Assembly: GCA_903642325.1 (NCBI GenBank)
Contig: CAHJWM010000004.1
Location: 62,001 to 126,000, forward strand
Length of the DNA: 64,000 nt
Direction: 5' to 3'
Source: Myxococcales bacterium
Lineage (GTDB): Bacteria; Myxococcota_A; Polyangia; Polyangiales; Polyangiaceae
Shown here one piece after another: positions 1-64,000 of the stretch. The stretch's first letter is position 1; each line of letters starts with the position of its first letter. The notes under the pieces were generated by a model that was not told the DNA's origin, did not search any database, and saw nothing but the letters and a program-made list of their open reading frames with translations. A program made the translations under genes and the position numbers.

Positions 1-419
1 GCGCAGCCCTCATCAAACAAGAGATGCTCGGCGTGTTGCAGCATGAGACGGTACACGTATATCAATTCGGCTCCGGCAACGCAGACGGCCACTACGGCTC
101 CAACGGCACCGGTGAGGGCATGGCTGACCTGGTGCGTACACGCACGGGTTACTATCAGCGAAACCGCTGGGTCAAAGGCGGCTCGTGGCACGATCCATAC
201 ACGACCTCCGGCTTCTTCTATTCATGGCTGACCGGGCCGTGCGCATTCCACAAGGAGAATTACCCGCAACACGACCTCAACCTGCCGTACAAGCTCGACG
301 AGGCGCTGAAGGGCACCAGCGGCGACGGCGCTTTCACCGCGGTAGACAAGCTACTTACGGCAACTTTCGGCAAGAACGCCGATGCCTTGTGGACCCAGTA
401 TCAGAGCACTGCGTTTTAG
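1..419 (+). CDS. Basic secretory protein family metalloprotein (5' truncated)
   Basis: The reading frame is open at the left window edge, so the N-terminus is missing; about 138 C-terminal residues are present. A zinc-type HETVH motif followed by VYQFG, then GEGMADLVR and a Trp-rich stretch with GFFYSWL, match the order seen in basic secretory proteins (BSP, PF04450), a predicted secreted metallopeptidase fold in plants and bacteria. The substrate is unknown and proteolysis is an inference from the motif. It precedes another secreted peptidase by about 100 bases on the same strand. Frame and motif are clear; the family call is from memory of conserved motifs. Confidence 0.75.
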   Translation, partial: AALIKQEMLGVLQHETVHVYQFGSGNADGHYGSNGTGEGMADLVRTRTGYYQRNRWVKGGSWHDPYTTSGFFYSWLTGPCAFHKENYPQHDLNLPYKLDEALKGTSGDGAFTAVDKLLTATFGKNADALWTQYQSTAF

Positions 420-522
420 AGTCGGATCGGACCGTGACTCCCGGAGGGCCAGGTGACGCTCACCCGGCCTTTCCCATTTCTCATCAGCGCGCACAAACGT
501 CACCGACCGGAGCACCCGAGCC

Positions 523-2196
523 TTGAACCGGAGTTGGAGGCGAAACGCACTATTGGCGGCGGCTGTACATGTTCTGGCGCCAGCCGCGCTGTGTTGTGGG
601 ACGTTGCTGTATAGTTGTGGAAACAGTACGCCCGCATCTGACTCCTCGCCGGCTGAGCCGCTGGAGCGTGCTCGGGTCCGTACGGATCGCGCTGGTGTCG
701 ACGCCATCCGCAGCGCCCTTGGCGGGCTCCCGAGCACCCGCATCGAGCAGAAGCCGAGTTCGCCACTTTTCACGCTGCACCTGACGCGCGCGGAGCTGAC
801 GCGCGCGTCACAAGCCATGCATTCAACACTGAACCGCTGCGGCGGCTTCATTCTGGACGGGTACGGCGGCGTCAAGACAGAGCCCCCCGCTCAGTTCCCA
901 GGTGCGTTCGTGCCGCCTCTGCCGCCACTTGACCAGGCGCGTTCTCTCTCGAGCCCATACGCTATCGACAATGGCGTCACCGTCGATGCGCTACTGAAAT
1001 CGTTGCAGGAGTCCAATCTGCTCTCGACGATTCAAGAGCTCGCCGCCATGCCAACACGGTTTCACGAGAGCGAGAGCGGGCTCCAAGCATCGCTTTGGAT
1101 GCGCGACCGTTTTCAAAAGCATGTGGGAGTGCGAACAGACGTCTCGGTCGAGCTCATCGACCACGTCAAGACGCCGCAGCAGTCGGTCTCGTTGACCATC
1201 CGCGGAGCGAGATATCCAGACGAGCTCGTGATCTTGGGCGGGCATCTAGATTCAATCAATATTCAAGGCGGCAACGCGCCGGGTGCCGATGACAATGCGT
1301 CGGGCATCGCCGTGCTCGATGAGGTCGCGCGCGTTGCCCTCGAGCTCGGTTATGTGCCGGACCGTACCGTCACTTTTTACGCTTACGCAGCGGAAGAAGT
1401 GGGCCTAATAGGCTCCTCGGAAATAGCGGCGGCTTTGGCGCGGAAGAAGACCAATGTCGTTGCCATTTTGCAACTGGACATGACCAATTATAGCGCCGCT
1501 GCCCAGCCCTATTTTGGCATCGTGACTGACTTCACGGACGACCGGCTGAATCAATTCGCTGAACAGCTGATTGACCAATACGTCGGCGTGCCGTGGAAGT
1601 TGACGCGCTGTGGTTACGCTTGCTCGGATCACGCGGCATGGAACCAAGCTGGGTTCCCCGTTCACTTCGTGCACGAGTCGACGACCAACGAGAGCAACAC
1701 CAAGATACACACCGCCGATGACACGCTCGCGCTCAGCCGCGGATCGGTCTCTCACAGCATGCACTTTGCCAAATACGCGGCGGCGTTCATGGCGGAGGCG
1801 GCCAAAGGTCAGCTTGGCTTTCGCCGTTGCGATCCGGCGAACACCTGCCTCAGCGGCGAGGAATGCCAGTTCGGTCACTGCGCGCCGTCCATCGCTGGTA
1901 GCGCCGGCACGAGCGGGCTCGCCGTGGGCGGCAGTACGGGAGGCCCTGGGTCACGCATCAGCGATACATCGGGCGCGCCCGGCATGTCTCCGGTTTCCGC
2001 TCAGGGTGGTGCATCGGGTGTCGCCGGCACGGCGCCCGTCCGAGACCTCGCAGCGAGTAGGAATGAAGCCGGCGGCGCCTGCGGAACGGCTCCTGGCGGC
2101 CGTCGATCGGCGTGGGCAGTAGCGTTAGGCCTGAGCGCTTTGGCAGCTCACCGTCGTCGTCGCCGCGGCGCTCGCAAAGTGCCAAACGGAACATGA
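523..2196 (+). CDS. M28 family metallopeptidase, lipoprotein-like, with MYXO-CTERM-like tail
   Basis: Predicted secreted zinc aminopeptidase of 557 residues. The TTG start is chosen because a basic, hydrophobic signal segment follows at once (about residues 5-32, ending LLYSC, a weak lipobox with Tyr at -2). The M28 metal-binding set is complete and in order: GGHLDS, GADDNASG (bridging Asp), AAEEVGL (catalytic and metal Glu), LQLDMTNY and KIHTADDT. A Cys-containing region and a Gly/Ser-rich linker follow, then residues 515-550 carry an invariant-type Cys, a short hydrophobic helix and an Arg cluster (HRRRRRG), as in MYXO-CTERM sorting signals of myxobacteria. Surface anchoring or processing is inferred. 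Confidence 0.9.
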   Translation: MNRSWRRNALLAAAVHVLAPAALCCGTLLYSCGNSTPASDSSPAEPLERARVRTDRAGVDAIRSALGGLPSTRIEQKPSSPLFTLHLTRAELTRASQAMHSTLNRCGGFILDGYGGVKTEPPAQFPGAFVPPLPPLDQARSLSSPYAIDNGVTVDALLKSLQESNLLSTIQELAAMPTRFHESESGLQASLWMRDRFQKHVGVRTDVSVELIDHVKTPQQSVSLTIRGARYPDELVILGGHLDSINIQGGNAPGADDNASGIAVLDEVARVALELGYVPDRTVTFYAYAAEEVGLIGSSEIAAALARKKTNVVAILQLDMTNYSAAAQPYFGIVTDFTDDRLNQFAEQLIDQYVGVPWKLTRCGYACSDHAAWNQAGFPVHFVHESTTNESNTKIHTADDTLALSRGSVSHSMHFAKYAAAFMAEAAKGQLGFRRCDPANTCLSGEECQFGHCAPSIAGSAGTSGLAVGGSTGGPGSRISDTSGAPGMSPVSAQGGASGVAGTAPVRDLAASRNEAGGACGTAPGGRRSAWAVALGLSALAAHRRRRRGARKVPNGT

Positions 2197-2345
2197 ATCC
2201 CTCGCGCCGAAGCAGAGGGCCGCAATTCTCGGGTAACTACGCAGCAAGGGCTCGTTGTGTTAGTCACCTACGTTTCGCCCGGATCCGAGGTCGCCCGGGT
2301 ATTTCTCGAGCTGTTGAAATGGCACGAATGCATTCAAGACCCACC

Positions 2346-3416
2346 ATGCGGCGCACCACGCTCCTACGCCAAGTCTGCGTCGTTTTTGGCGCCGTGCTCG
2401 TCATCTGCTGCCAGCACACGCGTCAGTCAACGCCCGGCAAAGGGTCGGCTGACCCTACCAGTGAAGATGTCGCGTGCATTGCCCCGTTCATCATTCGCGC
2501 GTGCGCAACGTCCGGCTGTCATGACGCCCTCACCAAGCAAAACGGTTTAGATCTTTCCAACGGCAAAGATATTTACGAAAGTATCGTCAATCGGAACGGG
2601 CTAGATCGGTGCAACAACGCATTACGTGTGCGCGTCGTGCCGGGCAGTCCGGAATCGAGTTACCTCATGGATAAGGTAACTGGCAAATTGGCGTGCGTCG
2701 GCATTTTTTCTCGTGCCATGCCACCTCCACCAGACGCGCCCCTCTCGTCTTCGGAGATCGCGGTGCTGCGCGAGTGGATAACGCGTGGCGCCTCACGGGA
2801 CTGCCGAGTGGGCGACTTCGGAGCGGGGGGCGCTGGTCCGACAGCCGGCGGGGGTAGCTCGGGAATGAGCTCTGGCGGTATGTCGGCATCGGGCAATGGC
2901 GGAGCCGGTTCTGGCGGCGACGCCGCAGACGCCTCGGCGCCGCTCGACGATCCCTTCGAGTGCACTCCCAATAAACCCTGCGAGCCTAATTCAATTTGTC
3001 TCTCCGGGGACTGCGCCTACACGGGCTCGTGCATCCCTCACTCGATGTTTTATCCGCAGTCGTCAGACGACCCGCAGACCTTCCTGCTGCATCCATGTCC
3101 GATGCAAATGGTGCCTTACTGCGACTGCAATGGAGTGACCTTCCAGGCGCGCGATACCTGCGCCGATCGGCCGTTCGTACATCGCGGTGCTTGCGGCGAC
3201 GGTTACAGTTGTGACAAGTATCGAGTCCACTGCGACACCCCTCGCCCGGCATGTCCAACGAGTCAAACGTCTGCCGTGGTCGATGGCTGCTTCGGTGCGT
3301 GCATTCCGGTGGGGCAATGCAGGTGCGAGTACAGTTTCAACTGCCCAGAAGGGTACACCTGTGATCTCACGACATCGAGCTGCGTGGTCGCACCTCCTGA
3401 TGGTGGTGCTCCGTAA
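2346..3416 (+). CDS. Cytochrome c-like, Cys-rich lipoprotein
   Basis: Predicted exported lipoprotein of 356 residues. ATG 2346 is chosen because MRRTTLL opens a signal peptide ending at VICC; in-frame ATGs at 2319 and 2328 are alternatives. Residues about 45-160 resemble the planctomycete-type cytochrome c domain common in myxobacterial lipoproteins: a haem-type CATSGCH (Cx4CH rather than Cx2CH), SPESSYLMDK and MPPPPDAPLSSSEIAVLREW. A Gly/Ser linker follows, then a C-terminal half with many Cys suggesting disulfide-rich repeats. Redox function is inferred; haem attachment to Cx4CH is not certain. One base separates it from the next gene, so the two are probably co-transcribed. Confidence 0.75.
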   Translation: MRRTTLLRQVCVVFGAVLVICCQHTRQSTPGKGSADPTSEDVACIAPFIIRACATSGCHDALTKQNGLDLSNGKDIYESIVNRNGLDRCNNALRVRVVPGSPESSYLMDKVTGKLACVGIFSRAMPPPPDAPLSSSEIAVLREWITRGASRDCRVGDFGAGGAGPTAGGGSSGMSSGGMSASGNGGAGSGGDAADASAPLDDPFECTPNKPCEPNSICLSGDCAYTGSCIPHSMFYPQSSDDPQTFLLHPCPMQMVPYCDCNGVTFQARDTCADRPFVHRGACGDGYSCDKYRVHCDTPRPACPTSQTSAVVDGCFGACIPVGQCRCEYSFNCPEGYTCDLTTSSCVVAPPDGGAP

Positions 3417-3417
3417 C

Positions 3418-4191
3418 ATGAAAACGCCAATCGATCTTCGCGCCGGTCTCTTGTTACTTTCGTTCGGTATCATCAGCGGTTGCGGCAACCCACTGGGGGA
3501 CGGAGCTTCCACAAGTGACAGCACGAACGGGCCGGCCACGGCTCACTTCAGCTTCTTTTATACGAGCCTCGCCGCCATGCGGCGCTTGTCGAAGAGCAAT
3601 GTGGGTTTCGGCGGTGACCTGCGGTTTGGCATGCCGACGGGAATCGAAGGCGCCGACAAGATATGCCAAACGATCGCGGAAGACGAAGGCTTCAACGGTC
3701 AAACCTGGCGCGCGTTTCTGAGCGCAACCACGGGTCCGGACGGCCGCGCCGTGCAAGCCATCGACCGGATCGGCGAAGGCCCTTGGTATGACCGGAATCT
3801 GCGTCTGATTGCGTCCGACATCGGCGGCCTCGTTGCTGAGCGTCCACGGGGTGATCCGGCAGTGGTCAACGACCTCCCGGACGAAAGCGGAAACGCAACC
3901 AGCTCGCTCGGCTCGACGTGGGATGCGATCACCGGCTCGAACAAGCTTGGCAGGATCTACTATCCGGATAACCCCGAGCATACTTGCAACAACTGGACAG
4001 ATAACACGCTCGAGAACGTGCAGGTGTTCTGCGGCCACGCTTGGCTCGTGGGCGGAGTGGATAATTGGATCGAGGCACATCCCGAACGCAGCTGTAAGCC
4101 CGGCGTAGATCTCAAATCGAATGGTGCAGGAGACGGCAGCAGTATCGGTTCGAGCGGGGGTTGGGGCGGCTTTTACTGTTTTGCTCGCTGA
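3418..4191 (+). CDS. DUF1554-like lipoprotein
   Basis: Lipoprotein of 257 residues; signal peptide with lipobox ISGC near residue 20. The start is the ATG one base after the upstream stop; longer in-frame extensions run inside the previous gene. From about residue 75 it carries the DUF1554 pattern: GADKICQTIAEDEGF, TWRAFLSATTG, AIDRIGEGPWYDRN and GLLA/GLVAERP-like text, then NNWTDNTLE and a Trp/Gly-rich end. Such domains are found in Leptospira and myxobacterial surface proteins and resemble the endostatin/C-lectin-like fold; ligand unknown. It sits between the cytochrome-like lipoprotein and a porin, suggesting an envelope operon. Confidence 0.8.
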   Translation: MKTPIDLRAGLLLLSFGIISGCGNPLGDGASTSDSTNGPATAHFSFFYTSLAAMRRLSKSNVGFGGDLRFGMPTGIEGADKICQTIAEDEGFNGQTWRAFLSATTGPDGRAVQAIDRIGEGPWYDRNLRLIASDIGGLVAERPRGDPAVVNDLPDESGNATSSLGSTWDAITGSNKLGRIYYPDNPEHTCNNWTDNTLENVQVFCGHAWLVGGVDNWIEAHPERSCKPGVDLKSNGAGDGSSIGSSGGWGGFYCFAR

Positions 4192-4194
4192 TCC

Positions 4195-5340
4195 ATGTTT
4201 TTGCTTCCGCTCGTGTTGGCGCATGAAAACGCTCAACCGGACGTGATCCGCGTCTCTCGCGCGCTCGTGCAAGCGCGGCTCGAACAAACCAGCGAACAGA
4301 CTTCGCCGGGGCTCGAGCGGCTCGTGCGAAACAACTATCCGAGCCCGTCACTGCAAGCGGACACCTTGCGCACTATCCGTGACACGGCTCGGGCGCGTGA
4401 TGGCATGCAACTCCGGCGCGCGTGGCTCGAAGTCGAAGCCAACCCGCTGCCCGATCTTCACGGCGAGCTCCGCTTGGACCTGGCACGATTGTTCCGAGAT
4501 GATCGAGCGCTAGCAGTGTTCGAGGTCGGGTTCGCTCAATATTCGTTTACTAAAGGACTCGCTTTGGCCGCCGGCCTCTTCGAGCTCCCGTTCTCGTTGT
4601 TCGAGCTGGTGCACGATCCTGAATTCGAGCTAGCCGAGAAGGGCCCAGCCCACGAGCTGCTTGAGCACCTGGGCTATGCGGGCAGCGACGTCGGAGTCAT
4701 GTTGACGGTCCGACCGGTGCCGCAACTGACCCTCTTGACCGCGGCCACGAGTGCGGGCGCAGTCGGCGCGCAGACATCAGCGAGCCCGGGTTTATTCGTG
4801 GGGCGTGTGGTTTTCGAACCGTGGGCAGGTTTCCGTGTCGGCGCCGGTGTGAGTAGCAGGCCGACGACCGTTCAGACGTGGTTCGAAGAATACCGCTTCC
4901 GGTACCAGGCGGCTGACAGCGGTACCGCCTACGCGGCGGACGCCACGTTGACCTCGGGTCGTTTGACTCTCCGAACCGAATTCATGGCCGGTCGTCGTAC
5001 CGACAATGACGTGGTGACACCGCTATTGCTGCGTCGCGGTGCCGCGCGCAACTTCGCCGCTGGTTGGGTCATGGCCTCATTCAGGCAGCAAGTCGGTCGC
5101 ACCTTCGTGACACCCGCGTTCCGTGCGGAGTACCTGGACGCGGATCGGGAGCATAGTCAGACTGGCGGGATCCTGTACTTCAGCGCGGGAATCAACTTCG
5201 ACTTCTCCGAGCGGTTTCGAGTGCTGTGGGATCTCTCGCAACACTATGTTCAGCCCGGAACACTCAATTGGAACTTCGACATCATCCGCTTCGATACCGA
5301 CTACCTCACCGGCGCGCTCCAGCTTCAGGTCAAGCTCTGA
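4195..5340 (+). CDS. Outer-membrane porin-like beta-barrel protein
   Basis: Protein of 381 residues starting 3 bases after the upstream gene. After a short N-terminal hydrophobic segment it has an N-terminal helical region and then alternating amphipathic strands typical of a porin (for example FEVGFAQYSFTKGLALAAG, FVGRVVFEPWAGFRVGAG and FRVLWDLSQHYVQPG), ending in QLQVKL rather than the usual aromatic residue. The overall look is of a phosphate-selective porin O/P type barrel. The substrate is not predictable. Context suggests it works with the preceding surface lipoproteins. Barrel assignment is by pattern only. Confidence 0.65.
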   Translation: MFLLPLVLAHENAQPDVIRVSRALVQARLEQTSEQTSPGLERLVRNNYPSPSLQADTLRTIRDTARARDGMQLRRAWLEVEANPLPDLHGELRLDLARLFRDDRALAVFEVGFAQYSFTKGLALAAGLFELPFSLFELVHDPEFELAEKGPAHELLEHLGYAGSDVGVMLTVRPVPQLTLLTAATSAGAVGAQTSASPGLFVGRVVFEPWAGFRVGAGVSSRPTTVQTWFEEYRFRYQAADSGTAYAADATLTSGRLTLRTEFMAGRRTDNDVVTPLLLRRGAARNFAAGWVMASFRQQVGRTFVTPAFRAEYLDADREHSQTGGILYFSAGINFDFSERFRVLWDLSQHYVQPGTLNWNFDIIRFDTDYLTGALQLQVKL

Positions 5341-5658
5341 CGCGCGGTGCGGCAGCGCAATCCCTCAACGTGAATCTGCGATGGTCAACGCCGCGCCCGA
5401 GCTGATCCTTTTAGCCGCCACGCGACCGGAGCGCGGCGGGTGGGCTTCGGCACTCAGAAATTCTTCTGTCATTGGTTGATGGTTCGACGACGCACTTGCG
5501 GAGTGCTGCTCGGATGTTTGCGCACAATGTAGCTGGGACACGGTCCCGGGCTGGAAAGATCTACGGATCTGCGTGTATCCACTTCGGGTTCGTCGCGACG
5601 TTTTTGCGTTTTCGTATCGCGGTGCGTATTGCTCGGAAGTGAGACAGACTGTCTTACG
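5341..5658. other. Intergenic region, no gene supported
   Basis: About 318 bases between the porin and the fibro-slime gene. A GC-rich imperfect hairpin at 5415-5439 (CCGC and CGCG arms around a 7-base loop, with a 2-base bulge) could end the upstream transcript, but it lacks a T-run. The rest probably holds the promoter of the fibro-slime gene; no convincing sigma-70 boxes were found. Confidence 0.4.
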
Positions 5659-6807
5659 ATGGATACAAACTTTGGTTGGCTTCGTTGGCAGCGGAGCGTT
5701 CTCGGAGGAAGCGTGCGGGCACGGCTTGGCCTTTCCAAGCGGCCTCGCCTGAGCAGAGCGTGTGCCAAGAGCTTCGCGCTGTTGGCAGGCTGTGTGGCGG
5801 CTCCGTTATTGGGCGGGCTGATGGGCTGCGGCGGTAACAGTGCGTCGGACTCGCAGGTTTCGGGGGTTAGCGGCTACCACGGTGGCACGCTCGCGGGCGG
5901 GTTCAACCTTCCGCCGGACGTCGGCACGAGCGGCGGGGCAAACGGCAGCGGAGGCAGCGGAGGCAGCGGTTCGCCGGCTCCCTACATGTTGCCGGTGGAC
6001 TTTACGAGGGGAGAGAAGGGCGGCTACAAACTAGGCGCTGCCATCAATCCAGCTTCCACTGGTTCGGCCGGGGCCACCGGCTCGGGCGGTGGGGTCGGGA
6101 GTGCCGGTTCTAGCAGTGTCAGCACCGGCTGCGGCACGCAGATCTTGGGCATCGTGCGCGACTTCAAGGGCGACAACGAGATGGGTGGCCATCCGGACTT
6201 CGAGCATTTCGCCGGCACCAGCCCTTCACTCGGCATCGTCAAGCCCGCCCTCGGCGCGGATCAGAAGCCGGTCTACGCAGGAAACGGTCCGATCTACGAT
6301 CCTTCGAATGGTCAGCAGACGACCGATCAGACGCATTTCGACCAATGGTACCGCGCCACGCCAAACGTGAATAAGCCGTTCGTCGTCTACTTTTACTTCG
6401 AACCGAATGGCGGCGTGCTCACCTTCCAAAGCACGGCCTTTTTTCCGCTCGACGGCGCAGGCTGGGGAAACACTCCCGGTAAACCTCACAATTTTGGGTT
6501 TACCACGGAGGTTCACACCCGATTCAATTACAAGGGCGGCGAGACTTTCGCGTTTACGGGGGACGACGACCTATGGGTGTTCATCAACCATAAGCTCGCG
6601 ATCGATCTGGGCGGGCTCCACCAGCAACAGAGCTCATCGATTTCGCTCGATCAGGAAGCGGCCAAGCTCGGCATCAGCGCGGGCAGCGGCTATGATCTCG
6701 ATCTGTTTCACGCCGAGCGTCATTCGAACGCATCGAACTTCCGCGTGGATACGAACCTCGAGTTCACGAACTGCGGCACGATCGTCGAGGAGCCACCGGT
6801 CAAGTAG
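5659..6807 (+). CDS. Fibro-slime domain lipoprotein
   Basis: Exported protein of 382 residues. ATG 5659 gives a long n-region before the hydrophobic segment ending GGLMGCGG (lipobox). GTG 5713, preceded by GGAGGA at 5704-5709, is a good alternative that gives a shorter leader. A Gly/Ser linker leads to the fibro-slime domain (TIGR02148, related to PA14): GIVRDFKGDN, HPDFEHF, PFVVYFYFEPN, FFPLDGAGWGN, HNFGFTTEVHTRFNY, FTGDDDLWVFINHKLAIDLGG and YDLDLFHAERH. This domain occurs in Fibrobacter and myxobacterial surface proteins thought to bind carbohydrates or act in adhesion. Role here inferred. Confidence 0.85.
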   Translation: MDTNFGWLRWQRSVLGGSVRARLGLSKRPRLSRACAKSFALLAGCVAAPLLGGLMGCGGNSASDSQVSGVSGYHGGTLAGGFNLPPDVGTSGGANGSGGSGGSGSPAPYMLPVDFTRGEKGGYKLGAAINPASTGSAGATGSGGGVGSAGSSSVSTGCGTQILGIVRDFKGDNEMGGHPDFEHFAGTSPSLGIVKPALGADQKPVYAGNGPIYDPSNGQQTTDQTHFDQWYRATPNVNKPFVVYFYFEPNGGVLTFQSTAFFPLDGAGWGNTPGKPHNFGFTTEVHTRFNYKGGETFAFTGDDDLWVFINHKLAIDLGGLHQQQSSSISLDQEAAKLGISAGSGYDLDLFHAERHSNASNFRVDTNLEFTNCGTIVEEPPVK

Positions 6808-6838
6808 CAGAGCGCGCCCAGCTGCGGTTCTGTCGATA

Positions 6839-6870
6839 CGCGCGAGCGCCCGGCCCGAGGCACTCGCGCG
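6839..6870. terminator. Convergent-gene hairpin
   Basis: Inverted repeat CGCGCGAG / CTCGCGCG (8 bp) with an inner GCC/GGC pairing, between the stop codons of the fibro-slime gene and the leftward response regulator. No T-run on either side, so it may stall polymerase or stabilise mRNA ends rather than act as a classical intrinsic terminator. Confidence 0.4.
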
Positions 6871-6879
6871 GGCGTCGCG

Positions 6880-7488
6880 TCAGTTGTTGCCGAATAGGTC
6901 CTGGATCTTCGAGTCCAGGGCGATGGCGATCTTGTACAAGCTCGAGATAGACGGGCTCGACTCGGCACGTTCGATCTGCGACAGGAGCGAGATGCTGAGG
7001 CCGGTGCGACGGCTCATCTGCTTGAGCGTGAGCTCCTTCTCCTTGCGCATGGTGCGTATCGTGTCGCCGATGATCTTGTGCAGCTGCTCCTCGGGCGTGC
7101 GCGCAAGACCCTTCTTCTTCATCACGCGCGCAAGCACTTCGCGGAATTCGTCGACGTTGAAGGGCTTCTTGATGTAGTCGACCGCGTCGAGCTTCATGGA
7201 CGCGACCGCGGAGTCTAGATTGGGATGGGCGGTGAAGATAATCACCGCGATGTCGCTGTCGACGGCGCGGATTTTTTTCAAAACCTCGATGCCGTCCATC
7301 TTGGGCATCATGAGATCGAGGATCATCACGTGGTAGTCGCCCTGACGAACCTCATCCTCGACGAGGGTCGGATCGCCGAGGGTTTTGACGATGAAACCGT
7401 CCTTCTCCAAAAGCGATTGCATGAAGTCGCAGATCGCTTTGTCATCGTCCACGATCAGGATCCGGACGCTCGGTACTTCGATGGGCAA
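6880..7488 (-). CDS. Response regulator with XRE-type HTH output
   Basis: Protein of 202 residues with a TTG start preceded by AGGAG at 6-base spacing. Residues 8-125 form a receiver domain: acidic DDD near 14-16, phospho-acceptor Asp58 in MILDLMMPKMDG, Thr in FTAHP and Lys in DYIKKPF. Residues about 137-200 form a Cro/C1-type helix-turn-helix (TLKQMSRRTGLSISLLSQIE and SPSISSLYKIAIALD). The pairing of REC with XRE is uncommon outside myxobacteria and relatives. No partner kinase lies next to it, so it is an orphan. DNA target unknown. Confidence 0.92.
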   Translation of the reverse strand: MPIEVPSVRILIVDDDKAICDFMQSLLEKDGFIVKTLGDPTLVEDEVRQGDYHVMILDLMMPKMDGIEVLKKIRAVDSDIAVIIFTAHPNLDSAVASMKLDAVDYIKKPFNVDEFREVLARVMKKKGLARTPEEQLHKIIGDTIRTMRKEKELTLKQMSRRTGLSISLLSQIERAESSPSISSLYKIAIALDSKIQDLFGNN

Positions 7489-7854
7489 GGCTCGCTCCTC
7501 TAGCTGTTCGCGGGGGGTTGCAGTGACACTACAATAGCAAGGTATTTACCACGTTACTAGATTTTTGTTTCTCGCAAATCCGGCCATTCTGAGCATATTT
7601 GGTTACGAATTTCAGATGGTTGCGCGAGACCACCAACCAGCCCGCGTGCGACGCTCCCTACGGGGGCAACGCACGTTTGGTCCGAGAGGGCTCATCGCGG
7701 GGTGGGCTCCGCGCTTCAGAAAGAGTGTTCGCGGTCGAGCTGGCGCAATCGAGCTCGGCGCGATGTCGCGGCTCTACGCGCGGCCCCCGTCGCTCATCAG
7801 AGCTGCGGTCGAACCGCGCGCAAACGCGTATCTGCCAGTCACGCAAGACCGGCG
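7489..7854. other. Intergenic region, no gene supported
   Basis: About 366 bases upstream of the leftward response regulator. The part at 7530-7615 is clearly more AT-rich than its surroundings and should hold that gene's promoter, but no strong boxes stand out. The remainder shows no start/SD combination or protein-like frame. Confidence 0.4.
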
Positions 7855-8448
7855 TCAGCTCGCGATAGTAAGAACCAGCGTTTGGCCTTTGTGCGGACCG
7901 CCTTCCGCGGCCAAGGTGTCGCCGTCGAATGTTGCAGTCGTGAGCGTAACCGTGATCGGCCCGGCGACGGCGCGCAGCGCCTTCCACGCGGCGGCGTCTG
8001 GCGTGTAGTGGTCAGTCGCAGTAAAGACGCGCAGTAGCTTGGCGTTGCTGGGCGTGCCGAACACGAGCAAATAAGCCATGCCCGTGAACCCCGCTGAGCC
8101 TGTGTCAGCGAAGCCCGCTGCGCCCGCCGCAGCGAAGGGCGGGTCCGTACGGTCGGCATGCCACGCGAACGGATAGGGCCGCCCCGCTGGCACAGTGGCG
8201 GTGCTGGTGGCGGTGGGGTCTGAGGCCGGCGCATCGAACACACCGCCCGCCCAGCCCCAATCGTCTGCCTCGACGCTCACTATCTGTTGCAACGCTAGCT
8301 CCGTCACGCCTCCCTGAAGCAGCACGTTAGCGGTCAGAGGATTGGTAGTCGTGTCCGAGTCGGAGCCTGAGGAACAGCCTGGCGCGCCGGCTAACGCGCC
8401 GCTCAGAGTGGCCAACAGTAGAGCTCGTTGCAGGCGGGAGGGGAACAT
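7855..8448 (-). CDS. Putative lipoprotein of unknown function
   Basis: Protein of 197 residues. The ATG at 8448 is chosen because MFPSRLQRALLLATLSG starts a signal peptide with lipobox GAPGC; an upstream in-frame extension to 8580 lacks signal character. The mature part has a Ser/Asp/Thr-rich spacer, then a small domain with Trp-rich WGWAGGVFDAP, the segment YPFAWHADRTDPPF and a C-terminal strand-rich half ending QTLVLTIAS. I do not recognise the family. It lies downstream of the SOD gene on the same strand, but a terminator separates them. Confidence 0.7.
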   Translation of the reverse strand: MFPSRLQRALLLATLSGALAGAPGCSSGSDSDTTTNPLTANVLLQGGVTELALQQIVSVEADDWGWAGGVFDAPASDPTATSTATVPAGRPYPFAWHADRTDPPFAAAGAAGFADTGSAGFTGMAYLLVFGTPSNAKLLRVFTATDHYTPDAAAWKALRAVAGPITVTLTTATFDGDTLAAEGGPHKGQTLVLTIAS

Positions 8449-8578
8449 CTTGACGCGCAAGCGTAGCGCGGGCCGCGCCGCGTGCGACTTAGTACGAGTC
8501 AGGCTTTGAATTGGCTCGGCAAGATCGACGGGCAGCCCATTTGCGGCGCGCGAGATTCTGGCGCGGAGCGACCGCGGC

Positions 8579-8610
8579 AAAAGCCCGGGGGCCGCCGACC
8601 CCCCCCCGGG
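8579..8610 (-). terminator. Intrinsic terminator downstream of sodC-like gene
   Basis: On the minus strand, 13 bases after the SOD stop codon, the 8-bp stem CCCGGGGG / CCCCCGGG (8584-8591 with 8603-8610) closes over an 11-base loop and is followed by C-TTTT (8579-8583). Position, stem and short T-run fit a rho-independent terminator. Confidence 0.55.
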
Positions 8611-8622
8611 ATCCCCCGGCTG

Positions 8623-9240
8623 CTACGCGCCGATCACGCCGCAGCCGATGCGCCCGCCCGCGTTGCCGGTGGGTTGGCCACCGTCGTCTCGTTTGGCGTG
8701 GATGATGATCGCTTTACCCGCAAACGAATTCGGATCGCCGGCTTTTAGGTTCGCGCCCGGGACCGTGATGTCAATCGAGCCCTTCCCGTCCTTACCAATC
8801 GTGAGGTTCCCAAAGTCGCCGAGGTGGCGTTTGGCGACCGTCGGCAATGCGTGGTCGTTGCCTTGCGGATTGAAGTGACCGCCGGCACTGGCTCCATCTG
8901 GCGCACTGCAGTCCCCCTTCTCGTGCACGTGGGCGCCGTGGTCGCCACCCGGTGTCACTCCCTCCACCGACAGCAAAACGTGTACGCCGCCTTCGGTCTC
9001 CGTGAGCGTAGCCTTACCGCTGAGCTTCGAACCGCTGCGAGCTTCGATCACGACGTCGAGCGTTCGCGGTTCCGACTTGCTGGCTTCTGGTGGCGGCGGA
9101 GGCGGCGGAGGTGGCGGAGGCGGCGGCGCTTCGCTGACGGGAGGCGGCGCCGCTGCGGGCGGCTCCGTGGAGCCACCACAACCACTAAGCAGAGCCAGGG
9201 CTACAAACCCGAAACTAACGGCGAATGACGATGTCTTCAC
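8623..9240 (-). CDS. sodC: Periplasmic Cu/Zn superoxide dismutase lipoprotein
   Basis: Converts superoxide to peroxide outside the cytoplasm. The 205-residue protein has a signal peptide with lipobox LLSGC (lipid Cys21), then a proline run (about residues 39-51) acting as a spacer, then the SodC domain. All metal ligands are seen: His104 and His106 (HGAHVH), bridging His122 (GGHFNP), His130, His139 and Asp142 (RHLGD), and His181 (IIIHA). Cys111 and Cys200 (GCGVIG) form the usual disulfide pair. The proline tract is encoded by a GGCGGA-rich stretch near 9086-9130. It is divergent from the zinc-ribbon gene. Confidence 0.92.
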   Translation of the reverse strand: MKTSSFAVSFGFVALALLSGCGGSTEPPAAAPPPVSEAPPPPPPPPPPPPPEASKSEPRTLDVVIEARSGSKLSGKATLTETEGGVHVLLSVEGVTPGGDHGAHVHEKGDCSAPDGASAGGHFNPQGNDHALPTVAKRHLGDFGNLTIGKDGKGSIDITVPGANLKAGDPNSFAGKAIIIHAKRDDGGQPTGNAGGRIGCGVIGA

Positions 9241-9386
9241 GTTTACTCCTTCGATGGTGGAGCGTCATAGGGGCGAACGGGTCCGCTGTCGATAGCCATC
9301 AACCCTCGGCGAGCCAGCTCTTCGACTCGATATCCGAGCATTCGAAGCACAGGTGTTGTCACGAAAACGCGCTATCGTCCTCCGCA

Positions 9387-10577
9387 ATGCTGCTGAAATG
9401 CGAGCGCTGCGGCGCGCCACTCGAAGTCGCAACCGGCAGCGTAGTGCGCTGTGCATACTGCGGCAGCACGACAACGGTTCCGGCTCAGCCGCTGCCGCTC
9501 GGCGCATCGCCGTGGCCAGGGTTCGGTAACGCACCCGAGCCGCAGCCTTACGTGCGGCGTGCCACCGGCGCACGGCGGAGCCTGGTCGGCAGTAGGGTCC
9601 TCGGCGCCATGACCGCGCTTGCTGTGCTGGGCGGCGTCGCCGTCAGCGTTGTGCTGCGTGTCCTCGTGACGGGCTCGCCGACGCTGCGAGCGCTGAGCCA
9701 GGTTGGGGGCCCAGTTCATGGGCTTTCGGCGGGTGTGAGCCCGATTAGTTGGAGCAGCTCTCCGCCTGGTTGCTTGATCGACGCCAATGGCGACGGCATC
9801 TTGGACGTCGCGGGTCTCGCCGGCGCTTCCGGGGACAACCGGGCCGTGATCGTCGACGGCAAGTCGGGACAGGTCCTGTTTACGACCCCTGCCGCGAGGG
9901 CAACACAGCTTGGCTGCCTGGGCGAAAATGGCTTCTTCGTCGCCGATGCTAATTTTCGAATCGATTTTTTCAACGCCCGCAGTCCATGGGCCAAGACTGA
10001 AGTCGTCGCTCGCGACAAGGTGAGTGAATACGGTGTCGGCACGGGCTGCGTGCAGCTCCGCACGGATGATGGCACCACCCAAGGCGTGCAGTTGCCCGGC
10101 GGGGCGAGCACGACGTGTCCGAGCAAAGTGCTCCACCGGTACAGCGGCGAGCACACACCCGGAATGATGGGGCTCACTGATTCAGGAACGGAGCTCCGCT
10201 TCGGTGCGCGCACGTACGCGCTCACCAAGCGCGCCGCGGGCACCGAGATTTTGACGGTGAAGGTAACCGAGGATGGGCGACCGGTTTGGACGAAGGAGCT
10301 GAGCTACGCGAGCTGTACGTTCGGTGCTGCAATTGCGGTATCACCCGGCAAAATCCTGCTCTGGGCGGCGGAGCCGGCGGATCGCAACAAGGGCTTGCTG
10401 GTTGCTCTCGACGAGGCGACGGGCAATCACCTGTACGAGCTGCCGATTGCTGATATCGCCAGCAGCAACCCGGAGCTCTTTCGATACAATGGCCAGTACG
10501 TGCTGGCGGTAAATTGGAGCGCGCTCCGCGCGTACGAGCCGGCTACGGGCGCCGAGGCTTGGCGCGTCGGGCGTTGA
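9387..10577 (+). CDS. Zinc-ribbon membrane protein with propeller-like domain
   Basis: Protein of 396 residues; the ATG at 9387 is chosen because MLLKCERCG begins a compact zinc ribbon (CERCG then CAYCG, residues 5-27). A linker is followed by one transmembrane helix around residues 70-92 (MTALAVLGGVAVSVVLRVLV). The rest is a predicted extracytoplasmic beta-rich domain: DANGDGILDVAGLAG resembles FG-GAP/VCBS calcium loops, and later ALDEATGNHLYELP and AYEPATGAEAWRVG resemble PQQ-like/WD repeats. Architecture suggests a cytoplasmic zinc finger joined to an outer beta-propeller. Function unknown. Confidence 0.75.
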   Translation: MLLKCERCGAPLEVATGSVVRCAYCGSTTTVPAQPLPLGASPWPGFGNAPEPQPYVRRATGARRSLVGSRVLGAMTALAVLGGVAVSVVLRVLVTGSPTLRALSQVGGPVHGLSAGVSPISWSSSPPGCLIDANGDGILDVAGLAGASGDNRAVIVDGKSGQVLFTTPAARATQLGCLGENGFFVADANFRIDFFNARSPWAKTEVVARDKVSEYGVGTGCVQLRTDDGTTQGVQLPGGASTTCPSKVLHRYSGEHTPGMMGLTDSGTELRFGARTYALTKRAAGTEILTVKVTEDGRPVWTKELSYASCTFGAAIAVSPGKILLWAAEPADRNKGLLVALDEATGNHLYELPIADIASSNPELFRYNGQYVLAVNWSALRAYEPATGAEAWRVGR

Positions 10578-10593
10578 GCTAGGCTCGGTCGCC

Positions 10594-12048
10594 TCAGCGG
10601 CGGTGCTCCGCGCGCCCGGTTTGATCGATGAACACGTCTCGCACGCTCGTCAGATCATCACCCGACAAGAATCCACTTCGCCCAAGGAGCCGCCCGGTCT
10701 CCCAATTCGTCAGCCCGAGCTCGGGCCGGTGCCACGCCCACTGGCCGTCTACCCAGCGCGTAAAGGCATTGCCGACGTAAGGCGCCTCGACGGCCTGGTA
10801 AAATGCTTCGAAAGCGCCCGGTCGCGCGGATAAAATAGAGGCAACGAAGCGCGGACTATAGCGATTGATCAATGATACGGCGTGCTCGAAATCGCGAGCC
10901 ACCACCAAGGACAGCTCGGGCTGGCCCTCCCATTCCCATTCCCGGCCAAGCTCCGCTTCACTGATCGAGCTCGTGCCGCTGAGCACCCCCTCGGAGCCCG
11001 ACACGACCGCCACCTTCGCGGAGAGCGCGCCGAGCACGGCCCGGACGCGGGGCCCCAGGCTTTCGATCGCGGCCTGTTCCAAGACGAGGACGTTCAGCGT
11101 GTTGCAGACTTTGCGATCTAGGCTGAAGCGTAAGGCATTCTCGAGGAATTGGGGACTGGCGCTGGCCTCGACGAACATCCAGGCGCCGCCCGTGCCATGA
11201 AGTGAAGTCGCGATGCCATGCTGTTTGGCAATGGCTCCGAGCAGCGAGACCGTCCGACCGGAGCCGCGTGCCACCGCCAGCCGCACGGCGCGCTCACAAA
11301 ACAACGCGTGCGCGGCGGCGTGCTCCTTGCTGCGCACCAAGCTGAGCGCGCCCTCGGGCAAACCGGCCGCGCGCAAGGCAGGCCGCAGCGCATGTTCTTC
11401 AATCGCAATGGCGGTTCCAAGGGCGTCTCCACCAATCCGGAACACGGCCGCGTTGCGATTGCGCAGCACGCCTGCGGCATCAGCAAAGACGTTCGGCCGG
11501 CCCTCGAAAACGAAGGCGACGATGCCTAGCGGTGCACGCCGACGTTCGATGACATAGCCCGTACCTTGTCGCCGCTCGATCACTTCGCCGACGCGCGAAT
11601 CCGAGTCGGCCCAACCGCGCAGCCCCGAGATCATGTGCGAGCGCATGCCGGAAGTGAGCTCGAGCCGACCGACGCTGCGGCCGCGAGCGTGCGCGGAAGC
11701 TACGTCCGACTCGTTGGCGCGTCGTATTTCTCCGAACACGGCTTCGTTTTCCAGCCGCGCCGCGAACTCCTCGAAGAACAGACGAATGGACTCGTCCTGC
11801 ACGCCAGAAAGGGCGCTCAAGGCCGAGCTCGCCACGGCTACCGCGTGCTGAGCCGCGGCGGCAGCAGCCCGTGAAATCACGATCAGTTCGCCGAATTCTG
11901 ATAGTGGCACTACCCGGTCGCCGGCCGCGAGCTCGGGCAGGAGCACGACCCGCTCACCGACTAGGACGTGGATGCTAGGCCCAGAAATCACGCCGGTCTT
12001 GTAGCAGACGGGGGCTGGTCCCGCGGCTTCGGAGGAAAACTGTGGCAT
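10594..12048 (-). CDS. proA: Gamma-glutamyl phosphate reductase (ProA-like)
   Basis: Second step of proline synthesis: NADPH reduction of glutamyl-5-phosphate to the semialdehyde. The 484-residue protein shows the aldehyde dehydrogenase-type ProA fold: ERRRAPLGIVAFVFEGRPNV, AAVFRIGGDA, AVARGSGRTVSLL, HGTGGAWMFV and the catalytic Cys in RKVCNTLNVL; then INRYSPRFVASIL and the ELGLTN region near the C-terminus. It is longer than usual ProA (about 415-430) because of some 55 extra N-terminal residues, or a downstream start is used. It diverges in several places (GTGG for the common GDGN), and proB is not adjacent. It is divergently transcribed from the hybrid kinase, 66 bases away. Confidence 0.8.
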   Translation of the reverse strand: MPQFSSEAAGPAPVCYKTGVISGPSIHVLVGERVVLLPELAAGDRVVPLSEFGELIVISRAAAAAAQHAVAVASSALSALSGVQDESIRLFFEEFAARLENEAVFGEIRRANESDVASAHARGRSVGRLELTSGMRSHMISGLRGWADSDSRVGEVIERRQGTGYVIERRRAPLGIVAFVFEGRPNVFADAAGVLRNRNAAVFRIGGDALGTAIAIEEHALRPALRAAGLPEGALSLVRSKEHAAAHALFCERAVRLAVARGSGRTVSLLGAIAKQHGIATSLHGTGGAWMFVEASASPQFLENALRFSLDRKVCNTLNVLVLEQAAIESLGPRVRAVLGALSAKVAVVSGSEGVLSGTSSISEAELGREWEWEGQPELSLVVARDFEHAVSLINRYSPRFVASILSARPGAFEAFYQAVEAPYVGNAFTRWVDGQWAWHRPELGLTNWETGRLLGRSGFLSGDDLTSVRDVFIDQTGRAEHRR

Positions 12049-12114
12049 TTTTTGGGCGCCGGCAATGGCTCGAACCGAGCGTCGAAGGTGACGGGAGGGC
12101 GCGCATGCGTTGTA

Positions 12115-14454
12115 ATGGCCACCTTGGCGGAGCCCGACACTCAGACCCCTGGCGCGGCCAACGCACCCGTTCCCTCGCCTCAGGTCGAAGCCCAGACTCG
12201 GCTCGAGGGGCTGATGGAGCTCGCCTTCGCGCTCTCAGGAGCGGTGGAAGCTGCGGAGGTCGCAGACCTCGTGGTGGCGCAAGGCATGCGTCACGCCGGC
12301 GCCGACATTGCCACGCTGTACACGTTGGACGAGAGCGAGCGCTGCCTCGACCTTCTAGCGCACCGGGGAGTGGCGCCCGAAATCTGGAAGAAGATCGTGC
12401 GTATCAGTACGACAGAGGGCAACTCACGAGTCTTGGAGACGCTGAAGACCGGCGTCTCGGTTTGGGCCGAGACCCAACGAGAATATACGGCGATCTTCCC
12501 AGAGCTTGCCGGGACGCCAAGCACGGGCGCGCGCGCCAAGGCCTTCTGGTCGGTGCCGCTGATCGTGGAGAGCCGCCCCGTCGGGTTGCTCGGCATGGGG
12601 TTTTATAGCGAGCAGCGCTTCTCTGCCGAGGACCGTCGTTTTGCCGAAACGTTCGCGAAGTTGTGTGCGCAGGCGCTGCTGCGCGCCGTACGTCGTGGCC
12701 GCGAATTAGTGGCGGAGAAGCGGCGTGCGTTTTTGGCGCGTGCCATGGAGACGCTCGTCTCGTCTCTGGACTTCAACGCCACGCTCAAGCGGGTAGCCGA
12801 GCTCGCCGTACCAGAGCTCGCCGATTGGTGCACGATCGACATCCTCGATCCCGTATCGGGTACGCAACGCCAGCTTGCGGTCGCGCATGTGGATCCGGCC
12901 AAGGTGGCGTATGCGCACGAAATTGGTCAACGCTACCCTGCAGATTTCGATGCGCCCACGGGCTCACCCCAGGTCATGCGCAGCGGCAAATCGGAGTTGT
13001 ACAGTGAGATCCCGATGGCGCTCGTAGAGGCGGCCGCCAAAGACGAGGACCACCTCCGGATCCTGCGCGAGCTCAAGCTCGAGTCCGTGATGATCGTGGC
13101 GCTACGCAGTGAGGCCGGCCGCACCTTGGGCGCGATTACCTTCATTTACGCGGACTCGGGGCGCCACTACAGCTCAAGCGACTTGAGTTTCGCCGAGGAC
13201 TTCGCGCGGCGCGCTGCGCTGGCGATCGAAAATGCCCAGGCGGTGTCCGAAGTACGAGCCGCAAGGGCTCGCGAGCGAGCCATGCGCGAGCAGGCGGAGC
13301 TCGCTAGCACCGCCAAAGATCACTTCTTGGCGACCGTGTCCCACGAGCTCAGAACCCCCCTGAACGTGATCCTGGGCTGGGCCGTCGTCCTGCGTGAGCG
13401 CGGCTTGGGACCGGAGGTGCAACGGGCGCTCGGCGTAATCGAGCGCAATGCGCGCGCTCAGGCGCGTCTGATCGAGGATGTGCTCGACGTCTCGCGTATC
13501 ATCAGCGGAAAGCTCGCGCTCACGCTCGGCGCAGTCAACGTGGGCGAGGCAGTGCGCGCGGCGGCGCTGGGCATGCGGCCCGCAGTGGATGCCAAGGGCA
13601 TCAGCTTGCAGGTCGACGAACCGAGCGTCGAGGCCGTGCTCACGATTACGGCGGACGCTGACCGCCTGCAGCAGATTTTGTGGAACTTGTTAACGAACGC
13701 CGTAAAGTTCACACCCAAGGGCGGCTCAATCGTGATCTGCGCCGAGCGCATCGGCTCCGAGGTCCAGATCCACGTGAGTGACACCGGTGAAGGCATCCCC
13801 GAGCGGGCACTGCGCTTCGTCTTCGACCCGTTTCGGCAAGCCGACAGCTCGACCACGCGCCGACACGGCGGACTCGGTTTGGGGCTGTCACTCGTGAAAC
13901 AGATCGTTGCCGCGCACGGTGGCACGGTCGACGCTAGTAGCCTGGGCGAGGGACGCGGAGCAACCTTCGTGGTGCACCTGCCGGCGCGCGCTGCCACCGA
14001 TGCAGTGGCGCGCCCGCTCACGCCTGTCGATCGTTGGGTCGGCGCCACGCCGCAGGCGGGGACACGGCTGCATGGCGTCAGTGTGTTGGTCGTGGACGAC
14101 GAGCTCGACGCGCGCGATCTAGTTGCCGAGGCGTTCAAAGAAGCAGGCGCCGTCGTGCATTTAGCCGCGTCCGCCAAAGAGGCCTTGTCATTGATCGCAA
14201 GCCAGCGTCCGGCCATCTTGGTGAGCGACATCGGCATGCCGCACGAAGACGGTTACACGTTGATGCGCCAGCTGCGGGCCTTGCCTCCCGAGGAGGGCGG
14301 ACAGATGCCAGCCGTGGCCTTGACCGCCTACGCGCGAAGCCGCGATGCTGAGCGCGCCTTCGACGCAGGCTACCAGCGCCACGTCTCCAAGCCGGTGGAC
14401 CCGCTCGAGCTAGTGGAGCTCGTGGCTACACTGGTTGGTGTGCCGGCGGCCTAG
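12115..14454 (+). CDS. Hybrid sensor histidine kinase (GAF-GAF-HisKA-HATPase-REC)
   Basis: Cytoplasmic hybrid kinase of 779 residues. ATG 12115 (MATLAEPD) is chosen; upstream extension overlaps the divergent proA promoter. Order: GAF domain about 30-190, second GAF about 205-370, dimerisation helix with phospho-acceptor His410 (TVSHELRTPLN), ATPase domain with N box NLLTNAVKFT, G1 DTGEGIPE, F box DPFRQAD and G2 GGLGLGLSL, and a receiver with Asp705 (VSDIGMP) and Lys in HVSKPVD. There is no transmembrane segment, so the signal is cytosolic and probably a small molecule or redox cue read by GAF. Its output partner is not adjacent. Confidence 0.93.
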   Translation: MATLAEPDTQTPGAANAPVPSPQVEAQTRLEGLMELAFALSGAVEAAEVADLVVAQGMRHAGADIATLYTLDESERCLDLLAHRGVAPEIWKKIVRISTTEGNSRVLETLKTGVSVWAETQREYTAIFPELAGTPSTGARAKAFWSVPLIVESRPVGLLGMGFYSEQRFSAEDRRFAETFAKLCAQALLRAVRRGRELVAEKRRAFLARAMETLVSSLDFNATLKRVAELAVPELADWCTIDILDPVSGTQRQLAVAHVDPAKVAYAHEIGQRYPADFDAPTGSPQVMRSGKSELYSEIPMALVEAAAKDEDHLRILRELKLESVMIVALRSEAGRTLGAITFIYADSGRHYSSSDLSFAEDFARRAALAIENAQAVSEVRAARARERAMREQAELASTAKDHFLATVSHELRTPLNVILGWAVVLRERGLGPEVQRALGVIERNARAQARLIEDVLDVSRIISGKLALTLGAVNVGEAVRAAALGMRPAVDAKGISLQVDEPSVEAVLTITADADRLQQILWNLLTNAVKFTPKGGSIVICAERIGSEVQIHVSDTGEGIPERALRFVFDPFRQADSSTTRRHGGLGLGLSLVKQIVAAHGGTVDASSLGEGRGATFVVHLPARAATDAVARPLTPVDRWVGATPQAGTRLHGVSVLVVDDELDARDLVAEAFKEAGAVVHLAASAKEALSLIASQRPAILVSDIGMPHEDGYTLMRQLRALPPEEGGQMPAVALTAYARSRDAERAFDAGYQRHVSKPVDPLELVELVATLVGVPAA

Positions 14455-14509
14455 CCCACGCCCGCGGGGCGAGCTCATCCGTCGACGGTGCGAAACGCCG
14501 AAGTAGAGA

Positions 14510-15109
14510 TCACGCGCGGCCCTTGGGCTTGGCTAACTTCGCCTTGCGCGTCGTCTTGCCGAGCAGCTTTCGAGCCCTCGGGCGGATCGCCGCGTGGCCG
14601 TGCGCCTGTGCGTGAGAGACCGGATGCGGGTGTGGATGCGGGTGCGAGTGAGGCTCTAAGCCCTCATGCTGATGCAGGCGTCGTCCGTTGGTGCTGAGGC
14701 CGAGTGTGCTTTCCGCCACGTACTCTGCGCCGCCCTGAATCACACCGCGCGTGCCCGTCATGCGCTCCGTTACGGCTTTCAGCTCGTCCGAGCGGCCCCG
14801 CATGACAATCACTTCCAAGCAGTGCTCTTGGTCCAGGTGTACGTGCATCGTCGAGCGGACCTGTTCTCCGAGGTCGTGCTGCAATGCGGTCAGGCGTTCG
14901 GACAGCTCGCGAACATGGTGATTGTACACCAACGTTACCGCGGCAAATGCGGGGACGCCCAGGTCGAGCGCGCTGCGGCTGACCTCGAGCCGGGTCAGAT
15001 CGCGCAGCAGCTCCGAACGGTTGCAGCCACGCACGGCAGCGAGCGCGTCCAGCTGCTCGATCAAGCTCGACTCCATCGCCACCCCGAAACGAACCAAACT
15101 GTCCTTCAT
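14510..15109 (-). CDS. nikR: NikR-family nickel-responsive regulator with His-rich tail
   Basis: Ribbon-helix-helix repressor of 199 residues. N-terminal RHH (RFGVAMESSLIEQLDALAAV) is followed by an ACT-like nickel domain. All four high-affinity nickel ligands of E. coli NikR have counterparts with the same spacing: His78, His89, His91 (MHVHLD) and Cys97 (EHCLEV). After about residue 145 it carries an unusual extension with alternating His (HSHPHPHPHP, HAQAHGHA) and then a Lys/Arg-rich end, making it about 65 residues longer than typical NikR. The tail may store or deliver metal or be a low-affinity sensor. No nickel transporter, hydrogenase or urease gene is in the window. Confidence 0.88.
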   Translation of the reverse strand: MKDSLVRFGVAMESSLIEQLDALAAVRGCNRSELLRDLTRLEVSRSALDLGVPAFAAVTLVYNHHVRELSERLTALQHDLGEQVRSTMHVHLDQEHCLEVIVMRGRSDELKAVTERMTGTRGVIQGGAEYVAESTLGLSTNGRRLHQHEGLEPHSHPHPHPHPVSHAQAHGHAAIRPRARKLLGKTTRKAKLAKPKGRA

Positions 15110-15433
15110 GAGGCCGTCAGTCTAACACCCGCGCTACGCTTCGATGCCCGGGCTTATTGCGCAATTGTTGCGGTCGCCGGTGGCGAGGGCGGGATAAAAC
15201 GCCGGCAGTTGCTCCAGCGCGTTCGGTCACGATCGACTTTGCAGGGGTGCCCGCGTGCCCCCGCCTAGCCCTCGCATCCACAACTGCTGTAATTCCGGGC
15301 CCCGTCATGGTCGCCGAGGCCAAGGGCAACGCCATTCGTGACGCGACGCCCAGTGACGGATTTCGCCAGCTTCTAATCGGAACTCAATTTGCCAGATGCG
15401 AGCTTCAGCGCGGCGGTGCTGTATAGTAGGCGT
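15110..15433. other. Divergent intergenic region
   Basis: About 324 bases between the leftward nikR and the rightward response regulator. It should hold both promoters. A TATAGT box (15423-15428) sits 6 bases before the regulator's ATG, which could indicate a leaderless or short-leader transcript, but no matching -35 was found. No NikR-type GTATGA dyad was seen. No gene supported. Confidence 0.4.
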
Positions 15434-15823
15434 ATGGGGCAGTGCCGCATTCTACTTGCCGACGATGACCCCACGGTGCAGCGCGCCGTCCAGAGGGTAG
15501 CCACGGAGTTTGGGCATCAAGTCCTGCAGGTCAGCTTGGGCAGTGCCGTAGTCTCGAGCGCGCTCACTCAGAAGCCGGACCTGATCGTTCTCGATATCAG
15601 CTTCCCGGACGCGGATGGTCGGGACGTGCTGGCCCAGCTCAAGGCCAATGCGTGCACTTCGGGGATCCCTGTGTTGATCTGGTCTGCTCGCCACGATCAC
15701 GAGAGCGAGCGCCGCATCGCGCTCTCCCTGGGCGCGGAAGACTACGTCGAGAAGACCGACGCCCAGCTGTTGATGCGGAAAATCGAGCGCCTGTTGTTCC
15801 GGCTCAAGAGCTCGGGCGACTGA
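15434..15823 (+). CDS. Single-domain response regulator
   Basis: Stand-alone receiver of 129 residues, start at ATG 15434 (MGQCRILLADDDP). Acidic pocket Asp10-Asp12, phospho-acceptor Asp54 in IVLDISFPDADG, Ser in IWSARHD and Lys in YVEKTDA are all present. There is no output domain, so it probably acts through protein contacts or as a phosphate sink, as CheY-like proteins do. No adjacent kinase. Its last 20 bases overlap, tail to tail, the leftward CPCC gene. Confidence 0.88.
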   Translation: MGQCRILLADDDPTVQRAVQRVATEFGHQVLQVSLGSAVVSSALTQKPDLIVLDISFPDADGRDVLAQLKANACTSGIPVLIWSARHDHESERRIALSLGAEDYVEKTDAQLLMRKIERLLFRLKSSGD

Positions 15824-16187
15824 CAGCGCGCCAGAACGTGTCACGCCAGTAATAGAGGGTGGTGGGGTCCTCGGGCCAGGGCGCGCTGTCGTCAGGCGCC
15901 TCGAACGAATCCGCCACGGAAATTGGGCGAAAATCGAAGTCGAGAGGCTCCTCGACGGTTGCGGGGCGAACGTCGCCGGCGAAGCGCGCCTCGATCGCGC
16001 CGACGGTGGCTACGTTGTGCTGGGCCTCTCTAAGGGAGACCGCGTTTTTGCCGCCGGCTAAATCCGGCCAACGGAGCTGGGTGAGGTCGTCTTCCCACAA
16101 GCACACGAGACAAATGTCATCCGAGCCAGGCGCTTCGCTGAAGACGAGGTGCCCGCAGGCCGGGCAGGGAAAACGCGCTTCGGTCAT
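15804..16187 (-). CDS. CPCC-family cysteine-rich protein
   Basis: Small protein of 127 residues. The N-terminus has FPCPACGH and ICLVCLWEDD, a four-Cys zinc-binding arrangement, followed by GGKNAVSLREAQHN. This matches the bacterial CPCC domain (PF14206) of unknown function; here the first motif reads CPAC instead of CPCC. The C-terminal half is acidic and Trp-rich (DPTTLYYWRDTFWRAV). Possibly a small zinc-binding immunity or regulatory protein, but no toxin partner is visible. Overlaps the response regulator tail to tail. Confidence 0.8.
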   Translation of the reverse strand: MTEARFPCPACGHLVFSEAPGSDDICLVCLWEDDLTQLRWPDLAGGKNAVSLREAQHNVATVGAIEARFAGDVRPATVEEPLDFDFRPISVADSFEAPDDSAPWPEDPTTLYYWRDTFWRAVSRPSS

Positions 16188-16235
16188 GTCGCGCGAGCAT
16201 AGCGCGACTTCACCGCGTCATGCGAGACTCCGCTG

Positions 16236-17771
16236 GTGCAACAGCAGTTAGCACCCATCCTGTTCGTGCTGGCGGTGGGCTCGGCCGTAGCCATTGCCGC
16301 CAAACGGGTGGGCGTACCATACAATGTAGCGTTGGTATTGGTCGGGGCGCTGCTCGTGTTCATGCACGCACTGCCACGCACGCCCATGGATCCCCAGATC
16401 ATTCTGGTCGTGTTCATGCCGATCCTCGTGTTCGAGGCCGCGCTGTTCACTGACGGTTCGGCGCTCAAGCGCTCGCGGCGGCCGATCTTGGCGCTTGCTG
16501 CGCCCGGCGTGTTGTTGTCGCTGCTTGGTACGGCGGGCGTGGCAACGTGGGTGCTTGCGTTGCCATTCACGGCAGCGCTGTTGCTTGGTGCCCTGTTGTC
16601 CATTACCGACACGGTCAGCGTCTTGCTGGCGTTTCGCAGCGTGCGCGTCCCGCACCGGCTGGCTGCGATCATGGAGGGCGAGAGCCTGTTCAATGACGGC
16701 ACCGCTCTGGTGCTTGTCAGCGTGACGACGGAGATGCTGACCGAGGGACATTTCCAAGCGAGCCTGGCCGCGCGCGCGCTACTCGTGGCGATCGTGGGGG
16801 GCGTGGCACTGGGTGCTGGCATTGGGGCCGTTGGCGCGATCGTACTGCGCCACAGCCCGGACAACTTGACGGCGACCCTTGCTTCGCTGGTCATGGTCTT
16901 CGCCGCGTCGCTCGCCGCGGAGGAACTGCACTCTTCGCCCGTGATCGCGGTCGTGGTCGTCGGCGTGTTCGTGAGCCGCGCGGCCCGCGACGTGCTCGAC
17001 CCTTCGCGCGTGCTGGCGCTGCACGGCTTTTGGGAGACCGCGGGTTTCGTGCTCAATGTTTGGGTGTTTCTCCTGGTGGGCATGCAGCTTCGCCCCCAGC
17101 TGCTCATCGACCAGGCGGGCACGATCGCACTGGCGGTGCTGGCGCTGCATGTCGGCCGCGCCGTCGCCGTGTACGGCTGCTTCGCGGTTCTGAGCGCGCT
17201 CAAGACCGACGCCGTTCCGACACGGTGGCAGCACGTGATGGTGTTCGGCAACATCAAGGGGGCGCTGTCTATGGCCGCGGTCCTGGCCTTGCCGGCGTCC
17301 ATCGAATATCGTGAACGGCTGATCGCGGTGGTGTTCGGAGTCACGTTCGTGACCCTCGTCACGCAGGGTTTTCCCTTTCGGCGCATGCTGATCTGGCTCG
17401 GCGTGCAGGACGATTCGATAGACGGCGTGGCCGAGCGGGCGCGCGCGACACTGATCAGCGCGCGCCGGGGTCAGGCCGAGCTGGACAGCCTGCTCACTGA
17501 CGGGCTCGTGTCGCGTAAGCAGCATGGCGAACGCTGGGCGGCTTTCCAGCGTAAAGTGATCGTCGCCGAACGCACCCTGCGGGCTCCGAGCACTGACGCC
17601 GCGCCAAACCGCGTCGCGGATCTGGCCGTGCTTACCGCGCAGAAGACCGCCCTCCAGGACGCGGCACGTCGCGGCATCATCAGTATGGAGACGGCGGAGG
17701 CCCACGCCTCCGAGCTAGACACCGAAATCGTGGCCGCTGCATTGCTCGGCGCCAGCAAGGGACCAGGCTGA
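16236..17771 (+). CDS. Cation:proton antiporter (CPA1/NhaP-like)
   Basis: Inner-membrane monovalent cation/proton antiporter of 511 residues, GTG start. About twelve hydrophobic helices fill residues 1-395, with family motifs including FMPILVFEAALF, the core ITDTVSVLLAF, GESLFNDGTALVLV and FGNIKGALSMAAVLALP. A cytoplasmic helical C-terminus (about 400-511) probably regulates activity. It is followed after 2 bases by a TrkA-like nucleotide-binding protein, an arrangement that suggests the pair forms one ion transport system with NAD(H)- or nucleotide-gated control. Na+ versus K+ specificity cannot be read from sequence. Confidence 0.9.
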   Translation: MQQQLAPILFVLAVGSAVAIAAKRVGVPYNVALVLVGALLVFMHALPRTPMDPQIILVVFMPILVFEAALFTDGSALKRSRRPILALAAPGVLLSLLGTAGVATWVLALPFTAALLLGALLSITDTVSVLLAFRSVRVPHRLAAIMEGESLFNDGTALVLVSVTTEMLTEGHFQASLAARALLVAIVGGVALGAGIGAVGAIVLRHSPDNLTATLASLVMVFAASLAAEELHSSPVIAVVVVGVFVSRAARDVLDPSRVLALHGFWETAGFVLNVWVFLLVGMQLRPQLLIDQAGTIALAVLALHVGRAVAVYGCFAVLSALKTDAVPTRWQHVMVFGNIKGALSMAAVLALPASIEYRERLIAVVFGVTFVTLVTQGFPFRRMLIWLGVQDDSIDGVAERARATLISARRGQAELDSLLTDGLVSRKQHGERWAAFQRKVIVAERTLRAPSTDAAPNRVADLAVLTAQKTALQDAARRGIISMETAEAHASELDTEIVAAALLGASKGPG

Positions 17772-17773
17772 AC

Positions 17774-18445
17774 ATGCGCATTTTAATCGCGGGGGCGGGA
17801 CGAGCGGGCCTGAGTGTCGCCGCCTACCTGACTACCGCCGGGCACCGCGTCACCGTCATCGACCGTGATCCACTGGTCTGTGCGCGGGCCACGAATCAGC
17901 TGGGCATCGTCGCGCTGCTGGGGGATGCCGCGGATGCGTCGGTGCTGGCGGAGGCTGAAGTTCGCCAAGCGGAGGCGGTCGTAGCGATGCTGCATCGTGA
18001 TGCGGACAATTTGGCCGTCGTCTCGCTGGCTAAGTTGCAGCAGGTGCCGCGTGTCATGGTGCGCATGCGCGACCCCGACTACCGAGCGGTGTACCTTGCC
18101 GCCGGGGTGGACCGGATCTTATCAGAAACCGAAATCTTCATCGGCGCCTTGGCGGCCGCGATCGAGCACGAAGCGGTGAGGCACGCCATGATGCTCGGCA
18201 ACGGTGAGTCCGTCGCCTTCGAGGTGACGATTCCGAAGACGAGTCGGGTCGTGGGCAAGACAATTAGCGAAATCGCGGTGCTGCCCGGGTTTCCGCGCTC
18301 CTGCGTATTCGCCGGTTTATATGCCGCGGACGGATCAGTGGAGGGCCCACGCGGGGGGTCGGAAATCACGGGCGGAATGACCGTGCTGCTAGTGGCTCGA
18401 CGCGATGAGCTGAAGCAAACGCTAGCCTTGCTCATCGAGCAGTAA
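17774..18445 (+). CDS. TrkA-type NAD-binding regulatory protein (RCK_N + RCK_C)
   Basis: Protein of 223 residues. The N-terminal Rossmann motif ILIAGAGRAGLSVAAYL, acidic strand end VIDRDP and LGDAADASVL are typical TrkA_N/RCK domains that bind NAD(H). Residues about 140-223 look like TrkA_C (SRVVGKTISEIAVLPGF, GGMTVLLVARRDELKQ). It is co-transcribed with the antiporter (2 bases apart), so it most likely gates that antiporter rather than a separate Trk channel, as no TrkH is present. Confidence 0.88.
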   Translation: MRILIAGAGRAGLSVAAYLTTAGHRVTVIDRDPLVCARATNQLGIVALLGDAADASVLAEAEVRQAEAVVAMLHRDADNLAVVSLAKLQQVPRVMVRMRDPDYRAVYLAAGVDRILSETEIFIGALAAAIEHEAVRHAMMLGNGESVAFEVTIPKTSRVVGKTISEIAVLPGFPRSCVFAGLYAADGSVEGPRGGSEITGGMTVLLVARRDELKQTLALLIEQ

Positions 18446-18627
18446 CGCCCTGGAAAGCGGGTCCTCAGGCGCGCCGGCTCAGTGCGGCTAAGCGCCCCTC
18501 CGGGAATAGCCGCCACACTGATTCGCCGAAACTGCCGGCATTTTCCCGCTCTTTCCCGGTCGGCACGCCGATTGCTTAGACAGCGCACAGTCAGACGGAG
18601 ATAGCCGTCCCGAACCAGGAGCACGTC

Positions 18628-18927
18628 ATGAGCAATGATAGCAAACGGGCAGAAGGCGCAGCGGAAGAACTCGGTGGCAAGATCAAAGGCGGCATCGGCA
18701 ACCTGATCGGAAGCGACCGGATGCAGGCGGAGGGCGAGGCTCGCGAGCTCGAAGGCAAGTCGAAGCAAGAGGCCGCGAAGGCCGCGGAACGGGCCAAAGG
18801 TGGCGTAGAGAAAGTCGTCGGCGCGGTGAAAAATCGTGTCGGGGCAGTCGTTGACAACGAGCGGCTCGAGGTGGAAGGGCGCGCCCAGGAGTTGCGCGGC
18901 GAGGACCGTCAGAAGGTCAATCGCTAG
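18628..18927 (+). CDS. CsbD-family stress protein
   Basis: Small hydrophilic helical protein of 99 residues, preceded by AGGAG (18617-18621). It has two CsbD-like stretches: residues 6-40 (EGAAEELGGKIKGGIGNLIG, DRMQAEGEARELEG) and a second copy about 55-95 (GGVEKVVGAVKNRVG, ERLEVEGRAQELRG). CsbD proteins are abundant in general stress responses of many bacteria; the biochemical role is unknown. It is monocistronic, followed by a good terminator. Confidence 0.88.
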   Translation: MSNDSKRAEGAAEELGGKIKGGIGNLIGSDRMQAEGEARELEGKSKQEAAKAAERAKGGVEKVVGAVKNRVGAVVDNERLEVEGRAQELRGEDRQKVNR

Positions 18928-18951
18928 CCGTTTAGCTCCGCCTCGCGGCGA

Positions 18952-18993
18952 AAGGCGCGCTCGGTTTTCGCCGAGACGCGCCTTGCTTGTTTT
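18952..18993 (+). terminator. Intrinsic terminator after csbD-like gene
   Basis: Stem AAGGCGCG-CTCGG pairs with CCGAG-A-CGCGCCTT (13 bp with one bulged A), loop TTTTCG, followed by GCTTGTTTT. It lies between the CsbD gene and the converging transketolase gene and could serve both directions. Confidence 0.65.
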
Positions 18994-19005
18994 GTGAGCT
19001 GGAGC

Positions 19006-21048
19006 TCAGCCGAGTGCGTGAGCGGCAGCAACCACGTGCTCAGCAGTGATGCCTAGTTCCTTCATGACCTCGCTACCCGGCGCCGACAACCCGAAACGAT
19101 CAATGCCGATGGCGGTTCCGTCCAGACCAACGTAACGCGCCCACGTGCTGCTGACGGTTGCCTCGATCGCCAAACGCTTGCGGCACGCCATCGGCAAGAC
19201 CTCTTCACGGTAGGCGGCCGGTTGTCGGTCGAAACGCGAAAAGCACGGCATGCTCACGACGCGCGTCCCGGTCCCGAGTGTGTCGGCAGCCTTCAACGCA
19301 TGCTGCAGCTCACTGCCGGCGGACAGTAAGATCAACTTCAGATCGCTGGTCTCCTTCCGCGCGATATAGCCGCCCTTGAAGGCGCCGTCTCGGCGCGCTG
19401 CGACCGGGATTTCGCTCAGCAACGGCACGGTCTGGCGCGATAGGGCGAGCAACGTCGGACCGTCCACGTGATCGAGCGCGGCGGCGAATGCGCCGGCGGT
19501 TTCCTCTGGATCAGCCGGTCGAATGACGTCCAGGTTCGGAATCACGCGCAAGCCAGGCACGGTTTCCACGGGCTCGTGCGTCGGGCCGTCTTCCCCAACG
19601 CCGACGCTATCGTGCGTAAAGACGTAGATAACGGGTAAGTGACTCAATGCGGCCAGCCGAATCGCGCCGCGGCAATAATCTGCGAAGACGAGAAACGTGG
19701 CCCCGCTCGGTCGGAAGATGCCGTGCGCGGCGATGCCATTCAGAATTCCGCACATGCCGTGCTCGCGAATGCCGAAGCGGATGTTCCGTCCGCTACGATG
19801 ACCCGGGGTAAAGTCATCGTCGCCGGCCTTCAAGTCGCCGATGTAATTCAGCGTGGAACCGTACAGATCGGCGCTACCGCCGATGAGCAGCGGTGACTTG
19901 GCCGCCAGAGGTTGCAAGACGTCTTGTCCGGCCTTGCGCGTGGCTATCTTGGTGGACTCCGGAAAGACGGGGATCGCCGCAAGGAGCTCTTCAGGCGGCG
20001 GCGTCTTTTGGGCAGTGTCTTTCTGCACGGTGTGGGCAGAGGCACTCGCCGAGCCGAGCAGCGTCGCAAGATCGGGATTCTTTGCTTTCCAGCCGTCGAA
20101 CACCTTCGACCACGCTTCGTAGCCGGCATTCAAGGTTTGCTTGTGCTCGCTGAAGTACGCCGCCACCTCCGTAGACACGTAGTATGGAGCTTCCGGCAAC
20201 CCAAGGCCTTTGCGCGCGGCTTCGGCAAACTTCGCGCCGCCTTCGCCGTGTGCCTTCTGCGTTCCTTCGACTTCGGGGATGCCCTTGCCGATCAGCGTCT
20301 TGGCGATGATCAGCTGCGGTTTGCCGCTACCCGCGATTTTGGCGCGCTCGTAGGCCGCATAGAACACGTCCATGTCGTGGCCTTCGATCGTCTGCACGTC
20401 GAAGCCAATCGCCTCGAAGCGCTTGGCCGCGTCCTCGCTTTGCGTTGCCTTCGCCATGGCGTCTAGCGTCACGGCGTTGCTATCGTAAATCAGGATCAGG
20501 TTGTCGAGCTTCTGGTGCCCAGCGAACGCAACCGCCTCCATCGCCACGCCTTCTTGCATGCAGCCATCGCCCGCCAGACAGACGATGTGATGATCGAAAA
20601 TCGTGTGCTCACTCGTGTTGAAGCGTGCCTCGGCCATCTTCGCGGCCGTAGCCATCCCAACTGCGTTGGCGACGCCCTGCCCGAGCGGGCCCGTCGTGGT
20701 CTCTATGCCGCTTGGGGCATGCGTGAGCTCCGGGTGGCCGGGCGTCTTCGAGCCCAATTGGCGGAAGCGCTTGATCTCGTCGATTGTGACTTCCGGGTAG
20801 CCGCTGAGACACAACCACGAATAGAGAAACATCGAGCCGTGCCCGGCGGAGAGCACGAAGCGGTCGCGGTTCAGCCACTCCGGGTGATCGGGCGTGTGAA
20901 CGAGCGTGTGACCGAAGAGAACCGCGCCGATTTCAGCGCAGCCGAGCGGCAAGCCGAGGTGCCCGCTTTGACTCGCGTGCACCGCATCAATGGCAAGGCC
21001 TCGAGCGACGGTTGCGGCCTTGGCGAGTACGTCTTTGCGAAGCGTCAT
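19006..21048 (-). CDS. tkt: Transketolase
   Basis: Thiamine diphosphate enzyme that moves two-carbon units between sugar phosphates in the pentose phosphate pathway or Calvin-like cycles. Full length at 680 residues. Seen: N-terminal [19 protein letters not shown] motif [20 protein letters not shown] ending with DSN, pyrimidine domain RFGIREHGM and [24 protein letters not shown], and a C-terminal domain ending [12 protein letters not shown]. No other pentose-phosphate gene is next to it, though PRPP synthetase, which uses ribose-5-phosphate, is 1.6 kb away on the same strand. Confidence 0.95.
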
Positions 21049-21148
21049 GGTGGAGCAGAACTAGCCCGAAGTGACGACGGCTTCACGCACTTTTGACGGA
21101 GCGGCCCAGGCGCGGCGTTTTGAGAGGTAACCCCGGTGGATGCTCGCT

Positions 21149-22213
21149 TCAACTCGCGCAGATTTCCCGATCGTAAGTGCGCAGTAGTGCCAGCGCGACG
21201 GCCGCGATTACCGGCCCGATAATCAAACCGAGCAGGCCGAATACCTCTACCCCGCCGAACAGCGAAACGAAGGTGAGGAGCGTAGGTACGTGACCATGGC
21301 CTCCCACCAGCGCGGGCCGAATCACATAGTCGGACAGAACGACGACCACGAATCCGCCCCAGAGAAGTTCGAAAATTCCCGCGCCCGCGTGCCCGGTGGC
21401 CAACAAGCCGATGCCGGCAGGCACCCAGACGAGGAGCGTACCGACGGCGGGCACGAGTGAGCAGACTGCGGTGATGGTGGCAAGCAACGCTGGCTCCGGC
21501 ACGCCAGCGATCACGTACCCGATGCCGGCCAACGACCCTTGAGCGAGACCGGTGAGCATGGTGCCGATGAACACCTCCTTGCCGACCTTCTGGAACTCCC
21601 ACATGACCACCCGCGTGTGTTTCGGATGTAGCGGGAGCATGCGTTCCGAGCGGTCTTGGATCTCCGCCCAATGCCGGAGCACGAAGAACGTGGTCATGAT
21701 CGTGAAGAACAGCGTCAGGCCGCCGCCGAGCGTCGCGCCGGCAACGGCTCCGATCCATTGCGCCAAACGGGAGGCGGCATCGGCCGCGAAGGTCCGCACG
21801 CGGCTGGTCACATCGATCGGTCCAAAAGGCAGGGAGCTCGTCAACTGCTCGATGCGTTGGGTCAGCTTGCGGAGCGTGCCCTCCGGCTCGAAGCCTTCGG
21901 CAAGGCGCTGGGCGGTGGCCGCGCCACGAATGACCACGAAGTACAAGAGTCCGAACATTCCGCCCAAAATCGCCAAACCAGAGCCCGAGGCGAGAACTAC
22001 CGCAGTCAGGACAGGCCGTTTCGAATATCTCGAAAGGCGGTCGTAAACACTGAGCAAAGAAAATGCCAGGAGCGTGCCGAGGAACAGCCCGGACGAGACG
22101 GGCGCCGCCAAAAATAACAACGCGACCAGCGCCGCGAGCGCAAAATACCCGAGCGCTTTGCGCTGGGCCGGCGTGGAAGGTGTGCTCCGTGGAGGGTCGG
22201 GGATCATGCTCAT
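21149..22213 (-). CDS. AI-2E family transporter
   Basis: Inner-membrane permease of 354 residues. The ATG at 22213 (MSMIPDPP) is chosen over an in-frame extension to 22243. Hydrophobic helices near the N-terminus (about 20-75), a long hydrophilic region, and a C-terminal helix bundle are in the order typical of the YdiK/PerM/TqsA family. Family text includes GAVAGATLGGGLTLFFTIMT, LTGLAQGSLAGIGYVIAGVP, SLVPAVGTLLVWVPAG and the end region LFGGVEVFGLLGLIIGPVI. Members export or exchange varied substrates including Na+/H+ and AI-2; the substrate here is unknown. Confidence 0.88.
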   Translation of the reverse strand: MSMIPDPPRSTPSTPAQRKALGYFALAALVALLFLAAPVSSGLFLGTLLAFSLLSVYDRLSRYSKRPVLTAVVLASGSGLAILGGMFGLLYFVVIRGAATAQRLAEGFEPEGTLRKLTQRIEQLTSSLPFGPIDVTSRVRTFAADAASRLAQWIGAVAGATLGGGLTLFFTIMTTFFVLRHWAEIQDRSERMLPLHPKHTRVVMWEFQKVGKEVFIGTMLTGLAQGSLAGIGYVIAGVPEPALLATITAVCSLVPAVGTLLVWVPAGIGLLATGHAGAGIFELLWGGFVVVVLSDYVIRPALVGGHGHVPTLLTFVSLFGGVEVFGLLGLIIGPVIAAVALALLRTYDREICAS

Positions 22214-22324
22214 ACTGCGAGCCGGCAACGTGCGGCAAATCACGGTTCAACGCAATGAGCTAACGGGCGAGACCTTACAATGTCGGCGAATCTGGCGGCC
22301 GACACGCAAGAGAGCGCCGCGACG

Positions 22325-22531
22325 TCAGTGCTGTGATTGACACACGAAGCACGCGCTCGCAGCTTCGGTACAGCCGTCTTTCACTACGCAGCTACCGAGC
22401 TTGCCCGGGGAGAATTCACAGTTGTCCCCGAATTTGGAGCATGGGGGCAGGCTTCCGCCGGCCTTATTCTGCGTAGCGGTCGGACAAGCGGAGAGGGCCA
22501 GGACGAAGTAGAAGAGCGTGAGCTTGCGCAT
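22325..22531 (-). CDS. Small Cys-rich lipoprotein
   Basis: Short gene of 68 residues. The start ATG (22531) is chosen because MRKLTLFYFVLALSAC is a compact signal peptide with lipobox. The mature peptide of about 50 residues has several Cys (PPCSKFGDNC, GSCVVKDGC, SACFVC), suggesting disulfides. No family recognised. It is 76 bases downstream of PRPP synthetase on the same strand and may be co-transcribed. Confidence 0.65.
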   Translation of the reverse strand: MRKLTLFYFVLALSACPTATQNKAGGSLPPCSKFGDNCEFSPGKLGSCVVKDGCTEAASACFVCQSQH

Positions 22532-22607
22532 GGGCGGCGAGCCTATCACCGACGCTTGGCTCCGGGTTGTCTGTCGAGGCAACGCAAAAACGGTGCGGCA
22601 CGTTGGC

Positions 22608-23558
22608 TCAGCTGAACAGCTCGGAGACGGAGCGGCCGTCGTGAATGTGCGTGATGGCCGTCGCAATCTGCGGTGCGAGCGACAAAACTTCGATTTTGGG
22701 CGAGCGTTTGTCGGCCGGGATGGGGATGGTGTTCGTCACCAACAGCTGCTTCAGACGTGAGGCGGCCAAGCGCTCGGCGGCGCGGCCCGACAGCACAGGA
22801 TGAATGATGGCTGCCGATACCGAGCGAGCGCCACGCTCGAGCAGAAATTCCGTCGCGCTGAAGATCGTACCGCCCGTCGCAATCTCGTCGTCCACCAGGA
22901 GACAATCTTTGCCCGCGATATCGCCGATGACGTGCGCGGCGCGTGCATCCTCGTCGTCCCCTGAGCGCCGCTTGTCGATGAAGGCGAGGGGCAGATGGAG
23001 CCGCTGGGCGAAGCGGCCGGCATCTTTGGCTTCTCCGACATCCGCCGCCACCACGACCGTATTCGAAATGTCATTTTGCTTGAGGCGTTCGCAAATCGCC
23101 GGCACGGCCGTCAGCTGATCGGCGGGGATCGAAAAAAAACCCTGTATTTGTGGAGAGTGCAAATCCATGGTCAGCACCCGGTTCGCGCCCGAGGTCGCCA
23201 ACAGGTCGGCCATCAAGCGTGCCGTGATCGAGATCCGCGGCTCGTCCTTCTTGTCGCTGCGCGCGTACGGAAAATAAGGAATGACGGCCGTTACGCGCTG
23301 CGCCGATGCGTGGCGCAGTGCATCCAGCATGATCAATAGCTCGATGATGTGCTCGGACAGAGGTGAGCATGCGCTTTGCACCACGAAGACATCTTGCTCG
23401 CGCACGTTTTCGTCGATTTTGATCTTCAAGTTCTCGTTGGAGAACCGAACCGTGTGCGAGCGACCGAGCGGAATCGCGAGATGGTGGCAAATTTCCGCTG
23501 CCAGCTCGGGGTGCGACGCACCGGCAAACACCTTCAAATTGCTCGGGGTTCCGCTCAT
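22608..23558 (-). CDS. prs: Ribose-phosphate pyrophosphokinase (PRPP synthetase)
   Basis: Makes PRPP from ribose-5-phosphate and ATP for nucleotide, His and Trp synthesis. Length of 316 residues is typical of class I enzymes. Seen: start NLKVFAGASHPELA, ATP site SACSPLSEHIIELL, RSDKKDEPR, divalent-metal region LTMDLHSPQIQGFF, flexible-loop VAADVGEAKDAGRFAQRL and the PRPP-binding motif LLVDDEIATGGTI. It is divergent from the WXXGXW protein gene across about 110 bases. Confidence 0.95.
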   Translation of the reverse strand: MSGTPSNLKVFAGASHPELAAEICHHLAIPLGRSHTVRFSNENLKIKIDENVREQDVFVVQSACSPLSEHIIELLIMLDALRHASAQRVTAVIPYFPYARSDKKDEPRISITARLMADLLATSGANRVLTMDLHSPQIQGFFSIPADQLTAVPAICERLKQNDISNTVVVAADVGEAKDAGRFAQRLHLPLAFIDKRRSGDDEDARAAHVIGDIAGKDCLLVDDEIATGGTIFSATEFLLERGARSVSAAIIHPVLSGRAAERLAASRLKQLLVTNTIPIPADKRSPKIEVLSLAPQIATAITHIHDGRSVSELFS

Positions 23559-23669
23559 GCCGCTTTTTTACCTTAGGAGATTGCGGGCCGGGAACAATTC
23601 CGCGATTTGTCGGTTGATCAAGGCGTGTTCCCGCGTCGCGCGCTATCTTCGAGCGGAAGGACAAAGCCA

Positions 23670-24209
23670 ATGAGCCGATGGAATGCGCTACCCCTCGTTC
23701 TAGCCCTGACCTGCCTCGTCATGCCCGACACCGCGCTTGCGCGGGGCGGGTCCCACGGCGGCGGCGGAGGCGGTTTCCATGGGGGCGGTGGTCACTTTGG
23801 CGGCAGTGGGCATGTCGTAGGCGGAGCAAGCTTCGGAGGTGGGCCGCGCGTGGGCGGGAGCGTTCGTCTTGGTGGCGGCTCCTATCGCGGAGGCGGTGAT
23901 TACCGCGGCGCGGGCGCGGGCTCCTATCGCGGAGGCGGTAATTACCGCGGCGGCTACCGTGGTGTCGGTTATCGTGCGGGGGTTTATCGCGGCGGCTATG
24001 TCGGGCGCGTGCACGTGTTGCCAGGGCGCGGCTACGGTCCGTACTGGGGTAGGGGATATTGGGGCTGGCGCGGCGGCGCTTGGCTGTGGATCGGCGGCCC
24101 GTACTGGGCGACCCCGGCGTACCCAGGCTGGGTTTGGATTGCGCCGCAATGGGTGTGGGACGGAAGACAATGGGTCTGGCAAGACGGTTATTGGTCTCCG
24201 ACGGAATGA
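23670..24209 (+). CDS. Secreted Gly/Arg/Tyr-repeat protein with WXXGXW motifs
   Basis: Protein of 179 residues, ATG 23670 with GGAAGGA 9 bases upstream. A signal peptide ends at TALARG. The mature protein starts with Gly/His-rich repeats (HGGGGGGFHGGGG), continues with YRGGG-type repeats (SYRGGGDYRG, SYRGGGNYRG) and ends in aromatic repeats WVWIAPQWVWDGRQWVWQ with WXXGXW spacing (PF12779-like). Such proteins are small envelope or matrix proteins of unknown function. Stop codon overlaps the next start (ATGATGA), implying translational coupling. Confidence 0.75.
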   Translation: MSRWNALPLVLALTCLVMPDTALARGGSHGGGGGGFHGGGGHFGGSGHVVGGASFGGGPRVGGSVRLGGGSYRGGGDYRGAGAGSYRGGGNYRGGYRGVGYRAGVYRGGYVGRVHVLPGRGYGPYWGRGYWGWRGGAWLWIGGPYWATPAYPGWVWIAPQWVWDGRQWVWQDGYWSPTE

Positions 24210-24532
24210 TGGCCGTTCGCGCCTCCTTCCGCCCAGTCTGGTTTCTAGCCGTTGCAACCGCCGCCTTCGTGCGTGCCGCTTCCGCGGAAGGCTCTACGGA
24301 TTGCGCTTCGGTCAGCGCGAGCGCGCGGCTCGAAGCCTACGGCTATAGCCATGTGGTCATCTTGACGAATCGCTGCCAAACGCGCGTATCCTGTGATGTT
24401 TGGACCAACGTCGATCCGACGCCGCGCGTGCGTTTGAGCGCCAAGCCAGGAGAGGTCGTGGAGACCGTAATACGCCGCGGCTCGCCTGCCCATGACGTGC
24501 AGGCGGGTAAGCAATGCCGCGTCGCGGGTTGA
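24206..24532 (+). CDS. Small secreted protein, unknown
   Basis: Protein of 108 residues beginning at ATGATG (24206 or 24209), overlapping the upstream stop. A signal peptide (about residues 5-27, ending RAASAEG) leads to a beta-rich domain of about 80 residues with four Cys (TDCASVS, NRCQTRVSCDVW, KQCRVAG), likely two disulfides. The text HVVILTNRC ... VWTNVDPTP resembles small secreted proteins found with WXXGXW proteins; I cannot name the family. Probably acts in the envelope with its neighbour. Confidence 0.65.
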   Translation: MMAVRASFRPVWFLAVATAAFVRAASAEGSTDCASVSASARLEAYGYSHVVILTNRCQTRVSCDVWTNVDPTPRVRLSAKPGEVVETVIRRGSPAHDVQAGKQCRVAG

Positions 24533-24557
24533 GCGTCGCGCCTTTGCCGCTCGGGCC

Positions 24558-24959
24558 ATGAATCTTTCGCGCCTCCACCACGCCGCCATCATTTGCTCGG
24601 ACTACCAGCGTTCAAAGCGGTTTTATGTGGATGTCCTGGGTCTGATTATCGTCTTGGAGGAGTTTCGAGCCGAGCGCGATTCTCACAAATTGAATCTGGC
24701 GTTGCCCGACGGCGCGCAGATTGAATTGTTCTCCTTTCCAAGTGCGCCGGCGCGGCCCTCGTATCCCGAGGCGTGCGGGCTGCGTCACCTGGCTTTCGAA
24801 GTCGTCGACCTCGATGTTGCGGTTACGTCCCTGCGCGGCAAAGGCATCGCGGTGGAGCCGTTTCGCGTCGATGCCGCTACCGGTCGTCGGTTCACTTTTT
24901 TTGCTGACCCGGATGGCTTGCCGCTAGAGCTTTACGAAGCCGATACGAAGCCGCCCTGA
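24558..24959 (+). CDS. VOC-family (glyoxalase I-like) protein
   Basis: Protein of 133 residues, start at ATG 24558 (MNLSRLHHAA). Two beta-alpha-beta-beta-beta units are visible, with the four candidate metal ligands of the family: His in LHHAAI, Glu in QIELFSF, His in LRHLAFEV and Glu in PLELYEA. Overall it is closest to the YaeR/GloA2-type VOC proteins. Substrate uncertain: glyoxalase, dioxygenase or resistance activity are all possible in this fold. Confidence 0.88.
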   Translation: MNLSRLHHAAIICSDYQRSKRFYVDVLGLIIVLEEFRAERDSHKLNLALPDGAQIELFSFPSAPARPSYPEACGLRHLAFEVVDLDVAVTSLRGKGIAVEPFRVDAATGRRFTFFADPDGLPLELYEADTKPP

Positions 24960-25124
24960 CGTTCACTTCGTCGCGATGCCCTTCCCGGCGCTGAGCACGG
25001 ACCCATCAAAGCCGAGGCGCGGCGGTCTAGCACGGCGACGCGCGTCGTTCACTTACGCGAAGAACCGGCGAGCTCTGCCGCTCGTCCTGCGCGAGGCGTC
25101 TGAAACAATTCCGCCCGCCGAGTT

Positions 25125-25883
25125 TCATGGCGAACTCGTGCGACCGCCACCGTCACCGCCCTCGTCCGAAGCGGGCGGCTCAGAGCGCCCCAACTGGGCA
25201 CCAGGTGTGTCCTCTATGAAATGCCGAATCACGTGCAATATCCGTTGATCCACGGCGGCCTGCGTTTCCGCGGCCTGTTTGAGCTGCGTCTTGCTGACCT
25301 GCAACGAATGATCTCCCGCGTCGACAACGAACAGCTTGCTGCGTGATTTCATATTTTTTCGCACTTGCCCGAGCAGCTCCAACGGGCAAAGCGGATCGCG
25401 CGTGCCTTGCACGAAGAGGATCGGCGTCTCGAGCTCGAGCAACACTTGATCGCGCACCTTGCCGGAGTTGCCCGGCGCCAGCAGCGGGTACCCCAGACAG
25501 ACGAGCTTGGCTACGGGGCGCTCGAGCGAAGCGTGACACCCGATGCGCGAGCCCATGCTTTTGCCAATCAAACTAAGCTCGTGGTCGGGGTAGCGAAGGC
25601 GGGCCTCGTCGATCGCGGCCAGGTGGGCGCGGATCAAGACCGGCTGGGGATCGGGAGCACGCTTTTTCCCTTGCATGTAAGGGTAATCGAACGTTTCCAG
25701 CGCGCCGAGGGGGCGCAAGCGCGCGGCCCACTCTTGCATCCAAACATGCGAGGAAGGCGCGCCCGCGCCATGGGCGAACACGATTAACTTGGGCAGCGCG
25801 GTCTTAGGTTCGGAGGCCACGCGCCATTGTGCGGCAAATAGATGCCAAGCGCGAGCGGCCCGTCTAAAGCAACTCTTCCCCAC
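25125..25883 (-). CDS. Alpha/beta hydrolase (KANL3/Tex30-like)
   Basis: Protein of 252 residues. Seen: oxyanion-side HGAGAPSSHVWMQ, nucleophile elbow GKSMGSRIG, acid loop VQGTRDPLCP and catalytic His in AGDHSLQV. This set, including the GAGAP segment, is typical of the bacterial relatives of Tex30/KANL3 (dienelactone hydrolase-like). A Pro/Gly/Ser-rich C-terminus of about 25 residues is low complexity. Substrate unknown. The true start may be somewhat downstream because the first residues are Arg-rich and poorly conserved-looking. Confidence 0.85.
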   Translation of the reverse strand: MGKSCFRRAARAWHLFAAQWRVASEPKTALPKLIVFAHGAGAPSSHVWMQEWAARLRPLGALETFDYPYMQGKKRAPDPQPVLIRAHLAAIDEARLRYPDHELSLIGKSMGSRIGCHASLERPVAKLVCLGYPLLAPGNSGKVRDQVLLELETPILFVQGTRDPLCPLELLGQVRKNMKSRSKLFVVDAGDHSLQVSKTQLKQAAETQAAVDQRILHVIRHFIEDTPGAQLGRSEPPASDEGGDGGGRTSSP

Positions 25884-25920
25884 GTGTCGCGAGCGCTGGT
25901 CTGAAAGAACCGCGGCGCGG

Positions 25921-26961
25921 CTATCGTGGCGCGCCGCTCACCACGCCCCAGGGCAGCCCACTGATCTCGACTCGCGTCTCGACTTCACCGCGGGCGACGT
26001 CGATGATCGACAGGTCGTTCGACGAACCGTTGGCGGTGAAGAGCCGTTTGCCTTCGCCGTCCATCGCGATACCCCATGGCCGAGCCCCGACTTTCTCGAT
26101 CATGTGGTCGAAGCGACGATTGACGACGTCTATCACCGCGATCGCCCCGCCGCGGCCGGTGGTAACGAACAAATGTTTGTCGTCCGCCGACAGTACGAGG
26201 CCCATCGGGCGTTCGCTCGTCGACCCCTTGGACTCGATTTTGATCGTGCCGGTAGGCTGATTGCGGCGCGGATCGAACACGGTCAAGGTGCCGCCGAGCT
26301 CGTTACTCACGAACGCCGTGCTGCCATCCTTCGTGAAGGCGATGCCGCGCGGCCGAGCTCCGCAGACAATGGTGCCTAAGACGGCCCAGGTCGCCGTGTC
26401 GACGGCCGTCACGAGGCCGCCTCGCTCGGAGGTGACGTACACGACTTTGCCGTCCGGACGCAGGGTGACACCCTCCGGTTCCTCGCCAACTGGCACCCGC
26501 TTTACGATTTTGGCGCTCTCGAGATCGAGCACGCTGAGCTCCGCTGTTTCTTCGTTCGACACGTAGAGCCATTTGCCGTCTCGCGACAGGTCGAAAGCCT
26601 CAGGGTCTTGCCCGCTCGGAAGCGTACGCAGCAGCGTGCGTTCCACGAGATCGACCACGCCGATGCCATCCGCGGAGCGGTCCCCTGGCGGCAACGTTGA
26701 TTCGTCGACGTTTGGACCGCCGCGCGGGGAGCCCGACAACGCCACGTATAAAAAGCGCCCATCGCGCGACACTTTCAGGCCGCGCGGTCGTTTGCCCACC
26801 GCGATCCGTGCTTGCACCGCCGCCGTGTCGGGGTCGACCACGACGATCTCGCCGCTGCTCTCCGCGCTCAGATACAGGAGCTTGGGGTCCGGCTTGCGAC
26901 GGCAGCTCGCGAGCGCCAGCCCAAACAGAGCACATGTAAAGAGCACGCGTCGTGTCGCCAT
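25921..26961 (-). CDS. YVTN beta-propeller lipoprotein (TIGR03866-like, PQQ-associated)
   Basis: Periplasmic lipoprotein of 346 residues; signal peptide with lipobox LALASC. Seven YVTN-type repeats follow, with lines such as VGKRPRGLKVSRDGRFLYVA, SGQDPEAFDLSRDGKWLYVS, VGEEPEGVTLRPDGKVVYVT and the last SGLPWGVV. This order (RPRG, DPE, EPEG, ARPRG, PWG) closely follows TIGR03866, a propeller family found next to PQQ-dependent catabolism genes. The pqq operon lies 6 kb away, which supports that call. Exact function in PQQ systems is unknown; it may scaffold or assist a periplasmic quinoprotein. Confidence 0.85.
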   Translation of the reverse strand: MATRRVLFTCALFGLALASCRRKPDPKLLYLSAESSGEIVVVDPDTAAVQARIAVGKRPRGLKVSRDGRFLYVALSGSPRGGPNVDESTLPPGDRSADGIGVVDLVERTLLRTLPSGQDPEAFDLSRDGKWLYVSNEETAELSVLDLESAKIVKRVPVGEEPEGVTLRPDGKVVYVTSERGGLVTAVDTATWAVLGTIVCGARPRGIAFTKDGSTAFVSNELGGTLTVFDPRRNQPTGTIKIESKGSTSERPMGLVLSADDKHLFVTTGRGGAIAVIDVVNRRFDHMIEKVGARPWGIAMDGEGKRLFTANGSSNDLSIIDVARGEVETRVEISGLPWGVVSGAPR

Positions 26962-27329
26962 GCGGCTGTCTTAGGGCGCGCCAAAGACCAAGTCGATCGA
27001 TTTGATTGAAGAAGGCGTCGATTGCGCGGCGCGAATCAGATGACATGCCTGCGGGTGTCACGAGCTTAGTGCTTCTCGCGGCAGGGGAACACCAGCGCCT
27101 CGCACATCTTTACGCCGGCTCGCAGCGATGAGGGTGCCGTGACCACTGGTTGACCCCTGCGGGAGCGAGGAGCGCCTCGCGACCCATAGCCGGCCTCGCC
27201 AGGCGTTGGATGTCGCTCCGTTCCGCGCCGCCGAAGGCTTTGAAGAACCGCGAGGCGCGCGTGACCATAAAAACAAGTAGGCGTGAGACCGGCTCGTCGT
27301 CGAGCGCACTAAAGTCGCGCCGATTTCCA
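26962..27329. other. Intergenic region, no gene supported
   Basis: About 368 bases between the propeller gene and the LuxR-type regulator, both leftward. It should contain the propeller promoter. A 52-codon frame on the minus strand (27268-27110, starting MVTRASRFF) has no ribosome binding site and no recognised similarity and is not called. No strong hairpin was seen. Confidence 0.4.
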
Positions 27330-27950
27330 TCAACGCAAGTAAGCCAAACGGAAAAATTGCGCGCGGCTGGCGACTCCGCACTTCAGATAGATTTGGGTCA
27401 CGTGCTGACGAATTGTTTTCGGACTATTTTGCTCCAACGCGGCTATTTCGCTGCTGGACAAGCCGTCGAGCAATAGCCGCGCGACCGTCCGCTCCTTTTC
27501 GGTCAGTTGCGCGCGGGTGAAAATTTCATCGACCGCGTGATCGAGGGGGCGACCGCTCAGCAGCACGCGCTCGATGGCTTGTAACAGTTGCGGCGCGCGA
27601 AAGGGCTTCTCCAAGAAATGCGCCGCGCCCTCGTTCAGCGCAAATTTCAGCTTTTCGACGTCGGCGTAGGCGGTAATGATTACGACTTTGGCGGTCACGC
27701 CGTGCGCGCGTAGCGCCTTCATCAGCTCGAGCCCGGCCCGGCTTTCTGAGCCGAGCACGACGTCGGTAACCACGAGGTCGATCGCTTCGCTGGCACGAGC
27801 CGCGCTCAGCGCCTCGGCGGCGCTACTGGCGAGAACGCACTCGTAGCCCGCGCGCCGGATCGCGCGACCGAGCAGCTCACGTGTGTCGAGCTCGTCCTCC
27901 ACCAGTAAGATGGTGTGCTTTTTGGCTTCTGCCGAGGCGGCGCGGGTCAT
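27330..27950 (-). CDS. LuxR/NarL-type response regulator
   Basis: Two-domain regulator of 206 residues. Receiver: TILLVEDELDTRELL, phospho-acceptor Asp63 in LVVTDVVLGS, Thr in IITAYADV and Lys in FLEKPFRA. C-terminal LuxR HTH about residues 147-206 (LTEKERTVARLLLDGLSSSEIAALEQNSPKTIRQHVTQ region). Its start overlaps the kinase stop by 4 bases, so it is the cognate partner. Similar LuxR-type regulators (AgmR/ExaE/ErbR types) control PQQ-dependent alcohol oxidation in pseudomonads; that this pair controls the adjacent PQQ region is inference from position. Confidence 0.92.
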   Translation of the reverse strand: MTRAASAEAKKHTILLVEDELDTRELLGRAIRRAGYECVLASSAAEALSAARASEAIDLVVTDVVLGSESRAGLELMKALRAHGVTAKVVIITAYADVEKLKFALNEGAAHFLEKPFRAPQLLQAIERVLLSGRPLDHAVDEIFTRAQLTEKERTVARLLLDGLSSSEIAALEQNSPKTIRQHVTQIYLKCGVASRAQFFRLAYLR

Positions 27951-28918
27951 GCGCGGCCCGCCAATGGCAGCTCTAAGCAGAACGCCTTCTGCGCCTTGGC
28001 GTCCACTGAAAGCTCGCCGCGCATTGCCCGCGCGAGAGCACGCGCGATGGGCAAGCCCAGGCCGAGCCCGTGGGTCTTGGTCGTGCGTAGCGGGTCGAAC
28101 AACGTGGCGCGCACGCTCTCCTCCAAAGGGGGGCCGTCATCCGCCACGCGGACGCAGGCTCGCCCCGCCTCCGTGGTCAATGTCATGGTGACGGTGCCGC
28201 CCGGCTGGGCCCGTAGCGAATGTAGGCTGTTGTCCAACAGGTTCTCCAGTATGGCGCGCACATAGCTCGGGTCAGCGTTGACTCGTACCGGAAGCTCCGC
28301 TGGCCATTCGGCGTGGACCACTACGCCGTCCGTCTTGGCGAGCCCGCGCGCGTCGTCGGTAATGGCGAGAAGCAAGCGGTCGAGACCGAAGATTTGCAGC
28401 TCCGGCTCGCCGTTGCCTTGCATCGAACGCAGGGTATCCAGGTGAGCGAGCGCGCGGCGCACTTGGGCGTGCGCTCGATCCACGAGCTCGCTCCTTTGCG
28501 CGGCGTCCTCTGCGCAATCTTGATATTCGTCGAGCAACAGTCCAAGCGCATGCAAGGGGTTATTGAGCTCATGCAGCACCGCCGCGGCTAGGACCCAGAC
28601 GGCTTGGTCCCGCTCGACCTTCAACAATCGCACTCGCAGTGCCTCGGCACGCCCGGCCGCTTCTTCGGCTGCGGCCAAGCGAGCACGGAGTCGCAAATGG
28701 TAAACCGACAATCCGATCAGCGATCCGGCGAGCACGGGGATCAAGTGATCGACCAAGTAGTGCGCGTCGGCCAATGGGCCGGTGAGCGTGCCGGCTCGCA
28801 GCCGGGCCTCCGACACGATGTCGAACGCAACGTACGCGGCTCCCGCAAGCAACCCGAGGAGCACGTAGCTAAGGGCGGACCCGACCGCTCGCGGAGCCAG
28901 CGCTGCCCTCGAGATCAC
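27947..28918 (-). CDS. Membrane sensor histidine kinase
   Basis: Kinase of 323 residues. Two N-terminal transmembrane helices (about 12-33 and 58-74) with a short periplasmic loop are followed by a coiled-coil-like linker and the phosphotransfer region, His116 in LAAAVLHELNNPLHALG. ATPase domain: ENLLDNSLHSL (N box), VADDGPPLEE (G1), DPLRTTKTHGLGLGLPIARAL (F/G2). The loop is too short for a large sensor domain, so it may sense membrane state or a partner protein. It is coupled to the LuxR regulator and divergent from the cupredoxin-like gene with 81 bases between. Confidence 0.9.
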   Translation of the reverse strand: MISRAALAPRAVGSALSYVLLGLLAGAAYVAFDIVSEARLRAGTLTGPLADAHYLVDHLIPVLAGSLIGLSVYHLRLRARLAAAEEAAGRAEALRVRLLKVERDQAVWVLAAAVLHELNNPLHALGLLLDEYQDCAEDAAQRSELVDRAHAQVRRALAHLDTLRSMQGNGEPELQIFGLDRLLLAITDDARGLAKTDGVVVHAEWPAELPVRVNADPSYVRAILENLLDNSLHSLRAQPGGTVTMTLTTEAGRACVRVADDGPPLEESVRATLFDPLRTTKTHGLGLGLPIARALARAMRGELSVDAKAQKAFCLELPLAGRA

Positions 28919-28999
28919 GGCGGTACCGCCAAGTTGCCCCAGCCGCCTCCGATAGTTGTCCGATACTCAGGCCCCGCGCGTTGCCTGTACTCTTCGCTC

Positions 29000-29476
29000 G
29001 TGAACGAGCTTTTCAAAGTGCTGTTTCTGACCTCGGCCATTGCGCTCACCGCTGGCTGCAGCAACAGCGACAATGGTGATAAAGACGACCGCTGCCAGCC
29101 GGACGACCAAGATGGAATCGTGGGTGGAACCAACACGGTGCTCCTCAATGTGAGCGATACCGCATTTGCGGTCGGCGGGGTGAAGAGCGGCTCGACGCAG
29201 CCCAACATTACCGTGGAAAATTCGAGCACGGTGAAGCTCACCGTCACGAACGTCGGTAAAAAAGCCCATAGCTTCAAGGTTGCCTGCATTCCTTCTGGTC
29301 TTCCCGCAGGCTGCGAACAAACCTCGTGTTTTCCCAACGAGGCGAATATCGCGGCCATTGCGCCCGGGGACAGCGTGTCGGTGACTTTTCTGACGCCGGC
29401 GGTCGAAGGCAATTACCAATTCACCTCAAATGAGCCAGGCGATAGCGTTATCGTTGGCGAATTCGTCCTGAATTGA
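29000..29476 (+). CDS. Cupredoxin-like lipoprotein with incomplete copper site
   Basis: Protein of 158 residues. The GTG at 29000 is chosen because VNELFKVLFLTSAIALTAGC is a signal peptide with lipobox. The mature part has a cupredoxin Greek-key look: VLLNVSDTAFAVGG, VENSSTVKLTVTNVGKKAHSFKV, IAPGDSVSVTFLTPAVEGNYQF and SVIVGEFVLN. The N-terminal copper His is present (KKAHSF), but the C-terminal Cys-x-His-x-Met cluster is missing: the usual PGH position reads PGD and no Cys precedes it. Four Cys between the strands may form disulfides. It is coupled by a 4-base overlap to the TonB-dependent receptor, suggesting a ligand-binding partner rather than an electron carrier. Confidence 0.75.
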   Translation: MNELFKVLFLTSAIALTAGCSNSDNGDKDDRCQPDDQDGIVGGTNTVLLNVSDTAFAVGGVKSGSTQPNITVENSSTVKLTVTNVGKKAHSFKVACIPSGLPAGCEQTSCFPNEANIAAIAPGDSVSVTFLTPAVEGNYQFTSNEPGDSVIVGEFVLN

Positions 29477-32037
29477 AACGTCGATCTCCCGCGCTCTCAG
29501 CTTGGCTCATCGCGTCGTCGGTGCTGCTTGGCGCGCGCTTTGCGCACGCCGAGCTGACCGTTGCCGAGCCGGAACGGCCTATTGTGCCCCCGCTGCCCTC
29601 GGCGGTACCGGCGATAGAGGTGCAGGTGGTGCTGTCCTTGGTCATCGACGAGTCAGGCCAAGTCGAGTCGGCCATCGTCGTCTCACATCTGCCGTCGGAC
29701 GCGCCGGCAGCGTTCGACGACAGCGCTCTCTTGGCCGCGCGCAGTGCCACCTTCCGCCCTTCCGCGCGCGACGGGCATGCCTTTCGATCACGCATCGAGT
29801 ACGTGATCGTTTTTCGTCCACCTGAAACCACGCAGGCCGCTGTTCCCGCGCCCCCGCAAGAGAGCCCGCCGCCCGCGTCGAGCGCGCCCCCGCCGATCAC
29901 GTCGAGCCCGCCGACCGCGTCGCTCATGTCCGATGATCAAGACGAAGACTACGCTTTGACCATCGAAGTGCGCGGCAAGAACTGGCCGTCCCCACGCGGC
30001 GTGGGCGACATTCGCATCAGGCGCGAATTATTGGACGCTTCTCCCCACCAACAGACCAGTGAGATGCTCTCGGCCGCCCCCGGCTTCTTCGTCGACCACG
30101 AGGACGGCGAAGGCCTGGGCAATGACGTATATCTGCGCGGGTTCGACCTGGAACATGGTTCCGGTATCGAAATGCGCGTTGGAAACGTGCCCATCAATAG
30201 TCCGGTGCACGTGCAAGGCCAGGGCTATGCCGACGCAAACTTCATCATCCCCGAAGTCGTGCGCAGCATTCGAGTGCTCGAAGGTCCGTACGACCCACGC
30301 CAAGGCGACACGGCGATCGTGGGCAGCGCGTACTTCGACTTAGGCGTCACGGAGCGGACGAACGAGCTCAAGGCAAGTTACGGCGCCTTTAATCAGGCGC
30401 GCTTGGTCGGTGTTGCCGCACCCAAGGGTTTGGACGACCAGACCTTTGCCGCGTTCGCACTGCGCAAAACCGACGGCTTCGGCTCGCAACGCGCGTCTCA
30501 ATCCGGCACACTGAACGCGCAATACGGCCTGGATTTGGGTGCCGACAGTCACTTACGCTTACTGGCGACGGCCTACGGCGCCCGCGCCAAATTGCCAGGC
30601 GTTCTGCGGGAGGCCGACGTGGACGCCGGTCGAATCGGTTTTTACGACCGCTATCCGTACTTCACGGACAGTCAGGGCGTGCAGACTTCACGCGTGATCG
30701 TGAGCGCGGACTTCGACACCGTGACCCCTGGCGGCGCTCACTTCGAGCTCGCGCCATGGGCGATGTGGACCAACTTTCTGGCGCGCGAGAACTTTACCGG
30801 CAACATCCTGAGCTCCGCCCTCGACCCGGAGCTGGCCGGCGGCGCCGGAGACGTGTGGGAGACGACTGACCGCGAAACCGCCGCGGGCGTGGTGTCACGA
30901 CTGCACGCCAGCCCGCGTCACTTGACGAGCTTTTTGGAAGCGAGTGTCGAGCCTGGGGTCAGCGTGCGCGTCGGGCATACCGATCAGACCAAGAGCTTGG
31001 TCACGCCAGGTAGCCTAGTGGTCTGGGATCGCCGGCTGGACGCAGGCCTCGATACTCTCGACGCCGCCGCGTATTTGGATTTGAGCCTACGCTTTTGGCA
31101 GCACGCACGCGTCTCGGGCGGCCTGCGTGCGGATCTGCTCGGCGTCTCGATCAACGACCGATTGGGTTACGACGTTCCACCCGCGCAAGCCGCAGCGGGC
31201 GCGCTGCCCGGCGCCAACCGCACGGCACAGGGTATAGCCGTGAGCCCACGCGTCACCGCCGAGTACGATTTCCTGCCCGTGCTCACCGCCGTCGCCTCTT
31301 ATGGAGAAGGCTTCCGCTCCCTGGAGGCTACCGCAAATGTGGCGACCTCGGCCGGGATCTCGGGTGCCGGGCCCAGCATTCAGGAGGGCGCCAAGCCGTA
31401 CTCCAAAGTTCGCTCGTACGAGCTCGGCTTCCGCGCGCGCACGCGCCGAGAACGCTACACGGCGACTTGTTCGGTGTTTGAAACGCGGGTCGCCAATGAG
31501 CTCGTTTTCGAAGCGACGTCGGGTGGGTTCTCGACCGAGGGCGCCAGCGTTCGCCGAGGCCTCGTTGGATCCGCGGTCGCAAAGCCCTTTCCCTGGGTCC
31601 TGGCGTCGCTAGCGGGCTCGGTCTCGACCGCGACGTTCACCACGCTCGCCCCCGGAATATCGCATTATGTGCCGAATATTCCGCCTTTGCTCGTGCGCGC
31701 GGACATCGGCCTTCACGGCTCGCTCGCCACCGTACGTGGCAGACCACTCGGGGGACGGATTGGGGTGGGCTATACGTTCTTGGCCGGTCGTCATCTCACG
31801 GACCGTCTCGTTGGGCCCGTAGATCACGTGCTCAACGGCCATGCAGCGCTGCGCTACGAGCAGCTGGAGGTCGGCGTCGAGGGTTACAACTTGCTGGCAC
31901 GGCAGTACGCGGACGACCGCGAGGCCTACGTGTCGAACTGGAGCCTCCGTCCCGGAACGACGTTAGCGTCGCCGGCGACCCATGTGAGCGCCGCCCCGCC
32001 GCTCACCGTGCTCGCTACGCTAGCGCTCTTTTTCTGA
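29473..32037 (+). CDS. TonB-dependent outer-membrane receptor with N-terminal TonB_C-like domain
   Basis: Receptor of 854 residues, TTG start overlapping the upstream stop (TTGA). Signal peptide ends FAHAEL. Residues about 40-120 (VVLSLVIDESGQVESAIVVS, FDDSALLAARSATFRPSARDG) look like a TonB C-terminal energy-transfer domain, then a Pro-rich linker. The plug is about 155-285 (ELLDASPHQQTSEMLSAAPG, DVYLRGFDLEHGSGIEMRVG, VRSIRVLEGPYDPRQGD), and the rest is a 22-strand-type barrel ending LATLALFF. Ligand unknown; the position directly before pqqA suggests PQQ, or a metal needed by quinoproteins, as the cargo. Confidence 0.9.
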   Translation: MKRRSPALSAWLIASSVLLGARFAHAELTVAEPERPIVPPLPSAVPAIEVQVVLSLVIDESGQVESAIVVSHLPSDAPAAFDDSALLAARSATFRPSARDGHAFRSRIEYVIVFRPPETTQAAVPAPPQESPPPASSAPPPITSSPPTASLMSDDQDEDYALTIEVRGKNWPSPRGVGDIRIRRELLDASPHQQTSEMLSAAPGFFVDHEDGEGLGNDVYLRGFDLEHGSGIEMRVGNVPINSPVHVQGQGYADANFIIPEVVRSIRVLEGPYDPRQGDTAIVGSAYFDLGVTERTNELKASYGAFNQARLVGVAAPKGLDDQTFAAFALRKTDGFGSQRASQSGTLNAQYGLDLGADSHLRLLATAYGARAKLPGVLREADVDAGRIGFYDRYPYFTDSQGVQTSRVIVSADFDTVTPGGAHFELAPWAMWTNFLARENFTGNILSSALDPELAGGAGDVWETTDRETAAGVVSRLHASPRHLTSFLEASVEPGVSVRVGHTDQTKSLVTPGSLVVWDRRLDAGLDTLDAAAYLDLSLRFWQHARVSGGLRADLLGVSINDRLGYDVPPAQAAAGALPGANRTAQGIAVSPRVTAEYDFLPVLTAVASYGEGFRSLEATANVATSAGISGAGPSIQEGAKPYSKVRSYELGFRARTRRERYTATCSVFETRVANELVFEATSGGFSTEGASVRRGLVGSAVAKPFPWVLASLAGSVSTATFTTLAPGISHYVPNIPPLLVRADIGLHGSLATVRGRPLGGRIGVGYTFLAGRHLTDRLVGPVDHVLNGHAALRYEQLEVGVEGYNLLARQYADDREAYVSNWSLRPGTTLASPATHVSAAPPLTVLATLALFF

Positions 32038-32125
32038 CGCTGACGGCCGGCGTATCTTAGGGCCGGGGGCGCTCAAATGCCGCGCCTGTGGCAGTTTTGA
32101 TAATAGTTTCGAAAAGTTATACGCC

Positions 32126-32155
32126 TTGACCGACACCGGCCCGCGAGCTAATTAT
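32126..32155 (+). promoter_or_regulatory. Candidate sigma-70 promoter of pqqA
   Basis: TTGACC (32126-32131, 5 of 6 to consensus) and AATTAT (32150-32155, 4 of 6) are 18 bases apart, about 38 bases before the pqqA start. The preceding 25 bases are unusually AT-rich for this genome, like an UP element. Sequence match only. Confidence 0.5.
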
Positions 32156-32193
32156 TGTAGAGGCCCCGTTTGGGTCGGAGCGAAAGGCTAATC

Positions 32194-32280
32194 ATGAATT
32201 GGGAAACACCCGCGTTCGAAGAGATCGACATGAGCGCAGAGATTGGCTCGTATCAGGGAGAGGACGACAACGGTCTGTGA
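32194..32280 (+). CDS. pqqA: PQQ precursor peptide PqqA
   Basis: Very short gene of 28 codons plus stop, with AAAGG 6-7 bases before the ATG. The peptide starts MNWETPAFEEI, like many PqqA peptides (W-x-x-P-x-F-x-E), and contains the diagnostic Glu16 and Tyr20 in the spacing E-x3-Y (AEIGSY). PqqE links these two side chains to form the PQQ skeleton. The C-terminal tail (GEDDNGL) is acidic. It directly precedes pqqB, pqqC, pqqD and pqqE. Identification rests on the E-x3-Y pattern, N-terminal motif and position; it is easily missed by gene callers. Confidence 0.92.
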   Translation: MNWETPAFEEIDMSAEIGSYQGEDDNGL

Positions 32281-32295
32281 AGATCGTTGGGTCCA

Positions 32296-32338
32296 GCCGG
32301 GGCCCGGCTTTAGCCTGAATCTAGGCTCGGGCCCCGGC
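32296..32338 (+). promoter_or_regulatory. Strong hairpin between pqqA and pqqB
   Basis: Perfect 11-bp inverted repeat GCCGGGGCCCG (32296-32306) / CGGGCCCCGGC (32328-32338), enclosing a second 5-bp stem AGCCT/AGGCT with a 6-base loop and a 5-base bulge. It starts 16 bases after the pqqA stop. There is no T-run after it, so partial termination, mRNA processing or 3'-end protection that raises pqqA mRNA relative to pqqB-E is more likely than full termination. Confidence 0.7.
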
Positions 32339-32422
32339 ACTTGAATTCGTAGTCTGGTCCGCAGTTCCGTCACCGACGTGGATGGGCCGCCTTCGGGGCA
32401 CGCCCGAAAAGGAGCATGCGCG

Positions 32423-33343
32423 GTGTTGATTCGTGTTTTGGGATCGGCGGCGGGCGGCGGCTTCCCCCAGTGGAACTGTGGATGTCCAAATTGCCTGGGA
32501 GTGCGCCGCGGGACAATCCGCGCACGGCCGCGGACGCAGGAAAGTGTCGCGGTGAGCGCCGATGGCGATTCCTGGTTTTTGCTCAACGCATCTCCGGAAA
32601 TCCGTCAGCAGCTGGAGAGCTTTTCCAAGCTTCATCCACGGTCGCCGCGCGATACGCCTATTCAGGGCATCGTCCTCACCAACGGGGACCTCGACCACTC
32701 TTTGGGCCTGTTGTCACTGCGTGAGTCTCAGCCGCTTGCGCTGTACGCGACGGCGCGCGTACGCAGCGGCTTCACCGAAGGCAACGTGCTGTATCGCACG
32801 TTGCAACGCTTCGACGGCCAGGTGAGCTGGCATGAGCTATCGCTCGCTGGCGACGCGAAAACGCTCAACTTGTTGGGCGGCGCCCCGAGTGGCCTCACCC
32901 TGCGCGCATTTGCAATACCGGGGAAGGCCGCTCTGCACCTCGATCAGTCGCATCCAGAGGCAGGCGACAATATCGGAATTCTGATCGGCGACACGCGTAC
33001 CGGAAAATCTCTCGCTTACATGCCAGCAGCGGGCGCAAGCTCGGCGGAGGTCGTCACCGCAGCAGCTGAGGCAGATGCAGTCTTCTTCGACGGCACTTTC
33101 TGGTCCAGTGACGAGCTGATTGCACTGGGTGCCTCGAAGAGCCGCGCGGAGGACATGGCCCACTGGCCCATCGGGGGTACTCAAGGCAGCCTGCGTTTCC
33201 TCGCGCAGTGGAGCCAGGCCCGCCGCGTCTACATCCACATCAACAACAGTAACCCGATCCTGCAAGAGGACTCCGTGGAGCGCGCGGCCGTGCACGCCGC
33301 CGGGGTCGAAGTGGCGTTCGACGGCATGGAGCTCGAGCTGTGA
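32423..33343 (+). CDS. pqqB: PqqB, PQQ biosynthesis metallo-hydrolase-fold protein
   Basis: Protein of 306 residues, the usual PqqB length, when started at GTG 32423. AAGGAG at 32409-32414 with 8-base spacing supports this; the in-frame upstream extension adds non-homologous residues. PqqB has a metallo-beta-lactamase fold and hydroxylates the Glu-Tyr-derived intermediate. Seen: VLGSAAGGGFPQWNC start, zinc-binding WNCGCPNC, NASPEIRQQL, the site LTNGDLDHSLGLLSLRE (family usually TDAxxDH) and DGTFWSSDEL. Stop overlaps pqqC start by 4 bases (GTGA). Confidence 0.95.
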   Translation: MLIRVLGSAAGGGFPQWNCGCPNCLGVRRGTIRARPRTQESVAVSADGDSWFLLNASPEIRQQLESFSKLHPRSPRDTPIQGIVLTNGDLDHSLGLLSLRESQPLALYATARVRSGFTEGNVLYRTLQRFDGQVSWHELSLAGDAKTLNLLGGAPSGLTLRAFAIPGKAALHLDQSHPEAGDNIGILIGDTRTGKSLAYMPAAGASSAEVVTAAAEADAVFFDGTFWSSDELIALGASKSRAEDMAHWPIGGTQGSLRFLAQWSQARRVYIHINNSNPILQEDSVERAAVHAAGVEVAFDGMELEL

Positions 33344-34056
33344 GCGACCGGCCGCCACTTCCGCGCGACGAGTTCGTGAGCTGGCTACGCCGCGAAGGCG
33401 AGAGCCGCTATCACGATCAGCATCGCGTGCACGTCCTCATGCACCAAGGCAAGCTGAGCAAGCTTCAGCTTCAGCAGTGGGTGCTCAATCGCTTCTATTA
33501 TCAAACCCGAATTCCCATCAAAGACGCGTTGATCTTAGCCAAGTCCGAGGACCCGGTGTTTCGCCGAGCTTGGATCCGGCGCATTCATGACCATGATGGT
33601 AGTGCGCCGGGTGAGGGCGGCTTGGAGCTTTGGTTGCGCTTGGCCGAGGGCGTCGGTCTAAAGCGGGCCGAGGTCGAAGGCTTGGGCTCGGTGCTGCCAG
33701 GCGTGAAGTTCGCGTGCGACGCGTACGTCACCCTGGTGCGCGAGCGCAGCTTGCTCGAGGCCGTCGCCTCGTCGCTGACCGAGTTCTTCGCGCCCGATTT
33801 GATGAGTCGGCGAATACAGGCTTGGCAAGACCACTACCCGTGGGTGGACGCCGAGATGTTGGCGTACTTCCGAGCCCGCGTCCCGCGCGCTCGCGTCGAT
33901 TCCGAAGAAGCGATTGCCTTCGTCGTCGGCCACGCCGACACCTTCGAGCTGCAGCGGCGCTGCGTCGCGGCGCTGATTCGCAAGACCGAGATTCTCTGGC
34001 ATCTGCTGGACTGCGTGCAGGCCGCGTACGTGCCTTCCACGGAGGAGGCGCCGTGA
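33340..34056 (+). CDS. pqqC: PqqC, pyrroloquinoline-quinone synthase
   Basis: Cofactorless oxidase of 238 residues that performs the last ring closure and eight-electron oxidation to PQQ. Family features: HDQHRVHVLMHQGKL, QQWVLNRFYYQTRIPIKDA, RRIHDHDG, PGVKFACDAYV and SSLTEFFAPDLM, and the helical C-terminus with LQRRCVAALIRKTEILWHLLD. GTG start overlaps the pqqB stop by 4 bases and its stop overlaps pqqD in the same way, so the genes are translationally coupled. Confidence 0.96.
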   Translation: MSDRPPLPRDEFVSWLRREGESRYHDQHRVHVLMHQGKLSKLQLQQWVLNRFYYQTRIPIKDALILAKSEDPVFRRAWIRRIHDHDGSAPGEGGLELWLRLAEGVGLKRAEVEGLGSVLPGVKFACDAYVTLVRERSLLEAVASSLTEFFAPDLMSRRIQAWQDHYPWVDAEMLAYFRARVPRARVDSEEAIAFVVGHADTFELQRRCVAALIRKTEILWHLLDCVQAAYVPSTEEAP

Positions 34057-34340
34057 GCGCGGAGCTCAGCATGGATCTGAGGCTCAAGCTGGCTCAGAAG
34101 ACTAGGCTCCGGCTCGATCACAAGACGGGCAAATACGTTCTGCTCTTCCCCGAAAAAGGCTTGCTCTTGAATCCGACAGGAGCCGCCATTTTGAAACGAT
34201 GCACGGGGGAGCAGACGCTGTCGGCAATCATCACGGCGCTGTCGCTCGAGTTCGCAAGTGACGCCGAGAAGGTGCGCGCGGAGGTCGTGCCCTTCGTGCA
34301 GCGCCTGCTCGACCGAGGCTTGCTGCAGGTCGAACCGTGA
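34053..34340 (+). CDS. pqqD: PqqD, peptide chaperone (RRE domain)
   Basis: Protein of 95 residues with GTG start overlapping the pqqC stop (GTGA). PqqD is a RiPP recognition element that binds PqqA and presents it to PqqE. Seen: RLRLDHKTGKYVLLFPEKGLLLNPTG, where the family has KYVLLYPEGxxxLN, then AAILKRCTGEQTLSAII and a C-terminal helix LLDRGLLQVEP. Overlaps pqqE by 4 bases. Confidence 0.94.
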   Translation: MSAELSMDLRLKLAQKTRLRLDHKTGKYVLLFPEKGLLLNPTGAAILKRCTGEQTLSAIITALSLEFASDAEKVRAEVVPFVQRLLDRGLLQVEP

Positions 34341-35425
34341 CGGACGACAATCGGCTGTACACGCTGATCGCCGAGCTCACGTACCTGTGCCCACTGCGCT
34401 GCGTCTACTGTTCGAACCCCACGAACCTCGCGGCTCACCCGGACCGGCTTTCGACCGCGGACTGGCTGCGCGTTTTTCGCGAGGCTGCGGAGCTCGGCGC
34501 ACTGCAGCTGAACCTGAGTGGGGGAGAGCCGCTGTTGCGGAAAGATCTGGAGCAGCTCGTCGCGGGCGCCCACGCGCTCGACTTCTACAGTAACCTCATC
34601 ACGAGTGGCTTACCACTGACCCGAGACCGGTTGCAGCAGCTGCGCGACGCGGGCCTGAGCAGCGTTCAGGTATCGTTGCAGGACACGCTGCCCGCGGAGT
34701 CCGACCGCATCGCGGGGCGCGGCTCGTTCGAGCAAAAGCTCGAGGTCATGCGCTGGGTCAAGGAGCTCGGCCTGCCGCTGACACTCAACATCGTGCTGCA
34801 CCGTCAGAACTTGAGCCGCGTTGCCGACATGATTGCGCTCGCGGAGCGCCACGGGGTCGATCGCCTGGAGCTGGCGAACACGCAGTACTTGGCATGGGCA
34901 CTGCTCAACCGTAGTGCGCTCTTACCCAGCCAGGACCAGCTGGACCAAGCTCGGGAGGTGGCGCGCGCGGCGCGTCGACGCTTGCAGGGCAAGCTCGAGC
35001 TACTTTTCGTGCTTCCCGATTATTTCTCCGATCGCCCCAAAGCGTGCATGAGCGGCTGGGGCAAACGCTATCTTCTCGTCAGTCCGGACGGCATGGCGTT
35101 GCCTTGCCACCTGGCCCATACGCTAACTGGTCTGAGCTTCGAAAACGTTCAAGAGCACTCGTTGCAAGAAATTTGGCTTCATTCGCCCGGCTTTGCCGCA
35201 TTCCGCGGGGAAGCCTGGATGCCGGAGCCGTGTCGGAGCTGCGACCGCCGCGCGCTCGATTTCGGTGGCTGCCGCTGCCAAGCGTTCCACCTCACCGGCG
35301 ACGCGGCGGCAACCGATCCCGCCTGCGGGCTCGCGCCCCAGCACGGTTTGATCGGCGAGGCGCGGGCCGCCGCTGAAGCACAGCTCATTCCGCTAACGCT
35401 GAAGTATCGCGAGATGCGCCGCTGA
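34337..35425 (+). CDS. pqqE: PqqE, radical SAM PqqA peptide cyclase
   Basis: Radical SAM enzyme of 362 residues that makes the Glu-Tyr carbon-carbon crosslink in PqqA. Seen: SAM-cluster motif CPLRCVYC, LNLSGGEPLLRKDL (GGEP), the barrel core LTLNIVLHRQNL, and a C-terminal SPASM domain with the auxiliary-cluster cysteines (ACMSGWGKRYLLVSPDG, LPCHLAHT, CRSCD, GGCRCQAFHLTGD, DPACGL). The 4-base overlap with pqqD closes a five-gene coupled operon. No pqqF/G protease follows; cleavage would need an enzyme encoded elsewhere. Confidence 0.97.
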   Translation: MTDDNRLYTLIAELTYLCPLRCVYCSNPTNLAAHPDRLSTADWLRVFREAAELGALQLNLSGGEPLLRKDLEQLVAGAHALDFYSNLITSGLPLTRDRLQQLRDAGLSSVQVSLQDTLPAESDRIAGRGSFEQKLEVMRWVKELGLPLTLNIVLHRQNLSRVADMIALAERHGVDRLELANTQYLAWALLNRSALLPSQDQLDQAREVARAARRRLQGKLELLFVLPDYFSDRPKACMSGWGKRYLLVSPDGMALPCHLAHTLTGLSFENVQEHSLQEIWLHSPGFAAFRGEAWMPEPCRSCDRRALDFGGCRCQAFHLTGDAAATDPACGLAPQHGLIGEARAAAEAQLIPLTLKYREMRR

Positions 35426-35439
35426 TCGATTCCGACTGC

Positions 35440-35472
35440 GCGCGGGCTTGTCTCGTCAGAACCGGCCCGCGC
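35440..35472. terminator. Hairpin between converging pqqE and TPR-like gene
   Basis: Inverted repeat GCGCGGGC (35440-35447) / GCCCGCGC (35465-35472) with a 17-base loop that spans the stop codon of the leftward gene. No T-run. Weak candidate for ending the pqq transcript. Confidence 0.35.
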
Positions 35473-36487
35473 AGGCGACGCCCGGGCCGTTCACCGCGCA
35501 GCTCAAAGCGGCCGTCCTCACTTGCTCGGGTTCGCGGGTCCGGCCCGCAACGAGCGCGATCATGCTGCTCACCAATAAGGCGCCGCCGCCGGCGTACAAG
35601 CCAATCGCCAACGCCTCGTCCCGGTGAACACGGGAGTCGACTTCTTGACACTGCGCGAGGCGCGTCCGCCCCGGTTGCTCGCAGCTTGGCCCATTCCAAG
35701 CGTGAGCCGCGCGCTCGCGCTCGACGTTGAAGAGGACGCCGGCCGCGAGCGCACCCAGGCCGGCCGCCCCCAACAGCGCTGGCGCGAGGTACGAGCGACC
35801 GCGGTCGCCCGGCTCGGACGAAGCTCGAGCCGGGGTTGTTACCCCCACGATCCTCACGATGACGGGGTCTGCATCCACCCCGTACTCGGCCAGGACGTTG
35901 CCGTAGCGATCGAGCGCGCGGAGCGCGAGCTCGTAGTCGCGCCGTCGAAGCGCGGCTGGCAGCAGAAAGCGCGTTACGGGCCTGGCTTGTAACGTGAAGA
36001 TGGCCTTTCGACTCTTGCCGGATGCGCTCACCCCAAGCTCAATCCTCGCGACCAGGGCGGCGGGGTCAATGAGCTTGATGATCAGATGAGCATCGTCATT
36101 GCCAGGCTTGGCGCTGAGCGTGAGCCGCTGCGGCAAGGCGCTCCAGTAGCCTTGCGCCTCCAGATACGGATCCCGAATTTTCGGCGATAAGCTCTTTTCG
36201 AGTTTTAGCGACGGGTCGATGGCAAGCGCGGTCACGAAGTCTTGCTTTGCCTCGCCGGCATCTCCGAGCGCGGCCGCTGAAATGCCGAGCAACACGTAAA
36301 GGCGCGTGGCCTCCTCGCGGCTGGCGGCGCCTGCCCGCAGGGCACGCTCAGCGAGATCGTGTGTCGTCGGAAAGTCGACCTCTTGATACGCACGCTCGAC
36401 TGGCGCCAGCGCACCGCTCTCAGCCGAGGCTGCAGTCGCGAACGAGATCCCGACGCTTGCGATGATGCCGAGCGTAAAGGCCTTCAT
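35456..36487 (-). CDS. TPR-like exported membrane protein
   Basis: Protein of 343 residues; ATG 36487 lies inside the stop of the kinase gene (ATGA overlap), so the two are coupled. Signal peptide ends FATAASAES. Residues about 30-105 form TPR-like helices (AERALRAGAASREEATRLYVLLGISAAALG region, QDFVTALAIDPSLKLEKSLSPKIR). A beta-rich middle follows, then two transmembrane helices near the C-terminus (about 245-262 and 300-320). The pattern is common in myxobacterial operons with Ser/Thr kinases; likely a periplasmic partner or substrate of the kinase pathway. Function unknown. Confidence 0.75.
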   Translation of the reverse strand: MKAFTLGIIASVGISFATAASAESGALAPVERAYQEVDFPTTHDLAERALRAGAASREEATRLYVLLGISAAALGDAGEAKQDFVTALAIDPSLKLEKSLSPKIRDPYLEAQGYWSALPQRLTLSAKPGNDDAHLIIKLIDPAALVARIELGVSASGKSRKAIFTLQARPVTRFLLPAALRRRDYELALRALDRYGNVLAEYGVDADPVIVRIVGVTTPARASSEPGDRGRSYLAPALLGAAGLGALAAGVLFNVERERAAHAWNGPSCEQPGRTRLAQCQEVDSRVHRDEALAIGLYAGGGALLVSSMIALVAGRTREPEQVRTAALSCAVNGPGVACAGRF

Positions 36488-38250
36488 TCGATGCCGATCC
36501 GACGCACGGTGGTCTTGCCGGGCTCGATTGACACGCCGTAGTTGGTCTCGATGCCTTGCTCGGGGTTTCTCATCGTCAAGACCTGATTGCCCGCCGGAAG
36601 CTTCACGTTCACGAGTGGGGTCTGACCGAGTGAGTGGCCCGCGATGCTGACCTGTGACCAAGGGCTCGTGTCGATGGTCAAGAAGCCGAAAGCGGCAGGG
36701 TCCGGCTTCGCGCTCGTGCCCGAGCTCGAAGCCACGGCGATCACGGCGTGCCGTGCGGGTATCACCGCTGCACGTGGGGCCAGCGCCGCGTCGCGAACCG
36801 AGGGCCCAGGGCGAGCGCCGAACCCGACGGCGCCTTTGCCAGAGTCCAAGCTCGTAAGAGGTGCGAGCGGTGCGGCGGCTAGATCGCGTATGGGCGCCGC
36901 CGTAGGGAGTGGCGGCGAGGCCTGCGCCGTGGCCGTCACGTCGGCGACTCCGCGCACGCGGAGCGCGATATAGCCGATGATGCAGGCCGCGCCGACCAAC
37001 AGCGCAAGCACGGCCCAGACCGAGCGAACCGCGCGCCGGTGACGCTTGTTCAGCTCATCCATGCGATCGCTCATGCTCGACAATTCCGTGGACGTGCCCG
37101 GGTTGTTGTTGATTACGAGCGCGCCGGTGCTGCTTGGAACGCGATTGGAGAGCGGCGCTGGCGCGGTGCAGTCACTGCGAGCCATGAGCACCGATACCAG
37201 GCGCCGCTGTTCGATGATTTCGGTGGCAAAGAGGCCCTGCATGAGCTCGCGCAATGCTAGCGGACGGGGTGCCTTGCCGGCTTCGCGTAGCCATTCCTCG
37301 AGATCGTTTGCAAGGGCGCTCGCGTTACGGTAGCGGAGGGCCGGCACGCGTTGGAGCGCGTGATCGAGCATCATGTCGAGCTCCACGGGTAGCTCGGGGC
37401 GGTATTCCCTCGCGCGCGGAATGTCGCCCTGCAAGCTCAAGTTCATGGTTGCGGCGTCGTTGTCGCCTTTGAAGAGCCGCCGGCCCGTGAGCGACTCCCA
37501 CAGCAGCACCCCGGTGCTCCAGACATCGGCGCGGCGATCGACGAGCTCGCCCTTGGCCTGCTCGGGCGCGATGTAGCCGACCTTGCCCTTCACGACGCCG
37601 GTGGCCGTACGACCCTCGTGGGTCTTGGCTTTGGCGATACCAAAGTCGAGCACTTTGACTAGGCCGTCGTTGGTCACGAACACGTTCTGCGGCGACACGT
37701 CACGGTGTACGATTTCGAGCGGCTGACCGTGCACGTCGGTGGCATCGTGGGCGTAGCTCAAGCCCGTCAGCACCGAGATCGCGATACTCACGGCCAGCTC
37801 GATGGGCAGCTGCCCGCGCTCGAAAGCGCGCCGAAGCACGCGGTGCAGCGGCTGGCCTTCGAGGTATTCCATTGCGATGCAACAACGGCCTTCGATGACT
37901 CCTACTTCCAGCGTTTTGACGACATGCGGATGGTCGAGCACGCACAGCAGCCGCGCCTCATCGAGGAACATCTGCACCAGCCGCTGATCTTCGGTGAAGT
38001 GCGTGTGAAGGCGCTTGATCACCACCGGGCGGTGCACGAACGGCGCAACCTCCCAGGCGGCCAGAAAGACCTCCGCCATGCCACCGTGGCCGAGGCGCGC
38101 GACCAGCTTGTAACGCTCGAGCGACTCGAGCAGCTCTTCTGGAACGACGTGCGACGAAGAGCCGTTGAAGCTCGGCACGACCGGCGTGAGCTCTTGATAC
38201 GCTTCTTCGAGGAAGACCGGGGGCGCGGCGATGGGAGATGAGGACTGCAC
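36484..38250 (-). CDS. Transmembrane Ser/Thr protein kinase with PEGA domain
   Basis: Kinase of 588 residues. Catalytic domain about 47-320: glycine loop LGHGGMAEVF, Lys79 in VVIKRL, HRDVSPQNV (Asp184), DFG (Asp202) in VLDFGIAKA and APEQ; all key residues present, so active. A disordered, Pro/Ala-rich region holds one transmembrane helix (about 410-432, VWAVLALLVGAACIIGYIA). The C-terminus (about 525-585) is a PEGA-like domain (GFLTIDTSPWSQVSIAGHSLG, TPLVNVKLPAGNQVL), thought to lie outside the membrane. Translationally coupled to the TPR-like gene. Confidence 0.93.
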   Translation of the reverse strand: MQSSSPIAAPPVFLEEAYQELTPVVPSFNGSSSHVVPEELLESLERYKLVARLGHGGMAEVFLAAWEVAPFVHRPVVIKRLHTHFTEDQRLVQMFLDEARLLCVLDHPHVVKTLEVGVIEGRCCIAMEYLEGQPLHRVLRRAFERGQLPIELAVSIAISVLTGLSYAHDATDVHGQPLEIVHRDVSPQNVFVTNDGLVKVLDFGIAKAKTHEGRTATGVVKGKVGYIAPEQAKGELVDRRADVWSTGVLLWESLTGRRLFKGDNDAATMNLSLQGDIPRAREYRPELPVELDMMLDHALQRVPALRYRNASALANDLEEWLREAGKAPRPLALRELMQGLFATEIIEQRRLVSVLMARSDCTAPAPLSNRVPSSTGALVINNNPGTSTELSSMSDRMDELNKRHRRAVRSVWAVLALLVGAACIIGYIALRVRGVADVTATAQASPPLPTAAPIRDLAAAPLAPLTSLDSGKGAVGFGARPGPSVRDAALAPRAAVIPARHAVIAVASSSGTSAKPDPAAFGFLTIDTSPWSQVSIAGHSLGQTPLVNVKLPAGNQVLTMRNPEQGIETNYGVSIEPGKTTVRRIGIE

Positions 38251-38365
38251 GCGAGAGATCCTAACTTCTATCGTTCAACTCTTGGGTAACGGCACAAGAA
38301 ATCTGCGGAACATTTGTGTGGCGAGGTCGGCGGCCGAGCACCGGCCGACGCCGGTGTAAGCGCTA

Positions 38366-40027
38366 TCACCCTTCGCAGTAGCCTTGAGAGCAGGTTTGAC
38401 TAGCCTTGCAGTCGCCTTGCACCTTGCACGCGGTGCACGTGGTCGTGCCCGTAGCCTTCACGTCGAACAGGCACGAACACGGGTTTTCGGGCTTGAAAGG
38501 CTGGATGTTTCCGCCGTCTTTCGTGCGAGACACGCGCATGGCGCATTCGGGAATCAAACCGCTCTGCGCGTACACGTCCAGAAGCAGAACGCCGTTGGGC
38601 AAGGCCTTGCTGCCCGATAGGTAGCCGACGATGTCCGTCACTACCTGACGCTTGCTCGCATTCACCGGGTTCCCGGATTCATCGACCTTGAGCAGCAGGT
38701 GCAAGGGCCCCCAGACTGGATAGTGCCCATCGCGCACGTTTCGCTTATCGTGCGCATTGCTGGTCGAGTCTGGGAAGACCGCGCACGTTTGCGCGCTGTC
38801 CTGGAAACCGAGCACACGAATTTGAGCGCGCAGATTTTTGCTGTCGATGTAGTCCGCCGCCAGAATGCCGATCGCTCGATTGGCCGTGCCCTGTTGTTGG
38901 CCGGCGCTTTGAATGTCTGCCGCGACGTCGTCCGAGCTCTTGTGGGCCTTGCCGCGCCAGACCGTTGCGGGCACGCCGATCGCGGCGGAGAGCATGGCCT
39001 GGGTGCCGGAGGACGGGCTGCGCTGGAACAAATAGCTTTCGTCGTTCCACACCAGCGTCTGATTAACCGCATCCCGGACACCACCGTCGGCGCCGAAGCC
39101 GAATACGAAATAGGCCGCTTGCGCGCTGATTTCGGCAAACGCCGAGCTCGTGGGGACGACGAACGTCATGGTTTGAACCGGCCCATGCGCGTCTCGGACT
39201 TGGGACGAAGTCAGGTTGGCATCCTCGAACCCTGGGCAGCTCTGCGCAAATACGTCAGACACGCCGATGTCTACCGCCACTCCGGGAGCGGGAAGATCGC
39301 ACGCCAGACCGGTGCTGGAGGAGCTATCCCAGTAGGTGGCGCTCGCGGCGGGGGCGGTTGCTCCGGTGACGAGCGGCGTGCCGTTCAAGATCGCATCCAC
39401 GCCGGCGCAAGAGCCGGTGGACGCGTACACGACGTAGACCCTTTGATTGACCACTTGCTGCGCGATCTGCTGCAAGAACGGTTTGGCGGCGGAGGACCCG
39501 GAGATGTAAACGACAGTGCCCTGGGCGGCCAAGTCTGAGCAGGCCTTCCCGGCAGTCGCGCCGCTGCCACCACTGCCGGCGCTGGGTGAAGCGCCGATCG
39601 TCCCGCTGGCGCCGCCGGCGGAGCTCGGAAGATCGGGCAGCTTGCCGTCCGGACCCAGTTTGGTCAGCCGTACGACGTTATCGAAGTGCGTACATACCGA
39701 CGACGTACACGCGTTTTCAAAGCCTAAAATGTCGGTCGGCGCGCACGCGTAGCAGCCTAGACCGTTGAATCCCGTAACATCCCGACAGCTTCCGACGGCG
39801 CCCGAGTCCCCCGCGCTGCCGGCGTCGCCGCCGGCCCCCGACGCGCCAATACTTGGGCCGCCGGAATTGCCCCGGCCCGCATCGCCGAGGGCCGATCTGC
39901 CGGCCGAGCCCGCCCCACTGGCGATCGGACCAAACTGATCATTGGGGTCTTGAAGCTTGGTGCAGGCCGCGAGCAGCAGGCCCCAAGCGAGTGACCGTTG
40001 AACTGCGTGACGCGAGCGATGCCTCAT
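38366..40027 (-). CDS. PstS-like periplasmic-binding-fold lipoprotein
   Basis: Lipoprotein of 553 residues; start at ATG 40027 (MRHRSRHAVQRSLAWGLLLAAC) is preferred to 40042. After a Gly/Ser/Ala-rich linker and a Cys-rich segment it carries a phosphate-binding-protein-like domain: VVYISGSSAAKPFLQQIA, YVVYASTGSCAGVDAI, DIGVSDVFAQ, FQRSPSSGTQAMLSAAIGVP and YPVWGPLHLLLKVD. The ligand-binding segments are altered from PstS, so the ligand may not be phosphate. The C-terminus is a Cys cluster (CSCLFDVKATGTTTCTACK, CKASQTC). No ABC transporter genes are adjacent. It lies upstream of the kinase gene on the same strand, 115 bases apart. Confidence 0.75.
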   Translation of the reverse strand: MRHRSRHAVQRSLAWGLLLAACTKLQDPNDQFGPIASGAGSAGRSALGDAGRGNSGGPSIGASGAGGDAGSAGDSGAVGSCRDVTGFNGLGCYACAPTDILGFENACTSSVCTHFDNVVRLTKLGPDGKLPDLPSSAGGASGTIGASPSAGSGGSGATAGKACSDLAAQGTVVYISGSSAAKPFLQQIAQQVVNQRVYVVYASTGSCAGVDAILNGTPLVTGATAPAASATYWDSSSSTGLACDLPAPGVAVDIGVSDVFAQSCPGFEDANLTSSQVRDAHGPVQTMTFVVPTSSAFAEISAQAAYFVFGFGADGGVRDAVNQTLVWNDESYLFQRSPSSGTQAMLSAAIGVPATVWRGKAHKSSDDVAADIQSAGQQQGTANRAIGILAADYIDSKNLRAQIRVLGFQDSAQTCAVFPDSTSNAHDKRNVRDGHYPVWGPLHLLLKVDESGNPVNASKRQVVTDIVGYLSGSKALPNGVLLLDVYAQSGLIPECAMRVSRTKDGGNIQPFKPENPCSCLFDVKATGTTTCTACKVQGDCKASQTCSQGYCEG

Positions 40028-40695
40028 TCTATATCCGAGCATTAGCCACCCGCACGAGCGTTACGTCGCGCCACGTGCGGACTGGTTTGCGCATCCTGTG
40101 CGCGGGGCTCGATGCTACATGCGGGCTCTTGTCGCCTCGGTGAAGATCGCGTGACTTTCAACCGCGCGTCGACAGATGCCCAGGCACGACGTGGCGTCGA
40201 AACCCTGCCAGTCTCTTCCGTCAGAAGGCGTTCGCCCCGCATGAGGCTCCCGTCCGAGCGTCAACATCATTGGCGCCGGCTCACCAGACCCGCGAAACGC
40301 GAGCCGTGCGATCGATTAAGGAGTGACGGCCGGGTGACCTGGCGTTGGCATCCTAGCAATCGTGGCTGGCTCGGCGGTGCCTAGAAGCTTCGTCTTAGAG
40401 GACGGTTGCAACGCCGACGCCCGCTCGAAACATTTGCGCGAGCGGAGGAGGGATTGCGTGGCTCTGCTTCGCCAAACAAAATACACTGCAGTCGAGCGCA
40501 CGAGCGACGTAGGGGACAACCAAATTTCACGGCCAAGGCGGCCCCGTCGCTCCGCCGCTCGCACGGAGGCCCGGTTCTTTCCTGTGGCGTGTCAGTAATG
40601 CCCGCTGTGGCGCGCCTGTGCACGCGGCCCTTTTGAGTTGTAGCGAAACACACCGGCGGAACGTGCACGAAACTTGCATCTTCGATGCTGCTTCA
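40028..40695. other. Long intergenic region, no gene supported
   Basis: About 668 bases between the leftward lipoprotein gene and the rightward YihY gene, so it should carry two promoters. Short frames here lack ribosome binding sites and look like noise rich in Arg. No tRNA-like fold, insertion sequence end or repeat was recognised. A small GCATC-TTC-GATGC dyad lies just before the YihY start (40675-40687). Confidence 0.45.
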
Positions 40696-41670
40696 ATGAA
40701 GTCAATTAAAGACAGCGGCCCGTATTTGGTCATTAAAGACACCCTGACCGGCTGGGACGAGGACAACGTGACGCGGTTGGCCGCTTCCCTGGCCTATTAC
40801 ACGCTGCTGTCTATCGCGCCCTTGATCATCCTCGCGGTCGCTGTCGCCGGCCTCGCATTCGGTCGAGATGCGGCGCGGGAGCATATTTCGGCTGAGCTGG
40901 CCAGCGTCGTTGGCGCAGGCGCAGCCGATTCGATCAAAACCATCGCCAAGAATGCGAGCACGCCGGGGTCGGGCATCGTCAGCGTAGTGATTGGCTTAGT
41001 GGTGTTGCTGTTCGGCGCCTCCGGGGTTTTCGGCGAGCTCCAGTCGGCGTTGAACACGGTTTGGCAAGTCGCACCCAAGCCCGGCCGCGGCGTCTGGGGC
41101 GTGATCAAGGATCGCTTCTTTTCGTTTTCGCTGGTGGTCGTCGTGGCCTTCCTGCTCCTCGTGTCTTTGGTCATCAGCGCCGCGCTGACCTGGGTCGGAC
41201 AAGCCTTCGAAAAATCCCTACCTGGTGGGGCTTTCGTTTGGCAAATTTTGAATTTCGGCATCTCACTCGCGGTGGTGACGGCACTCTTCGCGCTGATGTT
41301 CAAGACGCTGCCCGACGCGCGCATCAAGTGGAAAGACGTGTTCGTCGGTGCCTTCGTCACCGCCGTACTGTTCACGCTTGGAAAGTTTGGCCTCGGTATT
41401 TATCTTGGGAGTGCGGGCGTTTCGTCTGCTTATGGCGCGGCCGGCTCGATTGTCGCGCTAGTGATCTGGGTTTATTACTCGTCGCAAGTCGTGCTCATCG
41501 GCGCTGAATTCACGGAGGTGTACGCGCGCCGATACGGCTCGCAGATCACGCCGGATGAAAAAGCCGTTTCGGTCGACGAGCTACGAGCCACGACGGACAA
41601 GGAAGCCGCCCAAAAGGCGGCGGCCGAGCATAAAGACGGCACCACCGGCGCCCAAGGCGCGGCTGGGTAG
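40696..41670 (+). CDS. YihY/BrkB-family inner-membrane protein
   Basis: Membrane protein of 324 residues, start at ATG 40696 (MKSIKDSGPYLV). Six hydrophobic helices with family motifs: DNVTRLAASLAYYTLLSIAPL, GLVVLLFGASGVFGELQSALN, GASGVF and SSAYGAAGSIVALVIWVYYSSQ (family usually YGAAGSLVVLLLWVYYS), then VLIGAEFTEVYAR. Formerly misnamed ribonuclease BN; proposed as a transporter or virulence factor. The C-terminal 40 residues are hydrophilic and Ala-rich. Function here unknown. Confidence 0.92.
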   Translation: MKSIKDSGPYLVIKDTLTGWDEDNVTRLAASLAYYTLLSIAPLIILAVAVAGLAFGRDAAREHISAELASVVGAGAADSIKTIAKNASTPGSGIVSVVIGLVVLLFGASGVFGELQSALNTVWQVAPKPGRGVWGVIKDRFFSFSLVVVVAFLLLVSLVISAALTWVGQAFEKSLPGGAFVWQILNFGISLAVVTALFALMFKTLPDARIKWKDVFVGAFVTAVLFTLGKFGLGIYLGSAGVSSAYGAAGSIVALVIWVYYSSQVVLIGAEFTEVYARRYGSQITPDEKAVSVDELRATTDKEAAQKAAAEHKDGTTGAQGAAG

Positions 41671-41676
41671 GCGTGC

Positions 41677-42345
41677 TCAGCTGCGCTGCGCGAAGACCGA
41701 GGTGTCGAAGCGCGCGAGCAAGTCAGCAGCATCATCATAGATGGCCACGGCCCCCGCCAATGCTCCATCGGGGTGACCTCCGGAGCGCAATGCCACGGCA
41801 CGGACGCCGGCGCGTACGGCGGCTTCCACGTCGTAGGGGGTGTCCCCGACCATCACCGCCTCCCCGGGCGAGCATTGTCCTTTTTTCAGCGCCACCAGCA
41901 CGATGTCGGGATCGGGCTTGGAGTGCTTCGCATCGTCCGAAGAAGTTTGATGATCCAAATAGGGGAGCGCGCCGCACAATTCCAAGAGCGGGTTCAGCTC
42001 CTCTTCCTTGGCCGAGCTCGCGACGATGAGCCGTAGCCCGGCGCTGCTCAAACGCCTGAGTAACGCTTCCGCTTTTGGAAACGCGCGTAGCTGGGGTAAA
42101 TAAACGTGCTGAAAATGGGCGCCACGCTCGGTCGACAGCCGCTTTGCTTCGTGCGAGTCGGGCTGCAAGCCCGTCACCTCGGGGATCAGTTTGTCGCCAC
42201 CCTTGCCGATCAACTCGCGCACGAGTGACAGCTCGGTCTTGTAGCCATTGTGCTCGAGCACATCGAACCAAGCTTGGGCGTGGGCGTCATTGCTATCGAC
42301 CAAGGTGCCGTCGACGTCCAGGAGCACCACTTTCAACGCTTTCAT
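41677..42345 (-). CDS. HAD-superfamily phosphatase
   Basis: Phosphatase of 222 residues, ATG 42345 overlapping the upstream stop (ATGA). HAD motifs: LLDVDGTLVDSNDAH (nucleophile and acid Asp), VASSA (motif II), KHSKPDPDI (motif III Lys) and VGDTPYDVEAA (motif IV). The alpha-helical cap between motifs I and II is typical of phosphoglycolate phosphatase-like enzymes. Last gene of the molybdoenzyme operon; its substrate and any link with the cofactor pathway are unknown. Confidence 0.9.
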   Translation of the reverse strand: MKALKVVLLDVDGTLVDSNDAHAQAWFDVLEHNGYKTELSLVRELIGKGGDKLIPEVTGLQPDSHEAKRLSTERGAHFQHVYLPQLRAFPKAEALLRRLSSAGLRLIVASSAKEEELNPLLELCGALPYLDHQTSSDDAKHSKPDPDIVLVALKKGQCSPGEAVMVGDTPYDVEAAVRAGVRAVALRSGGHPDGALAGAVAIYDDAADLLARFDTSVFAQRS

Positions 42346-42959
42346 CGCGGCCCGACACGCATGCACCGTGCCAGCACCGACTCGGGTCGTAAATGCTGCG
42401 CGTCGGTCGCCGTATCCACGTCTTGTTCGCCGTCCGACCAGGGCAGGGCGCTGACCGACGCCGGACCGTTCAAGAGCGCGCTGGCTCCCGCATCGCCGCG
42501 CAGGGCGGCGAGAGCGCCGAAATAGGCTTTTGGGAATAATGCCGGAACGGCGTTCTTTCCCGCATAGCGAGACGCGGTGAGTGTTCGCGATTTTTCATAT
42601 TCGCCGATCAGTTGATCTAAATGGAAAGCGGTCAAGCGCGGTTGGTCGCACAGCGCGACCAGGAGCGCGTCACAGCACGATCGTCGTGCCCAAGCGCACG
42701 CTGTGCGAATCGAGCTGGCGACGCCTTCGCTCCAAGCGTCGTTGTTTATGACTTCTACCGGCAATCCGCCGAGGGCGGCGCGCACAGCGTCGGCGTGCGC
42801 GCCGATCACCACGGCGCACGCTGTGGCCCGCGATTGACGAGCGCACTCTGCCGCAAGGCGCACGAGTGGCTGATCGCCATGAGGTAACAGCTGCTTCGGC
42901 GAACCCAAACGCCGTGACGCGCCCGCCGCCAAAATCGCACAAGCGACACGTGCGCTCAC
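42342..42959 (-). CDS. mocA: Molybdenum cofactor cytidylyltransferase (MocA-like)
   Basis: Nucleotidyltransferase of 205 residues, GTG start overlapping the XdhC stop (GTGA). N-terminal nucleotide-binding ILAAGASRRLGSPKQLL (the GASRRLGxPKQLL form typical of MocA) then NNDAWSEGVASSIR, ALLVALCDQPRL and RYAGKNAVPALFPKAY, and GDAGASALL. MocA adds CMP to molybdopterin to give the dinucleotide form required by PaoABC-type aldehyde oxidoreductases. Position after the structural genes and the XdhC chaperone supports this. Confidence 0.88.
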   Translation of the reverse strand: MSARVACAILAAGASRRLGSPKQLLPHGDQPLVRLAAECARQSRATACAVVIGAHADAVRAALGGLPVEVINNDAWSEGVASSIRTACAWARRSCCDALLVALCDQPRLTAFHLDQLIGEYEKSRTLTASRYAGKNAVPALFPKAYFGALAALRGDAGASALLNGPASVSALPWSDGEQDVDTATDAQHLRPESVLARCMRVGPR

Positions 42960-44134
42960 TGTGTCGCCTTGCGCGCCGACAGATACGACCGCTCGGACGC
43001 GAAGATTGGCTCTGGCTCGCTTTCGTGGATCGATCGCGAGCCGTAGCGCGACAGTGGCTCTGCATTCGCGCAAGCGAGCACCGCTTGAATTTCAGAGACG
43101 ATCGACAATGCGATTTGCGCGGGCGTTTCTGCTCCGAGGTTCAGTCCGATGGGCGCTCGCACGCGCGCTGGCAGCGGCCCGTGCTGGGTCGGAAAAAGCT
43201 CCGCGAACATTTTACGCGTACGTCGCTCGGGTCCGAGCACGCCGATGTATTGTGCTGGCGAGTCGAGCAGGACGCTCAGTGCGTTCAGGTCGCTCGAATA
43301 GTGATGGCTCATCACGACCCCGAGAGGCGTGCGATGAGCTTTTAGCTTTGCCGCCACGGCGTCCAGACCACCCAAATAAAGCTCGGCCCGCGCGGCAAAG
43401 CGCTCGCGCACGGACGCGCGCGGATTCGCGTCGCACACCGTCACGCCCAGCCCGAGCGCCGAAGCGAGCTCGACCACCGGCAATGCATCGGGCCCAGCTC
43501 CGAACACGAACAAGTGCGGCGCCGGTGACACGACTTCCAGCAGGGCTTGGAAGCCGTCGCCACGCACGAGGCGAGATCTTGGTTGGGTCTCCCCGAGCAC
43601 GCCTGCGGCGGCCCAGCTCAACGCGGCGCAGGCCGCTGGCTCGGCGATGGAGCCCATGGCGATACCCTTTTCCGTCAGCGTTAGCCGACTGCCGACGGGC
43701 ACACTCGCCACATTCGATTCGAAAACGGTGAGCAAAGCGCCGCGCTGCTCGGCGGCAAGGCAAGATTCGATGAACGTGAGCGAATCGGGCGCGCGCCCCC
43801 GATGAACGCGCTCAATCAAGATATCCACCGCGCCGTCGCAGCCGCTGCCACGGGGGGCTTCGGCATCGGGCTGTTCGCTCTCTTCCAGACCGGCTTCGTA
43901 GCGGACGCAGACGGCATGCTCGCGCGTGAGCCAAGGCCCCTTTCGTACGAGGCTGGCTTCCAAGCAGCCGCCGCTGACCGACCCAGCCAGAACCTGGCCG
44001 TTGGCAAACAGGAGCCTTGCTCCGGCGTGGCGATAGGCAGACCCGCGCACCCGCATCACGCTCGCCAGCCAGCAAGGCTCGTTTCTTTGCTCCGCCGCTT
44101 GTGCGGCCCGACAAATCTCGAGGAGCTCGGCCAT
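42956..44134 (-). CDS. XdhC/PaoD-family molybdenum cofactor insertion chaperone
   Basis: Protein of 392 residues; ATG 44134 (MAELLEICRA) follows the large subunit stop by 7 bases. N-terminal XdhC region with SVMRVRGSAYRHAGARLLFANG and SVSGGCLEASLV (conserved SGGCxE), then a Rossmann-like C-terminal half: HLFVFGAGPDALPVVELASALG, VTVCDANPRASVRERF, VVMSHHYSSDLNAL and YIGVLGPERRTRKM, then the IGLNLGAETPAQIALSI motif. It binds and protects the sulfurated dinucleotide cofactor and inserts it into the apo-enzyme encoded upstream. Confidence 0.92.
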   Translation of the reverse strand: MAELLEICRAAQAAEQRNEPCWLASVMRVRGSAYRHAGARLLFANGQVLAGSVSGGCLEASLVRKGPWLTREHAVCVRYEAGLEESEQPDAEAPRGSGCDGAVDILIERVHRGRAPDSLTFIESCLAAEQRGALLTVFESNVASVPVGSRLTLTEKGIAMGSIAEPAACAALSWAAAGVLGETQPRSRLVRGDGFQALLEVVSPAPHLFVFGAGPDALPVVELASALGLGVTVCDANPRASVRERFAARAELYLGGLDAVAAKLKAHRTPLGVVMSHHYSSDLNALSVLLDSPAQYIGVLGPERRTRKMFAELFPTQHGPLPARVRAPIGLNLGAETPAQIALSIVSEIQAVLACANAEPLSRYGSRSIHESEPEPIFASERSYLSARKATQ

Positions 44135-44141
44135 GGCGACG

Positions 44142-46355
44142 TTAGATGAGCTTATCCAAGGTGATCGGAAGGTCGCGAACGCGCTTGCCGGTCGCGTTGT
44201 ACACGGCGTTCGCAATCGCCGCGCTGATACCCGTGATCCCGATTTCACCGATGCCTTTGGCCCCGATTTCGTTCACGTGCGGATCATGCTCGTCGACCAT
44301 GAGGACGACCAGCTCTGGGACGTCCGCGTGAACGGGCACGTGATAATCAGCGAGATCACGGGTCACCACGCGGCCCGATCGCGCATCGCGCACCGAGTGT
44401 TCTTCGAGTGCAAAGCCGATGCCCCAGACCATGCCCCCGTAGAATTGACTCCGCGCGGTCTTGGGGTTCAAGATTTTACCAGCTGCAAATGCCCCCACGG
44501 CCCGGGCTACGCGCACCTCAGCCGTGTCTTCGTCGACGCGAACCTCCACGAATTGCGCGCCGAACGAGTGCAGCGAATACTGCGCGCGCTCGAGCTTCTC
44601 GACGCTGGAAATCTGGGCGCTGATCTCCGAACCGCCCGAGCGCGCAACCAGCGCCGACAGCGAATCCTGCTTGCCCGGTTGTCCCTGAGCCGTGAGCTGG
44701 CCGCCGGACAGCAAAACCGCGTCCGCTTTCAAGCCATGCAAAGCCGATTGAGGATCGGCGAGCGCGGTCGCGATCAGCTTTTCACGGAGCGCGAGCGCGG
44801 CGAGCCTCACCGCCGAGCCGGTGCTGGAAGCGGTCTGCGAACCGCCCGAGACCGGGGTTTCTGGCATGATCGTGTCGCCGAGCTCGAAAGTGACGGTTTC
44901 GAGCGGCACGCCCAGCGCATCCGCCGCAATCTGCGCCATGATCGTGTAGGTGCCAGTGCCAATATCTTGCGAGCCTGCCTGGACCAGCAGGCTTCCATCG
45001 CGTCGGAATTTGGCAACCGCGGATGAGCCACTTTGCCGAGCGGGGTAGGTTGCGGTCGCCATGCCATAGCCAACCAACCAGCAACCGTCGCGCATGGCGC
45101 GGGGTGTGGCATTGCGCCTGGACCAGCCGAAGCGGGCTGCGCCTTGCTCGTAACACTCGCGCAGTGACTTGCTGGACCAAGGTTTGTCTTCGCCTTCGTC
45201 TCGCTCGGCGTAATTTTCGAGCCGCAGCTGGAGCGGGTCGAGCTTGAGCTCGACCGCCAGCTCATCCATCGCCGACTCCAGGGCGAAAGTGCCTGTAGAT
45301 TCACCAGGCGCGCGCATGAAGGTGGGCGTCGGGATATCGAGCTTCACTAGACGGTGGGTGGTGCGCACGTTCGGACACGAATACAGCATCCGCGTGACGA
45401 CGGCGGCGGGCTCGACGAACTCGTCGAATCGAGACGTTTCGGAGACCGATTCGTGTTGCACGGCCAGCAGCTTGCCCTTGCGGTCGGCTGCCAGCACCAA
45501 GTGCTGAATCGTCTTTGGACGGTGTCCGACGAGGGAAAACATTTGTTGGCGGGTGAGGGCCAGCTTCACCGGCCGCTGCGCAACGCGCGCGGCGATCGCG
45601 GCGAGGCCGACGTGCGACCACGGAGACCCCTTGCAGCCGAAACCGCCGCCGACGAAGCGCGAGATCACGCGCACGTTGGCCGCTGGAATGCCGAACAGCG
45701 CCGACACTTTCTTGCGCACCGCGAAGATACCTTGCGACGTGTCGTAGAGCGTGACGTGATCCTCGCCCTGCCAAACCACGGTGAGCGCGTGCGGCTCCAT
45801 CGGATTGTGATTTTGAACGGGCGTACTGTATGTCTGATCAATCCGCACCGCCGCGCCGTTCACGGCGGCCTCGACATCGCCGCGTTTCGTGTCGGCGTCT
45901 CCGCTGGGCCCCGCCTTTTTTGGCTTGTAGCGGTCCTGACCAATCGGCATCAGGTCGGCGTGAAGCTCGTCTGCCGCGTAAGTTGCGCTGACGAGAAACG
46001 CAGCTTCCTGAGCACTCTCCAAGGTGCTGGCCACAACGATGGCGATCGGTTGATCCGGGTAGTGAATTTCATCTTCCTGTAGGACCTGCAAGATGCGGTC
46101 GTTCGGGTCGGTCTTCTTCTTGGCGCCCGGTAGCGGCGGCACGTTCCCAGATGTGATCACGTGCAGAACGCCGGGTACTTGCTCGGCCCGGCGAGTGTCG
46201 ATCGAACGCAGGTGGCCGCGCCCTACCGCACTCGTCACGAGCACGGCGTGCGCGACGTTGGCCACCGGAATCTCCGCGGCGTATTGAGCCTTGCCCGTCA
46301 CCTTCAGCGGGCCGTCCACACGCGACACGGGACGCCCGACATTTCCGAATGTCAT
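44142..46355 (-). CDS. paoC: Aldehyde oxidoreductase, molybdenum-binding large subunit (PaoC-like)
   Basis: Catalytic subunit of 737 residues in the xanthine dehydrogenase family. N-terminus GRPVSRVDGPLKVTGKAQYAAE resembles PaoC (YagR). Further family segments: VGGGFGCKGSPWSHVGLAAIAA, MRAPGESTGTFALESAMDELA, GSQDIGTGTYTIMAQIAADALG, GGSQTASSTGSAVRLAA and, near the end, EIGAKGIGEIGITG with the catalytic Glu. Its start overlaps the FAD subunit stop by 4 bases. Together with the next two genes it probably forms a periplasmic or cytoplasmic heterotrimer oxidising aldehydes. Substrate unknown. Confidence 0.93.
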   Translation of the reverse strand: MTFGNVGRPVSRVDGPLKVTGKAQYAAEIPVANVAHAVLVTSAVGRGHLRSIDTRRAEQVPGVLHVITSGNVPPLPGAKKKTDPNDRILQVLQEDEIHYPDQPIAIVVASTLESAQEAAFLVSATYAADELHADLMPIGQDRYKPKKAGPSGDADTKRGDVEAAVNGAAVRIDQTYSTPVQNHNPMEPHALTVVWQGEDHVTLYDTSQGIFAVRKKVSALFGIPAANVRVISRFVGGGFGCKGSPWSHVGLAAIAARVAQRPVKLALTRQQMFSLVGHRPKTIQHLVLAADRKGKLLAVQHESVSETSRFDEFVEPAAVVTRMLYSCPNVRTTHRLVKLDIPTPTFMRAPGESTGTFALESAMDELAVELKLDPLQLRLENYAERDEGEDKPWSSKSLRECYEQGAARFGWSRRNATPRAMRDGCWLVGYGMATATYPARQSGSSAVAKFRRDGSLLVQAGSQDIGTGTYTIMAQIAADALGVPLETVTFELGDTIMPETPVSGGSQTASSTGSAVRLAALALREKLIATALADPQSALHGLKADAVLLSGGQLTAQGQPGKQDSLSALVARSGGSEISAQISSVEKLERAQYSLHSFGAQFVEVRVDEDTAEVRVARAVGAFAAGKILNPKTARSQFYGGMVWGIGFALEEHSVRDARSGRVVTRDLADYHVPVHADVPELVVLMVDEHDPHVNEIGAKGIGEIGITGISAAIANAVYNATGKRVRDLPITLDKLI

Positions 46356-47335
46356 AGAACGCCTCCCACTCGCTCGAGCGCGCGCACGATGACGCGGCGG
46401 GCAAGCTGGACTTTGAATCCATTGTGCTCCGTAGTCCGGGCGTCACTCATGGCCAGGGCGGCCGCGGCCTGAAACACTTCCCGAGTTGCGGGTCTACCGA
46501 CCAGCGCCTGCTCGACCTCCATGCAGCGCCAAGGCTTGGTCCCGACGCCACCCAACGCGACGCGAGCCTGCCTAATGATCTGACCGTCGAGATCGATCGC
46601 AGCGGCGCTGGAAGCCAAGGCAAAGGCGTAGGAAGCGCGGTCGCGCGCCTTCACATAAGCCGAACGGGCCGAAAATGAAGTTTTTGGCAGTGAGACGTGG
46701 GTCACGAGTTCGCCGTGCTTTAGTGCGCTTTCGATCTCCGGATGCGCGCCCGGCAAGGTGTGAAAATCGGCGAGGAAAATGCTTCGTTCCCCGTCGGGCC
46801 CACGCGTGTGCACGACTGCGTCCATCGCAAGGAGAGCGACGCACATGTCGGAGGGATGGAGCGCGATGCACTGGTCGCTGACCCCGAGCACGGCATGCAT
46901 TCGGGAATAGCCGGCCAACGCTGCGCATCCAGAGCCGGCCTTACGCTTGTTGCAGGCGCTCACTGCAACGTCGCGAAAATAAGCGCAGCGCGTGCGCTGT
47001 AGCAAATTCCCGCCGACGGTGGCCATGTTGCGCAGCTGCGGGGAGGCGCCTGATAACAACGCCTGGGACAGTGCGGGAAAGCCCGCGAGGATTGCGGGGT
47101 GCTCGGCAAGGTCGCTGTTACTGACGAGCGCGCCGATCCGCACGCCGTCCGCGGCGACCTCGATTTGTCGCCAGGGCAGGGCAGACAGATCCACCAAGAG
47201 CTCAGGCTGTTCGACGTCCAGCCGAAGCAAATCAACCAGTAGCGTGCCGCCGGCGATAAACCGTGCGCCGGTGGTTTGACCGCTGCGGATGGCTTCCGAT
47301 TCTTGAGCGGGCTTCTGATAGTCGAAGTTTCGCAA
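46352..47335 (-). CDS. paoB: Aldehyde oxidoreductase, FAD and 4Fe-4S subunit (PaoB-like)
   Basis: Protein of 327 residues. The TTG at 47335 (MRNFDYQKP) is chosen because it lies 4 bases after the upstream stop and starts with the family's FxYxxP motif; the longer in-frame alternative overlaps the 2Fe-2S gene. FAD-binding FIAGGTLLVDLLRL and ATVGGNLLQRTRC are seen. The Cys-rich insert RTRCAYFRDVAVSACNKRKAG followed by SGCAAL is typical of PaoB, which carries an extra 4Fe-4S cluster absent from ordinary xanthine dehydrogenase FAD subunits. This makes the PaoABC type call firm. Confidence 0.9.
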   Translation of the reverse strand: MRNFDYQKPAQESEAIRSGQTTGARFIAGGTLLVDLLRLDVEQPELLVDLSALPWRQIEVAADGVRIGALVSNSDLAEHPAILAGFPALSQALLSGASPQLRNMATVGGNLLQRTRCAYFRDVAVSACNKRKAGSGCAALAGYSRMHAVLGVSDQCIALHPSDMCVALLAMDAVVHTRGPDGERSIFLADFHTLPGAHPEIESALKHGELVTHVSLPKTSFSARSAYVKARDRASYAFALASSAAAIDLDGQIIRQARVALGGVGTKPWRCMEVEQALVGRPATREVFQAAAALAMSDARTTEHNGFKVQLARRVIVRALERVGGVL

Positions 47336-47339
47336 GGCG

Positions 47340-48392
47340 TCAGCTTGGCACGGTTTCGAGACGCGCCTTTTGGATTGCGGATACGATGTTCGGGTAGGCC
47401 CCGCAACGACAGATATTGCCACTCATGTGCTCACGCACTTCGGCGTCCGTGTGCGCGCGATTTTCCATGATCAAACCAAGCGCGCTCATGATTTGTCCGG
47501 GCGTGCAGTAACCACACTGGAGCGCGTCTTCCTCTACGAATGCAGCCTGCATGGCATGCAATCGCTCGCCTTTCGCTAGGCCCTCAATCGTCGTTACGGG
47601 CGCCTCGCCGACCATGATGGCCAGCGTCAAGCAGGCGTTCACACGCTTGCCCGCCACGAGTACGGTGCAGGCCCCGCACTGCCCGTGATCGCAGCCCTTT
47701 TTGCTGCCGGTGAGCCCGAGGCGTTCGCGCAGCGCGTCGAGCAAGGAGACCCGCGGTTCGACTTCCAGCTCATGGGCCTGCCCGTTCACGTTGAGCGTGA
47801 TCTTGCGCGCTCTATTGATCGGCACGGGCGGAGCGGCCGGACCCGATGGGGGCGGGGCATGTGGACGACAGCCATCGGCCGTCAGCAGCGCGAACGCGCC
47901 GACCAAGCTGGCCAATACGACTTCACGTCGAGAAATCGTTGCAGGGTGCGGGCCAATGGCCTGCGTACCGGCGATGCTCAGCGCCTCCGCCAAGCCTTTC
48001 AACGCTAAACGCGAATCGGTAGCCAGTAGAGAATGTCGAGCAACGACACTGCCGCCGCCGCTCAACACGACGAGCGACAGTTCATGAGCCGGGGCGCCCG
48101 GCGCGAAGCCACAGGCAACTCGCAACTCGTCCACCGCGGCCGCCCGGATCCCGATGTTCGAGCCCTGGATGTCGACTTCATCGTCCGGCTGAAAAACGAA
48201 CACAGCCCCGCGCGCGACTAGTATCAAGGCGGCGCCTAAACCGCGCAACTCGGCGCGAATTTGCTCCAGGGTCAGAGATTCCTGCAACTGGAGCTCGTTG
48301 TGAAAGGCGATCACCATGGGCTGACCGCGATTCATGGGTAGGCCCAACGCCAGCAACGACGGGTGCAAGAAAAGAGACGCGACGCGCATCAT
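47340..48392 (-). CDS. paoA: Aldehyde oxidoreductase 2Fe-2S subunit with N-terminal extension (PaoA-like fusion)
   Basis: Protein of 350 residues. The C-terminal half (about 193-345) is a PaoA-type subunit: plant-type 2Fe-2S loop GSKKGCDHGQCGACTVLV, then NACLTLA, and the second cluster LQCGYCTPGQI with GNICRCGAYPNIV. Just before it, at residues 154-176, lies a Tat-signal-like block SRREVVLASLVGAFALL ending DGC; in E. coli PaoA this motif is at the N-terminus. Residues 1-150 are an additional domain (MVIAFHNELQLQESLTLEQ, GLGAALILVARGAVFVFQP) that looks thioredoxin/redoxin-like but without a CxxC. A start change cannot remove it without losing good coding sequence. Confidence 0.85.
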   Translation of the reverse strand: MMRVASLFLHPSLLALGLPMNRGQPMVIAFHNELQLQESLTLEQIRAELRGLGAALILVARGAVFVFQPDDEVDIQGSNIGIRAAAVDELRVACGFAPGAPAHELSLVVLSGGGSVVARHSLLATDSRLALKGLAEALSIAGTQAIGPHPATISRREVVLASLVGAFALLTADGCRPHAPPPSGPAAPPVPINRARKITLNVNGQAHELEVEPRVSLLDALRERLGLTGSKKGCDHGQCGACTVLVAGKRVNACLTLAIMVGEAPVTTIEGLAKGERLHAMQAAFVEEDALQCGYCTPGQIMSALGLIMENRAHTDAEVREHMSGNICRCGAYPNIVSAIQKARLETVPS

Positions 48393-48628
48393 TTATAGGA
48401 CGACGGCGGGAGAGCAAAGGCTGTACCGTCCGCGATTGCGGGGGTTCGCTGCGCGCTGCGCTTTAGCCGTGGCGGAAGTGCTTCGGCCTGTTCGCCACGC
48501 GCGCGCCATTTTGCGACATCACGGTCATTCGAATTGAGCTGAGACGCTGGACGTCGTGAGCGCCGCTAGTCGGGTCGCGCCGGGGCGGGCCGGAACTGGC
48601 ACGGACGCTGCACCGGCGATGCTACTTA

Positions 48629-48660
48629 TAGACGCGAGCGAAAATAGACGCGAGCGAAAA
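48629..48660 (+). repeat. Perfect 16-bp tandem repeat upstream of ku
   Basis: TAGACGCGAGCGAAAA occurs twice in direct succession (48629-48644 and 48645-48660), ending 18 bases before the ku start codon and just ahead of its GGGAG ribosome binding site. It could be an operator or a slipped duplication that affects the leader RNA. Confidence 0.8.
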
Positions 48661-48678
48661 AGCCCCGGGAGCGCAACG

Positions 48679-49593
48679 ATGGCGAGAGCAATTTGGAGTG
48701 GCAGCCTGGGCTTCGGCTTGGTGCAAATACCGGTCAGCCTGCACGGCGCGGAGGAAGCGGACGAGTTGTCGTTGACGCTGCTCGACAAGCGCGACTTTTC
48801 CCCGGTCGGCTATGAGCGAATCAACAAGAAGACCGGCAAAGAAGTGAAGTGGGAGGACACGGTCAAAGGTTACGAGTCGGCCCCCGGCAAATACGTGGTG
48901 CTGAGCGAGCGGGATTTCGCCGAAGCAAACCCTAAAGCCACGCATGAAATCGATATCCTGGATTTCGTCGAGCTGGCCGCGATAGACCCTCACTTCATCG
49001 ACAAGCCATACGTGATCGTGCCCGACAAGTACGGCAAAAAGTCCTACGCGCTCTTGCGTGAGGTGTTGAAGCGCTCGGGCAAGGCCGGCATCGCCAAGCT
49101 CGTGCTCCGCTCGCGCCAGCACTTGTGCGCGGTGATTCCGCACGGCAAAGCGCTGTCCTTGCTGATCTTGCGCTTCGCGGATGAACTGCGCGGCACCGAT
49201 GACCTGGAGTTGCCAGACGAGAATCTGAAGAAGCTCGGCATCAGTGCCAAGGAGCTCGACATGGCCGAGCAGTTAGTTTCCGGCATGGTCAACGAATGGC
49301 ATCCGGAAAAATACCGGGATGACTACCGGAAAGATCTGCTGGCGATGATTCACTCGCGGGCCAAAGCAGGCAAGGTAAACAGCGTCTCGAAGGAGCCCGC
49401 AAAGGCGTTGCGGCCGCCGAAGCCTGCCAAAGTCGTGGACCTAGTCGCCCTGCTCACCCAGAGCATGGCCGCCGGACGCGGTCATGGTAGCGCGCGTAAC
49501 GACGCCAGCCGCAAGGCTACGGCGCATAGCAAAACCGCTAAAAAGACCGGTACGAAAGCACGGGCCGAAGCGGCTCATCGTAGATCGGCGTGA
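48679..49593 (+). CDS. ku: Ku, non-homologous end-joining DNA end-binding protein
   Basis: Protein of 304 residues; ATG 48679 with GGGAG 7 bases upstream. Homodimeric ring that threads broken DNA ends and recruits LigD. Family motifs: MARAIWSGSLGFGLVQIPVSL, the YERINKKTGKEV segment, VKGYE, DFVELAAIDPHFIDKPYVIVPD and AMVLHTLRF-like text here reading LSLLILRFADELR, ending in MVNEWHPEKYRDDYR. The C-terminal 60 residues are Lys/Ala-rich, as in extended bacterial Ku that promote LigD contact. Operon with ligD, 19 bases apart. Confidence 0.95.
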   Translation: MARAIWSGSLGFGLVQIPVSLHGAEEADELSLTLLDKRDFSPVGYERINKKTGKEVKWEDTVKGYESAPGKYVVLSERDFAEANPKATHEIDILDFVELAAIDPHFIDKPYVIVPDKYGKKSYALLREVLKRSGKAGIAKLVLRSRQHLCAVIPHGKALSLLILRFADELRGTDDLELPDENLKKLGISAKELDMAEQLVSGMVNEWHPEKYRDDYRKDLLAMIHSRAKAGKVNSVSKEPAKALRPPKPAKVVDLVALLTQSMAAGRGHGSARNDASRKATAHSKTAKKTGTKARAEAAHRRSA

Positions 49594-49612
49594 GCCCTAG
49601 CGGAGCTGAACC

Positions 49613-52288
49613 ATGAGTCTGGCGAAGTACCGAGAGAAACGCGACTTTTCGGCAACGAGCGAGCCGGCGGGGAGCGCGCTTCACGCCAACGGGCGAAGCT
49701 ATGTCATCCAGAAGCACGCCGCGAGCCATCTGCATTACGACTTTAGGCTCGAGCTCGGCGGCGTGCTGTTGAGCTGGGCCGTCCCCAAGGGGCCATCCCT
49801 GGACCCGGCGGTCAAACGTTTGGCTATGCAGACAGAGGACCATCCGGTCGAGTATGGCGGATTCGAGGGAACAATCCCCGAGGGTGAGTACGGTGGCGGC
49901 ACGGTCATGGTTTGGGATCGGGGAACCTGGGAGCCGGAGGGCGACGCGGATCAGGCGTACAAGAAAGGCCACCTCAATTTTAGGTTGCAGGGCGAGAAGC
50001 TCAGCGGCGGTTGGCACCTGGTACGAACTCACCGCGGCGGCGACAAGCAGCGCGGCTGGCTGCTGTTCAAGGCCACCGACGACGCGGCCCGGCCGGGCGA
50101 CACCTCGCTGCTAGAAGATCAAAGCAAAAGCGTGCTCAGCGGGCGAGACCTGAGCGACATTGCTAAAGGAGCGGCCGTGAAGAAGGTGGCCGTGGGCCGA
50201 TCTAAGACGAATCAAACCGAGAAATCCTTAGCGGAACCGGATGACTCGGCCAAAGCGAACCGCACGGCGAAAGCGAGCAAGCTAGCCAGGACGCCCGCTC
50301 CACTTCGGTCGAGCAAAGCGAAGGTGAGCCAGGCCAAGGCGAGCAAAATCCAGAAGCCAGCGTCGCGCCCCGAGCCGCCCGGAGCGATCCGCGCGGAGCT
50401 ACCGAACGAGATTGTTCCGGAGCTCGCAACGTTGGTCAGCGAAACGCCGACCGACGATGGCTTCGTGCATGAGGTGAAATTCGATGGGTACCGCGTGCTG
50501 TGCCGCGTCGCGCCAGGCGAGTTGCGTCTATTCACCCGTAACGGCGAAGATTGGACCGACCGCATGCCAACCTTGGCCGCGGCGCTCGGGAAGCTCCGGG
50601 TCGAAAGCGCAGTGTTGGACGGCGAGCTCGTAGCGCTCGACGAGAACGGCTTGACCGATTTCCAGCTGTTGCAGAACTCTTTCAGCGGTAAGGGCGAGGC
50701 GCCGATCGCTTACTACGCCTTCGATCTACTGTACTTGAACGGTTTCGATTGGCGCCCGGTGCCACTTTTGGAGCGCAAAGCCGAGTTGAAAGCGTTGTTT
50801 GCGGGCTTGCCGGCTCCCGCCGCCGTGACGCTCCGCTACAGCGACCACGTACTTGGAAACGGAGCGCAATTCTTCGCCGAGGCGGCCAAGCTCGGGCTGG
50901 AGGGAGTAGTATCGAAGCGGGCCAACTCGAGCTACCGCCCGGGGCGAGGGAAGGACTGGGTCAAGAGCAAGAGCCTGGGGCGTCAGGAATTCGTGATCGT
51001 TGGCTACAGCGAGCCGGGCGGCTCTCGCTCGCATCTCGGCGCGTTGCTGCTCGGCGCGCGCAAAGCCGGAGCGCTCACCTATTGCGGGAAAGTCGGCACG
51101 GGCTTTACTGATAAAGCGCTCAGCGAGTTACACGATAAACTCTCGCCGTTGGAGATTGGGCGATCTGAGCTCGACAACCCACCGCGAGGCGCCGATGCGC
51201 GAGGCGTGCATTGGGTAACCCCCAAGCTAGTGGCCGAGGTCGCATACACGGGCTTTACGCAGGAGGGGTTGTTACGACACCCCACCTTTAAGGGTCTCCG
51301 CGAAGACAAGCCCGCGAGCGAAGTCGTGCTCGAGGAGCCGCGCGCGCTGGCCTTGCGTCGCGCCGCGAAGTCCGCTTCCGTCACGACTAGCCAGGTCGCG
51401 GCCCCGCCCCTCACTCATCCGGACAAGATCCTTTATCCCGAGCTAGGCATCAGCAAGCGCGAGCTCTATGCCTACTACGAGGCGGTGGCCGAGCTCATGT
51501 TGCCGCAGGTCGTGAACCGCCCCCTGACGCTATTGCGCTGCCCGGAAGGCAGCGGTAAACAATGCTTCTTCCAGAAGCACCCCGGTCCGTCCCTCGCGGA
51601 TGGTTTACGCCGAGTGATGGTGCGAGGGTCGGAGGGGCAAGCCGAATACGCAGCCATCGAGGATCGCCGGGGCCTGCTCTCGCTGGTGCAAATGGGGGTG
51701 CTCGAGGCCCACATATCTGGCGCCATCGCCGACGATTCGGAGCGACCCAACCAAATCGTTTTCGACCTCGATCCTGACACCGAGCTGGGGTTCGCGGACG
51801 TGATCGAGGCCGCCCACGCGGTGCGTGACTTGCTCTTGGAGTTCAAGCTCAAGAGCTGGCTGAAGACCACGGGTGGAAAGGGCCTTCACGTCACCGTTCC
51901 AATCGAACCGCGGGCAGACTGGGACGAGGTCAAAGCCTTTTGCCGCACCGTGGCCGAGGAGCTCGCACGGCGCGAGCCAGGCCGGTTTTTAGCCGTCATG
52001 TCCAAGGCAAAACGCAAGGGGAAGATCTTCGTGGACTACCTGCGCAACGGTCGGGGGCAGACGTTCATCGCGCCGTATTCGCCGCGAGCGCGCCCGGGCG
52101 CCGGCATTGCGATGCCGATTGAATGGGGTGATCTTTCCGCGAAGTTCAAGCCGGAGGTATTCAACGTCCGCAGCGCGGAAAAGTATTTGGCCAAGCGCAA
52201 GCGCGATCCATTCACCTCGCTTTTGACGCATCTTCAGCCCCTGCCGAGCGCAGCCGGAGTCACCCGTCCTCGCGCGCGCCGGGCTTGA
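49613..52288 (+). CDS. ligD: LigD, multifunctional NHEJ ligase (PE-LIG-POL order)
   Basis: Protein of 891 residues with all three modules. Phosphoesterase about 1-165: HYDFRLELGGVLLSWAVPKG, EYGGFEGTIPEGEYGGGTV and DRGTWEPEG. A low-complexity Lys/Ala/Ser linker follows to about 255. ATP-dependent ligase about 265-575 with nucleotidyl Lys289 (EVKFDGYR), LDGELVAL, FDLLYL and GLEGVVSKRANSSYRPGRG. Primase-polymerase about 600-885: HPDKILYPELGISKRELYAYY, CFFQKHPG, VFDLDPD (catalytic Asp pair) and TTGGKGLHVTVPI. Enough to process, fill and seal double-strand breaks with the adjacent Ku. Confidence 0.95.
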   Translation: MSLAKYREKRDFSATSEPAGSALHANGRSYVIQKHAASHLHYDFRLELGGVLLSWAVPKGPSLDPAVKRLAMQTEDHPVEYGGFEGTIPEGEYGGGTVMVWDRGTWEPEGDADQAYKKGHLNFRLQGEKLSGGWHLVRTHRGGDKQRGWLLFKATDDAARPGDTSLLEDQSKSVLSGRDLSDIAKGAAVKKVAVGRSKTNQTEKSLAEPDDSAKANRTAKASKLARTPAPLRSSKAKVSQAKASKIQKPASRPEPPGAIRAELPNEIVPELATLVSETPTDDGFVHEVKFDGYRVLCRVAPGELRLFTRNGEDWTDRMPTLAAALGKLRVESAVLDGELVALDENGLTDFQLLQNSFSGKGEAPIAYYAFDLLYLNGFDWRPVPLLERKAELKALFAGLPAPAAVTLRYSDHVLGNGAQFFAEAAKLGLEGVVSKRANSSYRPGRGKDWVKSKSLGRQEFVIVGYSEPGGSRSHLGALLLGARKAGALTYCGKVGTGFTDKALSELHDKLSPLEIGRSELDNPPRGADARGVHWVTPKLVAEVAYTGFTQEGLLRHPTFKGLREDKPASEVVLEEPRALALRRAAKSASVTTSQVAAPPLTHPDKILYPELGISKRELYAYYEAVAELMLPQVVNRPLTLLRCPEGSGKQCFFQKHPGPSLADGLRRVMVRGSEGQAEYAAIEDRRGLLSLVQMGVLEAHISGAIADDSERPNQIVFDLDPDTELGFADVIEAAHAVRDLLLEFKLKSWLKTTGGKGLHVTVPIEPRADWDEVKAFCRTVAEELARREPGRFLAVMSKAKRKGKIFVDYLRNGRGQTFIAPYSPRARPGAGIAMPIEWGDLSAKFKPEVFNVRSAEKYLAKRKRDPFTSLLTHLQPLPSAAGVTRPRARRA

Positions 52289-52305
52289 CACGGCCGTCGG
52301 CCGGG

Positions 52306-53593
52306 TCAACCAAGCGCTTCCAGGGCGAGCCGAGCGGCACGTTGTGCGCTCGCGATAGCGCCGGCGACGGTCCCAGGAAATTGATGGTCGGTAGCCTCGC
52401 CAGCCAAAAATACGGCACCCGCGCACGGCACGCTCAGCTCCTCGTTGGCTCCGGCTCCGCCTGGTCTGCAAAAGCTGTACGCCCCTCGCGCGCGCGGATC
52501 GTTCGAAAAGTCATGCTGGTAACTGCGGATGACCCTCGCGGTCAGCGTTGCCTCCGGAATGTCGAATAAATTCGCGAGCGAGCCGAGCGCTAGCCGTCGC
52601 CGCTGCTCCGCGCTCTCGCGCGCTAATTGCTCGGCTTTCGGACCACCTGCCCACGCAGTCACGAACGTTCGATCCGCAACCTGCTCGGACCAGCAGCTCT
52701 CGAACAGGGAGGCTTGGATGGTGAATGAAGGCGTCGCGCGGAATCGTCTTAGCGCTGAGATCCCCGCCCACTTCGAAGCAGATACGGCAGGCGTGGCCCA
52801 TTCCCAGACGCGCGACCGCTGCCTGCCAGGCGGGCACGACTGGCTCTATGAGTAGCCCCTGCACCGCGCCGGCCGCCTTCAAGACCCCAAGCGGCACCGC
52901 GACGACGCACAGCTGGGCCTCGACCTCCTCGGCCCCCGACTCGAAGGCCAGCGAGACGGGACCGTTTGGCCGCCAGTGCACGCGCGATACGGGGGAGGAC
53001 ACCCGCGGCTCTACCCCCGACGCTTGCAACTGTTCGAGCAAATGCCGAGTCAGGCGGCCGTATCCGCCGGCGACGCGAAATTGGCCTTCGTGTTGCGCCA
53101 TGGCATCTGCGTCAGCAGCCAGGCTCTCGATGCTGACCTCGCCAATGGGTGCGGCTTCGAAGCCTTCGACGAGCTGACGGAAGCGCTCGGCCAGGGTGAC
53201 ATCGATCGCGTGCCGCTCGAGGAACACGCGCGCCGAGACATCTGGCTCACCCCGCTGTCTTCGCTTCAGCACGTGCTCGAAAGGCTGCCAAGCGTCGAGC
53301 AGCTCTTGAAATGCCGTTCCGTGCTTCGTGAAGTGCCGATCGGCTACGGAAACGAGCTCCACCTGCGCCTCCCGCGCCAACTCGAGGGTAGGGGCAGGTT
53401 TGCCGTGTACGAACTCGGCGCCCAGCTCGATGCAGTGGTTGCCGGCGCCGCTCGGGACGCTAAAAATCCGTCCGCCGACGCGATCCTTGGCCTCCAGCAG
53501 GACCACGGATTTGCCAGCTGTCACGAGCATCCGCGTCGCGGTTAGGCCCGCGATGCCGGCGCCCACCACGGCCGCATCCCAACGCTTGCCCAT
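52306..53593 (-). pseudogene. Flavin monoamine oxidase, split by a frameshift
   Basis: FAD-dependent amine oxidase in two frames. N-terminal part from ATG 53593 (MGKRWDAAVVGAGIAGLTATR, EAKDRVGGRIFSV, LGAEFVHG) runs to about 52710, where the frame loses similarity after AFIHHPSL. The continuation (SLFESCWSEQVADRTFVTAWAGG, HDFSNDPRARGAYSF, VFLAGEATDHQFPGTVAGAIA) is in a different frame to the stop at 52306. One extra base in the CCC run around 52707-52709 would explain it. Either a recent loss-of-function mutation or a sequence error. The enzyme would oxidise amines to aldehydes. The gene starts 2 bases after the esterase stop. Confidence 0.85.
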
Positions 53594-53595
53594 GC

Positions 53596-54567
53596 TCAGC
53601 GGCCGCCTTTCGGGTGCGCCGTGAGGAACGTCCACATCTCGTCCAGCGCTGGCGGCTGCAACGCGACGTAGTGTCCACCCCCTTCGACCGTCCATAATTC
53701 CACCGCGCCGCGACAGGCGTCGTAACGCTGCACTCGGGTCTCGCGAGCGGGGATAAAAGGCTCGAGGTCGATGTTCTGAACTGATTGAAGCTCGCCTGCG
53801 CAGCCGAGGCGCCGCGCCCAGTACTTTGCCGTCTCCAGCGCAGAAGGATGAGGGGCGACATCACTGCGATCGAATACGGTGCCGCCACCATAATGCACGA
53901 CTGGGTCGGCATCGCCGTGGATTTCCAGAAACGACAACGCACTGTGCTGAACGCACGGTTCGTCCCCGCTAGGGGCGGCGCCCGCGACGCTAATGACTCC
54001 AGCGATTCGATCACCGGCCTTACAGGCCAAGCGCTGCGCCATGAAGCCACCGTTGGAGTAACCGATCACGAATAGACGCTGGCGATCGATCGCGGCATTC
54101 TCGGAGCTCTCGTCCAATAGCGCTGCTAGACGCTGCACGTCGTCAACCCCGCGGTGCTCCAGGTCGCAACAGCTTTTGCCGGCGTTCCAAAATGGGCGCC
54201 CCTCAGCATCACTCATCCCCTGCGGGGCCAAGTAGGCAAATTTTTTCTGATCGGCGATCTGATCTAGGCCCGCCTTGGCAATCAGCATGCGGCTCGACAC
54301 GCCAAACCCGTGCAGAATCATGAGCAGGGGGACTTGCTCCCCACTTCGCAAGGTCGCGGGAAGGCGCAGCTCCGCTGGCGGCTCGAATGCCTGTGCGGCC
54401 CCGACCGTGGACGACGGCACGGAAGCTCGAGGCGCCGCCGCTGAGCTCACGACAGGCGTGTGGCGCGCTGCCACGCCGGGCTGGTGCGCGGCGCGCTCAG
54501 GCTCCGGAGCACAGGCGGCGACTGGGCCGATCAGCGTCACACACCAGCAGAAGAGGCGACGCCGCAT
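53596..54567 (-). CDS. Esterase/PHB depolymerase-like lipoprotein
   Basis: Exported alpha/beta hydrolase of 323 residues; ATG 54567 opens a signal peptide with lipobox PVAAC. A Pro/Ala/Ser linker leads to a domain like LpqC/feruloyl esterase family: PLLMILHGFGVSSRML (oxyanion), WNAGKSCCDLEHRGVDDVQRL, nucleophile elbow VIGYSNGGFMAQRLAC, acid EIHGDADPVVHYGGG and His in VEGGGHYVAL. The CC motif is typical of the family. Likely acts on polyesters, acetylated sugars or phenolic esters; substrate unknown. Tightly followed by the amine oxidase gene. Confidence 0.85.
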   Translation of the reverse strand: MRRRLFCWCVTLIGPVAACAPEPERAAHQPGVAARHTPVVSSAAAPRASVPSSTVGAAQAFEPPAELRLPATLRSGEQVPLLMILHGFGVSSRMLIAKAGLDQIADQKKFAYLAPQGMSDAEGRPFWNAGKSCCDLEHRGVDDVQRLAALLDESSENAAIDRQRLFVIGYSNGGFMAQRLACKAGDRIAGVISVAGAAPSGDEPCVQHSALSFLEIHGDADPVVHYGGGTVFDRSDVAPHPSALETAKYWARRLGCAGELQSVQNIDLEPFIPARETRVQRYDACRGAVELWTVEGGGHYVALQPPALDEMWTFLTAHPKGGR

Positions 54568-54685
54568 CGACGTCCGCGATGCAATCCTCGAACCAAGTTT
54601 GGCGCGGCGGCGAAGGCTATGACTCATGCGTTCCCTCGGCTGTCGAGCGTCGAGATACGTTCGAGTGCTAGGCTTCGTTCCCGCG

Positions 54686-55306
54686 ATGTCCGCGCAGCTC
54701 GATCTGTTCAATCGGGGCACACCTCATTTCGACTCGAGCTTCTCGGGCGCTCAGCGAACCCACCTCGCGCCAGACGCATGGCTGGAGCTCGTGCCAGGTT
54801 GGCTGCGCGGCCACCAGGCTCTGTTCGATACGCTGCGCTTGGGGACACGCTTTCGCAGCGAGCAACGGATGATGTACGAACGTCTGGTGGAGGTTCCGCG
54901 GTTGTACGCGGTGCTTGGCGACGACGGCCCGATCCCGGACATCGTCGGCGCCATGCAACATGCTTTATCCGCGCGTTATGGCGAGCACTTCGCGCGCATC
55001 AGCCTGGGCTACTATCGCAACGGCCAAGACAGCGTCGCGTTTCACGGCGACCGCGTTGCTCGGACCTTGCCGAGTGCGCTGGTGGCGACCGTCTCGGTCG
55101 GCGCAGCACGTCGCTTTCTCATGCGCCCCACCGGTGGTGGAGCGCCCCCGCTAGCGTTTTCGCTCGGTGGCGGCGACCTGTTGGTGATGGGCGGCTCGTG
55201 TCAACGCACATGGCAGCACGCCATCCCCAAATCCCGGAGCGCCGGCAATCAACAACGCATTGCCATCATGTTTCGTCCGCACTGGGCGGAGTTGCCCGCG
55301 GAGTAG
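54686..55306 (+). CDS. AlkB-like 2-oxoglutarate/Fe(II) dioxygenase
   Basis: Protein of 206 residues, start at ATG 54686 (MSAQLDLFN). Double-stranded beta-helix dioxygenase with Fe ligands His120 and Asp122 (AFHGDRV) and His178 (TWQHAIPK), and the 2-oxoglutarate Arg pair in QQRIAIMFR. The RISLGYYRNGQDSVAFHGD motif fits the ALKBH/AlkB group that removes alkyl groups from DNA or RNA bases. Divergent from the esterase gene; close to ku-ligD and UdgX, consistent with a DNA-repair neighbourhood. Confidence 0.9.
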   Translation: MSAQLDLFNRGTPHFDSSFSGAQRTHLAPDAWLELVPGWLRGHQALFDTLRLGTRFRSEQRMMYERLVEVPRLYAVLGDDGPIPDIVGAMQHALSARYGEHFARISLGYYRNGQDSVAFHGDRVARTLPSALVATVSVGAARRFLMRPTGGGAPPLAFSLGGGDLLVMGGSCQRTWQHAIPKSRSAGNQQRIAIMFRPHWAELPAE

Positions 55307-55591
55307 CTACATGAACACTGCTCGATTCGGCGTCTAGCTCAGGAAGCTTCAACCTCGTTGAACGAGCACTGACTGGCCGCGACGCGAGCGGGTTTGGCGA
55401 CATCTCTACTGGAACAGTGACGACAGCGGCTCACGCGAACCGCCCGTGAAAGTGTGTCGCGAATGCTCGATTGGGTGCGTCGCGGGGCGCTCAACACGGG
55501 AGCTTTCAACACAGCGCTTGCCACCCTCCATCACCCCACTATGCTGCGCGCACCCGCACGATACCCACTTAGTGCAGGCAAGGAAAATATC

Positions 55592-56296
55592 ATGATTCGA
55601 ACTAACACGAGTGTTGCGGCGGTTTTGGTGCTCTGTAGTCTGGCGTTGGCCGCTTGCGGCGGTGATCAGAAGCCAGCGGATTCACCCGAGAGCATGCCCA
55701 GCGCGGAGATGCCTCCCACGCCCATGCCGGAAAGCGACGCCGGCATGAGCACGAAGTCGTCTTCGTCCGACGCCGCGCAAGCCAAGACTGACGCGCCCGC
55801 CGCGCCCAAGATGGACCCGCTCACGGACGAGCAAATTGCCATGATCACGGATGCGGCCAACACTGCTGAAATCGAGCAAGCGAAGCTCGCGCAGACCAAG
55901 TCCAAGGATGCAGACGTGAAGAAGTTTGCGGCCATGATGGTCAGCCATCACGGCGCAGCCAAGCAAAAACAAGCTAAGCTCAAGATCAAGCCAGCGGAAT
56001 CGTCGACATCGACGGCGATGCAAGCCGACGCGGCCAGCACGCTCGATACGTTGAAGGGCGACACCGGCAAGGACTTCGATAAGGCGTACATTGCCGCGCA
56101 GGTCGACGGTCACCAGAAGGTGCTCGACACCATCAACGACAAACTGCTGCCGAGCGTCAAGAGCGCGGACCTGAAGGCCTACATCGAGGGTATCAAGCCG
56201 ACCGTAGAAGAGCACTTGAAGGAAGCGAAGCGGCTCCAACAGAATTTCGATAGCAAGAGCTCTTCGACCGCCGCAGGCTCCAAGCCGGCTGGTTGA
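55592..56296 (+). CDS. DUF4142 lipoprotein
   Basis: Lipoprotein of 234 residues; ATG 55592 with AAGGA 7 bases upstream; lipobox LALAAC. A Pro/Ser/Ala spacer leads to the DUF4142 domain (PF13628) about 75-215: DEQIAMITDAANTAEIEQAKL, SKDADVKKFAAMMVSHHGAAK, FDKAYIAAQVDGHQKVLDTI and LPSVKSADLKAYIEGIKPTV. The domain is a ferritin-like helical bundle with conserved His of unknown ligand, found in periplasmic stress-related proteins. Followed closely by a DUF6496-like gene. Confidence 0.88.
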   Translation: MIRTNTSVAAVLVLCSLALAACGGDQKPADSPESMPSAEMPPTPMPESDAGMSTKSSSSDAAQAKTDAPAAPKMDPLTDEQIAMITDAANTAEIEQAKLAQTKSKDADVKKFAAMMVSHHGAAKQKQAKLKIKPAESSTSTAMQADAASTLDTLKGDTGKDFDKAYIAAQVDGHQKVLDTINDKLLPSVKSADLKAYIEGIKPTVEEHLKEAKRLQQNFDSKSSSTAAGSKPAG

Positions 56297-56316
56297 GCGT
56301 TGCTCAACTCACGATC

Positions 56317-56544
56317 ATGGCCGCCAAAAAGAAACCGCGTGCGAAGAAGTATGGCGCCGCTTCCACCAAGAAAGTAAAAAAGACGCTGCACGAGCGGAAA
56401 GCCGGCACACTGCGCTCGGGCCGCTCGAAAAAGAAGGTGAAGAGCAAGAAGCAGGCAATCGCCATCGCATTGTCCGAAGCTCGTGCTTCTGGGGACAAAG
56501 TTCCCAGTAAGAAGCGTGCCGCAAAGCGAAAGAAGACGGGCTAA
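56317..56544 (+). CDS. Small basic DUF6496-like protein
   Basis: Protein of 75 residues, ATG 56317 (MAAKKKPRAKKYG); a TTG at 56293 overlapping the DUF4142 stop is a less likely start. Very Lys/Arg-rich, with KKVKKTLHERKAGTLRSGRS and VKSKKQAIAIALSEARASG, the pattern of DUF6496. The KQAIAIALSEA core is found in small nucleoid-associated-looking proteins. Possibly binds nucleic acid; unproven. It ends just before a strong hairpin. Confidence 0.8.
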   Translation: MAAKKKPRAKKYGAASTKKVKKTLHERKAGTLRSGRSKKKVKSKKQAIAIALSEARASGDKVPSKKRAAKRKKTG

Positions 56545-56554
56545 CAAAGCCCCA

Positions 56555-56581
56555 GCCGATACGGGCCAGTCCCGTATCGGC
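56555..56581 (+). terminator. Hairpin after DUF6496 gene
   Basis: Perfect 11-bp stem GCCGATACGGG (56555-56565) / CCCGTATCGGC (56571-56581) with a 5-base loop CCAGT, 10 bases after the stop codon. No T-run follows, but position and stem strength fit transcript termination or 3'-end protection. Confidence 0.55.
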
Positions 56582-56634
56582 GCCCGGCCCCCGGTGCGGC
56601 TCGCGTGAGCGAGACGCGTCTAAGCCCTCTGGTT

Positions 56635-57549
56635 ATGCTGCACACGATGCGCGCCAGTTTCTTCCAACTCTACCTGGCTGGCCTGCTCGTCGTCGGGCAC
56701 GTGGCGCGTGCGGAGGACGCGCCGAGCACGGCTGCGGCTACGGCGGACTCACGACGAAGGCCTGCGTCGGATGACGAAGCCGTGCCAGCCAGCGCCTTAC
56801 CCGAGCTCGACCTGCTCACGTTTTACAAGGACAACTATGTGCTCGCGGGGTTCACGTACTCGACCGAGGTGAAATTTCAGTTCAGCGCCAAGTTCGATCT
56901 CTGGCCCAATAGCGGACCGCACGCCTTTTACTTCGCTTTCACGCAGAAAACGCTGTGGGACGTGTATCGAGCTTCGGCCCCGTTTGTGGAAAGCGACTAT
57001 TCGCCCGAGCTGTTTTACAGCTATTTTCACGCACCGGGTCGTTATGAGCCCGACCCTGGCTGCGGCTTCTTCCTGGAGCGGTTGGGCGTGGTTCACGAGT
57101 CCGACGGCTTGGCGGGCCCGCGCTCGCGCGGTTGGAATCGAGTGTACGGTGAATCGCGATACGCCTGCTATACGCCGCAGCGCAATTACGGCGCCCTCAC
57201 ACTTCAGGTCTGGGCGCCGCCGTTCGGTAAGCCCGACAACCCGGGGATCGTCTCCTATCTTGGCTATGGCGAGCTTTCACTCGCCATAGGCAGTGATCGC
57301 GGTCACGCCTGGTTGGGTGATTGGGAGATCGCTCTACATGCCCGTAAAGGCACGCGCTCGCTCGCTACGGGGAGCGTCGAGGCCGACGCGCGCTGGCGGC
57401 CGCGCTACAGCGATTTCTGGCGCTTCACCCCGTACCTCTATGGTCAAGCCTTCACCGGCTATGGTGAGACGCTACTGAGTTACGATCGCGCGTTGACGGC
57501 GATACGCATCGGCATCGGCTTCACGGACCGTAGCACGCGCAGCCAATGA
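56635..57549 (+). CDS. pldA: Outer-membrane phospholipase A
   Basis: Beta-barrel phospholipase of 304 residues. Start ATG 56635 (MLHTMRASFF) is preferred; GTG 56605 and ATG 56647 are alternatives. Signal peptide ends VARAED. The OMPLA catalytic site is present: LGVVHESDGLAGPRSRGWNRVY contains His154, Ser156 and Asn168 (E. coli: HESNGRS...SRSWNRVY), and FAFTQKTLWDVY matches the YTQxxWW-like strand. A Cys-rich insertion around EPDPGCGFFLERL is a family variation. Hydrolyses phospholipids that reach the outer leaflet. Ends 6 bases from the converging UdgX gene. Confidence 0.9.
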   Translation: MLHTMRASFFQLYLAGLLVVGHVARAEDAPSTAAATADSRRRPASDDEAVPASALPELDLLTFYKDNYVLAGFTYSTEVKFQFSAKFDLWPNSGPHAFYFAFTQKTLWDVYRASAPFVESDYSPELFYSYFHAPGRYEPDPGCGFFLERLGVVHESDGLAGPRSRGWNRVYGESRYACYTPQRNYGALTLQVWAPPFGKPDNPGIVSYLGYGELSLAIGSDRGHAWLGDWEIALHARKGTRSLATGSVEADARWRPRYSDFWRFTPYLYGQAFTGYGETLLSYDRALTAIRIGIGFTDRSTRSQ

Positions 57550-57554
57550 GGCGC

Positions 57555-58208
57555 TCAGCGCTTCCGGCGTAACGCGCGCGTAACTAGCTTGAGGTCGCGG
57601 ACCAGCTCCTGGAAGCTTTCGGCGCGCGCCTGCGCGTCGGGCGCGCGTAAAATGGCGGACGGATGAGCGGTGGCTAGAACCAGCGACGCAAGCTCGCTGG
57701 CGATCGGGCGGCCGCGCTCCTGGGTGATGCGAAACTGGGCTCCGAACAACGCTTGCCCCGCCGTTGCGCCGAGTAAGACCAGGATTTCCGGCTTGATAGC
57801 GGTGATCTCCGATCGCAACCATGGAAGGCATGCGCCCACCTCCCCCGGCTTTGGACGCTTGTGCAAGCGCGCCTTGCCGCGCTGCTCGAACTTGAAATGC
57901 TTCACGGCGTTGGTCACGTACATCTCCGAGCGCGTCAAACCTGCCTCGAGCAGCGCTTTGTCGAACAGCTTTCCGGCAGGGCCGACGAACGGCTTGCCCT
58001 GACGGTCCTCGGCATCTCCTGGCTGCTCCCCGACGAACATCACGCGCGCGCGGGCTGGACCTTCACCGAATACGGTTTGGGTCGCGTTCACGTACAGCGG
58101 GCAGCCCCGACAGCCATCCGCCGCCCTGCGCAGACTGGGCAACGTACGTCGACTTGGTAAAAACTGTTCTGCGCCCGGCTCTGCAGGCGGGCCTCGCCGC
58201 GAAGTCAT
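57555..58208 (-). CDS. udgX: UdgX-like uracil-DNA glycosylase
   Basis: Protein of 217 residues when started at ATG 58208 (MTSRRGPPAEP); an extension to 58295 is unlikely. Fe-S Cys pair CRGCPLY (33, 36) and a later Cys in GACLPWL, the uracil-site VGEQPGDAEDRQGKPFVGPAG, VTNAVKHFKFEQRGKARLHKRP and the C-terminal motif ATAHPSAIL are seen. The segment QRGKARLHKRP corresponds to the KRRIH loop of UdgX, in which the His (here His116) forms a covalent bond with uracil. This distinguishes it from ordinary family 4 UDG. Located with other repair genes. Confidence 0.85.
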   Translation of the reverse strand: MTSRRGPPAEPGAEQFLPSRRTLPSLRRAADGCRGCPLYVNATQTVFGEGPARARVMFVGEQPGDAEDRQGKPFVGPAGKLFDKALLEAGLTRSEMYVTNAVKHFKFEQRGKARLHKRPKPGEVGACLPWLRSEITAIKPEILVLLGATAGQALFGAQFRITQERGRPIASELASLVLATAHPSAILRAPDAQARAESFQELVRDLKLVTRALRRKR

Positions 58209-58374
58209 TTCGGAGAAGCACGCTGCAAACGCTGTTCCCCACGGCCCGCGCCTCGACGCCGTTCGGGGTGGAGGCATATTGTCGAAGCGGGACATTGCGC
58301 CGCGTCGGCGTGCCGTGCGGCTCGCCTTTCACCGCGTTTTGCAGTGGCATGAGTATTGAAGCCACGTGGCAGCG

Positions 58375-61300
58375 ATGTGGATCGTCCGCCTGGCTCTGCG
58401 CCGCCCATATACCGTGGCGACGCTCTGCCTGGCCATTTTACTGATGGGCGTGCTGTCCGTGCTGCGGATGGACGTGGATATTTTTCCCGCCATCAACATT
58501 CCGGTCGTGGTCGTGGTCTGGAATTACCCCGGTATGTCCGCGGAAGACATGGAGCGCCGGGTTACGTTGGTCAGTGAACGCGGCATCTCCACTTCCGTGA
58601 GCGGTATCAGCAAGCTGGAATCCCAGTCGATCAATAGCACCAGCGTCGTGAAGGTGTACTTCGAGCCTACGGCCGATATCGGCGGCGCCATCGCTCAGAT
58701 TAGCGCGGCCTCGCTTTCGGCCAGCCGTATCATGCCGCCGGGGATGCAGCCGCCAACGTTACTTCGGTTCAACGCGTCGAACGTGCCGGTCGCCCAACTC
58801 ACGGTATCGGGGGCCGGTCAAAGCGAACAACAACTCTTCGACTACGGCGCCAACTTCCTCCGTTTGCGTCTGTTCACGGTTCCGGGCTTGTCCACCCCGG
58901 CTCCGTATGGTGGTCGACAAAGGCAGGTGAACGTGGACATCGACCCGGCGCGCGTAGCCGCCGCCGGCCTCGCAGCGCAGGACGTCGTCAACGCGGTGCT
59001 GAACCAGAACGTGATCTTGCCTGCAGGTTCGGCGCGCATCGGTCGGTTCGATTATGACGTGTTGCTGAATGGCAGCCCCGCGAGCACCGCCGAGTTCACT
59101 CGCTTACCGATCAAGGTCGTGAACGGCGCGAGCGTCTTTCTGGGGGACGTTGCCAACGTGTACGACGGCTATGCGGTGCAACAGAACGTCGTGCGCGTGA
59201 ACGGCAAGCGCGCAACCTACCTGTCTATCCTGAAGAAGGAGGACGCCTCCACCCTAGCGGTCGTTGAGGCGACGAAAGACATGCTGCCGGCCTTGCGCGC
59301 GGCGGCCCCTAGCGGGATAGAGCTGAAGCTCGACTTCGATCAGTCCACGTTCGTTCGCGGCGCTGTCGTCGGGGTATTTCGGGAGGCTTTGATTGCATCT
59401 GCGCTCGTGGCGGTCATGGTGCTCGCGTTCGTAGGCAGTTGGCGGAGCACGATCATCGTCTGTGTGTCCATCCCATTGGCGATCTTGGTCGGAGTGATCG
59501 GGCTCAAACTGAGCGGCCAGACCTTGAACTTGATGACCCTCGGCGGAATGGCGCTCGCCATCGGCATGTTGGTCGACGACGCGATCGTAGAGATCGAGAA
59601 CATCAATCGCAATCGCTCTTTGGGCAAGGAGCTGACCGTCGCGATTCTGGACGGGGCGCGGCAAATCGCGACGCCTGCGTTGGCGGCGACACTCACCATC
59701 TGCGTCGTCTTTTTCCCGGTCGTGCTCTTGGAGGGCCCGGCGCGCTTCTTGTTCGTGCCCCTGGCGCTGGCCGTAGTGTTCTCGATGTTGGCGTCGTACC
59801 TACTGTCTCGCACGCTGGTGCCGACCCTATCCCACTTGATCTTGGGTAAGGACCGTGTCGAGCCAGAGCCCGGTGCACAGGGTTCCAAAGACAAGGATGA
59901 AGCGCCGAAGCCGGAGTCGGCGAAGCAAGGCGAAGGCCCCGGCAAAACGCCGGAAAAGCCAAGTCGCTTCGCCAAGATAGACGGCTTTCGGCGCCGGCAG
60001 TTCGAACGTTTAGAGCAAGCTTACGCAGCCGTTCTGGCGACCGTGCTCGACCGGCGGAGGGTCGTGCTCGGCGCCGCCGCCGCATTCGCGGTGATCAGCG
60101 GGCTACTCGTGCTGATCGTCGGGCTCGATTTTTTTCCCAGCGTGGACGCGGGTATCTTGCGGATACACTTCCGTGCTCCGCCCGGAACGCGCTTGGAGGA
60201 AACGGAGCGGCTGGTCGACAAGGTGGAGCACCGCATCAGAGACGTGATACCCGCCGCCGAGATCGAGACGATCAACGACAATATCGGCGTACCCGTGTTC
60301 TATAATTTGGGCTTCATCCCGACCGACAACGTCAACGGAGCAGATGCCGAAATCTTGGTTTCTCTCGCCAAACGTCACGACTCGAGTCGAAGCTATCGGG
60401 AGCGCATCCGAAAGCTGATTGCCGACGATTTTCCGGGATCGGTCGTGTACTTCCAGGCGGCGGACATCGTCAGCCAGGTGTTGAACTTCGGTCAGTCTGC
60501 GCCCGTCGACGTCCAGATAGAGGGCCCGAACGTGCAAGCCTCGTTGGCGATAGCCCGCCAATTGCGCCGCGAAATCAGCCGAATTCCTGGCACCGAAGAC
60601 GTGCGCATCGCGCAGGGCCTCAATCACCCGTCGCTCCGGGTGGACGTCGACCGGGAGCGCGCAGCCGCGCTCGGCTTGAGCGAGCGAGACGTGGCCAGCA
60701 GCTTGCTTACCTCGCTGAGCTCGAGCTCGCTCTTGTCGCCGAATTTCTGGGTGAACCCGAGCAACAACGTCAATTACTCGGTCAACGTGCAGACCCCCAT
60801 CGCGCGCATCACCGACTTGTCCGAGCTGATGCAAACCCCGATCACGGCGATGGGCGCGAGCCCGCTCGCCGACCCAGAGTCCAACGATGCCTCGAACGAC
60901 TCGATCGGTCCGCGTGAGCCGCGGCCGCCGCGCTACGAAACGGAAAGCTCGCCGTACCTGGGCGGCATCGCGGTGGTGCGGCCCACCGTGGATCGAGCCG
61001 TAGTCAACCACTACACCGTGCAGCCCGTCTTGGACGTGGAGTGCAATGTGGAAAACCGAGATCTCGGCTCCGTTGCCCGCGGCATCCAGCATGCCATCGA
61101 CGGAATCAAAAAATTGCCCAAGGGCACGAGCATCCACCTGCGAGGTCAGAGCGAGACGATGTATAGCTCGTTCGAGAGCCTTGGCCTCGGCCTGCTGATC
61201 GCGATCACGCTCGTTTATCTGCTGATGGTCGTCTTATTCCAGTCCTGGATCGATCCACTGATTATCATGATCGCCGTACCGGGCGCGCTCAGTGGCATCT

Positions 61301-61785
61301 TGTGGATGCTGACTGCGACGGGCACCACGCTGAACGTGGAGTCATTGATGGGCGCGATCATGGCCGTGGGCATCGCGGTCTCGAACAGTATCCTGCTGGT
61401 CAACTTTGCAAACGAGCGGCGCACCGAGGACGAGACGACGAGCCCCGTAGAGGCAGCGTTCGCGGCAGGGAAGGTGCGGCTGAGGCCGGTGTTGATGACG
61501 GCCCTGGCCATGGTGATCGGGATGCTGCCGATGGCTTTGGGTCTAGGTGAGGCAGGGGAGCAAAACGCTCCCCTCGGTCGAGCCGTGATTGGGGGCCTGT
61601 TGTGCGCGACATTCGTGACCCTGCTCGTCGTGCCGTGCGCATACGCTGTTCTGCGTAAGAAGCAGCCCGACAAAGGCAAGCGCGACCGCGAAATCGACGA
61701 AGCCGACGCCAAAGGTGGCGAACAAAAGCGCAGCGAGCAGAAAGATTGCGGAGCACCGCCCAAGGCGGCGGAGGCGGCTGCATGA
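58375..61785 (+). CDS. Efflux RND transporter permease subunit
   Basis: Inner-membrane pump of 1136 residues. ATG 58375 (MWIVRLALRRPYT) is chosen because this is the usual N-terminus of the family; GTG 58366 is 3 codons upstream. AcrB/MdtB-like features: first helix then MDVDIFPAINIPVVVVVWNYPG, GMALAIGMLVDDAIVEIENI with proton-relay Asp pair, DFFPSVDAGILRIHFRAPPG after the midpoint and AVGIAVSNSILLVNFANERR. There is a charged insertion of about 50 residues (VEPEPGAQGSKDKDEAPKPE) between the halves, and a Ser/Asn/Pro insert near 60860-60950. A periplasmic adaptor gene follows (ATGA overlap). No outer-membrane TolC-like gene is in the window. Confidence 0.95.
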   Translation: MWIVRLALRRPYTVATLCLAILLMGVLSVLRMDVDIFPAINIPVVVVVWNYPGMSAEDMERRVTLVSERGISTSVSGISKLESQSINSTSVVKVYFEPTADIGGAIAQISAASLSASRIMPPGMQPPTLLRFNASNVPVAQLTVSGAGQSEQQLFDYGANFLRLRLFTVPGLSTPAPYGGRQRQVNVDIDPARVAAAGLAAQDVVNAVLNQNVILPAGSARIGRFDYDVLLNGSPASTAEFTRLPIKVVNGASVFLGDVANVYDGYAVQQNVVRVNGKRATYLSILKKEDASTLAVVEATKDMLPALRAAAPSGIELKLDFDQSTFVRGAVVGVFREALIASALVAVMVLAFVGSWRSTIIVCVSIPLAILVGVIGLKLSGQTLNLMTLGGMALAIGMLVDDAIVEIENINRNRSLGKELTVAILDGARQIATPALAATLTICVVFFPVVLLEGPARFLFVPLALAVVFSMLASYLLSRTLVPTLSHLILGKDRVEPEPGAQGSKDKDEAPKPESAKQGEGPGKTPEKPSRFAKIDGFRRRQFERLEQAYAAVLATVLDRRRVVLGAAAAFAVISGLLVLIVGLDFFPSVDAGILRIHFRAPPGTRLEETERLVDKVEHRIRDVIPAAEIETINDNIGVPVFYNLGFIPTDNVNGADAEILVSLAKRHDSSRSYRERIRKLIADDFPGSVVYFQAADIVSQVLNFGQSAPVDVQIEGPNVQASLAIARQLRREISRIPGTEDVRIAQGLNHPSLRVDVDRERAAALGLSERDVASSLLTSLSSSSLLSPNFWVNPSNNVNYSVNVQTPIARITDLSELMQTPITAMGASPLADPESNDASNDSIGPREPRPPRYETESSPYLGGIAVVRPTVDRAVVNHYTVQPVLDVECNVENRDLGSVARGIQHAIDGIKKLPKGTSIHLRGQSETMYSSFESLGLGLLIAITLVYLLMVVLFQSWIDPLIIMIAVPGALSGILWMLTATGTTLNVESLMGAIMAVGIAVSNSILLVNFANERRTEDETTSPVEAAFAAGKVRLRPVLMTALAMVIGMLPMALGLGEAGEQNAPLGRAVIGGLLCATFVTLLVVPCAYAVLRKKQPDKGKRDREIDEADAKGGEQKRSEQKDCGAPPKAAEAAA

Positions 61786-63074
61786 GCCAAGACGAGAAGC
61801 ACGACGGTGGCGTTCCTAGTCCATCGCAGCGCGCACGCCGCATGCTCGTGGTCATCACGGCTGTCCTCCTGTTCAGCGCGGCCGTGGTGCTGGTGATCAC
61901 CTGGCTGTTTGGTCGGCGGGCTGAGGCGAAAAACCGGAAACAGCGTGAAAATGTGGAGCAAGCAGGACCGAAGCTCGTCGTGATGAAGGTCGAGGCCTCG
62001 GCCCGCGATCGAGAGCTGACGTTACCGGGCGACGTCCGAGGCTTCGAGCAAATCACGTTGTACGCGAAGATTGCTGGATACGTGCGGACGATCAAGGTGG
62101 AACGCGGCGAGCACGTGGAGCGCGGTCAGGTGCTGGGCATCATCGAGTCACCGGAGAACGACCAAGACGTGATATCCGCCCGCTCGGACGCGGTGATCAA
62201 GCACGTGAACGCCGAACGCGCGCGGCGCCTGGTCGTGCCCGGCGTCATCTCGGAGATGGATAAAGACTTGGCAGAAAACGACGAGCGTCGCGCGCAGGCC
62301 ACGCTCGACCGCTTGAATTTCGTCAAAGGTTACGAAACCGTGCGCGCGCCCTTTGCCGGTATCGTTACAGCGCGCTACGTGGACGCGGGCGCGCTGATGC
62401 CTGCGGCGACGGGCTCGACGGCCAGCGCTCAACCGCTGGTTGACCTAGCGCGCGTCGATATGCTTCGCGTGTTCGTGTACGTGGGGCAAGACACCGCCCC
62501 ATTTTTGACCGTTGGAGATTCGGTTATGATCTGGCAGGACGAGCTGCCAGAAAAGCAGATCCATGCCCGGATCACGCGCTGCGCGGCCGCTCTCGATCAG
62601 CGCACGCGGCGCATGCAGTGCGAGATCGTGCTCGACAACCGCACCTGGGGCCTGCTGCCGGGCACTTCCGTTCATGTGCGCCTGCAGATTAAAGCCGGAA
62701 ATGCCCCAGACGTCCCGAGCGAGGCGCTCGTGATCAGAGAGGGCAAAAATTGGCTCGCCACGGTGAGAGACCGCAAAATCCAGTTGGTCGAGGTCGAGGT
62801 AGGAGCAACCGACGGGAAACAAGTTCGTATCCTGCGCGGCATTGCCCCGGGGGATGTCATTGCGCTGAACGTGCCGGTTGAGCTCGAGAACGACAGCGCG
62901 GTGCAGCCGGTCGATAAGGGTCCGGAAAAACCAGCGCCTGACACTGCCTCCAGCGCTCGCGCGGCCGCTGATGCGGCGAGTGAATCCACGCCGCGCGAAC
63001 GCACGCTGGGCGTCGCGCGCGACGACCAGAAGCACAACGGCTCCGACGTCACGACGCCGGCGCTTCCGCGCTGA
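61782..63074 (+). CDS. Efflux RND periplasmic adaptor subunit
   Basis: Membrane fusion protein of 430 residues, start at ATG 61782 overlapping the permease stop (ATGA), with GGAGG upstream. N-terminal transmembrane anchor about 22-43. Lipoyl/barrel-sandwich motif: FEQITLYAKIAGYVRTIKVE, RGEHVERGQVLGIIESPEND, then helical hairpin, YETVRAPFAGIVTARYVDAGAL and a beta-barrel with TGKQ/ILRGIAPGDVI. The C-terminal tail of about 60 residues is hydrophilic and Ala/Ser-rich. Links the permease to an outer-membrane channel encoded elsewhere. Confidence 0.93.
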   Translation: MSQDEKHDGGVPSPSQRARRMLVVITAVLLFSAAVVLVITWLFGRRAEAKNRKQRENVEQAGPKLVVMKVEASARDRELTLPGDVRGFEQITLYAKIAGYVRTIKVERGEHVERGQVLGIIESPENDQDVISARSDAVIKHVNAERARRLVVPGVISEMDKDLAENDERRAQATLDRLNFVKGYETVRAPFAGIVTARYVDAGALMPAATGSTASAQPLVDLARVDMLRVFVYVGQDTAPFLTVGDSVMIWQDELPEKQIHARITRCAAALDQRTRRMQCEIVLDNRTWGLLPGTSVHVRLQIKAGNAPDVPSEALVIREGKNWLATVRDRKIQLVEVEVGATDGKQVRILRGIAPGDVIALNVPVELENDSAVQPVDKGPEKPAPDTASSARAAADAASESTPRERTLGVARDDQKHNGSDVTTPALPR

Positions 63075-63202
63075 GCGTGGCATCGGCCTCCTCGGACGAG
63101 TGTCAAGTCAGGCGCACGTGGCCAGACCTCGACGCGCGACCCACGCAGAGTGAGCGCTCATTACCAGCAGTTGCGCCGCGGCTAGCCCAAGACCCGCGCC
63201 AT

Positions 63203-63227
63203 GATTGCTCGTACGATACGAACAATC
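63203..63227. promoter_or_regulatory. 25-bp imperfect palindrome, candidate operator
   Basis: Arms GATTG-C-TCGTA and TACGA-A-CAATC flank a CGA centre; only one base pair within the arms (C opposite A) is mismatched. It lies 168 bases before the GAF-domain gene start. The size and symmetry fit a dimeric helix-turn-helix operator. No regulator gene for it is seen nearby apart from the truncated gene itself. Confidence 0.5.
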
Positions 63228-63259
63228 CTGACCGCTGTCCTCGTCGATCGGCCGTCCTT

Positions 63260-63287
63260 AGCGCGTCGTCGGCAGCGCGTCGTCGGC
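63260..63287 (+). repeat. Perfect 14-bp tandem repeat
   Basis: AGCGCGTCGTCGGC occurs twice in a row (63260-63273, 63274-63287) in the leader region of the GAF-domain gene, between the 25-bp palindrome and the start codon. Confidence 0.75.
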
Positions 63288-63394
63288 GCAGCCATGCATG
63301 GCGCGCGTGTCCCGTCCTCACCGTGCCGGAGCCTGACGCGAGCTACGCCGTGAAGCGTTGAAGCACGCAATGAGCTCTGCCATGCTCGAAGCGT

Positions 63395-64000
63395 ATGAAG
63401 AGTCCTAGCGCGGCCGTTGGCGATCGCCGGACGGGCCCGGCCGCCGGCCGTCCCTCCCCGGAGGTGCTGATCGCGGTGGCCGAGGTCGGCCGTGAGCTCG
63501 CGGCCTCCGGCGCCCGCGAGGCGCGCTTGGGAGGCGCTCTGCGCGTGCTGGAACGGCGGCTCGGGGCGGGGCGCTCGGTTATCTACTCTGCCAATGCGGG
63601 CGCGCGCTCGCTGACGGTGGATGCCTCGCATGGCCTGGACCCAGACGCGTTTCGCCCGCGGTTTTCTGCGGGAGCGGCGGGGCGGGTCGCGGCGACGGGA
63701 CAGCCCGTGGTGGTGCCCGTCCTGCGCCACGACCCGATGGCGCTGTCCGAGATCGCGGACCTAGCGCGTTGGTCCGACGGGGGCTGGAACCTGGTTGCGG
63801 TACCCGTCACGGCGCGGGGTCGCTGCGTTGGCGTATTGTGCGCGTATTTCCGGCATCGCGATCCTGCCGGTTTCGCCGAACGCCTGGGTGTGTTGGACGT
63901 CGTCGCGGGCCTGATCGGCAAGATCTTACGCGAGGACGAAAAGCGCAATTCTGCGGCGGGCTTGATCGAAACTCCCGCGCTCGGACCTGCCGCCACGCAG
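63395..64000 (+). CDS. GAF-domain regulator, N-terminal part (NifA/sigma-54 activator-like, truncated)
   Basis: The gene is cut by the right edge; 202 codons from ATG 63395 (MKSPSAAVGDRR) are open throughout. Residues about 22-180 form a GAF domain: PEVLIAVAEVGRELAASGAR, RRLGAGRSVIYSANAGARSL, FSAGAAGRVAATGQPVVVP, NLVAVPVTARGRCVGVLCAYF and LDVVAGLIGKILREDEKR. The GRV-x-x-TGQPVVVP and VAVPV...VGVL text is like the N-terminal GAF of NifA-type sigma-54 activators, where an AAA+ domain would follow. The AAA+ part lies outside the window, so the NtrC-family call is inferred. Preceded by the palindrome and tandem repeat. Confidence 0.75.
   Translation, partial: MKSPSAAVGDRRTGPAAGRPSPEVLIAVAEVGRELAASGAREARLGGALRVLERRLGAGRSVIYSANAGARSLTVDASHGLDPDAFRPRFSAGAAGRVAATGQPVVVPVLRHDPMALSEIADLARWSDGGWNLVAVPVTARGRCVGVLCAYFRHRDPAGFAERLGVLDVVAGLIGKILREDEKRNSAAGLIETPALGPAATQ

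Follow-up and report, generated by a model that had tools for sequence, protein, structure and literature searches.

The 28-codon frame at 32194-32280 on the forward strand of the window (the whole 64,000-nucleotide stretch of DNA analysed here) is almost certainly pqqA, the gene for a ribosomally synthesised precursor of pyrroloquinoline quinone (PQQ) and an ordinary representative of an established family, and the acidic tail of its peptide is a marker for a branch of pqq operons rather than for the window's organism. PqqA is the short peptide that is cut apart in bacteria to make the redox cofactor PQQ, and PqqB acts as a late step in PQQ formation. We base the identity on family scores above cut-off for PqqA, PqqB, PqqC, PqqD and PqqE, taken together with gene order, codon pattern and the matching occurrence of PqqA and PqqE among genomes of the window's family. 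The encoded peptide, MNWETPAFEEIDMSAEIGSYQGEDDNGL, runs from an ATG at 32194 to a TGA ending at 32280 (28 codons plus stop), scores 22.7 bits with the Pfam PqqA model PF08042 (cut-off 21.1) and 23.9 bits with NCBIfam TIGR02107 (cut-off 20), and carries a W3-x-x-P6-x-F8 motif near its N-terminus and a Glu and a Tyr three residues apart (Glu16, Tyr20). Directly downstream lie pqqB, pqqC, pqqD and pqqE, giving the gene order pqqABCDE, with all four products above their equivalog cut-offs and neighbours from pqqB to pqqE overlapping by a few bases (Table 1). Comparison of 20 core pqqA codons with 17 relatives produced 67, 69 and 171 differences at codon positions 1, 2 and 3, and the close pair L031/L032 differs at 2, 2 and 13, a weighting towards position 3 that looks as in a translated frame. 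The preliminary description had read a 28-codon frame with Glu16, Tyr20, W-x-x-P-x-F and an acidic end from this sequence, all of which we find there; the ribosome binding site that it claimed corresponds to a weak Shine-Dalgarno-like AAAGG 6 nt before the ATG, and the PqqA identity that it proposed is borne out by both models, by pqqBCDE and by the codon-position pattern. A longer frame also opens at TTG 32170 (36 aa), but close relatives begin at the ATG.

A peptide search returned a single PqqA place in the window's genome, in agreement with a profile built from the 18 PqqA peptides of its clade, tails included (E 6e-16), and neither search found the second, better PqqA that the same description had named as the observation that would speak against this gene. 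Across 377 genomes of the phylum, a TIGR02107 search gave matches at E <=0.1 in 17 genomes, 6 of them over the cut-off, and matches in 0 of 14 control genomes. Within the open-licence literature searched we found nothing on myxobacterial PqqA, and the window gene is a clean added PqqA example in Myxococcota.

Table 1. Features of the pqq locus, in positions of the window.
Feature	Position	Strand	Evidence
TonB-dependent receptor with N-terminal TonB_C domain, adjoining the pqq operon	29473..32037	+	Profile matches; 53% identical neighbour of pqqA in L031
Sigma-70-like promoter match TTGACC-18-AATTAT, upstream of pqqA	32126..32155	+	Consensus match only
Shine-Dalgarno-like AAAGG (weak)	32183-32187	+	Sequence; 6 nt before ATG
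pqqA, 28-aa PQQ precursor peptide	32194..32280	+	PF08042 and TIGR02107 scores over cut-off
Glu16-Tyr20 codons, the E-x3-Y pair known as the PqqE cross-link	32239..32253	+	Sequence
C-terminal tail QGEDDNGL, acid at Tyr+3 = Glu23	32254..32277	+	Acid at Tyr+3 in 18/18 clade members
Strong G+C-rich hairpin without T run, between pqqA and pqqB (predicted)	32296..32338	+	-35.2 kcal/mol, z -3.65
pqqB	32423..33343	+	TIGR02108 383.9 bits, cut-off 245
pqqC	33340..34056	+	TIGR02111 297.7 bits, cut-off 240
pqqD	34053..34340	+	TIGR03859 61.5 bits, cut-off 46, scanned as 34047-34337; start set at GTG overlapping pqqC stop
pqqE, radical SAM/SPASM	34337..35425	+	TIGR02109 497.3 bits, cut-off 381.35

In the established pathway, PqqE links Glu16 and Tyr20 on PqqD-held PqqA, a protease then excises the pair, and PqqC helps to complete the cofactor (PMC10906245, PMC2294125, PMC12997753). 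By analogy, PqqD would hold the N-terminal part of the window PqqA, the radical SAM enzyme PqqE would join Glu16 to Tyr20, a protease would release the joined residues, and the ring system would be completed by PqqB and PqqC, with the residues past Tyr20 forming a follower segment that would be discarded.

PqqA was readable in 89 of the 98 rows examined, made up of the window and 97 loci (L070 having been dropped as a repeat of L031; none was read in L078, L090, L092, L093, L094, L102, L118, L131 or L140), a sample that is not random, its 80 named loci being the best matches to a PqqC alignment. The 89 peptides show three broad kinds of ending. Those of gamma- and betaproteobacteria have four-residue ends, usually with Arg (ISNR, FASR, IANR), just as had been claimed for the many proteobacterial PqqAs said to end soon past the Tyr; many from alphaproteobacteria and Acidobacteria have five to seven tail residues, often with Glu at Tyr+4 (ACAEL); and a third kind, longer and acidic, is shared by the window's group with Rhodobacterales (GPDSDDHGVLF), Rhizobiaceae (APADGDEPVLF) and Methylobacterium (ESAEIDTFN), so that acidic tails are not peculiar to the window's lineage. 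On a PqqC tree built from the 89 rows with a readable PqqA, the window falls inside a supported 18-row clade (support 100/98) that, besides Polyangia and other Myxococcota, holds two Rokubacteria, one Nitrospira, one Fibrobacteria and one MAG labelled Proteobacteria. An acid stands three residues past the Tyr in all 18 clade rows, the window included, versus 5 of the 71 others, all five of them Rhodobacterales, and the trait takes two changes on the tree. The rows nearest the window are the two Rokubacteria, followed by L031 and L032 of its own genus; L037, of its own family, groups with alphaproteobacterial types, and the Myxococcota rows L041 and L045 with gammaproteobacterial types. This scatter of Myxococcota rows suggests that the pqq operon has probably passed between phyla more than once.

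Within the clade, Asp and Glu account for 104 of 407 residues in the pooled tails (25.6%), compared with 12.2% in clade PqqB to PqqE and 14.2% in the last twelve residues of those proteins. The follower is acidic and opens with Y-[QNG]-x-[DE]; its first few residues are conserved while the remainder drifts in length and sequence, and tails range from 7 to 36 residues across the branch, the window's being among the shortest. Its nearest peptide (L157) ends QGDNEDSDYNGL where the window ends QGEDDNGL, so the tail is inherited, with a small length change. The suggestion that the acidic tail is specific to this lineage therefore stands in one part only, the trait being real and inherited but common also to Rokubacteria, Nitrospira and Fibrobacteria, with other acidic tails found elsewhere.

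The Tyr+3 acid recurs within the window's family, where the clade profile matches 32 of 108 genomes and PqqE is present in 34; 31 genomes hold both (overlap counted by hand), one holds the peptide only (G431) and three hold PqqE only (G292, G411, G443). Thirty loci were read out of 33 profile matches, and the acid at Tyr+3 is present in 30/30, a count that is not fully independent, as nine repeat sequences of the 18 and the tail-inclusive profile favours such tails. One genome, G435, carries a full operon and, elsewhere, an orphan second PqqA-like peptide whose tail is acidic (L201:6406-6480); it follows the gene for an FG-GAP repeat protein, and no pqqBCDE was found in the 13 kb read there. 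Clade PqqAs other than the window's are mostly missed by models, not by length. Among ten of them tested against the standard models, NCBIfam passes 2/10 and Pfam 1/10, leaving eight and nine, respectively, under the cut-offs. The preliminary description had held that the gene is missed by length filters; the window gene itself passes both models, and what survives of the claim applies to its relatives. A large acidic-tail PqqA branch thus lies under both standard cut-offs, so that PQQ producers there are under-called by peptide-based searches.

As to what the tail does, we lean towards a neutral, disordered follower whose acidity would reflect only solubility or shared ancestry. Its length varies widely in the branch and its distal part is unlike even between close pairs such as L033/L036; moreover, PqqAs with four-residue tails work, the K. 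pneumoniae peptide having 23 aa and that of M. extorquens 29 (PMC2294125). Against a neutral follower stands the invariance of the Tyr+3 acid in the clade sample (18/18, and 30/30 by the tail-inclusive profile). That invariance, kept while the distal tail drifts, speaks for a doubtful but possible alternative, in which the acidic follower would serve recognition, its Tyr+3 acid docking the peptide in PqqE or directing the protease in organisms without an operon-adjacent PqqF. The clade loci, read with 5-kb flanks that miss distant genes, yielded no M16 gene, whereas one is present in three enterobacterial loci whose tails are short and basic. The window's genome has M16 genes at 8 places, and among the proteins scanned from 3 of these no PqqF equivalog was found, all being far under the cut-off (best TIGR02110 score 60.9 versus 320). 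Six M16 genes form three pairs in which one partner has HxxEH and the other lacks it, a layout like that of the PqqF/PqqG heterodimer reported in M. extorquens (PMC12997753); the pairs are unlinked to pqq, however, and may serve other ends.

The charge of the partner proteins also argues against a recognition element. A test of charge complementarity between the tail and PqqD or PqqE gives no support to the role in PqqD/PqqE recognition or protease choice that the preliminary description put forward: with ancestry allowed for, the charge of neither protein follows the tail, and the only four independent pairs available show no trend or direction. Pooled rows do differ in the charge of both PqqD and PqqE, clade members having the more basic PqqD core (Mann-Whitney p 4e-5; computed on the aligned core, since whole-frame charges are unreliable where many frames have long N-terminal extensions), but for both proteins the pooled correlation is weak, and PqqC, which has no contact with the peptide, shifts similarly, as does PqqB. 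Outside the clade the PqqD charge trend is gone (p 0.30) and a weak PqqE trend is left (p 0.017). HDX on Methylorubrum assigns the N-terminal portion of PqqA to PqqD and its C-terminal region to PqqE (PMC10906245), so the tail, if bound early, would more likely lie on PqqE, and by this analogy a PqqD role for it is less likely. It is on balance unlikely that the Tyr+3 acid works as a signal for docking or cleavage that dates from an ancestor, marking a separate PqqA recognition class that spread between phyla with its own PqqD, PqqE and unlinked M16 pair. If the acid does prove to have a function, this branch would offer a natural set of peptides on which to study how PqqE and the protease read the peptide end.

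Profiles PF13360, PF01011 and TIGR03606 found no confident PQQ-using enzyme in the window's genome (G000): places hit by PF13360 either resemble BamB, are weak or have no match, the PF01011 places are weak only (L206:1048-2922 being a lipoprotein-like propeller with a weak match), and the sole sugar-dehydrogenase-like protein (L064:1270-2463) reaches 32.7 bits with TIGR03606 against a cut-off of 434.55. This result would suit a peptide that feeds a PqqE-type system making a non-PQQ product, which we nevertheless regard as highly improbable, as PqqB, PqqC, PqqD and PqqE all exceed their equivalog cut-offs and the PqqC motifs checked (RYHD, YYQ, RxxDHDG, YF-R, K215) agree with the family. Position 155 of PqqC, which is Met here and His in enterobacteria, was considered as a lost active-site residue and rejected; the position is variable, with Ile in 36, His in 29 and Met in 15 of 80 non-clade sequences. 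A chance open frame merely resembling PqqA, which a length of just 28 codons might favour, has a negligible probability in the face of the curated scores, the position, the codon-position pattern and the relatives.

Upstream of pqqA, the sigma-70-like match (1 found versus 0.2 expected) and two terminator-like sites that end the receptor gene (32013-32025 and 32078-32093) suggest that pqqA may have its own transcription start. The predicted hairpin downstream could be a partial stop or mRNA stabiliser. As a conserved attenuator it was rejected, being absent in L031, L032, most others and the closest relative L157, and it is kept only as a local feature. Many gaps between pqqA and pqqB measure 0-33 nt, and the whole gaps of both Rokubacteria, L068 and L069, also fold strongly (z about -3 versus simple shuffles). 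The genes just upstream, at 28604-32037, encode the TonB_C receptor and a secreted protein that resembles a lipoprotein and has weak CARDB and cupredoxin-like matches. In L031, too, the lipoprotein-like protein (37% identity) and the receptor (53%) stand just ahead of pqqA; both were not found in the 17 other sequences searched (present in 2/19, where some sequences end at contig edges). They may act with the pqq operon in import or export. The receptor does not qualify as PqqU, with 23.7 bits for NF041535 against a cut-off of 1200. Further upstream, 25921-28918 on the minus strand holds a two-component pair (histidine kinase with response regulator) and a beta-propeller protein, the latter near the PQQ-dependent catabolism-associated family TIGR03866 at 260.1 bits, below the cut-off of 287.3. 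In L034 and L035, from the window's genus, pqqB is inverted and lies divergent, upstream of pqqA-C-D-E.

Compared with known systems, the window peptide shares its numbering with the 29-aa PqqA of Methylorubrum extorquens, in which Glu16 and Tyr20 are the cross-linked residues (PMC10906245). PqqC and PqqD are fused in Methylorubrum according to the same paper, whereas they are separate in the window. Methylobacterium relatives have a nine-residue tail, ESAEIDTFN, that is acidic like the window's, although its first acids fall at Tyr+1 and Tyr+4 and those of the window's branch at Tyr+3. Gamma- and betaproteobacterial PqqAs (Serratia, Erwinia and Halopseudomonas loci) have the W-x-x-P core and E-x3-Y as in the window but, unlike it, end in four-residue basic tails such as ISNR, and pqqF adjoins the operon in three of them. 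The PqqAs of Polyangiaceae, Sorangium, Rokubacteria, Nitrospira sp. UBA5699 and a Fibrobacteria MAG belong to the window's PqqC clade and share the acid at Tyr+3, mostly with longer tails than the window's, of up to 36 residues.
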